DNA of 40,625 bases, from assembly GCA_944326555.1 (NCBI GenBank), contig CALVEK010000019.1, positions 1 through 40,625 of the forward strand, in the 5' to 3' direction. Of this stretch, positions 1 through 40,625 are shown piece by piece. The notes under the pieces were generated by a model, which was not told the DNA's origin, searched no databases, and saw only the letters and a list, made by a program, of their open reading frames with translations. Position 1 is the stretch's first letter. Every line of letters begins with the position of its first letter. The translations under genes were made by a program, and so were the position numbers. This stretch comes from Candidatus Gastranaerophilales bacterium. Its GTDB lineage: Bacteria; Cyanobacteriota; Vampirovibrionia; Gastranaerophilales; Gastranaerophilaceae.

Positions 1-250
1 CTAACCCATGCTACGCCATCAGGGCTTCGCCCCGAACCCCGAGGAAATTTTTTCTAAAAGTAACAGGGGTACGGGGGGCGGATTCTGACGGACACGCCGA
101 GTGAACGAAGTGAACCCAGTGTCCTTGTGAGGGAAAACCACGTTTTTCCCGAACGTCAGTAATCCAAGAAGCAGTTTTTCTCCTGCGTCGGTTTTCTTTT
201 CTTTGCTTCGTTTCTTTTCTTTTGCCTACGCAATCCAAAAGAAAAGAAAT
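1..250. other. GC-rich, hairpin-rich non-coding segment
   Basis: This 5' stretch has clearly higher GC than the AT-rich genes that follow, and I see no convincing gene in it. Short inverted repeats are dense: GGGC/GCCC at 22-25 and 29-32, GGACAC/GTGTCC flanking the stretch near 89-123, and GGGAAAA/TTTTCCC at 131-137 and 144-150. It also has a short internal repeat of GTGAAC. A leftward reading frame covers 11-238, but its product is rich in basic and low-complexity residues and no ribosome binding site is evident. The segment may be a dispersed intergenic repeat or a structured RNA. It may continue to the left of the window. Confidence 0.4.
211..249. repeat. U-rich/A-rich hairpin, copy 1
   Basis: A 13-bp perfect inverted repeat (arms 211-223 and 237-249, pyrimidine arm TTTCTTTTCTTTT) encloses a short loop containing CTACGCAATCC. 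A second hairpin with the same design and a similar loop lies at 32023-32057. The T-rich arm is 5' on both strands, so no U-run follows the stem. That argues against an ordinary intrinsic terminator. Confidence 0.5.
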
Positions 251-398
251 GAAGGTATAAAAAACAAAATAGAATTGTTTTTTCTTTGATACTTTTCTTT
301 CTTTTTGGCAACAAAGGTCTGCTTGCTCAATTTATTAATCATTGCTATAAAGGTTAAAATATAATATAATTCAGATATACAGTATTTTAGGTGAGAAA

Positions 399-746
399 AT
401 GGCAAAACATAACGATACAATTCCTATAGAAGTGTGTATTCTAACAGTTGATCATGATATTAAGGGTACAGTTCACGTATCTAAGTATACAAATACGAAT
501 CGTGAATTGACTGATTTATTAAACGACAAGGAAAGAAGATTCCTTGCGGTTACTAATGTTGAAATATATCCTCGTAACTCAAATCAACCACCGAGAAGAT
601 ATAATTTCTTGGAAATCCACATGGATTACGTTTTGATGGTTCATCCTTCATCACAAGTTGTGTTTAAAGAATCATCAAAAGCACAGGAAGATATTGCCAG
701 ATTTAGAGAATTAAGAAATAAATTAAGCCAAACTAAGCCTTTTTAG
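399..746 (+). CDS. Conserved-looking small protein of unknown function
   Basis: A 115-residue soluble protein with no signal peptide or membrane segment. The ATG start follows an AGGTGAG ribosome binding site at 388-394. The N-terminal half has alternating hydrophobic residues suggestive of a beta-rich fold (IPIEVCILTVDHDIKGTVHV), and the C-terminus is a charged helix. The sequence around residues 25-60 contains RELTDLLNDKERRFLAVTNV. It resembles small single-domain proteins often annotated only as hypothetical; I do not recognise a named function. The GT9 glycosyltransferase follows 21 bp after its stop on the same strand, so the two are probably co-transcribed. The upstream AT-rich stretch (about 355-385) could hold its promoter, but no clear box pair was found. 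Confidence 0.8.
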   Translation: MAKHNDTIPIEVCILTVDHDIKGTVHVSKYTNTNRELTDLLNDKERRFLAVTNVEIYPRNSNQPPRRYNFLEIHMDYVLMVHPSSQVVFKESSKAQEDIARFRELRNKLSQTKPF

Positions 747-767
747 GCTCATTTGATGTAAGAAGAT

Positions 768-1757
768 ATGAAAAAACCAAAAAAAATACTAGCAGTCAAT
801 TTTGGCGGGATTGGTGATGAGATTCTATTCTTGCCTGCTTTGGCGAGCTTAAAAAAAGAATACCCTGAGGCAAAAATAACACTTGCTTTAGAGCCGAGAA
901 GTAAGTCTGTTAAGGATTTAACTAATCTTGTGGATAACGTTTTGTGCGTTGATATTAAAGGCAAGCACAAATACCTCGCCCTTTTGAAATTTGTTTTAAA
1001 AGCTCGCATGGGCAGATATGATATGGTTTTTTCTTCAGGTGCAAATTCTTTGATACCATTGCTTTTGTTTTTAACGGGAATTACTTATCGATACGGTTAT
1101 GAAAGCGGATTTTTAAGCAAAGTTCTTTTAACAAAAGCCGTAAAATTAAAAAAGAATCAATACGCATCGTTAATGTACCATGAGCTTGTTACTCCCGTAA
1201 CTGACCATAAAACCGACATTCCACAAATAGATGCGGGTGATATTGAAAAAGAACCGAACTCTGTGCTTATTCACCCCGGAGTAAGCAAAATGAGTGTAGT
1301 AAAAAACATGGTAAAAACTTGGAAGCCTGAAATCTGGGCAGAATTGATACAAAAAGTTTTGGCTACAGGCAAAAAAGTTTACCTCATAGGCGGCCCTGAT
1401 GACAAAGAGTGCATAGAAAAAATTATGCAAATTATCGGAACTCCTGATAATTTTGAAAACCTATACGGAACAACAAAAAATATCATGGATTTAGCTCGTT
1501 TAACAAAGCGAGCAGAAGTTTTGATATGTTCAGACTCAGCACCAATGCATATAGGGGTTGGAGTAGGTACAAAAACACTTGCCCTTTTTGGCCCGACTGA
1601 CGAAAAAAAACTTATACCAAACAACGAAAAATATATTGCAATTAAAAACAAAGCCGAATGTCGTCCGTGCCTGTGGGACAAACGCCAAACAACATGCGAC
1701 GAATTAAAATGTTTAAAAATAGACTTGGACGAAGTAGTTAAACTTATCCAAGCCTAG
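768..1757 (+). CDS. Glycosyltransferase family 9 (heptosyltransferase-like)
   Basis: A 329-residue protein with the two-Rossmann-domain architecture of GT9 enzymes, which transfer ADP-heptose or related sugars to lipopolysaccharide cores or other glycans. The N-terminus ILAVNFGGIGDEILFLPAL is the glycine-rich acceptor-side loop of the family. Mid-protein LIHPGVSK opens the second domain. The C-terminal ICSDSAPMHIGVGVGTKTLA and the following LFGPTDE are the hallmark donor-binding motifs. A cysteine pair near the C-terminus (CRPC, then CDELKC) is also common in the family. It starts 21 bp after the preceding small gene. The sugar specificity cannot be read from the sequence. A second protein with a GT9-like domain lies at 38693-40186. 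Confidence 0.88.
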   Translation: MKKPKKILAVNFGGIGDEILFLPALASLKKEYPEAKITLALEPRSKSVKDLTNLVDNVLCVDIKGKHKYLALLKFVLKARMGRYDMVFSSGANSLIPLLLFLTGITYRYGYESGFLSKVLLTKAVKLKKNQYASLMYHELVTPVTDHKTDIPQIDAGDIEKEPNSVLIHPGVSKMSVVKNMVKTWKPEIWAELIQKVLATGKKVYLIGGPDDKECIEKIMQIIGTPDNFENLYGTTKNIMDLARLTKRAEVLICSDSAPMHIGVGVGTKTLALFGPTDEKKLIPNNEKYIAIKNKAECRPCLWDKRQTTCDELKCLKIDLDEVVKLIQA

Positions 1758-1762
1758 ATTAT

Positions 1763-1801
1763 TTAATTATTTAATTATGAAATTTTTGAATAAATAATTA
1801 A
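1763..1801. terminator. AT-only inverted repeat between convergent genes
   Basis: A perfect 10-bp inverted repeat (1763-1772 with 1792-1801, TTAATTATTT/AAATAATTAA) sits just after the GT9 stop and before the end of the leftward gene. It has no G:C pairs, so the stem would be weak. Its position between convergent genes suggests a termination region, but this is a tentative call. Confidence 0.25.
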
Positions 1802-1809
1802 CTGATTAT

Positions 1810-2223
1810 TTACTTAATTAATGCGCCTTCCATGCCTTTTGGCAATACGCAAGCAAAACCTAATACATTCTTTTTGACTTCAAATCCTACAGGGAGTTCT
1901 CTTGTGCCTGATCTAAAGCCAAAGAAGTTGTTAGAGATTGTATAACTACCATAGCCATTCATAACAAACTTGGCATTTTCAGGCAAACGACCCGATTCGT
2001 TAATTCCTTTAATTTGTTCATCAGTCAAATTACCAAAGAATATACGCCAATTTGAGATTTCAGGAGGTTCAGGCTTTTGAGGTTTTGCAGAAATATCAAC
2101 TGTATCTTTTTTTAATCCATTTTCTACGATATGTTCATCTGAAACATTTTGCATTTCATCAACATTTTTTTTAAAATTAACTGCAGATACATTTGCACCA
2201 TTTAAAGCATTGATTCCCGACAT
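1810..2223 (-). CDS. Lineage-restricted protein with N-terminal VNFKK motif
   Basis: I do not recognise this 137-residue protein. The frame can be opened up to 2286, but the ATG at 2223 is preferred because AAAGG lies 7 bases upstream and the extra N-terminal residues look untranslated. The product begins MSGINALNGANVSAVNFKKN, then has an acidic linker and a proline-rich stretch (KPQKPEPPEI). A more ordered C-terminal half is rich in glycine and aromatic residues (NGYGSYTISNNFFGFRSGT). There is no membrane segment or signal peptide. The short N-terminal NFK motif recurs in two other proteins of this window (11915-12331 and 24764-26863). The gene converges with the GT9 gene. Confidence 0.75.
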   Translation of the reverse strand: MSGINALNGANVSAVNFKKNVDEMQNVSDEHIVENGLKKDTVDISAKPQKPEPPEISNWRIFFGNLTDEQIKGINESGRLPENAKFVMNGYGSYTISNNFFGFRSGTRELPVGFEVKKNVLGFACVLPKGMEGALIK

Positions 2224-2308
2224 TATTAAACCTTTCTTTTTTTTAACGTACAAATACAAAACGCACAAAGCATATTTTTTGCGCATTTCACATTAAATAT
2301 TACAAAGT

Positions 2309-3784
2309 CTAACAAAAAACTTTACGAGCTTCTTCTCTATCATCAAAGTGAATGGTTTCGTTTTTAAGAATCTGATAATCTTCGTGCCCTTTGCCTGCGA
2401 GAACAACAACGTCATTTTCAGAGGCAATGTTTTTTAGCATAGAAATAGCAGTTCTTCTGTCAGGTTCAACGTAAACTTTTTGCGTATTTATAGATTTAAT
2501 GCCTGCTAATATGTCCGAGATGATTAATTGAGGGTCTTCACTTCTTGGGTTATCTGAAGTAACAACAACGATATCAGCATTTTCATCAGCAATCTTACCC
2601 ATCTTAGGACGTTTTGTTGCATCTCTGTCTCCACCGCATCCAAACATACAAACAAGTTTGCTGTCTTTTGGTGTAAGTTCTCTTGCCGCTTTTAGAACAT
2701 TTTCAAGTCCGTCAGGGGTGTGTGCGTAATCAACAATTACAAGCGGTTTTTTTGATACAATTTCAAATCTTCCATCTACACTTTTAGTTTCTTCAAGAGC
2801 TTTTATACAAATATCCATGTCAAAACCCATGGCAACTCCTGCAGCCAATGCAGCAAGTGCGTTGTAAACACTGAACATTCCGTTCATTTGTAAATTAACT
2901 TCTTTACTTTGTGCTTCTACTTTTTGTCCCGTAATTTTAAACTTTGCACCATGGATTGAAAAATCAATATCCTGTGCTTTTATATCAGCATCTTTTTTAA
3001 TACCGTAAGTAAAAATTCTTACTCCATCAGGTACAACCGACTTGAATTTTTCGGCATACTCATCATCATTATTGATAACAGCAAAATCGCCTGACTTTAA
3101 ACCCTTAAACAATATTGCTTTTGCTTCAAAGTAGTTGTTCATTGTTATATGGTAATCAAGATGGTCTTGAGTTAAGTTTGTAAAAACAGCACCATCAAAA
3201 TCACAACCGCCTACTCTGTTTTGTTCTAAGGCGTGAGAACTTACCTCCATGGCAACATAATCAATTTGTTTTTCACAAATCATTTTAAGAGTCTTTTGAA
3301 GTTCAGGAGCCTGCGGTGTAGTGTGCTTTGCATCGTGATAAGTATCTTGTCCGGATAGTTTATAACCCAAAGTACCAATAAGTGCGCATTTGTGTTGTGC
3401 GTCCTCCACAATCCTTTGGATTAAATGAGTAACCGTTGTTTTTCCGTTTGTACCGGTTACGCCTATAAGTTTTATATTCTTTGACGGATACTCGTAAAAT
3501 GCAGATGCAACATCGGCAATTTGATGACGTGTCGACTCTACTATAATTTGAGGAATATCGCTTGATATATTATCAATTTCTCTTTCGCACAAAAGTGCAG
3601 AAGCTCCATTATCAACAGCCATTTTTGCATAATCATGCCCGTCAGAATATTCACCCTTTAAACATACAAAAATATCTCCTTTTTGTACGGTTTTAGAGTT
3701 GTAAGAAACACCTGTTATTTCAACTTCTTTATTATTAACTACTTTTTGATATTTAACTTTTTTTATTAATTCACTTAATTTCAT
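2309..3784 (-). CDS. murE: UDP-N-acetylmuramoyl-L-alanyl-D-glutamate--2,6-diaminopimelate ligase
   Basis: MurE adds meso-diaminopimelate to UDP-MurNAc-L-Ala-D-Glu in the cytoplasmic phase of peptidoglycan synthesis. The start at 3784 (MKLSEL) is chosen over 3799 because GGGA lies about 9 bases upstream and the N-terminus then matches family starts. The 491-residue length is normal. The ATP-binding loop GVTGTNGKTT is at about residues 108-117. EVSSHAL and TNLTQDHLDYH follow in the central domain, and DNPRSEDP near residue 400 is the motif associated with meso-DAP specificity rather than lysine. GKGHEDYQ is near the C-terminus. It is the downstream partner of the transpeptidase gene, whose stop is 23 bp before this start, as in dcw clusters. 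DapL at 29948 would supply its DAP. Confidence 0.95.
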   Translation of the reverse strand: MKLSELIKKVKYQKVVNNKEVEITGVSYNSKTVQKGDIFVCLKGEYSDGHDYAKMAVDNGASALLCEREIDNISSDIPQIIVESTRHQIADVASAFYEYPSKNIKLIGVTGTNGKTTVTHLIQRIVEDAQHKCALIGTLGYKLSGQDTYHDAKHTTPQAPELQKTLKMICEKQIDYVAMEVSSHALEQNRVGGCDFDGAVFTNLTQDHLDYHITMNNYFEAKAILFKGLKSGDFAVINNDDEYAEKFKSVVPDGVRIFTYGIKKDADIKAQDIDFSIHGAKFKITGQKVEAQSKEVNLQMNGMFSVYNALAALAAGVAMGFDMDICIKALEETKSVDGRFEIVSKKPLVIVDYAHTPDGLENVLKAARELTPKDSKLVCMFGCGGDRDATKRPKMGKIADENADIVVVTSDNPRSEDPQLIISDILAGIKSINTQKVYVEPDRRTAISMLKNIASENDVVVLAGKGHEDYQILKNETIHFDDREEARKVFC

Positions 3785-3807
3785 ACTAATTAATCCCATT
3801 TACATAT

Positions 3808-5622
3808 TTACAATTTTTTCTTTGGAGAAATTTTATCTGGAGGAATATTTAAAATCCTTGCAGTTTGCAATGCAACTTCTCTAAAAACAGGTGCCGCAAC
3901 AGTACTTCCCCATAATGCACCTTTTGATGGTGAGTCAATTACAACATAAATCTCAACTTGAGGGTTATTTGCAGGCAAAAATCCTATTATTGAAGTAACC
4001 AATTTGTTTGTATAACCTTTTGCGCCTGTTATTGATTTTCTTGCAGTACCTGTTTTTGCAGCTACATGATAATCATCCAAATTAACAGGTGATTTTGAAC
4101 GTCCTATACTTCCTGCCAATAACTTTGCTACAGAGTGAGCTGTTTCGGGTTTAATAACCTGAACAGCTTTAATTTTTTCCGCAGCCTCTTCCGGAGAATA
4201 TTTTATAACGTGAGGAGTAACTCTGACCCCATTATTTGCAATTGCAGAAATTGCAGATACCATTTGTATAGCAGTTACAGATATACTGTAACCGTAGCCT
4301 ACAGAAGCATGTGTGGATTTATGCCAATCGCTTACGGGAGGTATAAGCCCTCTTGATTCACCGGGTAAATCAATACCTGTTTTTTCGCCTATTCCAAAAC
4401 GTTTTAAAACATCATAATGCTCTTGCTTTGTCATCATCAAAGCTGCTTTTGCACTTGCAACGTTGCTTGAGTGTTCAAATAAGTAGTACAAGTCAATATT
4501 ACCGGGGAACGGTTTTACATTATAGTCATAATTTTTAATTGTCCATTTATCTATTTCCAATTTACCTGTATCAAGTATCTTGGAGTTTTCATTCAGTCGA
4601 CCGTTTTCTATGGCAGAAGCAATAGTCAATACTTTAAAAGTAGACCCCGGTTCAAAAACGTCGCTAAGAGTCCAATTTGTAAGTTGTGTTAAGGTCGCTT
4701 TTTTATAATTGTTGGGGTTATAAGACGGATAAATTGCATAACCTAAAATTTCGCCGTTTTTAGGATTCATAACAATGATAGTTCCTCTTACAGCTCCTTT
4801 TTCATGTATAACCCTATTCAATTCAACTTCACAAACGTGTTGAATGGCGGAATCGATAGTAAGAGTAATTGATTTACCGCGAAGAGGTGTTGCAGTTGCA
4901 GCAGGGTCAGTATTTACCTCATAAATGATATCGCCATCAGGTGTTTTTTCAAAATTTACATCCTGTTCTACTTCTTCTAATTTATCTTTGGCGGTAAGCT
5001 CGATTCCTGCAGCCACATCAGCATCCGGATTATAATATCCGAGAATATGGGCGGCCATTGTACCCTGCGGGTATACACGCTCATTTTTTTTCCCGAGGCT
5101 TATTTCTCTAAGCCCCAGTTTACGAATTGTCTGAGCAGTTGTTCTCGAAACATCTTTTTTAAGTACTATAATTTTTTGGTCTTTTGCTAATTCTTTGGCC
5201 AGCTGGTTTTTATTTAATCCCAAAATCGGTGCCAATATTGCAGCCAATTCATTTGGCGTATGGTCAAAATATTCTTTGTGAGCATAAACATCAAAAGATG
5301 TTTTGTCAGAAGCGAGCTTGATGCCGTTTCTGTCGAGAATTGCTCCTCTCATAACAAAACTTTTTGCGCTTCTTTGTCTTTTTGCCTGTCCTCGATAGTT
5401 TTTAACATCAACTACCATTATTAAAAACAAATACGCGCATATGATAAAACTTATAAAGATACAGATTATCTGCCAAAAAATGAGTTTATTATCAAATTCT
5501 TTAAACTTTTCTTTATCGCTTTTATAGTTTTTCATAACTTCCGATAATTTATGATTCCGAAATACTAAGTTGATGTCTAGTCCCTTTTGTAATTGTAACA
5601 TAGTCATCATGAATAAGTTCAT
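3808..5622 (-). CDS. ftsI: FtsI/PBP-type D,D-transpeptidase (class B penicillin-binding protein)
   Basis: This septal-type transpeptidase cross-links peptidoglycan in the periplasm. Numbered from the start at 5622, a single membrane anchor spans residues 49-70. The pedestal domain contains RGAILDRNG (92-100). The transpeptidase motifs are all present: S327-T-F-K, S385-S-N and K523-T-G-T. The start is uncertain. The ATG at 5622 gives 604 residues and lacks a clear ribosome binding site. The ATG at 5535 (MKNYKSDK, 575 residues) has a close GGAAG and gives a length nearer the family norm. The gene lies directly before murE and after the rpsO terminator, so it probably has its own promoter. FtsL and MraW, often found upstream, are absent here. 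FtsI is favoured by the murE linkage, but other class B PBPs are possible. Confidence 0.9.
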   Translation of the reverse strand: MNLFMMTMLQLQKGLDINLVFRNHKLSEVMKNYKSDKEKFKEFDNKLIFWQIICIFISFIICAYLFLIMVVDVKNYRGQAKRQRSAKSFVMRGAILDRNGIKLASDKTSFDVYAHKEYFDHTPNELAAILAPILGLNKNQLAKELAKDQKIIVLKKDVSRTTAQTIRKLGLREISLGKKNERVYPQGTMAAHILGYYNPDADVAAGIELTAKDKLEEVEQDVNFEKTPDGDIIYEVNTDPAATATPLRGKSITLTIDSAIQHVCEVELNRVIHEKGAVRGTIIVMNPKNGEILGYAIYPSYNPNNYKKATLTQLTNWTLSDVFEPGSTFKVLTIASAIENGRLNENSKILDTGKLEIDKWTIKNYDYNVKPFPGNIDLYYLFEHSSNVASAKAALMMTKQEHYDVLKRFGIGEKTGIDLPGESRGLIPPVSDWHKSTHASVGYGYSISVTAIQMVSAISAIANNGVRVTPHVIKYSPEEAAEKIKAVQVIKPETAHSVAKLLAGSIGRSKSPVNLDDYHVAAKTGTARKSITGAKGYTNKLVTSIIGFLPANNPQVEIYVVIDSPSKGALWGSTVAAPVFREVALQTARILNIPPDKISPKKKL

Positions 5623-5660
5623 TAATTTATGTAAAAAGTACTAAAGTTTTGTTCATAGTT

Positions 5661-5701
5661 AAAATAAAAAACTCCGAATGAAAATTCAAACGGAGTTTTT
5701 T
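5661..5701 (-). terminator. Intrinsic terminator of rpsO
   Basis: An 11-bp perfect stem (5666-5676 with 5691-5701, core ACTCCG/CGGAGT) encloses a loop with a smaller TGAA/TTCA helix. On the minus strand it is followed by a T-rich run (TTTTTTATTTT). It lies 28 bp past the rpsO stop and before the transpeptidase gene. Confidence 0.85.
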
Positions 5702-5728
5702 ATTAAATTTGAGAAACTATTACAGAAA

Positions 5729-6004
5729 CTAACCTCTTATACCAAGAGTTTTGATTAAATCTCTGTATTTTTGCAAATCTTGTTTTTTTACATAAGCAAG
5801 AAGTCTTTTTCTTTGACCAACCATCATCAACAAGCCTCTTCTGCCTTGAAAATCTTTTTTGTTAACTTTCAAATGTTCAGTTAACTCAGAGATTTTTTTT
5901 GTCAAAAGAGCAATTTGAACTTCAGCTGAACCTGAATCTTTTGCACTTTTACCATGTTGTTTAATGATTTCTGCTTTTTCTTCTTTTTTCAAATTTATTG
6001 CCAT
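5729..6004 (-). CDS. rpsO: 30S ribosomal protein S15
   Basis: S15 binds 16S rRNA early in assembly of the small-subunit platform. The 91-residue length is normal (usually 88-90). Family sequence runs throughout: [19 protein letters not shown] near residues 16-34, then the H-x-K-D-x-x-x-RRGL pattern ([14 protein letters not shown]) and [13 protein letters not shown]. The AAGGAACG ribosome binding site lies just upstream of the ATG. It is a single-gene unit with its own promoter (6080-6107) and terminator (5661-5701). S15 represses its own translation in several bacteria; the roughly 75-nt leader could hold such a site, but I could not identify it. Confidence 0.97.
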
Positions 6005-6079
6005 TTTTCGTTCCTTTTTCTAATTTTAATAAGTTTAAGTTGGTGGCGTAAACTCAATAAAATTATTTATCGTTACTTT

Positions 6080-6107
6080 AGAATACCATTTCAAAACCTT
6101 TAGTCAA
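6080..6107 (-). promoter_or_regulatory. Sigma70-type promoter of rpsO
   Basis: On the minus strand, TTGACT (6107-6102) and TATTCT (6085-6080) are separated by 16 bp. The rpsO start codon is 76 bp downstream. The rest of the interval between rpsO and folD (6108-6268) shows nothing further that I can name. Confidence 0.6.
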
Positions 6108-6268
6108 GCATGATTTGAGATATCTTAAGATTTACTACGCGCAAAAGATTTTGTTTTTTATTTGATTCAATTCTTTTTTAATAGCATCTGCAAAGTATCA
6201 TTTTACATATTTTATATCTTCAGTTCTTTCCTGCTAAATTACAAAAGCAAAAGAAAATTGACACTTTC

Positions 6269-7117
6269 TTAGATTTTTTCTTGAGATGTTTTAAACAAAT
6301 CAAAAGTATTAACCATTAAAGAGCATATTGTCATTGGACCAACACCACCTGGGACAGGCGTTATATAGGATGCTTTTTGTTTTACTTGTTCAAAATCGAC
6401 ATCACCACAGAGTTTTCCGTTTTCATCTCTATTCATCCCGACATCTATTACAACAACATTGTCTTTTACCATTTCTTTTTTAATCAAACCGGCTTTGCCT
6501 ACTGCACTGATTAAAATATCTGCTTGTTTTGTTATTTCTTCAAGGTTGTTGGTCTTGCTGTGGCAGATTGTAACTGTTGCATTTTTATTGAGGAGCATTT
6601 GTGCCATTGGTCTGCCGACAATATTAGAACGTCCTATCACAACTACGTGTTTGCCTGAAATTTCTATGTTATAAAAATTGAGCAATTCCAGTATTCCTTT
6701 TGGTGTGCAAGGATAAACAAAAGGTTTGTTATTTGTTGCAATTTTGCCTACGTTATAAGCATGAAAACAATCTACATCTTTTTGTGGTGAGATTTTTTCT
6801 ATAACTTTATTTGCATCTATGTGTTTTGGCAACGGCATTTGAACAAGTATTGCATTTACACTTTCATCTTTGTTTAGTTCATCAATTTTGTTTAATAACT
6901 CTGATTCGGAAACATCTTGAGACATTTCAATAACAGTGGATACAATCCCAAGCTCTTCTGCTTTTTTCTTTTTTAGATTTACGTATATTTTACTTGCAGG
7001 ATCTTCCCCAACTATTATTACAGCTAGAGAAGGTTTTTTTTCTAATAAAGCAATTTTTTCTGATAACTCTTGCAATATTTTTTTTGATACAAGTTTTCCG
7101 TCAATGATTTCTGTCAT
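6269..7117 (-). CDS. folD: Bifunctional methylenetetrahydrofolate dehydrogenase/cyclohydrolase
   Basis: FolD interconverts 5,10-methylene-THF, 5,10-methenyl-THF and 10-formyl-THF in the cytoplasm, feeding purine, formyl-Met-tRNA and methyl-group synthesis. The 282-residue length is standard. Y45-x3-K49 in YVNLKKKKAEELG corresponds to the catalytic tyrosine/lysine region. QMPLPKHI and ISPQKDVDCFHAYNVGK follow. GRSNIVGRPMAQMLL is the NADP-binding signature. PGGVGPMT at about 256-263 is the C-terminal family motif. It is the last gene of a leftward operon, 12 bp after the CooC-like ATPase, and that context points to methyl/one-carbon metabolism. Confidence 0.96.
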   Translation of the reverse strand: MTEIIDGKLVSKKILQELSEKIALLEKKPSLAVIIVGEDPASKIYVNLKKKKAEELGIVSTVIEMSQDVSESELLNKIDELNKDESVNAILVQMPLPKHIDANKVIEKISPQKDVDCFHAYNVGKIATNNKPFVYPCTPKGILELLNFYNIEISGKHVVVIGRSNIVGRPMAQMLLNKNATVTICHSKTNNLEEITKQADILISAVGKAGLIKKEMVKDNVVVIDVGMNRDENGKLCGDVDFEQVKQKASYITPVPGGVGPMTICSLMVNTFDLFKTSQEKI

Positions 7118-7129
7118 GTTTAATCCTTG

Positions 7130-7882
7130 TTAATTCATTACTTGTGGAAGATTCAATCTAAAGTACAAAGACTTAATTGCATCTTCTACAACTTTTGAAT
7201 TTTTGTCTATAGAATGTTCTTTTAGTAAAGTATCTTGCGGAATTACACCAAGTACTTCCAAACTATATTTGCTCAAATAGTCTTGAACTTTATTGTACTG
7301 TTCATTTGTTACATTGTTCAAAATAAGAGCCATTTGTCCACCTGCAGCATATTTTGCAGAGAACTCTTCAATACGTTGAGCAAGAAAGATGGATTCTTCT
7401 GTTGCTGTTGCAATTATCAATGTTACATCCATTGGTATGTCTACAAGCTGGTGAAGATATTTTAAATCAAATTCACAGTCAAAGACAATGAGATCATATT
7501 GATTTATAAGTTTTGCAACAGCATCACTCATAAGTCCTGTAATCGGACAACGACAATCTTTAGATGGTACTAGCCAAGAAACAATTAGGTCAACATTTTC
7601 TTCGACTTCTACAATTATATCTTCCAAGGCCCATTCAACGTATTCCTGCTTTGTCATTCTGGAAGGAATACCTGTTTTGTATTCATGCTTACCGCTTCTT
7701 ATCCCATAAATTGTGTTTCTGACATCCATTCCATAACTGTGTGCAAGCTCTGTTGACAAATCATTATCAAAAAGCAAAATAGATTTTTCAGGATATGTCT
7801 CCTTTAAAACTTTGACAAAATTTTTAGTTATTGTGGTTTTCCCGCTTCCGCTTTTACCTGTTATTGCTATGGATAATGTCAT
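7130..7882 (-). CDS. CooC/MinD-type P-loop ATPase with CxC motif
   Basis: A 250-residue SIMIBI-class ATPase. The P-loop ITGKSGSGKTT has both the signature lysine K10 and catalytic K15 of the deviant Walker A used by MinD, NifH and CooC proteins. A C110-R-C112 pair sits where CooC carries the CxC that binds nickel or zinc at its dimer interface. LIVFDCEFDL (131-140) is the Walker B region, and ALILNNV (185-191) resembles the base-recognition strand. CooC/AcsF family members help insert metal into CO dehydrogenase/acetyl-CoA synthase or reactivate corrinoid proteins. The target here is unknown, since none of those enzymes is in the window. The gene lies 3 bp after the MetE-like gene and 12 bp before folD, so a role in corrinoid or metal-dependent one-carbon chemistry is inferred. 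Confidence 0.75.
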   Translation of the reverse strand: MTLSIAITGKSGSGKTTITKNFVKVLKETYPEKSILLFDNDLSTELAHSYGMDVRNTIYGIRSGKHEYKTGIPSRMTKQEYVEWALEDIIVEVEENVDLIVSWLVPSKDCRCPITGLMSDAVAKLINQYDLIVFDCEFDLKYLHQLVDIPMDVTLIIATATEESIFLAQRIEEFSAKYAAGGQMALILNNVTNEQYNKVQDYLSKYSLEVLGVIPQDTLLKEHSIDKNSKVVEDAIKSLYFRLNLPQVMN

Positions 7883-7885
7883 TTA

Positions 7886-8974
7886 TTAACAAACCTCGTA
7901 TTTTTTCTTTAATTTTTCTGATAAATCATTAACCAGAGTCATTGCTTTTTGTGCAAGTTCCAATGAAAGTCCTCCAGCTCCGCATGATGGAGTGAAAAAA
8001 CTTTGTTTTATTAACAAATCTTTTGAGATTGCTCCATTTGATTTTTTTACCAAATAATCTGTTGCCTTCTCAAATTTTTCCTCTAATTCTTCAAGAGATG
8101 TTTTAGCTAAAGCATCTTTGTCCAAAGTGGGTACTAATCCCCATGCAATGTATCCTTTATTTTTCAAAAAAGACTCAAGTTCTTTTGTATATGCCCCAAG
8201 ACTTTTTGCATAGGCAAAGGCATCAAAATTAATAATATTTACACCTGCATCTATTAAAACAGACCAATCAGACTTACCGCAACAATGAACGGCGGATAGA
8301 CCTCCAAATTCTTGTATTACTTTTGAGATTTCAGAAATTGCATCTATAATATCTTCCTTTTTAACTGTTATGAATGCAGATGTCCCAAACTGAGACATTA
8401 CGGGCTCATCCATGAACATTATAGGTGTACAATCTTTTGATGCTTTTTTTATTTGTTCAATTTGCCATACTGCTTTTAGGGTTAAACCTTTAATCAAAAC
8501 TTCTCGATATGTTTCGTCATAAAATGCACAGACATTTTCTGTATCACAAAGGCTTGTACCCAATGTAAACGGACCTATTATATGACATTTGGCAAACGGA
8601 TAATTACCTTTTTGCAATCTATCCAAATATAGGGGTATAGCACTTGTATAAGGTTTTGTTATGGCATATTTATCAAGATTGGTAAAATCTTTTTCATTAA
8701 TTATAGACTCATAGTCCATAAAAAATTCTTCAAGTTCAGTGAAAAATTCATCACTTTGAGCATCATATATGAATTTGCCGTGTTCTTCATCATACTTTAT
8801 GCCCGGAATACCTTGTAAATATTGTACCGTCATGTCTTCGTGCTTATCAACTTTAGCGAGTTGCGGCCAAAATGGTATTTCTTTGAATTTTTCAAAGATT
8901 AAATTTATAGCTGTTTCTGCATTTTTGTGAGGTAAGCTACCAACAGCAGTAGCTCTAAGTGTTAATAATGCCAA
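7886..8974 (-). CDS. Core MetE-like zinc methyltransferase (methionine synthase/UROD superfamily)
   Basis: A 362-residue protein matching only the C-terminal catalytic half of MetE (full MetE is about 750 residues). ATAVGSLPH at the N-terminus is typical of this superfamily. H230-C-C232 supplies the HxC zinc pair, C331 in TPSCGAGG the distal cysteine, and FMDEP (187-191) the substrate acid region. MetE activates homocysteine through this zinc site. Stand-alone core MetE proteins are known that take the methyl group from a corrinoid protein instead of methyl-THF, and this gene fits that pattern. A coenzyme M-type or corrinoid methyltransferase is the alternative. The start is a TTG with GGAG 6 bases upstream. 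It heads the operon with the CooC-like ATPase and folD. Confidence 0.78.
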   Translation of the reverse strand: MALLTLRATAVGSLPHKNAETAINLIFEKFKEIPFWPQLAKVDKHEDMTVQYLQGIPGIKYDEEHGKFIYDAQSDEFFTELEEFFMDYESIINEKDFTNLDKYAITKPYTSAIPLYLDRLQKGNYPFAKCHIIGPFTLGTSLCDTENVCAFYDETYREVLIKGLTLKAVWQIEQIKKASKDCTPIMFMDEPVMSQFGTSAFITVKKEDIIDAISEISKVIQEFGGLSAVHCCGKSDWSVLIDAGVNIINFDAFAYAKSLGAYTKELESFLKNKGYIAWGLVPTLDKDALAKTSLEELEEKFEKATDYLVKKSNGAISKDLLIKQSFFTPSCGAGGLSLELAQKAMTLVNDLSEKLKKKYEVC

Positions 8975-9050
8975 ATCTTACTCCATAAAAACTGTCTTGT
9001 ATAATTCTACAAGAAATGTCAGCTTCGGGCAATCAATAAACTTTTTATAA

Positions 9051-9491
9051 TTATTTTTTTTCAACCCATTTATTATCTATTAAATTATATGTTTTACAAA
9101 CACCTTCTTTTTTAAGTTTATCCACATATAATCCGTCATCAAAACCATAAACTATAAAAGTGTTGCTGGTTCTTAGTCTGTGTAATTCGCCAAGTTGCTC
9201 TTTATTCAGTATGCATGTTGAAGCTACAGGTTTACCCATCATAAAAGTATTTATTGTTTGAACTGTGCATTTGCCTTTTTTGTAGCCTATGATGCTGCTT
9301 GTAGAACTTTTATTACCAAGCATAAAATGTAATTTACCCGTTACAGTGTATGGTTGGCATTTTTCAAGTTTTTCTAAGTATTTACTGTTTAAATAGGTTA
9401 AAGATTCAGTAGGTCTTATAATTGAAAATATAAACAGACCAATCAAAATTAATAATGCAGGAAACATTAATTCTTGGTAATCAAAATTCAT
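9051..9491 (-). CDS. Single-pass membrane protein of unknown function
   Basis: A 146-residue protein with one N-terminal transmembrane helix (about residues 9-26, LMFPALLILIGLFIFSII) and a soluble domain of roughly 115 residues. That domain alternates short strands with loops and holds four cysteines (KCQPY, GKCTV, STCIL, GVCKT). The start has a strong AAGGAAAG ribosome binding site. I do not recognise the family. It stands between the one-carbon operon and the acyl-CoA synthetase, on the same strand as both, after the synthetase terminator at 9610-9646. It therefore probably has its own promoter. Confidence 0.7.
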   Translation of the reverse strand: MNFDYQELMFPALLILIGLFIFSIIRPTESLTYLNSKYLEKLEKCQPYTVTGKLHFMLGNKSSTSSIIGYKKGKCTVQTINTFMMGKPVASTCILNKEQLGELHRLRTSNTFIVYGFDDGLYVDKLKKEGVCKTYNLIDNKWVEKK

Positions 9492-9609
9492 AAAGAAACT
9501 TTCCTTTTTAAACCAATAATACCTAGTGCTTTTAAAGAGACCTTTGATACATGTATTCCCATTTTCTATTATTTATAAACATTTTTTTATCGACTATTTA
9601 CAGGATTTT

Positions 9610-9646
9610 TATAAAAAAAGAGGTATGAAATAAATCATACCTCTTT
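9610..9646 (-). terminator. Intrinsic terminator of the acyl-CoA synthetase gene
   Basis: A 12-bp perfect stem (9617-9628 with 9635-9646, core AGAGGTATGA/TCATACCTCT) has a 6-nt loop. On the minus strand it runs into a T tract (9612-9618). It lies 19 bp after the stop of the gene ending at 9666. Confidence 0.9.
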
Positions 9647-9665
9647 ATTATTAGCTATTTTCTAA

Positions 9666-11831
9666 CTATGCATTGCAAGAGCAGCATTCTTTGCCGCATC
9701 CGAAGTATTCTTTAACTTCTTCAACTCTAACTTTGATACGTCCGTCAACAGCAATGCCTTCGCCAGTTTTTTCAGAGATGAGTAATGGGTTGATATCCAA
9801 TTCATCAATGAATTTGAAGTCATTAACCATTTGAGACAATCTCAATAGAGTTTCTTGAATTTGTTCCATGTTAGCCGGTTTTGTTCCTCTTGCACCTTTT
9901 AACAATTCGTATGCTTTAACTGATTTAATCATTTCATCAGCATCTACATCTGTTAAAGGAGCAATTCTGAAAGTAACATCTTTCATTGTTTCGATGAATA
10001 CACCACCCAAACCGAACATCATCATAGGTCCGTATTGTGGATCTGTAGCGATACCGCAAACCATTTCGCGGTTACCTTTAACCATTTCTTGAATGATTAC
10101 ACCTTCAAGACCATCGATAAGTCCTTTTTCAGTAAGTTTTGCAATTAAGTCTTTGTATTCTGCTCTTAATTGTTCTTCTGATTGGATGTTTACTCTTACA
10201 CCGCCAACATCAGTTTTGTGTGATGTTGTTTTTGAAGTCATTTTCATAACAACAGGGTATCCGATAGAGTTACCTAGATTTACTACTTCTTCTTCGTTTG
10301 TAGCAAGACCGTATTTGCAAGCTCTGATACCGTAAGCATCAAGCACGTCAATTGATTCTAATGTAGTTAATTGCGCACGACCTTCTGCTACTGCTGCTTT
10401 GATGATTTTTTCAGCTTTAGCTTTATCTACATCATAAACAGGCATTTTACCTTCAGGTCTTTCCATCCATTTTCTTTGTTGATTCAATCTGTTGAATCCG
10501 TCTGCAGCTTCTTCTGCATACATAAAGAATGGCATATTTACATTCATGTTAGAAAGTTTTGTGAAGAATTCACTCTTAGTCATGAAAATACCGATGATTG
10601 GTTTTTCAGGATATTTTTCTTTGATTTCCATTAATGCTTGAGCAACATCAATATCTTTCAATCCTAAGAATGGCAAGTAAATAACACCTATCATATCAAC
10701 ATTTTCATCAGCAATAACTGTTTCTAATGTTTGTTTGTAGTGTTCGATAGGAGCTGAAGCAATCATATCTACAGGGTTTTTAACACTTGCTGCAGCAGGT
10801 AAGAAACTTCTTAATTTTTCTTTTGTTGCATCAGAAAGTTTTGCCATTTGCATACCGTATTCGCAAACAGCATCTGTAGCCATGATACCGGGACCACCTG
10901 AGTTAGTAATAATAGCAACTCTGTCTCCTTTTGGAATTGGAGATGTTGCAAAAACTTTAGCTGTAGCAAACAAGTTTTTCAAAGAGTATTCTCTGATAAC
11001 ACCTGATTGCATTAATAAAGCATTAGCTGCTTTATCTGCACCTGCTAATGAACCTGTGTGAGAAGATGCTGCTGAAGCACCGGCTGCAGAACGACCTGCT
11101 TTTAGAGCAAGAATGGGTTTTTTCTTTGTTATTCTTGTTGCTAATTTTCTGAAGTTTGCAGGGTTTTGAATAGATTCCATGTATAACAAAATTTGTTGTA
11201 CATCGTCTTCATTTTCCCAATATTCGATAGCAGTTTCTGCGTTAACATCTGCTTGGTTACCGATAGAAATGAATTGTGCAAAACCGAGGTTAAGGTCTTT
11301 TAAAATATTCAAAATACCGCCGCCTAAAGCACCTGATTGAGAAACAAAACCGATGTTTCCTCTTTCAGGTAGAGATTCTGCAAAGCAACCGTCCATTCTG
11401 ATGTCAGGAGCTGTGTTTACAACACCCAAGCAGTTAGGACCAACGCATCTCATGCCGTATTCTTTTAATTTTGCTACGAGTTCTTTTTCAGCTTTTGCAC
11501 CTTCTTCGCCTGCTTCTTTAAAGCCTGCAGAGATGATACAAATACCTTTGATACCTTTTTCGTGGCAATCATCAATAGCTTGAAGTACGAATTTTTGCGC
11601 AATTACAATTATTGCAAGGTCAACATTACCAGGAATTTCTTTTACATTTGTATAAGCACGGAATCCTTCAATAACTCCGCCTTTTGGGTTAACAGGATAA
11701 ATATCTCCTGTGAATTTGTATTCTTTTAATCTTTTCATAATGTCAGAACCGATAGTATGGTCCTTTGTAGATGCGCCGACTACTGCTATAGCTTTTGGAC
11801 GCATAATTTTGTCTAATTGTTCTTTTAGCAT
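9666..11831 (-). CDS. ADP-forming acetate/acyl-CoA ligase, fused alpha-beta subunits
   Basis: A 721-residue single-chain ADP-forming acyl-CoA synthetase. These enzymes convert acyl-CoA, ADP and phosphate to acid, CoA and ATP, giving substrate-level ATP in fermenters. The order is a CoA-binding Rossmann domain (RPKAIAVVGAS, residues 11-21), succinyl-CoA-ligase-like domains (GPNCLGVVNT; GFVSQSGALGGGI), the presumed phosphohistidine H258 in SSHTGSLAGAD, and a C-terminal ATP-grasp domain from about 490. The start at 11831 is set by an AAAGGTG site 7 bases upstream; the frame extends to 11867 without support. The C-terminus ends in an odd CGKECCSCNA tail. A GNAT domain, as in Pat acetyltransferases, is absent. 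It is a single-gene unit with its own terminator. Confidence 0.88.
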   Translation of the reverse strand: MLKEQLDKIMRPKAIAVVGASTKDHTIGSDIMKRLKEYKFTGDIYPVNPKGGVIEGFRAYTNVKEIPGNVDLAIIVIAQKFVLQAIDDCHEKGIKGICIISAGFKEAGEEGAKAEKELVAKLKEYGMRCVGPNCLGVVNTAPDIRMDGCFAESLPERGNIGFVSQSGALGGGILNILKDLNLGFAQFISIGNQADVNAETAIEYWENEDDVQQILLYMESIQNPANFRKLATRITKKKPILALKAGRSAAGASAASSHTGSLAGADKAANALLMQSGVIREYSLKNLFATAKVFATSPIPKGDRVAIITNSGGPGIMATDAVCEYGMQMAKLSDATKEKLRSFLPAAASVKNPVDMIASAPIEHYKQTLETVIADENVDMIGVIYLPFLGLKDIDVAQALMEIKEKYPEKPIIGIFMTKSEFFTKLSNMNVNMPFFMYAEEAADGFNRLNQQRKWMERPEGKMPVYDVDKAKAEKIIKAAVAEGRAQLTTLESIDVLDAYGIRACKYGLATNEEEVVNLGNSIGYPVVMKMTSKTTSHKTDVGGVRVNIQSEEQLRAEYKDLIAKLTEKGLIDGLEGVIIQEMVKGNREMVCGIATDPQYGPMMMFGLGGVFIETMKDVTFRIAPLTDVDADEMIKSVKAYELLKGARGTKPANMEQIQETLLRLSQMVNDFKFIDELDINPLLISEKTGEGIAVDGRIKVRVEEVKEYFGCGKECCSCNA

Positions 11832-11914
11832 GTTTTCACCTTTCTTTTGGTTTTTATTTGCTTTCACGATTAAATACTTTTTATCACAATTTAATTATCT
11901 GACAAAAAAACTTA

Positions 11915-12331
11915 TTAACCAACTTTTTCCTTTTTGAAAATAGTTTGTGCTTTATTTTTAACCTGTTTAAATAAACTCACTCTATCAGAGTTTGCTTCTT
12001 TAGGGAAAAATTCTTTGTATCTGGTCGCAGCACCTTTTGCCATTTCTATATAGTCTTGGTCATCGAGATTTTCTAAATCAGGCATTACGATATCTATGCT
12101 CTTAACAAAAAAGTTTTGTTTGCAACCCTTTTGTGCTGATACGTGCAATCCGTCAGTACCTTTCCCTATTTTGTAGTAAAATAACAAATCAAATTTTTCG
12201 TCTTTTATAAACCTTTTTAATGTTTTGGCTATTCTTTTTACTACCTCTACTTTTTGAGGCTCCATATCTTTCGATTTTAAAAATATTTTGCCCTTAAAGT
12301 TAGTTTTATCGGTTGAATTTACAATAATCAT
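11915..12331 (-). CDS. Protein of unknown function with N-terminal NFKG motif
   Basis: A 138-residue, lysine-rich soluble protein. The ATG has a GAGATGAG site upstream. It begins MIIVNSTDKTNFKGKIFLKS, sharing the short NFK motif seen at 1810-2223 and 24764-26863. The middle (VVKRIAKTLKRFIKDEKFDLLFYYKIGKGTD) looks like a helix followed by strands. A tail helix follows, with KQVKNKAQTIFKKEK. There is no membrane segment. No family recognised. It lies 28 bp downstream of the radical SAM gene on the same strand, so the two may be co-transcribed. Confidence 0.7.
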   Translation of the reverse strand: MIIVNSTDKTNFKGKIFLKSKDMEPQKVEVVKRIAKTLKRFIKDEKFDLLFYYKIGKGTDGLHVSAQKGCKQNFFVKSIDIVMPDLENLDDQDYIEMAKGAATRYKEFFPKEANSDRVSLFKQVKNKAQTIFKKEKVG

Positions 12332-12359
12332 TTCTCATCTCTGTTTTGCTAGTGTTCAA

Positions 12360-12980
12360 TTAATAACCGTTATCAAGCCATGGGCGTTCTCTAAATTTTG
12401 CTCCCATTGCTTCTATTTGTGATTTGCAATTTTCTAAATCAACTTCGTAATTTTTATATCCTGTAACGATAGTTGCAGTTGTTTCTATTTCGTTTTTTAC
12501 ACACTCTTTTATAAACTCTTTCATACTTTCATAAGCATTGTCGAGTTTTGGCAGTGAAATTTTGTTATATATTTCTTCATTTTCTCCGTTAAAACTTACA
12601 GAAACACTGTCAATCAATCCCTTTAACTCAGGGACTATATTCCTTTTATAAATTAAATTTCCTTGACCGTTTGTGTTAATTCTTGTTTTTAAATGAGGAT
12701 ATTTTTCTTTAATGTATCTTGCAGTCTCTTTAAGTTCTTCCAATTTTAATATAGGTTCACCATATCCGCAAAACACAATTTCTTTGTATTCATTAGGTTT
12801 TATATCATCAAGTTGTTTTTTTACTTCTTCAAGGTTAAGTTTTTCACTGTCCAAAAACAAATTTGCACCGACAACATCGTCTTTAATTGTTCTAATACAA
12901 AATACACAGTCGTTTGTGCAAAGGTTTGTCAGATTTATATAAATTTTTCCCTCAAGTAGATATACATAATTATTGCTCAT
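12360..12980 (-). CDS. Radical SAM protein, TatD-associated type
   Basis: A 206-residue compact radical SAM enzyme. The cluster motif is C21-x3-C25-x2-C28 (CTNDCVFC), preceded by YINLTNL, a wording typical of the small radical SAM proteins found beside tatD nuclease genes. FCGYGEPIL is the glycine-rich SAM-binding loop, and RINTNGQGN and SVSFNGENEEIYNKI continue the half-barrel. It is shorter than most radical SAM enzymes and has no auxiliary-cluster domain. The substrate is unknown. The ATG at 12980 is preferred over a TTG at 13004, though no good ribosome binding site is seen. No tatD gene is in the window. Confidence 0.82.
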   Translation of the reverse strand: MSNNYVYLLEGKIYINLTNLCTNDCVFCIRTIKDDVVGANLFLDSEKLNLEEVKKQLDDIKPNEYKEIVFCGYGEPILKLEELKETARYIKEKYPHLKTRINTNGQGNLIYKRNIVPELKGLIDSVSVSFNGENEEIYNKISLPKLDNAYESMKEFIKECVKNEIETTATIVTGYKNYEVDLENCKSQIEAMGAKFRERPWLDNGY

Positions 12981-13031
12981 AGTAATTAAATTGTCGCACA
13001 ACAAACAAGAGCAATCAAGGATAAGTTTGTT

Positions 13032-13637
13032 TTATTTTTTACCGCCTTTAATAACTGTTGCTGCACAGCCATACATGTCTTTACATTTACTCTCATCATA
13101 CCAACCTGATGGGACCAAACCTTTTTTATCAACCAAAATCAATAACCATCTGTCAGAACCCCATCTGTTTGGAGGTAAAGTTCCATTCATGTCGACTTGC
13201 ATTGTCATAACAGCATTGCTTTTGTCACTGTCAGAAAGCCCATAATTGTCAACAGCTCCGGTTCCAAGGCTCATCATTATACCAGTGCCATCTGCCAAAA
13301 GTATACCGGAATCGGCATAAGCAACATCTGTTCCCCCTCTTGGCCATTTTACTTTATCTGTTGACATACAGCCAGAATCTGGCGGGCAAGTTTTTACTAC
13401 ATTAAGGTGTTTTTTATATTCATTGTAAATAGAACCTCTATCCCAATATTTCATTGGGCCTTTTTCTTCCATCATCAAATTTGTTATCTGAGATAGTGTT
13501 GCATAAGTTTTTGCAAGTTTTACATCAAGCTCTCTTTGCTTTGCAATATTTTGTACACTGGGGATTGTCATTGCTGCGATAACGCCAATGATAATTAATG
13601 TTAATAAAGTTTCAGCAAGAGTAAATGCAGATTTCAT
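13032..13637 (-). CDS. Type IV/type II pseudopilin-like protein
   Basis: A 201-residue protein with a classic prepilin start: MKSA then F5-T-L-A-E9 and a hydrophobic helix (residues 10-25, LLTLIIIGVIAAMTIP). Prepilin peptidase would cut before F5, and E9 is the conserved +5 glutamate. The leader is short. The C-terminal globular part has cysteines in CPPDSGC and near the end (KCKDMYGCAA), probably disulfide-bonded outside the membrane, plus a DMNG motif in MQVDMNGTLPPNRWGSDRW. The ribosome binding site AAAAGGAA is clear. It stands alone without pilus assembly genes, so it is likely a minor pilin or pseudopilin served by machinery elsewhere. Confidence 0.87.
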   Translation of the reverse strand: MKSAFTLAETLLTLIIIGVIAAMTIPSVQNIAKQRELDVKLAKTYATLSQITNLMMEEKGPMKYWDRGSIYNEYKKHLNVVKTCPPDSGCMSTDKVKWPRGGTDVAYADSGILLADGTGIMMSLGTGAVDNYGLSDSDKSNAVMTMQVDMNGTLPPNRWGSDRWLLILVDKKGLVPSGWYDESKCKDMYGCAATVIKGGKK

Positions 13638-13731
13638 ATAAAATTCCTTTTGACTTGTAATAGTAAACTAAGAGTATCTTATTACTTTTGACAAAAATTT
13701 GAATCAAGTATTTGCTTTATTTTTTATTTTT

Positions 13732-14379
13732 CTATATCAATGAAGAATCGCCATTCTTTTTGATATAAAATCCAAGACCAAGAGATTTGTACTTGCTCAA
13801 TTCGTTTTTTAAATTATAAACTTCTTTGTTCAACTCATTCATTTTGTATCTAAGAGTTTCATTTTCTGTCTTGCAGCGAACAAGTTCGACAACAACTTCA
13901 TCCATTCCATCAAGTTTTTCATCAAGTTTTTTATCGATGAGTTCAGCTACTTTGTCAGTAATGTTATTTTCTATTGTAGAAAGCGATGTGCATATTTTGT
14001 CTATTGCTGCGGCTGAAACAGCTTGTGAATATTGTTGCATTTGATTTTGTACAGCACTGTTATTTTTTTTCATAGGCACTGTTGCATAAGATTTTGTATT
14101 TTGCTCAGATGATTCATTGCTAACAGCACGAAGAGAATTGGCAACAGAACGTTTTATAGTTTTTGCTTGCGATTCATTAATCGTTTTTATTCTTCTTAAA
14201 ATCTCCACATCATCTTTGGTGAAATAAGTTCTTCCTTGTGCATCTTTTTTTGGCATCAAAGAGACTTGAGCACAAAGTTTTGCTATACCTTTATTATCAA
14301 GTTTTAACAAATTTCTTACTGTTTCTACGGAAAAATTTTGAAGTTTTGTTTGCAACTGTTCGTTAAATACGCTGGCCAA
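13732..14379 (-). CDS. MerR-like helix-turn-helix protein with C-terminal coiled coil
   Basis: A 215-residue protein starting at a TTG, supported by a strong GAGGAAGGG site 5 bases upstream; the next in-frame ATG would remove the first domain. Residues about 20-75 resemble a MerR-family DNA-binding head (a helix, then the wing phrase DAQGRTYFTKDDVEILRRI). A polar linker follows. Residues about 130-205 form a heptad-rich coiled coil (DKVAELIDKKLDEKLDGMDEV; CKTENETLRYKMNELNKEV). The layout is like bacterial chromosome-organising or plasmid-segregation DNA-binding proteins such as RacA. That comparison is by architecture only. Target and ligand are unknown. Confidence 0.7.
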   Translation of the reverse strand: MASVFNEQLQTKLQNFSVETVRNLLKLDNKGIAKLCAQVSLMPKKDAQGRTYFTKDDVEILRRIKTINESQAKTIKRSVANSLRAVSNESSEQNTKSYATVPMKKNNSAVQNQMQQYSQAVSAAAIDKICTSLSTIENNITDKVAELIDKKLDEKLDGMDEVVVELVRCKTENETLRYKMNELNKEVYNLKNELSKYKSLGLGFYIKKNGDSSLI

Positions 14380-14531
14380 AGTAACCCTTCCTCTTGAATT
14401 TATTAAAAATTTTCACCATGGGAATATATATAATTTATAAGTATTATATTTTAAATTGATTGTAATTAAAACACGAAAAACAAATATCTTTACAATGTAA
14501 AATCTGTTAAAAAAGACAAATTGCTCAATAT

Positions 14532-14747
14532 CTATTCTACAAAAGGATTATTTGGTTTTATTTTTTGTGTGTCATTACTGTGAATCAATTTTCCGCATTT
14601 TGAGCAAGCCAAAATTTCTCCTGTGCTATCAATAGGGAAAAATGTATGCGAACATTTTTCCGTATAATCAATTTCTTCTTTAGGAGTATTATTTTTTTGT
14701 GTTTTTTCTTTTTTTATAAATTTTGCAAGCAGTTCAATTATGTACAT
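14532..14747 (-). CDS. Small zinc-ribbon-like protein
   Basis: A 71-residue protein. C32-x-H34 and C48-x2-C51 (CSH then CSKCGKLIH) would make one zinc knuckle pair. The N-terminal helix is hydrophobic and basic (MYIIELLAKFIKKEK). No strong ribosome binding site precedes the ATG at 14747, so the start is uncertain. It lies downstream of the terminator at 14761-14796 and could be expressed from a separate promoter or by read-through. No function can be assigned. Confidence 0.5.
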   Translation of the reverse strand: MYIIELLAKFIKKEKTQKNNTPKEEIDYTEKCSHTFFPIDSTGEILACSKCGKLIHSNDTQKIKPNNPFVE

Positions 14748-14760
14748 AAGAGTATTATAT

Positions 14761-14796
14761 ATAATAAAAACCTCTAATTGATAATTAGAGGTTTTC
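14761..14796 (-). terminator. Intrinsic terminator
   Basis: The arms AAAACCTCTAATT (14767-14779) and AATTAGAGGTTTT (14783-14795) are perfectly paired with a 3-nt loop. On the minus strand a T-rich stretch (14761-14766 reversed) follows. It ends the gene at 14843-15229. A weak T run on the plus side is unlikely to matter, since no rightward gene ends here. Confidence 0.75.
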
Positions 14797-14842
14797 AGGT
14801 AATATAAACGTTGGAGAAGTTTTAAATAATCTTTTTCTTTAC

Positions 14843-15229
14843 TTATTTAACCATTTTGGCTGCAATTTCATATTTTGTTGCATCAGGAATACGGTTGTTT
14901 GCTCCGAGCTCTGCATCAATTGCCAACAATCCTTCTGCAACTTTGTCTTCAAAACTTGTTACAAAACCTGCTATTCTTTGTGCTTGTTCGGGTGTTACAT
15001 ATTTGCTGACGTCATAAGTTTTGGGTGTAGATACTTTGGGGTTTACGACAACAGCTTGTTGTGCCATATAGCTCAAGACATCATTTGGTGCAACTTGAGG
15101 GTTTTGTGGTGTTGCTTTTGGAGTCTCTGCTTTATTTTCTTCTGTTTTAGCTTCATTACCTTTGGGTTGGTTTCCATAAGGATTTACTGAACCTGTGTTG
15201 ATACCAATTCTGTTAATTTCATTTGACAT
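14843..15229 (-). CDS. Small protein of unknown function with disordered N-terminus
   Basis: A 128-residue protein with an AGGAGA site 6 bases before its ATG. The first 70 residues are low-complexity and rich in N, P, K, E and T (EAKTEENKAETPKATPQNP). The last 55 form an ordered helical region (VTPEQAQRIAGFVTSFEDKV; LLAIDAELGANNRIPDATKYEIAAKMV). There is no signal peptide or membrane segment. The style, a short ordered domain behind a PTNQ-rich tail, matches other orphan proteins in the window. No function is assigned. It stands divergently to glmS across 256 bp. Confidence 0.75.
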   Translation of the reverse strand: MSNEINRIGINTGSVNPYGNQPKGNEAKTEENKAETPKATPQNPQVAPNDVLSYMAQQAVVVNPKVSTPKTYDVSKYVTPEQAQRIAGFVTSFEDKVAEGLLAIDAELGANNRIPDATKYEIAAKMVK

Positions 15230-15420
15230 TTATCTTCTCCTGTTTTTACAAATTATTTTCCACACACTTTATATCGGCTCACAGTTTAATGAACTTTAGT
15301 CTTTAATCATTATTTTTTGTTGTTTGTTTACATAAGTTTACAAAGATACTGTTAAAATTTTTTATTTCCCTAGAAAAATCTTTATAAATTATTAATACAA
15401 ACTCACTTCTCAAATTATAA

Positions 15421-15454
15421 TTTTTGAAATAGAATCTTATAATAATTTCAAAAA
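15421..15454 (+). promoter_or_regulatory. Inverted repeat around a TATAAT box upstream of glmS
   Basis: A perfect 10-bp inverted repeat (TTTTTGAAAT at 15421-15430, ATTTCAAAAA at 15445-15454) brackets a TATAAT hexamer at 15438-15443. No good -35 box is seen 17 bp upstream. The arrangement suggests a glmS promoter with an operator over its -10 region, about 40 bp before the ATG. No glmS ribozyme signature was recognised in this 256-bp interval. Confidence 0.35.
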
Positions 15455-15485
15455 ATAGTTTTTAGATAACTCGAGGGAAACAGGT

Positions 15486-17333
15486 ATGTGTGGAATAGTT
15501 GGATATGTAGGTTCAAAATCTGTTGTTGATATTTTGCTTAACGGTTTAAGCAAATTGGAATACAGAGGTTACGATTCTGCAGGTGTAGCTATAAATTCTG
15601 AGGGAAAAATAAAAATTTATAAGGCTGAGGGGAAACTTCAAAATCTTAAAGATTTGTTGGAGTCTCATAAATCAGAAATTAAAAACACTTCTGTCGGTAT
15701 AGGTCATATCCGTTGGGCTACTCACGGTCTTCCAAACACTATCAATGCACATCCTCATACTTGTAATTGCGGTAAATTGGCAATTGTTCATAACGGAATT
15801 GTGGAAAATTACAAAGAGCTCAAAGAAGAGCTAATTAAAGACGGCTGTGTTTTTAAGTCTGAAACAGATACAGAAACAGTTGCTCACTTAATTGCAAGAG
15901 AATATGGCAAATTAAACGATTTACCAAAGGCTGTTAGGGCTGCTGCTAAAAAATTAAAAGGTGCTTATGCTTTGTGTGTTATGCATCAAGACGAACCGAA
16001 TATTCTTGTTGGTACAAGAAAAAATGCACCACTGATTGTTGCTTTGGGACAGGGTGAAAATTATCTTGCGAGTGATTCTCCTGCAATTATCCAATATACA
16101 AAAAGGGTAATTTATCTTGATGATGATCAGGTTGCTGTATTAACTCCATCCAGTGTTCTTATAACTGATATCGACGGCAGACAAATCGATAAAAAAGAAG
16201 AAATTCTTCCTTGGGAACCTGTAGCTATGAGCAAACTCGGTTACAAACACTTTATGCTTAAGGAAATTCATGAACAGCCTGATGTTATAAGAAATGTTCT
16301 TTCAGGAAAATTGCCTGACATTTCAAAACCTATTGTTCTTGATGAAGTTAAGTTGACAAAAGATGAAATCAAAAATCTGAAAAGAATTGAAATTATTGCC
16401 TGCGGTACTTCATTGCACGCTGCAATGGTTGCAAAATATATTCTGGAAGCATTTACAAATATCCCTGTAGATGTTGAAGCATCAAGCGAATATATTTACA
16501 GACAAACCGTTACTGATGCAAATACACTTGTTATAGGTATTTCTCAGTCAGGAGAAACTTCTGATACGATTACTGCAATAAGACAAGCAAAGGCTGTAGG
16601 TTCGCATGTTTTGATTATTACAAACAGACCTGATTCCATCATGGCTCGTGAAGCTCACAGTTTGATACCTGTTAATGCGGGTATTGAGGTTAGTGTTGCG
16701 GCTACAAAATCATTTAATGCACAGCTTATTGCTTTGTACTTGTTTGCAATGTACATTGCCGAAATTAAAGAATCTTTTGATGCGGATAAAATTAAACAAT
16801 TAAAACACGAAATGCTTTTACTGCCTCAAAAAATAGAAACAATTCTCTCTCATAAAGAAGATGTTATGAAGTGTGCAAGAGCTTTTGCATCTTACAAAAA
16901 CTTTATTTATATAGCGAGAGGAATCAATTATCCCACCGCTTTAGAGGGCGCTTTAAAATTAAAAGAAATCAGCTATATAAATGCAACAGGTTATCCTGCC
17001 GGAGAGCTTAAACATGGGCCTATTGCAATGTTAGACGAAACAATGCCTGTACTTGCAATTTTGATGCCGGGTAGCATTGTTTACGAAAAAGTTCTCTCTA
17101 ATGCCGAAGAAGCCAAAGCAAGAAATGCAAGAATGATAGCTTTAACATCTTCTGAGGAAGAACATTTAAAAGATGTCTTTGAATATATTTTGAAAGTTCC
17201 TGCAGTTGATGAATATTTATCTCCTGTAATTGCATCTGTACCATTGCAATTATTGGCTTATTATATTGCAGAATTTTTGGGTAAAGATGTTGACCAACCA
17301 AGAAATCTTGCTAAATCCGTTACGGTTGAATAA
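15486..17333 (+). CDS. glmS: Glutamine--fructose-6-phosphate aminotransferase (isomerizing)
   Basis: GlmS makes glucosamine-6-phosphate from fructose-6-phosphate and glutamine, the first step to UDP-GlcNAc for peptidoglycan and surface glycans. The 615-residue length is normal. C2 in MCGIVGYVG is the amidotransferase nucleophile, and LEYRGYDSAG and GIGHIRWATHG are glutaminase motifs. Two SIS sugar-isomerase domains follow, with ACGTSLHAA, ISQSGETSDT and AGELKHGPIA. DVDQPRNLAKSVTVE is the standard C-terminus. The start follows GAGGGAAACAGG. The stop overlaps the next ATG as TAATG, so the small downstream protein is probably translationally coupled. Confidence 0.97.
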   Translation: MCGIVGYVGSKSVVDILLNGLSKLEYRGYDSAGVAINSEGKIKIYKAEGKLQNLKDLLESHKSEIKNTSVGIGHIRWATHGLPNTINAHPHTCNCGKLAIVHNGIVENYKELKEELIKDGCVFKSETDTETVAHLIAREYGKLNDLPKAVRAAAKKLKGAYALCVMHQDEPNILVGTRKNAPLIVALGQGENYLASDSPAIIQYTKRVIYLDDDQVAVLTPSSVLITDIDGRQIDKKEEILPWEPVAMSKLGYKHFMLKEIHEQPDVIRNVLSGKLPDISKPIVLDEVKLTKDEIKNLKRIEIIACGTSLHAAMVAKYILEAFTNIPVDVEASSEYIYRQTVTDANTLVIGISQSGETSDTITAIRQAKAVGSHVLIITNRPDSIMAREAHSLIPVNAGIEVSVAATKSFNAQLIALYLFAMYIAEIKESFDADKIKQLKHEMLLLPQKIETILSHKEDVMKCARAFASYKNFIYIARGINYPTALEGALKLKEISYINATGYPAGELKHGPIAMLDETMPVLAILMPGSIVYEKVLSNAEEAKARNARMIALTSSEEEHLKDVFEYILKVPAVDEYLSPVIASVPLQLLAYYIAEFLGKDVDQPRNLAKSVTVE

Positions 17334-17524
17334 TGATTAAAACTCAACAATTACAAATTAACAAAACGCAAAATCTGACAAGTGAGTATATCGAAAATAA
17401 AATTATTGAAAAACTGCTTGTTGATAATGATTGTTTGTCTTTAGATGATTTATTGCGTTGGGCAATAGTTGAGATAACCGATGATTTTTATCAGGTTTTA
17501 GTTTCTTATGATTGTAAAACTTAA
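17333..17524 (+). CDS. Small protein translationally coupled to glmS
   Basis: A 63-residue acidic protein whose ATG overlaps the glmS stop (TAATG). That overlap is the main support for it being real. The sequence is helical and leucine-rich (SEYIENKIIEKLLVDNDCLSLDDLLRWAIVEITDD) with no motif I can name. Its position suggests a protein made in a fixed ratio to GlmS, perhaps a regulator or partner, but that is inference from linkage only. Confidence 0.6.
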   Translation: MIKTQQLQINKTQNLTSEYIENKIIEKLLVDNDCLSLDDLLRWAIVEITDDFYQVLVSYDCKT

Positions 17525-17650
17525 TTTGCATTTTTGCTTATTAAGATAAAAACTGCAGAATTAATGTTTTTTAACATTCGACATTTAATTACGCAAAAAA
17601 TTTTTTTACGGTATTTATTCTATTACGTTACTAAATAATAAGGATTGGAT

Positions 17651-17953
17651 ATGCCTCTTATTAACAGCATACAAAAAGATAGTTTTACCGTTTTAAAAAC
17701 ATACACAAACAAATCAGGAAATAATATTGTTCATGTAATAGAATCCAAATTTCCGGGTTTACCTGTCAGAAAAAAAGTTGTTTGTTGTGATGCTAAGGGT
17801 ATTCCCTATAGATTAAAAGATTTTACAAATACAGGCGTTGATGTTTATGAAAAAGCTAAAGACGGGACAACTGTTTTAAAAACGTCTGATGGTAAGATAA
17901 ATAAACTTGTAAATCTTTTTATGGATGTTTGTTCTGTATTTACAGAAAAATAA
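17651..17953 (+). CDS. Small protein of unknown function
   Basis: A 100-residue soluble protein. The ATG at 17651 is preferred to a TTG at 17645 because AAGGA lies 7 bases upstream. It looks beta-rich in the middle (DSFTVLKTYTNKSGNNIVHV; RKKVVCCDAKGIPYRLKDF) and has a short terminal helix. No signal peptide, membrane segment or named motif is visible. A 120-bp AT-rich gap separates it from the glmS-linked gene, so it probably has its own promoter. GC-rich direct repeats lie directly downstream. Confidence 0.65.
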   Translation: MPLINSIQKDSFTVLKTYTNKSGNNIVHVIESKFPGLPVRKKVVCCDAKGIPYRLKDFTNTGVDVYEKAKDGTTVLKTSDGKINKLVNLFMDVCSVFTEK

Positions 17954-18005
17954 AAAGCCCCTGCGTATGTCTAAAAAGCAAAGGCATCAATAAATTAGGA
18001 ATTTG

Positions 18006-18058
18006 TTTCAGGTCTTGCTCAGTGCCGCAAGCCCTTACAGCCTCGGCTCACTCGCGCT
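18006..18058. repeat. 53-bp GC-rich direct repeat, copy 1
   Basis: This copy is identical over 53 bp to 18084-18136, with a 25-bp spacer (period 78 bp). It is far more GC-rich than its surroundings. Inside it are small self-complementary blocks (CTTGC/GCAAG; AGCC/GGCT). It resembles an intergenic repetitive extragenic palindrome-type unit. Confidence 0.85.
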
Positions 18059-18083
18059 TCTTACTCGTTCGCCATCAACGGCA

Positions 18084-18136
18084 TTTCAGGTCTTGCTCAG
18101 TGCCGCAAGCCCTTACAGCCTCGGCTCACTCGCGCT
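18084..18136. repeat. 53-bp GC-rich direct repeat, copy 2
   Basis: This copy is identical to 18006-18058. Its last two bases form part of the stop codon (TAG on the minus strand, 18135-18137) of the flagellar rod/hook gene, so the repeat begins exactly at the end of that coding sequence. Confidence 0.85.
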
Positions 18137-18971
18137 ACGAGCTGATAAGCTGAAGTACTTCTTGTAATAGTTGTTTGTTTGTGGAAATCAGTTTGTTTGC
18201 TGTGTCCATCTGCATTTTGGCCTGTTGATAATACGAGATATTAGCCTTAAAATCACAGTTTGACATTTCCAACAAACCGCCTCGGACTTCACCCCTACCG
18301 ATTACAGGACGTCCTGATTCTTCGGTTTCGATAAATTCTCCTTGTTTTATTTCATATAACCCTTCAGGATTGTGGAAGTTCATAATAGCAAGTTTATACA
18401 ACGGAGTAACATTTTTACCGCCGTCTGATTTTCCGTACAATATACCATCACCCTTGAATTCGAATTCATCATACTTACCCAGATATTTTCCGTTGTTTGG
18501 GTCAATCCAGAGTTTTATATTTGTTGTCGGAATATTAACAGCACCGCCTTTTATACCTGTTTCTGCATATATGTCTGCATCTATAGGCTTTGTGCCTTGC
18601 ATAATTTCGCCTTTATCGTTCAATATATAACCTTGAACAGTATATCCGCTTGGATTTTTGTAGACTCCCTCTTTATCAAATGTGAATTCACCAAGTCGTG
18701 AATATACTATTTGGCCGTCGTAACGACGCAGTGTAAAGTATCCTTCACCTTCGAGGAATACGTTCTCATTTGATGTACCGGGGGTTGATTTACCTTGACC
18801 CACGTTTTTATTAAATCCGTCTATTATTGCGGAGTTCAAAAAAGTTTTGAATGATGCTTGTGTCTCACGATAACCTGGAGTGTATATATTCATAAGGTTT
18901 TCGGAAATTGCATCCATCCACGCTGCTGTGGATTTTTGTGTATTCAGAGCATTAACAAATGAATCGTTCAT
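18135..18971 (-). CDS. Flagellar rod/hook protein of the FlgE/FlgF/FlgG family
   Basis: A 278-residue axial flagellar protein, exported through the flagellar type III pathway. The N-terminal helix ends in N25-L-M-N28-I-Y-T-P-G-Y, the family's N-x2-N-x-x-TPGY signature. The C-terminus (GGLLEMSNCDFKANISYYQ and the heptad-rich tail QMDTANKLISTNKQLLQEVLQ) forms the other half of the coiled-coil core. The length fits FlgF or FlgG (about 250-260) better than FlgE (400 or more). Central motifs such as LEGEGYFTL, TFDKEGVY and GYTVQGYILN match the FlgG-type core domain. It is last in the operon after FliJ and the FliK-like gene, which is an unusual pairing with a rod-type protein. Exact assignment is unsure. 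Confidence 0.85.
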   Translation of the reverse strand: MNDSFVNALNTQKSTAAWMDAISENLMNIYTPGYRETQASFKTFLNSAIIDGFNKNVGQGKSTPGTSNENVFLEGEGYFTLRRYDGQIVYSRLGEFTFDKEGVYKNPSGYTVQGYILNDKGEIMQGTKPIDADIYAETGIKGGAVNIPTTNIKLWIDPNNGKYLGKYDEFEFKGDGILYGKSDGGKNVTPLYKLAIMNFHNPEGLYEIKQGEFIETEESGRPVIGRGEVRGGLLEMSNCDFKANISYYQQAKMQMDTANKLISTNKQLLQEVLQLISS

Positions 18972-18973
18972 TC

Positions 18974-19735
18974 TTACTCTCCTCTATTTTGTTGTTGATT
19001 TTGTCTGCGTTCTCTGTTGTTTTGGTTTGATTGCCTGTACATAATATCGTTGTATGGCAGATTTTGGTCATCAAACCTTTGTTTTAGTGAATTTATATTG
19101 TTTCTAAGATATGCCTCTACAGCCTTGTCTCCGGGGATGAAATCTGCAGAGATTTTACCTTTGGAATCCACTTTTAAAATCACTGAGCAATTGTTATCAA
19201 AATCCAATCTTACGGGTTGTCCCTCTTTGTACGCTTTTGCTAAAAGGTCTGTCAGGACTTTTGATGTCTGTTGGGTTTTGTAAGTTGGACCTATTTCGTC
19301 GGCAAATTTTATAAGATTTTGATTCTCCCCGTTTTGCTGCAGAGCATATTGTTTATTTTCAACAAGGTCTACAAAAAACTTTGCATCGTCTTTTGATATT
19401 TTTGCTGTATCAAAGTTGTACATGCTTTTTATATTTTTAAAACCTGAAATAGTATCAAAGCCAAACTTGCTTACGTATTGTTCATCAATATTTTGCAAGT
19501 TATTTTGATTGTTTTGTTGAGCTTGTTCAATGCTGATTTTATCCGTTGATTGTTGCTCTTCCATAACTTTTTTAAAATCATTTTTTTGCTCTGTTTTTGT
19601 TTCTTCTTTTTTCTCTTGAGTTTTATTGGCAGAAGAAACTTTTTCTGCGTTGTTATTTGAACTGTTTTCCGCAGATACGTTTTGTGTCTGAGAAGTTGAA
19701 TCTATTTGTGTTGTCGAGTTTGCTGTGATATTCAT
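18974..19735 (-). CDS. FliK-like flagellar hook-length control protein
   Basis: A 253-residue protein. The N-terminal half is disordered and rich in N, Q, S, T, E and K, as in FliK. Residues roughly 180-240 match the FliK C-terminal domain by pattern: VRLDFDNNCSVILKVDSKGK, then ADFIPG, then a helix with LRNNINSLKQRFDDQNLPY. That domain switches export specificity from hook to filament subunits. The ATG at 19735 is preferred over a GTG at 19753 because AAGGA precedes it and the longer form would overlap the fliJ stop. It lies 7 bp after fliJ and 2 bp before the rod/hook gene. The protein is shorter than typical FliK (about 400 residues). Confidence 0.72.
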   Translation of the reverse strand: MNITANSTTQIDSTSQTQNVSAENSSNNNAEKVSSANKTQEKKEETKTEQKNDFKKVMEEQQSTDKISIEQAQQNNQNNLQNIDEQYVSKFGFDTISGFKNIKSMYNFDTAKISKDDAKFFVDLVENKQYALQQNGENQNLIKFADEIGPTYKTQQTSKVLTDLLAKAYKEGQPVRLDFDNNCSVILKVDSKGKISADFIPGDKAVEAYLRNNINSLKQRFDDQNLPYNDIMYRQSNQNNRERRQNQQQNRGE

Positions 19736-19742
19736 TTTATTT

Positions 19743-20252
19743 TTATCCTTCACCCTCTATGTTTATTAGGTCTTCGTTGTAGCGAGGGTCTTTCATCAGT
19801 TCAAGGAGTTCTTCTTCTTGTTTTTCTTTTGTTTTTGCGAAGTATTTTTGTATAGCTACTTCTGATAGTTGTTTTAGTTCTGCCTTTTTTTCTTCTTCAA
19901 TATAGGCCTCTTTTGCGTGTTCTTTGTGTTTTTCAAGAACTTTTACGGCTTTTTCCAGTTCACGAAGTTTATCTTTTTCTTCATCCAGAGCTTCTTGAGC
20001 TTTTTGTCTGTCTTGTTCGAGACTTTCTCCTTTTACGTACAGGTGCTTAAGATAGTTGTCATAGGCCTCATACATGGAAAAATCCGCTTGTCTCATGTTT
20101 ACTCTTGTTGATGCAATTTCCTGATTGTTCCTTTCAATCAATCCTTCAATTTTTAGTACCAATGCCTGTGCGTTGCGTACATTTTGGAGTTGTTCTTCCT
20201 TTTTTCTGATTCTGAAATCCAGAATTTTTTGAAGTCTGTAACGAAAAGGCAT
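19743..20252 (-). CDS. fliJ: Flagellar export protein FliJ
   Basis: FliJ is a soluble coiled-coil stalk of the flagellar export ATPase and an escort for export chaperones. The 169-residue length is close to the usual 145-150. The start MPFRYRLQKILDFRIRKKEE is the family's typical N-terminus (F-x-Y-x-L-Q-x-I-L-D). Nearly the entire chain is heptad-rich, charged helix (EEKDKLRELEKAVKVLEKH). No good ribosome binding site precedes the ATG. It heads a three-gene leftward flagellar operon. The adjacent 286-bp interval to 20538 is shared with a divergent gene and shows no confident promoter. Confidence 0.85.
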   Translation of the reverse strand: MPFRYRLQKILDFRIRKKEEQLQNVRNAQALVLKIEGLIERNNQEIASTRVNMRQADFSMYEAYDNYLKHLYVKGESLEQDRQKAQEALDEEKDKLRELEKAVKVLEKHKEHAKEAYIEEEKKAELKQLSEVAIQKYFAKTKEKQEEELLELMKDPRYNEDLINIEGEG

Positions 20253-20538
20253 GGGGATACTATTATTGACTATTACACTACCTAATTATTTAGGATTACC
20301 CTTGTGATTACTACATCTGTTTGTATGATTATGTTTTAATTATTTACATAGAAAAGTCAAACTAATTTGTCTTAGGATTTGATGCAATATTATTACAAAA
20401 TGTAAAAAAGAATTTTATATTTAAAATCCTGTGATAGACTAGTTTATGGGGACTAGGTCAAAAATTACTGTATCTGTACTAGCAAAAAATTTTTTGATAA
20501 TCCTTTAATAATTAGGAATTACATGCGATTCAAGGGAA

Positions 20539-21753
20539 ATGATGGTTACTGTGTCAAATATGATGAACAATTTTGTCAATAAACCTGTATCATACGGTTC
20601 GACAATAGCTTCTAATGCAAAAACTTATATTGATCAAAATTTTCAATCTAAAAATACAGATGATTCAAAGAAAAATTTTGAACGTCCCAAAGAAGATTGT
20701 TTGGTTGATAATACTTTAAAAAACAGAATAAAAATCAATTGGGATAAAACTACTGCAATCCCATTGGTTCATTTCCCCAGAGGTTTAGGTGGAGCACCTG
20801 ATTATACATTTTTTGAATTTTTACAAACTGCTAAATTTCCCTATTATGTAGGTGGTCCGATTCTTGCTGCATTGTTCTATGCAGGTGTAAAAAAAGACAA
20901 CTTTACTGCCGCAAATTCAGCAAAAAAAGTTGCAAAACACATGGCTCTTGGAGTTGGGTTATATTACCTCGGTGCTGCTGTTGCCAAATCAATTATCAAT
21001 AACACAGTTAAAGCCTCAAGAGGTATTGATTTAAATCAGCCTTATATGAAAGTTATTCCTACCTCTACAAATCAAACTGGAGTATTTAAAAAAGACTTTG
21101 AATATCACAAAGTTTTTGAAAGTGCTGATTTTACAAGATGGGATTTGCTTTACAATAAAGAAGCAAACGACCCGAAAGAAATAAACAAAACTTATTCCAA
21201 AATAGCTAAAAAATACGGAATTAAAGATGATGCTAACGATGTTGATTCTACAGTAAAACCGTTAATTAAAAAGACTATTATTATGGCAAGAGCTTGGCAA
21301 TATGCTCTGACAGCATTTTATGTAACTCTCGGTATCGGCATGGCTAACCAAAAAGCGTGGGAAAAAGGTTCTCTTGAGGGCTTTAAGAAAACAATTACTC
21401 ATGGTATTTTTGGCAGCCGTGGTAAAGTTAAAGATATTCTTGAAAAGGCAAAAGCGACTGCTAATGCATCAAAAACAAATACTGCGGTTGAATTTGCCAA
21501 ACTTTGGGGACTTAGAGAAAGATTGCATGCGGCAAAAGTTGCGACTTATGATTATATGATTAAGCCGTTTGGCAAGAGCTTTATGCAATTCTGGGAAGGA
21601 CACAGCAAGGCTTCGTCTATTGCCGGTAAATCGGTAATCCTTGCAACAGGAGCTGCTACCTTAACAGCTGTTATGTTGTTGCTTGGTAAGACGACTGGCA
21701 GATTCCACAAAATTCAGACAAAACAAAATCAGAATAATGAGGTGAAACAGTAA
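20539..21753 (+). CDS. Multi-pass membrane protein of unknown function (cassette gene 1)
   Basis: A 404-residue protein I do not recognise. An AAGGGAA site supports either of two adjacent ATGs (20539 or 20542). The first 70 residues are polar. Hydrophobic helices follow at about 102-117, 135-153, 249-270 and 372-390. Between them is GIDLNQPYM (162-170). A second soluble block contains KKYGIKDDANDVDST (224-238). The same order of elements (hydrophobic stretch, GxDxNQxY, KxGIxxD, hydrophobic stretch, C-terminal TM helix) recurs in the next gene, so the two are probably distant paralogues. The stop overlaps the next start as TAATG. Co-expression with the GH13 gene suggests a shared envelope role, but its nature is unknown. 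Confidence 0.8.
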   Translation: MMVTVSNMMNNFVNKPVSYGSTIASNAKTYIDQNFQSKNTDDSKKNFERPKEDCLVDNTLKNRIKINWDKTTAIPLVHFPRGLGGAPDYTFFEFLQTAKFPYYVGGPILAALFYAGVKKDNFTAANSAKKVAKHMALGVGLYYLGAAVAKSIINNTVKASRGIDLNQPYMKVIPTSTNQTGVFKKDFEYHKVFESADFTRWDLLYNKEANDPKEINKTYSKIAKKYGIKDDANDVDSTVKPLIKKTIIMARAWQYALTAFYVTLGIGMANQKAWEKGSLEGFKKTITHGIFGSRGKVKDILEKAKATANASKTNTAVEFAKLWGLRERLHAAKVATYDYMIKPFGKSFMQFWEGHSKASSIAGKSVILATGAATLTAVMLLLGKTTGRFHKIQTKQNQNNEVKQ

Positions 21754-24700
21754 TGGCAAATTTGATTAATACTATACCTGTTTATAAGCCTCAAACACAA
21801 ATGACACAGCCTCAACAGTCTGTTTCGGTACAAAAACCGCTACCGACATCAAGCGTCAGCAATCCTTTTCCTCAGGTTAATACATATTCTTATATTCCCG
21901 CTAAACCTCTAAGCCCTGCAAGAACTACTCCAAAGGGTGTTAGGCCACATGCCGCAAGCGGACATCTTGTTAAAGAAAATATCTTCCAGTCAATGGGCAG
22001 TACCGTTAAATCTTATGCGGATTATGTAAAATACTTCTACAAAGCTGCTTTTAAAGGTGAAGGAACAGATTATTCTGTCGGTAAAATTAATGATCTTGCA
22101 ATCAGGACTGGTTCTTTGGGTATAGCAACCGTTCTTGCTACTTCAAAACTTTTCCCGTTTGCTAAAGGTATGGAATTTGTCGGACTCGGTACTTGGTTTG
22201 CATCGATGGCTTTGTGGCCTCAAGTCCTTGGTGCTCCGATAAAAGCTAAAACGGGTGTTGATATTAACCAAAAATATATTGATTCTTACGGAAGAAGAAA
22301 GTTTGTTTACGAAGATAACTTATACCGTCCGATGGATTTGTACAGACATGTAGACCTTAACGGCAAACCTCTTTCTGAAGAAGAATATTATAAAAAATAT
22401 GATGTAGATTATGTTTACCTTGATGCTGTCGGTGATAAACTCGGTATTCCAAGAGATATCAAAAACAGACATGAAGCTATCATGAACAAAATGGGTCAAG
22501 TTGCTGTTCAGGGTAAAACTTTATGGATGATGACAGCCGGAGTTATGACACCTGTTGTATCTTCAATCATTGCCGATAGTTTACAAGAACCTTTGAAAAA
22601 CGGACTTGAAAAATACAGATATAATAAACAATTAAAAGAAGTTCAAGAATTAGATAAAAAACTCGATTCTTTACTTGATATAAATCAGCCTGATTTGGGC
22701 AAGAGAAGAGTAAATACTAATATTGAAGAAGTTATTAAGGCTTTGGATATAAAAATTCCTGAATCATCAGAAAAAGAATTCAAGTCTTTGATGGGTGAAA
22801 CAGGTACATTATCTAAATCTGATTTTGATAAACTTCAAAAATTCATAGAAAACAGATTCTTTGGAACAGGACTTAAAGAACCAATGGATTGTGTAATGCA
22901 TTGGAACATGAGAGTAACAGAGCCAAAAATCAGATTGAACGACAATTTGAGAGACGGCTTAATGAAAGCTACTTCTGATGCAGTTAAAGAAGTTCTCGGC
23001 GGATTAAAGAAAGAATTTGTTGCTACTTTACCTAAAGAAATAACCGAATACAAAGGAATTTCTCAACAGGAATATTGGGATATAATCAGTCATTCTTATA
23101 ATGATGGTGCTCAAGAAATGGGTCAGGTTGCACACAGTGCATTCCAAAACATGGCACAAAGAATCCCAATGAACAGATTCAAACAACTAAAAGGTGTTGA
23201 TGAAGAAGTTATCGAGTTGATTTCGGATGCTATTGACAAAAAAGTCATAGAATATATGGATTCACAAAGACATTATATTCTTCCTCAAGAAAAACTTACA
23301 CAGTTGTTTAGATTTGCTGAGTTGAACAATCAGTTAAAGCAGAAACTTGCAAAATTTGAAGAAACTTCTATTATGAATATTTCTGAAGCAATTACTGCAA
23401 ATAACTGGAATAAAGTTCCTGACAAATATCTTAAAGCATTAGGATTCTCCAAAGCAGAATTGGCTCAACTTGCTGCTGCTGATTCTTCCGTATCTTCTAA
23501 AGCTCTGGCCAAGAAATTGGAAGAAGTTGTTGCAGATCCGGAAAGGTACAAAAAAGTACTTTCTACAATGTCAAAATATGCAAAAGAAGCGATATCTAAG
23601 GAAGAAAAAGCTGTAATTCAATTGATAGGAACAGTTGAAACTCCAGGTACGCTTTCTAAAGTTAAAGATTTGATGACTGCAATGGGTGGTGCAAACTTTG
23701 GAGACACTATGAGCGGTCCTTTAACAAACCACTATAGGGCAGAAATTTTTGATTTACAAAACAAAATGAGAAACACTGTAGACTCATTTGTTCGTCCTAT
23801 CAAGGCTCTTGATACTTTCAAGAATATTGATGCTGAAATAGTCAAAATTCTCGGCGGTAATGCAAATGAATACAATGCCAAACTTTCAAACATTGAATAT
23901 TACATGTTTAAAGGCATGGATTATGAGACTGCTAAAAAAGCCCTGAAAGCATACATTAAAGATATTGCTCTTGATAAGAATGATATCAATAACTGGACTA
24001 CAAAAGCCGAACATGTACTCCCCGGAGGTAAAAACGGAATAAAAGATTCTTTGGGTATGGTACAGAAAGTTATCGGTTTTGTAAACGGAAGATTGCAGCC
24101 TGAAACAGAAAACATTATCATTGATTCATTTGTAAATATCTCAGAGGCAGATGCAGCAAAAGATGCGACAAAACAAGCAGAAAGATTCGCTCAAAGAAAA
24201 GCCGCAGAAACATTTGTTCATAAGTGTGATGCCAATAATGAAATTATGCGTTCAAGATTCTTGAGACTTATTAATAAGCTGACTGTTTCGCTTCCTGAAA
24301 ACAGGAATTACATGTTAGATGAATTCCCGTTAAAAATGTTTACGGAAGAGCTTTTGTCAGGCAATAAAAAGTATTTAGATGTTTTAGACATTTTGATAGA
24401 TGAAAGAAAATCCGAACTTTCTTTGGATAAGATTTCCGACCTTAAAAGAGCCAGACAGGCTTTACGTGAAAGCAAGATGGCTGAGTTTGGTCATGACAAT
24501 ATCAGAAAAATTTTCAAAGATTTGTTAACATTCGACACATCAAACAAATCGATATCCGAAATGACAGGTAAGAACGTAACGGAATTCTTCATCGGAGCTG
24601 CAGAAAATGCCCGTTCAAGAAACAAATGGTCTAAACTTGCCTACGGATTGTTAATCGGTACCGTTGCATTGTCAGGTGCAGTGATTACAATGATGGGTAA

Positions 24701-24764
24701 AAAGAATTATTTCAACAAAGATATCTACGAAAAAAAAGAATCGGTACAAGGAGCTGTTAAATAA
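21753..24764 (+). CDS. Large membrane-associated protein of unknown function (cassette gene 2)
   Basis: A 1003-residue protein with no recognised family. The first 70 residues are disordered and rich in P, Q, S and T. Hydrophobic stretches lie at about 117-135, 140-160 and 250-270, and a final helix (about 962-982) sits near the C-terminus. GVDINQKYI is at 168-176 and DKLGIPRDI follows, matching the core of the preceding protein. The long middle (about 290-950) is predicted helical and soluble, rich in K, E and D, with no catalytic motif that I can see. TAATG overlaps join it to both neighbours, implying fixed-ratio translation. It is perhaps a scaffold or envelope protein. Function is not assigned. 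Confidence 0.8.
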   Translation: MANLINTIPVYKPQTQMTQPQQSVSVQKPLPTSSVSNPFPQVNTYSYIPAKPLSPARTTPKGVRPHAASGHLVKENIFQSMGSTVKSYADYVKYFYKAAFKGEGTDYSVGKINDLAIRTGSLGIATVLATSKLFPFAKGMEFVGLGTWFASMALWPQVLGAPIKAKTGVDINQKYIDSYGRRKFVYEDNLYRPMDLYRHVDLNGKPLSEEEYYKKYDVDYVYLDAVGDKLGIPRDIKNRHEAIMNKMGQVAVQGKTLWMMTAGVMTPVVSSIIADSLQEPLKNGLEKYRYNKQLKEVQELDKKLDSLLDINQPDLGKRRVNTNIEEVIKALDIKIPESSEKEFKSLMGETGTLSKSDFDKLQKFIENRFFGTGLKEPMDCVMHWNMRVTEPKIRLNDNLRDGLMKATSDAVKEVLGGLKKEFVATLPKEITEYKGISQQEYWDIISHSYNDGAQEMGQVAHSAFQNMAQRIPMNRFKQLKGVDEEVIELISDAIDKKVIEYMDSQRHYILPQEKLTQLFRFAELNNQLKQKLAKFEETSIMNISEAITANNWNKVPDKYLKALGFSKAELAQLAAADSSVSSKALAKKLEEVVADPERYKKVLSTMSKYAKEAISKEEKAVIQLIGTVETPGTLSKVKDLMTAMGGANFGDTMSGPLTNHYRAEIFDLQNKMRNTVDSFVRPIKALDTFKNIDAEIVKILGGNANEYNAKLSNIEYYMFKGMDYETAKKALKAYIKDIALDKNDINNWTTKAEHVLPGGKNGIKDSLGMVQKVIGFVNGRLQPETENIIIDSFVNISEADAAKDATKQAERFAQRKAAETFVHKCDANNEIMRSRFLRLINKLTVSLPENRNYMLDEFPLKMFTEELLSGNKKYLDVLDILIDERKSELSLDKISDLKRARQALRESKMAEFGHDNIRKIFKDLLTFDTSNKSISEMTGKNVTEFFIGAAENARSRNKWSKLAYGLLIGTVALSGAVITMMGKKNYFNKDIYEKKESVQGAVK

Positions 24765-26863
24765 TGCAGGTAAACAACAATAAGAACTACACATCTCCAT
24801 TAAAAAGCAAGTTGCCATACAATTTTAAGGCATCATTGCTTGCTCAGATGTCAAACGGTGTTGTTAAGAATAATCAAACAGCGGCGATACCTGCGGCTTC
24901 TTCACCTGTTATTCAAAATCTACCTTTAAATGCTGCACAGGTTCCTGTGGCTGTGCCTACAGCACAAATGTACAACAATTTGTACGGACAAAACAGTCTT
25001 ATGACAGTTCTAATGAACAGAACACAAGCAACAAGGGCAGTAAACGCTGCTGTTAATGCACCTCAAACAGCACCTGTAATAAGTCAACCAACATCTGTTA
25101 CCAAGGTAGAAACTGTTAAGTCTCAACCGTTAGAGGGTTATAAAAATAATTTACGTTCTATGTTCCAAAACAATCAGGCTGTTATCTACGCAATGATACC
25201 AAGAACATTTAACGCAAAAGATACTGACGGAAACGGTCTTATCGAGGGTAATGAAGAACCCGGATATTTCACAAATATGGTTGAGCGTTTGGACGAATTG
25301 AAAACATACGGCATCAACACACTTCACTGGCTACCGATAAATCCTCCAGGCAAAATTGCGGCTAAAGGCAGTGCTGGTTCTGTATACGCACCTTTGGATT
25401 ATTTGTCTATAGATCCAAAACTGGATGATCCGCGTAATCCAAAGTCTGTATTTGAAGAAGCTCAAGACGCTATTAAAGAATGTCATAAAAGAGATATAAA
25501 GGTCATGTTGGACTTACCAAGCTGTATGTCTGTTGACCTTTATGATGCAAGACCTGATCTTCGAGCTACTGACGCTGAGGGCAAACCTAAGACTCCTGAA
25601 GGATGGGAAGATATCAGAATGTTTAACCCATGGCAAGATGCCGACAGAAGAGTGCTCAATCCTGATTTGATGGAGTATCATAAAAAGTTTATTGATATGT
25701 GTCTTGACTTAGGTATTGACGGTATAAGAGCCGATGTAGGCAGAGCAAAACCACCTGAATTTTGGGATGAATTGATTGCTTATGCAAGAAGCAAAGATCC
25801 TGAATTTGCTTTCTTAGCAGAATGCTATACTTATGAAGATGCTTCTCCTATGAAAAACATGCCTGCCGACAGACCTGAAGAAGCATTGGATGCAGGTTTT
25901 GATTCATACTACGGACAGTACCACATTTTTAATATTTGGAAAGCAAAAGATTTTCATCAGTTTGTAAAAGACAATCTAAAAATGTCATACAATCACAACA
26001 AAGGAAAATCCATGATAGGCTCTTTTGCTACACATGATGATAAGAGCCCAATGTCAAACGGTGGTCCTGATTACTGTATGATGACAAACGTTGTTCAAAC
26101 TACATTACCTATGACAAACCCGTATATCGTTACAGGTTATGAGTCAGGCGACAGATATATTTATCCTTATGGCAAGAAGTTTGTTGATAAAACGTTTAAC
26201 CAGTTGTTAGAAAATCCTGTGTACAAAGACACAATAAATTCTTTAATGCACACAAGCAAATTTGAAGACAGAGACAAACTCAAAAAACTTCTCTCAAGTC
26301 CTGATGCAAATAAAAAAGTAGCAGAACTTGCAAATATGCCTGAATACAGCGGCATTATAGATTTTCTTGATCACTTCTCATTGACAAAAGATAATATAAG
26401 ACATTATGTTCATACAGAATTTGTTGATATTTTCAACGAATCAAGAAAACCGGGTGGGGAAAACCCTGAAATCGGTCATCATTTTGGTTATATGATGAAC
26501 AGCGTAAGACCAAAATACGGTGAACTTATTACCAAAGGGCAGTATATTGAGCTTAAGGTCGACAACAACAAGCGTGATGAGATTATAGCTTACGCACGTT
26601 GTAAAGACGGTAAGACTCTTGTTACTATCGCAAATCACGATGTAAACTCAAAACAGAAAGTAAAAGTTCATGTGCCGGGAATGAAAGCATCTCAACAGCT
26701 TGTTGATTTATCACCTAAATACGGTACAGGTAGTGAATGGCAAGCGAAAGATAATGTTATAGAAATTGACTTGGGACCTGCACAAGCTCACATTTTTGAA
26801 ATTGATGATCCTGAGTTGCCTAAACTCGTTAAACCTGAAGACGTTTATCAACAAAACTTGTAG
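24764..26863 (+). CDS. GH13-family (alpha-amylase-type) glycosidase with disordered N-terminal extension
   Basis: A 699-residue protein. The first 135 residues are low-complexity (rich in A, P, Q, N and V) and include LPYNFKAS at 18-25. There is no typical signal peptide. The GH13 barrel follows. D324 in GIDGIRADVGRA is the expected nucleophile, E353 in LAECYT the acid/base, and H423-D424 in SFATHDD the third catalytic site. Region I reads VMLDLPSCMS in place of the usual D-x-x-x-N-H. A calcium-loop-like DTDGNGLIEGNEE is at 153-165. A beta-sandwich-like C-domain (about 600-690) completes the enzyme. It would act on alpha-glucans such as starch, glycogen or trehalose-type sugars. It is translationally coupled to the membrane-protein gene before it. 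Confidence 0.85.
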   Translation: MQVNNNKNYTSPLKSKLPYNFKASLLAQMSNGVVKNNQTAAIPAASSPVIQNLPLNAAQVPVAVPTAQMYNNLYGQNSLMTVLMNRTQATRAVNAAVNAPQTAPVISQPTSVTKVETVKSQPLEGYKNNLRSMFQNNQAVIYAMIPRTFNAKDTDGNGLIEGNEEPGYFTNMVERLDELKTYGINTLHWLPINPPGKIAAKGSAGSVYAPLDYLSIDPKLDDPRNPKSVFEEAQDAIKECHKRDIKVMLDLPSCMSVDLYDARPDLRATDAEGKPKTPEGWEDIRMFNPWQDADRRVLNPDLMEYHKKFIDMCLDLGIDGIRADVGRAKPPEFWDELIAYARSKDPEFAFLAECYTYEDASPMKNMPADRPEEALDAGFDSYYGQYHIFNIWKAKDFHQFVKDNLKMSYNHNKGKSMIGSFATHDDKSPMSNGGPDYCMMTNVVQTTLPMTNPYIVTGYESGDRYIYPYGKKFVDKTFNQLLENPVYKDTINSLMHTSKFEDRDKLKKLLSSPDANKKVAELANMPEYSGIIDFLDHFSLTKDNIRHYVHTEFVDIFNESRKPGGENPEIGHHFGYMMNSVRPKYGELITKGQYIELKVDNNKRDEIIAYARCKDGKTLVTIANHDVNSKQKVKVHVPGMKASQQLVDLSPKYGTGSEWQAKDNVIEIDLGPAQAHIFEIDDPELPKLVKPEDVYQQNL

Positions 26864-26912
26864 TAAAGGCTTAATTTTTCCTTGTACTCTATTACTGTTT
26901 TTAATTCTTGGA

Positions 26913-26981
26913 GCAAAATATTTTATTTTTCCACTCCGATTCACCGGCGTGTCATAATCGTTTCAAAACAAAATATTTTGC
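26913..26981. repeat. 12-bp inverted repeat between convergent genes
   Basis: GCAAAATATTTT (26913-26924) and AAAATATTTTGC (26970-26981) form a perfect inverted pair with a 45-bp spacer, in the gap between the GH13 gene and the convergent transporter gene. The spacer is long for a terminator. It may act in termination on both sides or be a chance AT-rich pairing. Confidence 0.3.
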
Positions 26982-27007
26982 CGATAAAGAATATGTAAAA
27001 AATTTAC

Positions 27008-28354
27008 CTAGTGAGCAGCATGTGCAGCAGGTAACAGGAATCTGAAATAAATATAAGCTGAGCTCATTAAAAGTGATACAAAGGTGATTCCTGCACCGTA
27101 TTTCAGATATTTCATAAACGAGATAGGTTTACCGTGAGCCGCTGCAGTTTCTGAAACAATGACGTTTGCTGCAGCACCAATAATTGTCATGTTACCGCCA
27201 AGGCAAGCTCCAAGGGATAAACACCACCATAGAGGATGTGCATAAGCAGCTCCTTCGACCAGTTGGATTTGATAAATCATAGGAGCCATAGTGGCTGTAT
27301 AAGGAATGTTGTCTACTATTCCCGACAATATTCCGGATGCCCACAAAATCAACATAGCAGCTGCAGATTCGTTTCCGTTAGTAACGTCAAGAATCCATTT
27401 TGCCATGATAGAGATTCCGCCTGCTGCCTCAAAACCTCCGATTATTATAAATAAACCTATAAAGAAGAAAATAGTGTTCCATTCTATACCATTGAGGACT
27501 CTTTTGGGACTTTCAAATATCATCAAAAAGCTGGCACCAAGCAGAGCTACAACGTACGACTCTATATGCAATAAATCGTGCAATACAAAACCCAAAATTA
27601 CCAAAATCAACACTATAGATGAGCGGATTGCAAGGGGCTTGTCTGTTATAGTCTCCGAGTTATCTAATTCGGCAACAGCTTCCATTTTTTCTTTAGAGGC
27701 TACAAGATCTTTTCTGAAGCACAACCACAATATAAATAGAGTAACAACAAGTATCAAAAATACGATATCTGTTAACTCAAGCAAAAATGTCATAAAAGTA
27801 AACCCTGCTTTACTTCCTATAATAATATTAGGCGGGTCTCCTATAAGTGTTGCCGTTCCTCCGATGTTAGATGAGAGGATTTCTGTTATTAAATAAGGTA
27901 TTGGGTTGATATCCAGTTTTTTTGCAACAAGGAATGTAACAGGCACAACCAATATAACCGTTGTTACGTTATCCAAAAAAGCAGACGCTACGGCTGTAAA
28001 GAAGCCTAATGCAAGCAAGATTTTTACTGGATGTCCTTTTGTCTTTTTTAAAAGACCGTTTGCAATCCAAGTAAAAATACCGCTTTTACTTGCAATGCTG
28101 ACAATAATCATCATGCTTATTAAAAGAAAAATTACATTAAAGTCTACAAAATTTATAAAATAATGAGGGTCAATTGTAGCTTCGTGTCCTTTTGATTGAG
28201 ATAATAATCCGAGGACAAGCGTTATGGCTGCACCAATCATTGCAACTGTTACTTTTGAGATTTTTTCCCAAGCTATAAATATATATGCAACAATTAAAAT
28301 TGTTGTAGATAATGCAAGTGCATTGTTATGTGCAAAATTTGTCAAAATTTCCAT
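27008..28354 (-). CDS. ArsB/NhaD-type ion transporter
   Basis: A 448-residue polytopic inner-membrane protein of the ion transporter superfamily (ArsB, NhaD and CitM relatives), with about 11-12 hydrophobic helices. Paired re-entrant motifs mark each half: SAFLDNVTTVILVVPV and GTATLIGDPPNIIIG in the first, and SGIVDNIPYTATMAPMI and LGGNMTIIGAAANV in the second. These fit Na+/H+ antiport or oxyanion export; the exact substrate cannot be decided from motifs. A charged cytoplasmic loop lies mid-chain (RKDLVASKEKMEAVAELDNS). No ars genes are nearby, which weakens an arsenite role. It is divergent from the MFS gene at 28472. Confidence 0.85.
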   Translation of the reverse strand: MEILTNFAHNNALALSTTILIVAYIFIAWEKISKVTVAMIGAAITLVLGLLSQSKGHEATIDPHYFINFVDFNVIFLLISMMIIVSIASKSGIFTWIANGLLKKTKGHPVKILLALGFFTAVASAFLDNVTTVILVVPVTFLVAKKLDINPIPYLITEILSSNIGGTATLIGDPPNIIIGSKAGFTFMTFLLELTDIVFLILVVTLFILWLCFRKDLVASKEKMEAVAELDNSETITDKPLAIRSSIVLILVILGFVLHDLLHIESYVVALLGASFLMIFESPKRVLNGIEWNTIFFFIGLFIIIGGFEAAGGISIMAKWILDVTNGNESAAAMLILWASGILSGIVDNIPYTATMAPMIYQIQLVEGAAYAHPLWWCLSLGACLGGNMTIIGAAANVIVSETAAAHGKPISFMKYLKYGAGITFVSLLMSSAYIYFRFLLPAAHAAH

Positions 28355-28407
28355 TATTCCCTCATTCTTATATATATCGTAATGATTTTAACATAATTAA
28401 TCGGGAT

Positions 28408-28436
28408 TTGTAATTAGCGTATTTTTTTGGGATAAT
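28408..28436 (+). promoter_or_regulatory. Sigma70-type promoter of the MFS-dapL unit
   Basis: TTGTAA (28408-28413) and GATAAT (28431-28436) are separated by 17 bp. The MFS start codon is 35 bp past the -10 box, with an AGAGAG ribosome binding site between. Confidence 0.5.
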
Positions 28437-28471
28437 TTTATATACGAGTTAAGCTAAATAGAGAGTGTATT

Positions 28472-29932
28472 ATGGGATTACTGGAATTTTTTAAAGAACC
28501 TGCTGTTGCTGAACCTATTAAAGATGAAGATCAAGTTAAAAAAACATATTCTCATTTTAGATTGAGAATGTTTTATTCTTGCTTTATAGGTTATGCAATG
28601 TTTTATTTGTGTAAAAAGAACATTGCTGCCGCATTGCCATCAATGAGCAAAGAACTCGGATATTCAAACCTTGAATTGGGTGTAATAGGCAGCTCGTTGT
28701 ATTTTACTTATGCAATAGGCAAATTTGTAAACGGTATGATTGCAGACCGTTCGGATATTCGTAAATTTTTGCCTACAGGTTTAATATTGGCAGGTCTTGC
28801 GAATATATGTTTTGCGTTGAGCTTTTTTGTATTTACTCCGGGTAAATTCACATTCTTTGGTTTGCCGTCTGCAACAATTTTGTTGTGGGTATTGGCATTT
28901 TTCTGGGGATGTAACGGCTGGTTCCAGTCTATGGGCTTCCCTCCTGTTGCAAAGAGCTTGACTTATTGGTTTTCTAACTCGGAAAGAGCTACAAAATGGG
29001 CAATGTGGTCCACCTCTCACCAGACAGGTACATTTTTGGCTGTAATTTTGTCAGGTTTTGCTATTGCAAAATTTGGTTGGCAGGCTGCATTTTATATTCC
29101 GGGTATTTTGGCGATATTGATTGCTTTGTGGATGTTCAATCGTCTTAGAGATAAACCTCAAACATTGGGGCTCCCTGATGTTGAGGAGTATAGAGAGCCT
29201 GACAGAGTAAAAGAAACTGCCAAAAAAGAAGATGAAGATGACGGCATGACATACATACAGATTCTTGTTAAAAATGTTTTGACTAACAAGGCAATCTGGG
29301 CTTTGGCAATGGCTTATGTGTTTGTTTATGTAATCAGATTCGGCACGGAAGACTGGATTATCAAATATCTTGTTGAAGCAAAAGAAAACTCCTTGGAGCT
29401 TGCTTCCATGAAATTGGCTTGTTTGCCATTGTTTGGTTTCTTTGGAACAATTTCTGCAGGTGTTATCTCAGATAAGATTTTTAAAGGTGCAAGAGCTCCG
29501 ATAAATGTTATTTTCCTTGTCGGTGTAATTGTTTGTATGACAGGATTATATTTTAACGGAACAGGCACAAACTTTATTGATACAGCATTTGCCGCTGTAA
29601 CAGGAAAATCTATGGTTGATGTATTAAAAATCAACGGTTCCGGTGTTATAGATATTCTTTTAATCGGTTTTTCAGGGTTCTTCACATACGGCCCACAAAT
29701 GCTTATAGGCGGTGTTTGTGCTATAGAATCAAGCTCAAAGAAAGTAGCCTCTGCTGTTACAGGATTTACAGGAACTTTTGGTTACGTAGGTGCAATGCTT
29801 TCGGGCTTGGGCACAGGTCTTGTTGTTGACAAGTTCGGCTGGAACGGCGCACTTGCTTTCTGGGGCTTATCTGCATTAATATGTGCATTGATATGCTTGC
29901 CTATGTGCTTTAAGAAAAAATGTTCTAACTAA
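28472..29932 (+). CDS. MFS transporter, organophosphate:phosphate antiporter family (GlpT/UhpT-like)
   Basis: A 486-residue major facilitator with about 12 membrane helices. The first helix pair (FRLRMFYSCFIGYAMFYLCKKNIAAALP) and FFWGCNGWFQSMGFPPVAKS are close to the GlpT/UhpT/PgtP signature, including basic residues that bind phosphate in that family. The A-like loop GMIADRSDIRKF follows helix 2-3. A charged central loop (about 230-255, EPDRVKETAKKEDEDDG) links the halves. Substrates in the family are glycerol-3-phosphate, hexose phosphates or phosphoglycerates; this one cannot be set. It is followed after 15 bp by dapL and shares its transcript, but no metabolic link is obvious. Confidence 0.85.
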   Translation: MGLLEFFKEPAVAEPIKDEDQVKKTYSHFRLRMFYSCFIGYAMFYLCKKNIAAALPSMSKELGYSNLELGVIGSSLYFTYAIGKFVNGMIADRSDIRKFLPTGLILAGLANICFALSFFVFTPGKFTFFGLPSATILLWVLAFFWGCNGWFQSMGFPPVAKSLTYWFSNSERATKWAMWSTSHQTGTFLAVILSGFAIAKFGWQAAFYIPGILAILIALWMFNRLRDKPQTLGLPDVEEYREPDRVKETAKKEDEDDGMTYIQILVKNVLTNKAIWALAMAYVFVYVIRFGTEDWIIKYLVEAKENSLELASMKLACLPLFGFFGTISAGVISDKIFKGARAPINVIFLVGVIVCMTGLYFNGTGTNFIDTAFAAVTGKSMVDVLKINGSGVIDILLIGFSGFFTYGPQMLIGGVCAIESSSKKVASAVTGFTGTFGYVGAMLSGLGTGLVVDKFGWNGALAFWGLSALICALICLPMCFKKKCSN

Positions 29933-29947
29933 TATAGGAGAATAGAT

Positions 29948-31126
29948 ATGAAACAATCGCAAAGATTAGATAAAATACCTCCGTATTTATTTGCGGAGAT
30001 AGACAGAAAAATTGCAGAAGCTAAAGCAAAAGGACATGAGATTATTTCTCTTGGTATCGGCGACCCTGATACCCCTACAATTCCGTCAGTAGTTGAAGCT
30101 ATGCACAAAGCAATTGATAATCCCAAAAATCACGATTATCCGCCATACAACGGCACTGAGGCTTTTAGAAAAGCATCTTGTGATTGGATGAAAAAGCGTT
30201 TTGGCGTAACATTGAACCCTGATACAGAAATGCTGGCAAACATCGGTTCAAAAGAAGCTATTGCGCATGTGTTTTTTGCTTTTGTTGATGAGGGTGATTA
30301 TACTTTGGTGCCTGATCCTGGGTATCCTGTTTACAAAAATGCAACTATCTTTGCAGGCGGAACACCTTATTCCATGCCTTTAAAAGCAGAAAACGGCTTC
30401 CTTCCTGATTTTGATGCTATTCCTGAAGAAGTTGCAAAAAAATCAAAACTTATGTTTTTGAATTACCCAAACAACCCTACAGCGGCTGTTGCTGACAAAG
30501 AATTTTTCAAAAAAGCAGTAGATTTCTGTAAAAAATACGACATATTACTTTGTTCAGATATGGCATACTCAGAAATGACTTATGACGGATACAAAGCTCC
30601 ATCTGTTCTTGAAGTTGAAGGAGCCATGGATTGTGCTATAGAATTTTATTCACACTCAAAATCATACAATATGACAGGATGGAGAGTCGGCTTTGTTTGC
30701 GGTAATGCTCAAGCTATCAAGGCTCTGGGTACAATCAAAAATAATATCGATTCAGGTACATTCAAAGCTATTCAAGAGGCAGCTATAGAAGCCTACAAAG
30801 CACCTGAAGAACAGATTGAAAAATTAAATCAAATGTACAAAGAACGTAAAGAAGTTATGGAAGACGGTCTTAGAGACTTAGGCTGGAGAGTAGAACCCTC
30901 AAAAGCTACTTTCTACTTGTGGCTGCCTGTTCCTGAGGGCTTTACTTCTGAAGAATTTGTTACTGTAATGTTAGAAAAAGCACATGTTGTAGTTCCACCT
31001 GGAAACGGTTATGGTTCTTGTGGCGAAGGCTTTTTTAGAATTGCATTAACAAGACCTGTTGAAGAGCTTAAAGAAGCACTCAGACGTATGAAACGTGCAG
31101 GCATAAGTTATAAAATGACAAAATAA
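29948..31126 (+). CDS. dapL: LL-diaminopimelate aminotransferase
   Basis: A fold-type I PLP enzyme of 392 residues. DapL converts tetrahydrodipicolinate directly to LL-2,6-diaminopimelate, the short route to lysine and peptidoglycan used by cyanobacteria and some other lineages. The N-terminus QRLDKIPPYLFAEIDRKIAE and ISLGIGDPDTPTI (33-45) are distinctive of DapL. YPNNPT (173-178) is the cofactor-adjacent motif, K238 in SHSKSYNMTGW binds PLP, and NNIDSGTF and CGEGFFRIALT are near the end. The start follows TAGGAG. It co-occurs with MurE of the meso-DAP type in this window, so the two fit one pathway. Confidence 0.93.
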   Translation: MKQSQRLDKIPPYLFAEIDRKIAEAKAKGHEIISLGIGDPDTPTIPSVVEAMHKAIDNPKNHDYPPYNGTEAFRKASCDWMKKRFGVTLNPDTEMLANIGSKEAIAHVFFAFVDEGDYTLVPDPGYPVYKNATIFAGGTPYSMPLKAENGFLPDFDAIPEEVAKKSKLMFLNYPNNPTAAVADKEFFKKAVDFCKKYDILLCSDMAYSEMTYDGYKAPSVLEVEGAMDCAIEFYSHSKSYNMTGWRVGFVCGNAQAIKALGTIKNNIDSGTFKAIQEAAIEAYKAPEEQIEKLNQMYKERKEVMEDGLRDLGWRVEPSKATFYLWLPVPEGFTSEEFVTVMLEKAHVVVPPGNGYGSCGEGFFRIALTRPVEELKEALRRMKRAGISYKMTK

Positions 31127-31168
31127 TTTGTTTGAATAATGTTTTACTTATAAAAGTTTACATTTTGT

Positions 31169-31219
31169 ATATGGAATCTTGGCGTTTTTAAAATTTTATA
31201 AATATCCAAGATTCCATAT
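31169..31219. terminator. Long perfect inverted repeat after dapL
   Basis: ATATGGAATCTTGG (31169-31182) and its exact complement (31206-31219) enclose a 23-nt AT-rich loop. It begins 42 bp after the dapL stop. The stem is long enough to terminate transcription, but only a mixed AT tail follows rather than a clean U run. It could instead be a regulatory palindrome. Confidence 0.45.
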
Positions 31220-31249
31220 TTATCTATATTCTGAAATTTATTACGAGTT

Positions 31250-31278
31250 TTTACAAAAAATTATACAGATGATATCAT
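31250..31278 (+). promoter_or_regulatory. Sigma70-type promoter of thyX
   Basis: TTTACA (31250-31255) and TATCAT (31273-31278) have a 17-bp spacer and lie 30 bp before the thyX ATG, with a GGGAGA ribosome binding site between. Confidence 0.5.
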
Positions 31279-31308
31279 ATTGAAAGCGAGATTTAACGGG
31301 AGAGAATT

Positions 31309-32013
31309 ATGGAAAACAACAAACCTGTAGTAAAACTTATATCAAAACCTGAAAACATGCTAAAAACAATATACACAGCATGCAGAACCTGCTACAGTGC
31401 AGATTCGCCCGTAAATATTTATGAAAACGCCGTTGATGAAGAAAAAATGCTCAAACTTATCGAAAGAGTCATATCTTCCGGTCATTATTCAACAATAGAA
31501 CATATACAGGTGAGTTTTGCTATTTCAAATGTATCAAGGGCATGTACTCATCAATTTGTAAGACACAGACATGTATCTTTCTCCCAAAAATCACAGCGTT
31601 ATGTAAAAGAAAAAGGACAGTTTGACTATATTACTCCGCCAACAGTTGCAAAAAATCCCGAACTTTTGAAAAAATATGAAGAGTTCATGTCAAAAGTTGC
31701 AGATTTTTACACAGAAATGACAGAAGCAGGCATCCCTGCGGAAGATGCCAGATTTGTCCTTCCTAATGCTGCATCAAGTTCTATCGTTGCATCCCTAAAC
31801 CTTAGAGAGCTCATTCACATTGCAAATATAAGACTCTGTACAAGAGCACAGTATGAAATTAGAGTTATGGTAAAAATGATGTGCGAAGAACTTCTAAAAG
31901 AAGAACCTTGGCTTTCTCCATATCTTGTGCCAAAATGTGAAAGGCTTGGCTATTGTGATGAAGATAAATGCTGTGGCAGAAAAATAAAAAAAGAAGAATT
32001 TTTGACAAAGTAA
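31309..32013 (+). CDS. thyX: Flavin-dependent thymidylate synthase
   Basis: ThyX makes dTMP from dUMP using methylene-THF as carbon donor and FAD/NADPH as reductant. The signature RHRx7S is exact: R85-H-R87, then S95 (RHRHVSFSQKSQRY). STIEHIQVSFAISNVSR precedes it, with H65 in the usual place. LNLRELIHIANIRLC and AQYEIRVMVKMM are the C-terminal active-site helices. The 234-residue length is normal. The C-terminal tail has an extra cysteine cluster (KCERLGYCDEDKCCG) seen in some ThyX proteins. Start and GGGAGA site are clear. It is a single-gene unit and competes with FolD for methylene-THF. Confidence 0.95.
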   Translation: MENNKPVVKLISKPENMLKTIYTACRTCYSADSPVNIYENAVDEEKMLKLIERVISSGHYSTIEHIQVSFAISNVSRACTHQFVRHRHVSFSQKSQRYVKEKGQFDYITPPTVAKNPELLKKYEEFMSKVADFYTEMTEAGIPAEDARFVLPNAASSSIVASLNLRELIHIANIRLCTRAQYEIRVMVKMMCEELLKEEPWLSPYLVPKCERLGYCDEDKCCGRKIKKEEFLTK

Positions 32014-32022
32014 ATATCTTCG

Positions 32023-32057
32023 TTTTTTCTTTTGGCTCCACAATCCAAAAGAAAAAA
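32023..32057. repeat. U-rich/A-rich hairpin, copy 2
   Basis: Arms TTTTTTCTTTTGG (32023-32035) and CCAAAAGAAAAAA (32045-32057) pair perfectly around a CTCCACAAT loop, between the convergent thyX and Hcp-like genes. Loop and inner stem resemble the hairpin at 211-249 (shared CTTTTG, CT-C-CAATCC and AAAAG). No U run follows the stem on either strand. Confidence 0.55.
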
Positions 32058-32068
32058 GAATTAAAAAA

Positions 32069-33709
32069 TTATAACTCTCCTAAATCTTTTTTAGGGTTAT
32101 TGCTGACCTGTTTAAAGCCAAATTTGCCCTTTAAAAAATTCAACATACCCGGAGTTATTACATTCGCAGTGCAATCAGGCAGGTAAATATTTTTTACTCC
32201 CAGTTGGCGTAAATTAAACAAATGAGATATTGTGTGTAAATTACATGTGGTTATGAACAAACTTACGGGCAATTTTTCAAAATCAACATGTTTTTTAATA
32301 TGAGCTAAAATTTTGTATATTAAAGAAGAATTAAAAAAGGAATTAAAATACAACACATTTTCCTTTGAAGACGGCAATATTGTTGATATAACAAAATAGT
32401 CGTCAGGCAAATATTCTTCCATAAGACTAAAATATTCGGAATGAACATGAGCGTGATTTAAAAGGCCTATAAAAATCAGATGTTTTATCTCTTTGTTATT
32501 GATTCTTTCAATAAGAGCATCTACTTTTTGCATCACAAAATCTTCATCATAGCCTACTTTGACAGTGGCGATTTTGTGTTCATTTGCATAACCGCAAGAG
32601 TTTTCTGCCGCTCTTATAAGAGAAGAAAAGTCATTGTTCTTAATCTTTGTCATTCCCTTGCCTGCCAAAAGACCGGTTGTAAAAATTCTACCCCTATATA
32701 ATCTGTCTAACAAATATTGAAAATTTCTGACGACAAGAACAGGACCTTTAAAAGAAGCAAAATCAAATTGTACACTGTCAATTGACATCTGAAAATGCCC
32801 TTTTAAATTCTTATATTCCGCAAACTTTGGATAAGCATGAGCAACTATCATTCCATCATGCGTATAAACATTTATATCGGTATCTTTTACAGCTTCAAGC
32901 AAGTTTTCAAAATCTTTTAAATTCTGTCCTGAAACAAGGATTGACTTACCCTCTTTTACCTCTATTTTTACATCATGCAAAGATATCTTTCCAAAATATT
33001 CTTCTTTCTGTTGATGCAATTTTTTGTGTATATCAAAGTTTACCTTTGCAAAATCATTGACTTTCTTTATCAGCTTATTTTCTGTCATCGAAGAAAAATT
33101 GAGATTATTAAAAAGTTTCAATATAGCATCTTCTTCCGGAACATAATCATCCGTATAAGATTTTAATTCTATCAACCTTATACTCGCACTTTTTATTAGA
33201 TTAAGAATAATTTCGTAAAGATTTCTGATATTTGAATTTACTGCAATATTCCTTCTTATTGCCTGTTGTTCTCCCTGATTTACCATAGAAGTCAAATCAA
33301 ATTTGTCGAATTTGATATTTGATTTCAAAATCTGACAATCCATGTTTCTTTTTTCACAAACCGCAATAAATGACTCTTTTACAGATTCTTTTTCGTTGTG
33401 TATTTTTTCAAGAATATCTTGAAATTCGCTCCTATCAAACTCATAACCTATGAGAATTATAGATAAATAATTGATAATTTGATTTTTTAAATCTTTATTC
33501 TCATAACCAAGTTCTTGCATTTTTACGTAATAGTAAGTAATCTGCTTTAATTCATACAAAAGAATTTCCATAAGCGAATAAACAATAGGGTCTATACTGC
33601 AAAAACCGTCAATTGCGCATTCGTTATTATAGTTAATGCTGTCAGAATATGTCTGCCACCATCTGTTTGAGTTATTATAAGGATTTGTGTCTGGAGATTT
33701 GTTAAACAT
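32069..33709 (-). CDS. Hybrid-cluster-protein (Hcp) homologue lacking metal ligands
   Basis: A 546-residue protein that aligns by eye along its length with Hcp/hydroxylamine reductase. Matching blocks include ILVSGQNLKDFENLLEAV, NVYTHDGMIVAHAYP, RGRIFTTG and QLGVKNIYLPDCTANVITPG. The residues that hold the hybrid Fe-S-O cluster in Hcp are replaced: SGHDL is SGQNL (His to Gln), HGEM is HDGM (Glu lost), SNC is RNF, GGCDG is GLLNH, the cysteine of LTLACGKYR is gone, AGQC is gone, and the E-x-K of WFEQKA becomes N-x-H. At the N-terminus only C31 and C37 of the four proximal-cluster cysteines remain. The frame is intact, so this looks like a maintained protein without Hcp redox activity. It is divergent from the M16 gene. 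Confidence 0.78.
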   Translation of the reverse strand: MFNKSPDTNPYNNSNRWWQTYSDSINYNNECAIDGFCSIDPIVYSLMEILLYELKQITYYYVKMQELGYENKDLKNQIINYLSIILIGYEFDRSEFQDILEKIHNEKESVKESFIAVCEKRNMDCQILKSNIKFDKFDLTSMVNQGEQQAIRRNIAVNSNIRNLYEIILNLIKSASIRLIELKSYTDDYVPEEDAILKLFNNLNFSSMTENKLIKKVNDFAKVNFDIHKKLHQQKEEYFGKISLHDVKIEVKEGKSILVSGQNLKDFENLLEAVKDTDINVYTHDGMIVAHAYPKFAEYKNLKGHFQMSIDSVQFDFASFKGPVLVVRNFQYLLDRLYRGRIFTTGLLAGKGMTKIKNNDFSSLIRAAENSCGYANEHKIATVKVGYDEDFVMQKVDALIERINNKEIKHLIFIGLLNHAHVHSEYFSLMEEYLPDDYFVISTILPSSKENVLYFNSFFNSSLIYKILAHIKKHVDFEKLPVSLFITTCNLHTISHLFNLRQLGVKNIYLPDCTANVITPGMLNFLKGKFGFKQVSNNPKKDLGEL

Positions 33710-33855
33710 ATCTGCATGTTATAAAAATTTTTTACATAATCCATTAACCAAAAGAGCAATCAAAAAATAATCCATATTACCTGTTATTAAGATTATGCGC
33801 CACAATTAAAATATATAGTATAATCTGATATCAAAGATTATAGAGGATTAAATTT

Positions 33856-36486
33856 ATGAAAAAATTTGCAATATTTCTATTAATGATATTTCTTTGCATA
33901 GGACAGAATGTTTTTGCACTGGATTATTCAACATTTAAACTCGATAACGGCCAAACCGTAATCATAAAAGAAGTTCACGACAATCCTATAGTAACCATAG
34001 ATACTTGGATTAAGACAGGCTCAATTAATGAAAATGACCAAAACAACGGAGTAGCACACTTTTTGGAACATTTGTTCTTTAAAGGGACAACAAAACATCC
34101 GACAGGTGAATTCGACAAAATACTGGAATCAAAAGGTGCACTGACAAATGCCGCCACTAGCAAAGATTTTACTCACTACTACATAACAATACCGTCTCAA
34201 GATTTTGAAACAGCCATGGACTTGCATGCAGATATGCTTCTTAATCCTCTAATTCCGAGAAAAGAACTCGAAAAAGAAAGAAAAGTCGTAATAGAAGAAA
34301 TCGCAAAAACAAATGATAACCCCGAAAATAAACTATATGAAAACATGGTAAATGCTTTTTATATTAATCATCCCTACAAAAGAAAAGTCATAGGCAAAAA
34401 AGAAATTATCGAAAAAATATCAAGAGATGAAATACTAAGTTTTTACAACTGTTGGTATAATCCCGAAAACATGATAACAGTTGTGGTAGGGGATGTTGAT
34501 ACTCAAAATGCTATCAATTTGATTAAACAAAATTTCAATAAAAAAGAAACTCAAAAAACACAAAAACTAAAATACAAAACAGATAAAAATATAGAGCACC
34601 AAATTGAAATTGTAGATAAAGCAAACATAAAAACAGGATATTTGATAATAGGTTTTAGAGGCGTACCTCAAGAAAACAAAGCAGACAGCTATGCTTTGGA
34701 TGTTTTGGCAACAATCCTCGGAGACGGACGTTCTTCAAAACTGTATCAAGGAGTAAAGGAACAAAAACAGCTTGCTTACAGCATATCAGCAGGTCATGCT
34801 TCGATGAAAGATGACAGTCTTATATTTGTAAGGGCAAATTTTGTTCCCGCAAACAAAGAAAAACTTAAAAAGGCAATATTCTATGAGATACAAAAGCTAA
34901 CAAACGGCAACTTTGACGAACAAGATATAAATACTGCAAAAAGCATAATAGAACGAGACACTTTCTACTCTCGTGAATCAACCTCAAATATTGCAAATGA
35001 GCTTGGTTATACAACTCTTGTGTATGGTGATTCCAAGTATTATGACGAGTATATTCAAAACATAAAAAAAGTTACAAAATCAGATATTGTAAGAGTTGCA
35101 AAAAAATATCTCAATCCAAATCACGCAGTAATTTCTATAGTATTACCCGAATCTGAATCTACGGAAAATATTAAAAAAATAAGTAACGTAGAAAAAAAAG
35201 AACCGGTAATTATAAAAAATGAAAAAAATATAACTCAATATAAACTTTCAAATAACATAAATCTTATAATTAACCATAACCAACTAAACGACATCGTTGC
35301 TATGCAAATATATGCAAAAGGCGGTAACTTTGTGGCAAAAAAACAAGGCGTTGGTAATATAACCGCAGCAGGAATGATGAAAGGTACCAAAAAATATTCA
35401 GCCATAGACCTTTCGCAGACAATGGAACAAAACGGAATACAAATTGCACCTGCAAACAATTCGGATTACTTTTCAATTTCAATTAAAACAACAAAAAACG
35501 ATTTGGATTTAACATTTGATTTACTTAACGAAATTGTTAACAACGCATCTTTTGATGCACAAGAAATAGAAAAAATAAAAACAGAACAGATATATGCAAT
35601 ACAAAGAAGCAGAGATATTCCATCCAGTGTAGCTTTTGAAGATTTTAAAACAGCTATCTGGGCAGGAACTCCCTATGGAATAACAGGAAAAGTTCTGGAA
35701 AAAACTATTCCGACAATCTCAAGACAAGATGTAATAGATTTTTATACAAGCGTTTTTTGTCCTGAAAATCTTGTAATTTCAATAAACGGAAATGTCGATG
35801 ACAAAGCAATAATAAATAAACTATCAGACATCTTTTACGAAAAGAAAAATTGTACGGCATCAAACTTTGACTACAAGAAATACAATAATTGTTTTAAACA
35901 GCTTTCTCAAAATAAAATAATAAAAACAAACAAAGAGTCTGAAGCTGCATGGGTAGTAATAGGCTGGCTTACTGACGGAATAACGGAAAACAGCAAAAAA
36001 GACTTAGCATCATTGCAAGTTATAGATTCAATCTTAGGAACAGGAATGAGCTCCAGATTATTCAATAGACTAAGAGACGAGCAAGGACTTGCTTATCAAG
36101 TAGGTTCAACATTTTTACCAAACATTAATCAGGGCGTTTTTGCTGTTTACATAGGCACAAACCCCAAAACAGCTCTACACTCAAGAAATGAATTACTAAA
36201 GGAAATTAACCTGCTTAAAAAAGAATTTGTATCAGACAAAGAGCTTCAGGAAGCAAAAGACAAAATCCTCGGAAACTTTATCCTTGCTCAAGAAACAAAC
36301 ATGGAAAAAGCATCGACTTTAGGATGGTTTGAGGTTTCAGGCAGAGGGATAGATTATCTAAACGAGTACCCTCAATTAATAAAAAGCATAACAGCAGCAG
36401 ATGTAATCAAAGCAGCAAATAAATACTTTGATGCACCAAATGTAACAACAATTGTTGCACCACAAAGCTGTATCAAAGGTTTTTAA
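33856..36486 (+). CDS. Exported M16-family zinc metalloprotease, two-domain
   Basis: An 876-residue protein. A signal peptide spans residues 1-21 (MKKFAIFLLMIFLCIG, cut near VFA-LD). The first M16 domain carries the inverted zinc motif H68-F-L-E71-H72 in NNGVAHFLEHLFFKGT, with a downstream glutamate region in KERKVVIEEI (around 140-147). A second, catalytically silent M16-like domain (from about 455) lacks HxxEH, as is usual for the paired half, and carries LGTGMSSRLFNRLRDEQGLAY. Such proteins degrade peptides in the periplasm or at the surface. The start follows GAGGA, and a TATAAT box is at 33819-33824 without a clear -35 partner. It converges with the formyltransferase gene 5 bp away. Confidence 0.92.
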   Translation: MKKFAIFLLMIFLCIGQNVFALDYSTFKLDNGQTVIIKEVHDNPIVTIDTWIKTGSINENDQNNGVAHFLEHLFFKGTTKHPTGEFDKILESKGALTNAATSKDFTHYYITIPSQDFETAMDLHADMLLNPLIPRKELEKERKVVIEEIAKTNDNPENKLYENMVNAFYINHPYKRKVIGKKEIIEKISRDEILSFYNCWYNPENMITVVVGDVDTQNAINLIKQNFNKKETQKTQKLKYKTDKNIEHQIEIVDKANIKTGYLIIGFRGVPQENKADSYALDVLATILGDGRSSKLYQGVKEQKQLAYSISAGHASMKDDSLIFVRANFVPANKEKLKKAIFYEIQKLTNGNFDEQDINTAKSIIERDTFYSRESTSNIANELGYTTLVYGDSKYYDEYIQNIKKVTKSDIVRVAKKYLNPNHAVISIVLPESESTENIKKISNVEKKEPVIIKNEKNITQYKLSNNINLIINHNQLNDIVAMQIYAKGGNFVAKKQGVGNITAAGMMKGTKKYSAIDLSQTMEQNGIQIAPANNSDYFSISIKTTKNDLDLTFDLLNEIVNNASFDAQEIEKIKTEQIYAIQRSRDIPSSVAFEDFKTAIWAGTPYGITGKVLEKTIPTISRQDVIDFYTSVFCPENLVISINGNVDDKAIINKLSDIFYEKKNCTASNFDYKKYNNCFKQLSQNKIIKTNKESEAAWVVIGWLTDGITENSKKDLASLQVIDSILGTGMSSRLFNRLRDEQGLAYQVGSTFLPNINQGVFAVYIGTNPKTALHSRNELLKEINLLKKEFVSDKELQEAKDKILGNFILAQETNMEKASTLGWFEVSGRGIDYLNEYPQLIKSITAADVIKAANKYFDAPNVTTIVAPQSCIKGF

Positions 36487-36491
36487 TAATA

Positions 36492-37463
36492 TTATTTACA
36501 AATATCACCTGATTTAACACAAAAATTCATATAAAAAGGTGTGAATAAACTTCCAAAATTGCCAAACAGTTTTAATTTTGAAACTTTGGCAATTTTGTCA
36601 TCACCTGTCAAAATCCACATTGCGTTTTTATTTTTTTTCAAAACCAATCCTGCCTTGTATTTATCAGCATGGAATTTTGTTTTATTCTCAAAAAATTTCA
36701 CACTCCCAACTTGCAAAAAAGCCTTTTTGTGAGGAATATATGCAGGCTGCCATGGGGTCAATGCGCGAATAAGAGCATTAATTTGCACTGACGTCTTTTC
36801 AAAATCAATTAATATATCTTTTTCGCTAATCTGAGGATAATAAGAAGATTCTTTTTCGTTTTGATTAGTGGGAATAACTATTTCGTTGTTCATAGAAGTT
36901 AAAAGCTCAGCAATTGCAATCTTGGCAACCGCACAGCATCTGTTTTTAAGGCTTTCTCCCGTATCACCTTTAAACCCTTGCAAAATATCTATTTTCTTTT
37001 GCATAAGGATCGGCCCCGTATCCAAATTTTCATCCATCAAATGAAAAGTAACACCTGTTTCCTTTTCTCCGTTCATTATTACCCTCATATAGGGGTTTGG
37101 GCCTCTATATTTTGGCAAAAGCGACGGGTGGCAATTTATGGTACCGAGTTTAGGCAAGTTTATTATCGGTTTTTTGAATTTTTCACTCCAAGAACCTACA
37201 AGAATAAGGTCAGGATTTAATTTTAAAACCTCTTTGTAAAATTCTTTAGAATTTACACTTCTTGCTTTAATCTCTTTGAGCCTTAAACTCTTGATAAACG
37301 AAAAATCTTTACTCGGAGCAAAAATATCTTTGAAAAATAACAAAAACGGATGAATAGTTACACGTTCATGACGGAACACTCCTACTACCTTATTCTTAGA
37401 TTCCAAAGAACCCGTAATAAGGCTGGAAAACATTTGATCATATCCGACAATAACTATTTTCAT
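36492..37463 (-). CDS. Formyltransferase, methionyl-tRNA formyltransferase-like
   Basis: A 323-residue formyltransferase. Fmt formylates initiator Met-tRNA with 10-formyl-THF. The catalytic triad is present as N110-C-H112 in INCHPSLLPKYRG and D148 in NLDTG, at nearly the same positions as in bacterial Fmt. SLLPKYRG, ETGVTFHLMD and PWQPAYIP are family motifs. The C-terminal domain is short but present. The ATG at 37463 is chosen because GAGAAG precedes it; the frame runs to 37499 through a TTG. Identity as Fmt is likely, but a sugar-modifying formyltransferase (ArnA type) cannot be excluded because the N-terminal loop differs from the canonical GTPEFA of Fmt. It lies 53 bp after the zinc-ribbon gene. 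Confidence 0.75.
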   Translation of the reverse strand: MKIVIVGYDQMFSSLITGSLESKNKVVGVFRHERVTIHPFLLFFKDIFAPSKDFSFIKSLRLKEIKARSVNSKEFYKEVLKLNPDLILVGSWSEKFKKPIINLPKLGTINCHPSLLPKYRGPNPYMRVIMNGEKETGVTFHLMDENLDTGPILMQKKIDILQGFKGDTGESLKNRCCAVAKIAIAELLTSMNNEIVIPTNQNEKESSYYPQISEKDILIDFEKTSVQINALIRALTPWQPAYIPHKKAFLQVGSVKFFENKTKFHADKYKAGLVLKKNKNAMWILTGDDKIAKVSKLKLFGNFGSLFTPFYMNFCVKSGDICK

Positions 37464-37516
37464 CTTCTTCTCAAGAGCTTGGACTGAATGTAATCCCAAA
37501 GCTCCTCAGCTTGCTC

Positions 37517-37858
37517 TCATATCTCGTTTTGCAACTTTCTTGTACAATCATTACAAAGTGAATTAGTTGCATTTGCAATAGGCACAACCTTACCGCATTT
37601 TGTACAAACAATTGTAATTTTCTTTGCTACTCTGACAAATTTACCTGCAGCAAGCAATGATTCAAATTCTGCTTTTGGAAGGTTAAATTTTTCAAGTACT
37701 TCTTCACGAGAAATTGTTTCTTTAGGATACATTTCTACAAAAGAATTAATATCACTGACCATTTTATTTTGTTGTTCAAAACATTTATCACAAATATCTC
37801 TTTTAGAAGATTGTATAAATAAAGCACCGCATTTTTTGCAATTAGCTACATTAGGCAT
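37517..37858 (-). CDS. YvyF-like double zinc-ribbon protein
   Basis: A 113-residue protein with two zinc-ribbon pairs: C7-x2-C10 with C23-x2-C26, and C85-x2-C88 with C102-x2-C105. Between them is a small helical segment (ISREEVLEKFNLPKAEFESLLAAG) resembling a degenerate helix-turn-helix. This order, and the N-terminal phrase ANCKKCGALFI, match the YvyF-type proteins found in flagellar operons of Firmicutes. Here it is not next to flagellar genes, so a motility link is inference. Its ribosome binding site AAGGATGG is strong. It is followed by the formyltransferase gene on the same strand. Confidence 0.75.
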   Translation of the reverse strand: MPNVANCKKCGALFIQSSKRDICDKCFEQQNKMVSDINSFVEMYPKETISREEVLEKFNLPKAEFESLLAAGKFVRVAKKITIVCTKCGKVVPIANATNSLCNDCTRKLQNEI

Positions 37859-37929
37859 TCAATTCCATCCTTTTCATTTCCTTACTTAGATAGTAGCGAA
37901 ATAACAAACAAAAAGCAAGTTTTTTGAAG

Positions 37930-37959
37930 TTGACAAGGGGTGTAAACAAATAGTATAAG
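37930..37959 (+). promoter_or_regulatory. Sigma70-type promoter with flanking TGTAAACAAA repeats
   Basis: TTGACA (37930-37935) and TATAAG (37954-37959) have an 18-bp spacer, 85 bp before the chosen TTG start at 38045. A 10-bp direct repeat TGTAAACAAA occurs within the spacer (37941-37950) and again at 37970-37979, 29 bp apart, one on each side of the -10 box. This would suit an operator pair. Confidence 0.55.
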
Positions 37960-38044
37960 TGTGTTAGAATGTAAACAAAGTACAAAAAATCTACCCCAAA
38001 AACTAAATTTTGTATACAATGTTATTAAGAGAGAAGAGAGATAC

Positions 38045-38671
38045 TTGGATAACAATTTTAACAGCTTTGATAACCTTGAAACATCGATTAGAAAGTCCTC
38101 TGTAATTCAGGAGAGGATTAATCTTGTTTCTACTCACATGTACAAACAGTTTTTGGAATACCAACGCTCTACCATGAACGCTTCAGAGACGTTTGTAAAA
38201 ATTACTGACAATATGGAAGCTACAGTTGAGTATTTAAAACAATCTTTTGGAGCGAGAGGCGTTGCTACTGACAGTATTTTCTTTGAACAAAGTGAAGACA
38301 AATCCGTTCTTGTTCTTCATATTTTATGGCATACAATCAGCTTTACTACAAAATGGAATAATATGCCGCAAGCCTTGTATAGAGGCGTAGAAGTTCCAAT
38401 GATTTCGAACAGAATAATTGCAATAAAAGGTGATTTTAATGAAATCACAAAAAATGTTAAAGATGAAGACCAATTGCACACAGTTTTGGAACAAGAGGTT
38501 GCATCACTATTTATCCCTGCAGAAAGAGGTCAAAACTGCATAATAAAGATAAATCACCTCGGAAATAGAGAATTTTATATAAACCACATGGATGCACCAA
38601 GAGAATTTTTACTCAAAGTTATTGAAACTATCTGCGGTGGCGGCGTTTATCACGAAGAACTTAAGCAATAA
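38045..38671 (+). CDS. Protein of unknown function, TTG start
   Basis: A 208-residue soluble protein. The frame opens at a GTG (37961), but that codon lies upstream of the likely transcription start, so the TTG at 38045 after GAGAGAAGAGAG is preferred. The N-terminal third is helical (LETSIRKSSVIQERINLVST). The rest looks alpha/beta (DSIFFEQSEDKSVLVLHILW; YRGVEVPMISNRIIAIKGDF) and has a CGGG turn near the C-terminus. No motif, signal or membrane segment is recognised. It precedes the TPR-glycosyltransferase by 21 bp and is probably in the same transcript. Function is not assigned. Confidence 0.7.
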   Translation: MDNNFNSFDNLETSIRKSSVIQERINLVSTHMYKQFLEYQRSTMNASETFVKITDNMEATVEYLKQSFGARGVATDSIFFEQSEDKSVLVLHILWHTISFTTKWNNMPQALYRGVEVPMISNRIIAIKGDFNEITKNVKDEDQLHTVLEQEVASLFIPAERGQNCIIKINHLGNREFYINHMDAPREFLLKVIETICGGGVYHEELKQ

Positions 38672-38692
38672 TATTAAGCAGGTTTTTTATTT

Positions 38693-40186
38693 ATGGCAGA
38701 TATCCAAGAGGCGCTTAATCTTCAATCTCAGGGCAAACTTGATGAAGCAGAAAAAATCTATATTGAATTTTTAAAGAAAATCCCAAAACAGCCTGATGTA
38801 TCGAATTTACTCGGGTTAATTTATCTGCAAAAACAAGAACTGGAAAAAGCAAAACTCAACTTTCAGATTGCTGTTGAGGGTTTTCCTTGTGCCGAATTTT
38901 ACCAGAATTTGGGACTTGTATTTTTTAAACAAAAAAAATACGAAGAAGCGATGCAAAACTTCGCCCAAGCTGTTAAATACGAAAAAGATAACGTAGAATT
39001 TGTAAGAAATTTTGCACAAATGGCAAAGCAGACAGAGCAAATTGATTATGCGATTGATTTTTATCAAAAAGCACTTGAATTAGAACCGAAAGATTGTGTA
39101 GGTTGGAATAATTTGGGCTTGATGTTTGAAAAAAAGCACAATTATACGGAAGCTAAAGAGTGTTATATAAAATCGCTTAAATCAGAAGAAAATTACCCTG
39201 CAGCGCATAATCTTGGAGTTTTGTACAGAACGTTGAGGAATTTTGACGAATCGATTAAATGTTTAAAACAAGCTCTTAAACTTAAACCCAATGACAATGA
39301 AACAATGGTGAGTCTTGGCATGTCTTATTTATCAAAAAAAGATTTGCAAAACGGCTACAAATACTATCAATTTTTAAAACCCGAGATTAAAGCAAAATAT
39401 AAAAATCATTGGGACGGGAAAAAACACCCTGAATCGACACTTTTTGTTTTTTACTATGCAGGATATGGCGACCATATTATGTTCAGCAGATATTTACCGT
39501 ATCTAAAAGAGTATTTTAAAACCGTAAAAGTTTGGCTTCCACCGTCTGTCAGAATACTGATAGAAAAGAATTTTGATGGTATAGAATTTGTTGAATCAGG
39601 AGAGACAGACTACGATTACAGCGCAAATATAATGGAATTAAATTATTTATTAAACATGGATTTCAATAATATCCCAAATCCCGAGGGATATTTAAAGGTG
39701 AGTGATGAAAATATTAAAAAATACAAAAAATATTTTGAAACAAAAGACAAAAAGATTGGTCTGTTTTGGCAGGGAAATCCGAAAGTTTTTGCTAACCGTT
39801 CAATAAAACTGGAAGAACTAAGACCATTAATAGAACGTATTGATGCAAAATTTTACAGTTTTGAAAAAGAGGATGAACATAATCAAATCGAGGCTTTTCC
39901 GCAACTAGTAAATCTTGGAGAGACTTTTAAAACGTTTGAGGACACGGCCTCAGCATTAATGAATGTAGATTTGTTAATTACGATTGATTCAGCGATAGCA
40001 CATCTTGCAGGTGCATTAGGGGTCAAAACATATTTACTTTTGCCATATTCCAGCGAGTGGAGATGGTTTGAAGAGACAGAAAAGACGGATTGGTATGACA
40101 GTGTAAGAATTTTTAAGCAAAATAAGCCTTGGGAATGGGCAAATGTTGTAGATGAATTATGCAATATATTAAAAAAATCAAATTGA
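38693..40186 (+). CDS. TPR protein with C-terminal GT9/GT41-like glycosyltransferase domain
   Basis: A 497-residue cytoplasmic protein. Residues 1-240 hold about six tetratricopeptide repeats with the usual N-L-G-x2-Y/F and A-x4-A spacing (QNLGLVFFKQKKYEEAMQNF; WNNLGLMFEKKHNYTEAKE; AHNLGVLYRTLRNFDESIK). The C-terminal domain (about 255-490) has YYAGYGDHIMFSRYLPYL as its glycine-rich loop, IGLFWQGNP, and LLITIDSAIAHLAGALGVKT with LPYSSEWRW at the donor site. Proteins of this design glycosylate surface or flagellar proteins in some bacteria, but the acceptor here is unknown. It is coupled to the orphan gene upstream and ends 42 bp before tRNA-Thr. Confidence 0.85.
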   Translation: MADIQEALNLQSQGKLDEAEKIYIEFLKKIPKQPDVSNLLGLIYLQKQELEKAKLNFQIAVEGFPCAEFYQNLGLVFFKQKKYEEAMQNFAQAVKYEKDNVEFVRNFAQMAKQTEQIDYAIDFYQKALELEPKDCVGWNNLGLMFEKKHNYTEAKECYIKSLKSEENYPAAHNLGVLYRTLRNFDESIKCLKQALKLKPNDNETMVSLGMSYLSKKDLQNGYKYYQFLKPEIKAKYKNHWDGKKHPESTLFVFYYAGYGDHIMFSRYLPYLKEYFKTVKVWLPPSVRILIEKNFDGIEFVESGETDYDYSANIMELNYLLNMDFNNIPNPEGYLKVSDENIKKYKKYFETKDKKIGLFWQGNPKVFANRSIKLEELRPLIERIDAKFYSFEKEDEHNQIEAFPQLVNLGETFKTFEDTASALMNVDLLITIDSAIAHLAGALGVKTYLLLPYSSEWRWFEETEKTDWYDSVRIFKQNKPWEWANVVDELCNILKKSN

Positions 40187-40190
40187 CCAC

Positions 40191-40219
40191 TTGACACTTT
40201 TACATGTCCTTAATATTAT
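40191..40219 (+). promoter_or_regulatory. Sigma70-type promoter of tRNA-Thr
   Basis: TTGACA (40191-40196) and TATTAT (40214-40219) have a 17-bp spacer. The mature tRNA starts 9 bp after the -10 box. No separate promoter is evident before the array, so this one may also drive the tandem RNA units. Confidence 0.7.
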
Positions 40220-40227
40220 AATCCTAT

Positions 40228-40299
40228 GCCGAAGTGGCTCAATGGTAGAGCAACGGTTTTGTAAACCGTAGGTTGTAGGTTCGATTCCTATCTTCGGCA
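40228..40299 (+). tRNA. tRNA-Thr (anticodon UGU)
   Basis: A 72-nt cloverleaf. The acceptor stem pairs GCCGAAG (40228-40234) with CTTCGGC (40292-40298), then discriminator A. The anticodon arm ACGGT-TTTGTAA-ACCGT shows anticodon TGT, which reads ACN threonine codons, mainly ACA. The T loop has GGTTCGATTCC. CCA is not encoded. A T run (TTTTTTT) follows directly. Confidence 0.96.
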
Positions 40300-40341
40300 A
40301 TTTTTTTGAAAATTGAATAGAAATTGACGGGCAAGACAAAC

Positions 40342-40434
40342 GCCTTTGTGGCAAGGACTCCGTGAGAGCTGACTAAATGTCAGGTCGAAATGGAGGAGGG
40401 TAGCAGCACTCCCTTGGTATTTGCAACAAGTAAT
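40342..40434 (+). ncRNA. SRP RNA-like tandem unit 1
   Basis: This is a 93-bp unit, first of a perfect-period tandem array. It contains GTCAGGTC (40380-40387 region) and GGAGGGTAGCAGC, which match the two halves of the conserved signal-recognition-particle RNA domain IV (GGTC and GGAAGGAAGCAGC) but with GAAATGGA in place of a single base between them. Its ends pair (CTT-GT-GCAA with TTGC-AC-AAG), giving a hairpin-like fold near the size of small bacterial 4.5S RNA. Unit 1 reads GGAG where later units read GGAA. The assignment is tentative because of the insertion. Confidence 0.55.
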
Positions 40435-40527
40435 GCCTTTGTGGCAAGGACTCCGTGAGAGCTGACTAAATGTCAGGTCGAAATGGAGGAAGGTAGCAGC
40501 ACTCCCTTGGTATTTGCAACAAGTAAT
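40435..40527 (+). ncRNA. SRP RNA-like tandem unit 2
   Basis: This unit is identical in length to unit 1 and differs at one base (A at 40491, where unit 1 has G at 40398). It carries GTCAGGTC and GGAAGGTAGCAGC, the latter one base from the canonical GGAAGGAAGCAGC. No promoter or terminator separates it from its neighbours. Confidence 0.55.
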
Positions 40528-40620
40528 GCCTTTGTGGCAAGGACTCCATGAGAGCTGACTAAATGTCAGGTCGAAATGGAGGAAGGTAGCAGCACTCCCT
40601 TGGTATTTGCAACAAGTAAT
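40528..40620 (+). ncRNA. SRP RNA-like tandem unit 3
   Basis: This unit differs from unit 2 at one base (A at 40548 instead of G). A fourth unit begins at 40621 and is cut by the window end. The near-identity implies recent duplication or ongoing homogenisation. Confidence 0.55.
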
Positions 40621-40625
40621 GCCTT

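Follow-up and report, generated by a model that had tools for sequence, protein, structure and literature searches.

The window, i.e. the whole stretch of DNA analysed here, comprises 40,625 nucleotides (contig CALVEK010000019.1) of a Candidatus Gastranaerophilales bacterium belonging to the family Gastranaerophilaceae, whose genome amounts to 2.08 Mb. The gene under study occupies positions 32069-33709 of the minus strand and is an ORF with an ATG start; its frame is unbroken over 546 codons, as had been claimed in a first-pass annotation of the same DNA. A short intergenic region (33710-33855) separates it from a divergent M16 peptidase gene, and the same arrangement is seen in the window's genus and at related loci. 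Elsewhere in the window, two ORFs with overlapping ends (20539-24764; 404 and 1003 amino acids) without any Pfam match are directly followed by an alpha-amylase-like ORF (24764-26863). At 18135-20252 lies a gene resembling those of the flagellar hook, with a FlgE/F/G D1 domain and preceded by two small ORFs, in a lineage that is often described as non-motile.

The product of the ORF is a full-length homologue of the hybrid cluster protein (Hcp). It matches the Prismane family PF03063 above the gathering threshold (117.4 bits, E 9e-34, cut-off 27), and in a phmmer search residues 29-537 matched the solved Hcps 7de4 (E 7e-41), 8cnr and 1e2u. The Hcp equivalog profiles NF003658 and TIGR01703 gave scores below their curated cut-offs (231.8 vs 367 and 226.6 vs 360.8 bits, respectively). 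A canonical Hcp is also encoded by the same genome; at its locus (L001, G000:C23; 722-1375 and 1492-3030) it is divergent from a Crp/Fnr-type regulator (cNMP_binding plus HTH_Crp_2), unlike the paralogue in the window.

The general fold of the window protein was assessed with an AlphaFold model based on 50 aligned sequences, which reached a pLDDT of 87.4 and a pTM of 0.87. The best Foldseek matches of the model were solved Hcps (E ~1e-28, TM up to 0.79), and superposition with VIA-align on the Hcp of D. vulgaris gave a Z-score of 30.8 over 507 residues at 4.1 A and 21% identity. The most divergent relatives, forms of ~490 amino acids from other genera, are likewise modelled with the Hcp fold (pLDDT 87.7, Z ~28). 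Conservation of this fold, previously proposed from a comparison by eye, is thus borne out by the model and its superposition on solved structures, and the predicted structures show the Hcp fold to be kept over the full length despite the loss of ligands described below.

The ligand positions were mapped in pairwise and multiple alignments on the host genome's own canonical Hcp, in which all ligands are present. None of the seven hybrid-cluster ligands (His, two Glu, four Cys) is kept by the window protein, and only two of the four cysteines of the proximal [4Fe-4S] cluster, Cys31 and Cys37, remain, the first two being absent (Table 1). The alignments agree in all three respects with the first-pass annotation, which had read the C-terminal E-x-K as N-x-H, the His, Glu and four Cys ligands elsewhere as replaced, and two of the four proximal Fe-S cysteines as lost. 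A different placement of the cluster ligands was considered and rejected, as the local blocks align almost gap-free in both kinds of alignment and offer no Cys, His or Glu substitutes. A check for uniform loss among homologues had been suggested at the same time. Within the window's genus, all 16 of 16 members have the same replacement residue at six of the seven ligand sites, but across the family these columns vary. Their variability is about average (25th-78th percentile of column entropy), which argues that the old sites have been abandoned and not turned into one shared new ligand set.

Table 1. Positions in the window of the Hcp-like gene, its former ligand sites and its conserved cysteines.
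Feature	Position	Strand	Evidence
Ligand-less Hcp-fold protein, 546 aa	32069..33709	-	ORF, Pfam, AlphaFold model, fold comparison
Cys31, retained proximal-cluster cysteine	33617..33619	-	120/132 relatives
Cys37, retained proximal-cluster cysteine	33599..33601	-	118/132 relatives
Cys118, conserved Cys in the helical domain	33356..33358	-	118/132 relatives; also Cys in some canonical relatives
Gln262, replaces His ligand	32924..32926	-	alignment
Gly286, replaces first Glu ligand	32852..32854	-	alignment
Phe330, replaces Cys ligand	32720..32722	-	alignment
Leu417, replaces persulfide Cys ligand	32459..32461	-	alignment
Leu445, replaces Cys ligand	32375..32377	-	alignment
Phe458, replaces Cys ligand; adjoins a ~9-residue deletion of the ligand-bearing loop	32336..32338	-	alignment
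Cys489, new conserved Cys directly before the former Glu ligand; mostly Tyr/Phe in canonical Hcp	32243..32245	-	127/132 relatives
Asn490-x-His492, replaces Glu-x-Lys (Glu ligand and nearby Lys)	32234..32242	-	alignment
Cys513, new conserved Cys after the next strand; mostly Thr/Ser/Asn in canonical Hcp	32171..32173	-	126/132 relatives

Two features go beyond what had been noticed before, namely the new pair Cys489/Cys513 and a glutaredoxin gene upstream in many relatives. Both cysteines lie at the 3rd percentile of column entropy and are thus among the most conserved positions of the family. They are missing from five sequences, representing four independent events, and always jointly; among sequences with both positions readable no loss of only one of them was found. 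A plain count gives ~3e-9 for this joint pattern when relatedness is ignored, whereas in a relatedness-aware sign test the four joint losses are too few events to reach 0.05 alone. Cys118 and Cys31/37 vary independently of the pair. In the model (whose numbering is one lower than that of the protein), each cysteine sits shortly after one of two consecutive strands, Cys489 after 481-484 and Cys513 after 506-509, and the loop with Cys489 carries a former cluster ligand. On loss of the neighbouring [4Fe-4S] domain, the class III Hcp structure shows a concerted movement of the equivalent Glu434 loop and the Trp461 region (PMC10502027). Judged from the strand ends in the model and from this joint shift of the equivalent regions, the two cysteines would be spatially close and border the vacated active-site pocket. 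Shortened ligand-less forms (~474-501 amino acids; L104-L110, genera g17, g18, g24 and g27) keep the equivalents of both.

Hcp homologues, canonical ones included, were found in 273 of the 286 genomes of the order Gastranaerophilales. The profile of the family matched in all but three of the sampled Gastranaerophilaceae genomes, whereas an intact canonical Hcp is patchily distributed (~40 of 124 genomes). In a tree from which the ligand columns had been left out, 54 ligand-less sequences form one clade (SH-aLRT 100) and the canonical Hcps group together across a branch (99); between them lie four sequences drawn from two other families. As far as sampled the clade is confined to Gastranaerophilales, and in other families of the class every Hcp that was read retains its ligands (L100 was read without its N-terminus). 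Two other families of the order contain partly stripped homologues: L096 (803-2437) retains all four proximal cysteines and three hybrid ligands, L097/L091 (1444-3096) two proximal cysteines and two hybrid ligands, and L092 (1474-3120) and L093 (1438-3075) two other cysteines. Judged by their residues, these proteins appear to be living intermediates of ligand loss, and their different degrees of stripping, together with the single clade, point to a stepwise loss within one order. Two copies of the ligand-less protein occur in some genomes, in tandem in G236 (L047, 483-2090 and 2090-3685) and also in G257.

The ligand-less protein is under strong purifying selection. For 27 pairs of ligand-less genes with dS < 2 the median dN/dS, for which a check for values < 1 had been proposed, was 0.07 (range 0.05-0.15). 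A decaying Hcp duplicate without function might be suspected from the loss of all ligands and the drift of the old ligand columns, but this possibility is extremely remote in view of the low dN/dS, the frames that are unbroken in nearly all of ~270 genomes, the ~48 positions that are more than 85% conserved in the ligand-less family, and the family-wide retention; selection and retention together rule out a pseudogene. The earlier proposal that the retained fold serves a new purpose is supported by the modelled fold, by the near-universal presence of the protein as opposed to the patchy canonical Hcp, and by the dN/dS of ~0.07.

Of 150 located relatives, 89 have a glutaredoxin as the gene immediately upstream on the same strand. 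An ORF-based test of 132 loci placed a glutaredoxin upstream in 68, the gap having a median of 5 nucleotides, and two more loci were recognised by eye; the two genes are probably co-transcribed. The linked glutaredoxins belong to two subfamilies, PF00462-like and GST_N_3-like, with ~35% identity over 34 residues, and they occur in several different wider neighbourhoods. The N-terminal catalytic cysteine is present in 68 of 68 of them; most have the dithiol motif CPYC, and CPYS replaces CPxC in 12. No glutaredoxin was found upstream of canonical or intermediate Hcps, for which the upstream stretch was long enough in 22 of 27. In the window's genus and several other genera no adjacent glutaredoxin was found, and apart from glutaredoxin the neighbourhoods differ among genera, without any universal gene neighbour. 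Along the tree, adjacency switches state only five times, so that the independent evidence for the link is much smaller than the 89 cases would suggest. In L154 both cysteines of the pair are lost and the upstream glutaredoxin is still present. Glutaredoxins also persist in Gastranaerophilaceae genomes without any Hcp homologue, which implies that they have other clients; a GST_N_3-type glutaredoxin was present and a Prismane match absent in G078, G090, G147, G186, G193, G209, G217, G234 and G273. The window's genome has a single PF00462 glutaredoxin, located elsewhere, and encodes glutamate-cysteine ligase and glutathione synthetase, which makes glutathione chemistry plausible.

For the new use of the fold, sensing, scaffolding or binding of a different ligand had been listed before; the conserved cysteine pair and the glutaredoxin linkage narrow this list towards thiol chemistry. 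We give an even chance to the proposal that the Hcp scaffold, now metal-free, has been converted to a dithiol redox protein with glutaredoxin at its service, the thiol chemistry being deduced from these two features. In this scheme a divergent Hcp copy would have shed its hybrid-cluster ligands stepwise, along with half of the [4Fe-4S] motif and the loop that led to one of the Cys ligands. Cys489 and Cys513 would have become fixed at the C-terminal ends of two consecutive strands that flank the vacated pocket. As it acts on a partner protein, or on a small substrate of electrophilic or nitrosative/sulfur type, the pair may alternate between its dithiol form and a disulfide, or else a form modified by glutathionylation, nitrosylation or persulfidation. 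The oxidised pair would then be re-reduced by glutaredoxin, the product of the upstream gene in more than half of the located relatives; in the window's genus this reduction could occur in trans, by the single PF00462 glutaredoxin of the genome together with glutathione. The literature connects canonical Hcp with NO reduction and with the S-nitrosylation of proteins (PMC10502027, PMC10210160), and these links make a substrate of the nitrosative or thiol-modification type a natural guess. Taken as a whole, the picture of a metal-free enzyme of the Hcp/CODH fold, whose ancient Fe-S-O site was cleared step by step, with a glutaredoxin-reduced dithiol for a nitrosative, sulfur or electrophile substrate taking its place, and whose gene joined the gene core of Gastranaerophilaceae as the metalloenzyme became dispensable, is put forward as tentative and somewhat short of evenly balanced.

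That Cys489 and Cys513 disappear together would be expected of two metal ligands just as well as of a disulfide. The two, perhaps together with Cys118 or Cys31/37, could hold another metal or a reconstructed Fe-S cluster, with glutaredoxin as the cluster or metal donor and not the reductant, and the protein would then be a remodelled metalloenzyme or a metal/redox sensor. CPYS-type glutaredoxins of other organisms can hold Fe-S clusters, and in line with such a role 12 of the 68 linked glutaredoxins carry this motif and most relatives retain the former proximal-site cysteines Cys31 and Cys37. However, only two cysteines are strictly coupled, with Cys118 and Cys31/37 varying on their own, the newly conserved residues nearby include no invariant His, Asp or Glu except Asp/Asn490, and most of the linked glutaredoxins are of the dithiol CPYC type, all of which makes a metal site rather unlikely.

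That the former catalytic residues are all gone, and that newly fixed residues are also found far in sequence from the cysteine pair (for example Arg339-Gly340, Glu48 and Asn204), would suit a protein without catalytic activity that acts as a scaffold or regulator or binds a partner, such as canonical Hcp or some other protein, and in which the pair forms a structural disulfide. We consider this unlikely: the protein occurs in most genomes of the family without a canonical Hcp and is therefore not an accessory of Hcp, and a structural disulfide would leave the glutaredoxin partner unexplained and, if stable, would be unusual in a cytosolic anaerobe. As to the preferred reading of a glutaredoxin-served dithiol protein, its new function is open to direct tests by way of the cysteine pair and the glutaredoxin partner.

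A ligand-less Hcp family was not found described in the open-access literature, nor was any link made there between Gastranaerophilales and hydroxylamine reductase or between Melainabacteria and the hybrid cluster. Searches on glutaredoxin and on paralogues likewise gave no link of this kind among the titles and abstracts listed. Published accounts define the Hcp/CODH superfamily by its metal clusters, and a large, selected family free of ligands, with intermediates, would show how a complex metal site can be dismantled and its protein reused. The annotation 'hydroxylamine reductase' would be wrong for the ligand-less copy in these gut bacteria.

With the class I/II Hcps (hydroxylamine/NO reductase, PF03063; 1e1d, 7de4 and 8cnr) the window protein has in common its full-length homology, domain order and modelled fold (Z ~30, 21% identity over 507 residues), but it differs in having 0 of 7 hybrid ligands, 2 of 4 proximal cysteines, one deleted ligand loop and the new Cys489/Cys513, and the ligand-less family differs from them in its glutaredoxin linkage. 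The Hcp domain fold is also common to the class III Hcp of Methanothermobacter marburgensis (7e0l; PMC10502027), on which VIA-align superposed the model with a Z-score of 36 over 394 residues, and all three Hcp classes conserve their cluster ligands (PMC10502027). Ni,Fe-CODHs, including CooS-V, have a distant superfamily fold in common with the model (VIA-align Z ~18); since their C-cluster ligands fall on the Hcp ligand positions (PMC10502027), all of which are replaced, the window protein lacks the ligands of the C-cluster. Glutaredoxins (PF00462) and GST_N_3-type glutaredoxin-like proteins, finally, are related to the system as the product of a separate upstream partner gene in many relatives, which is absent beside the gene in the window.
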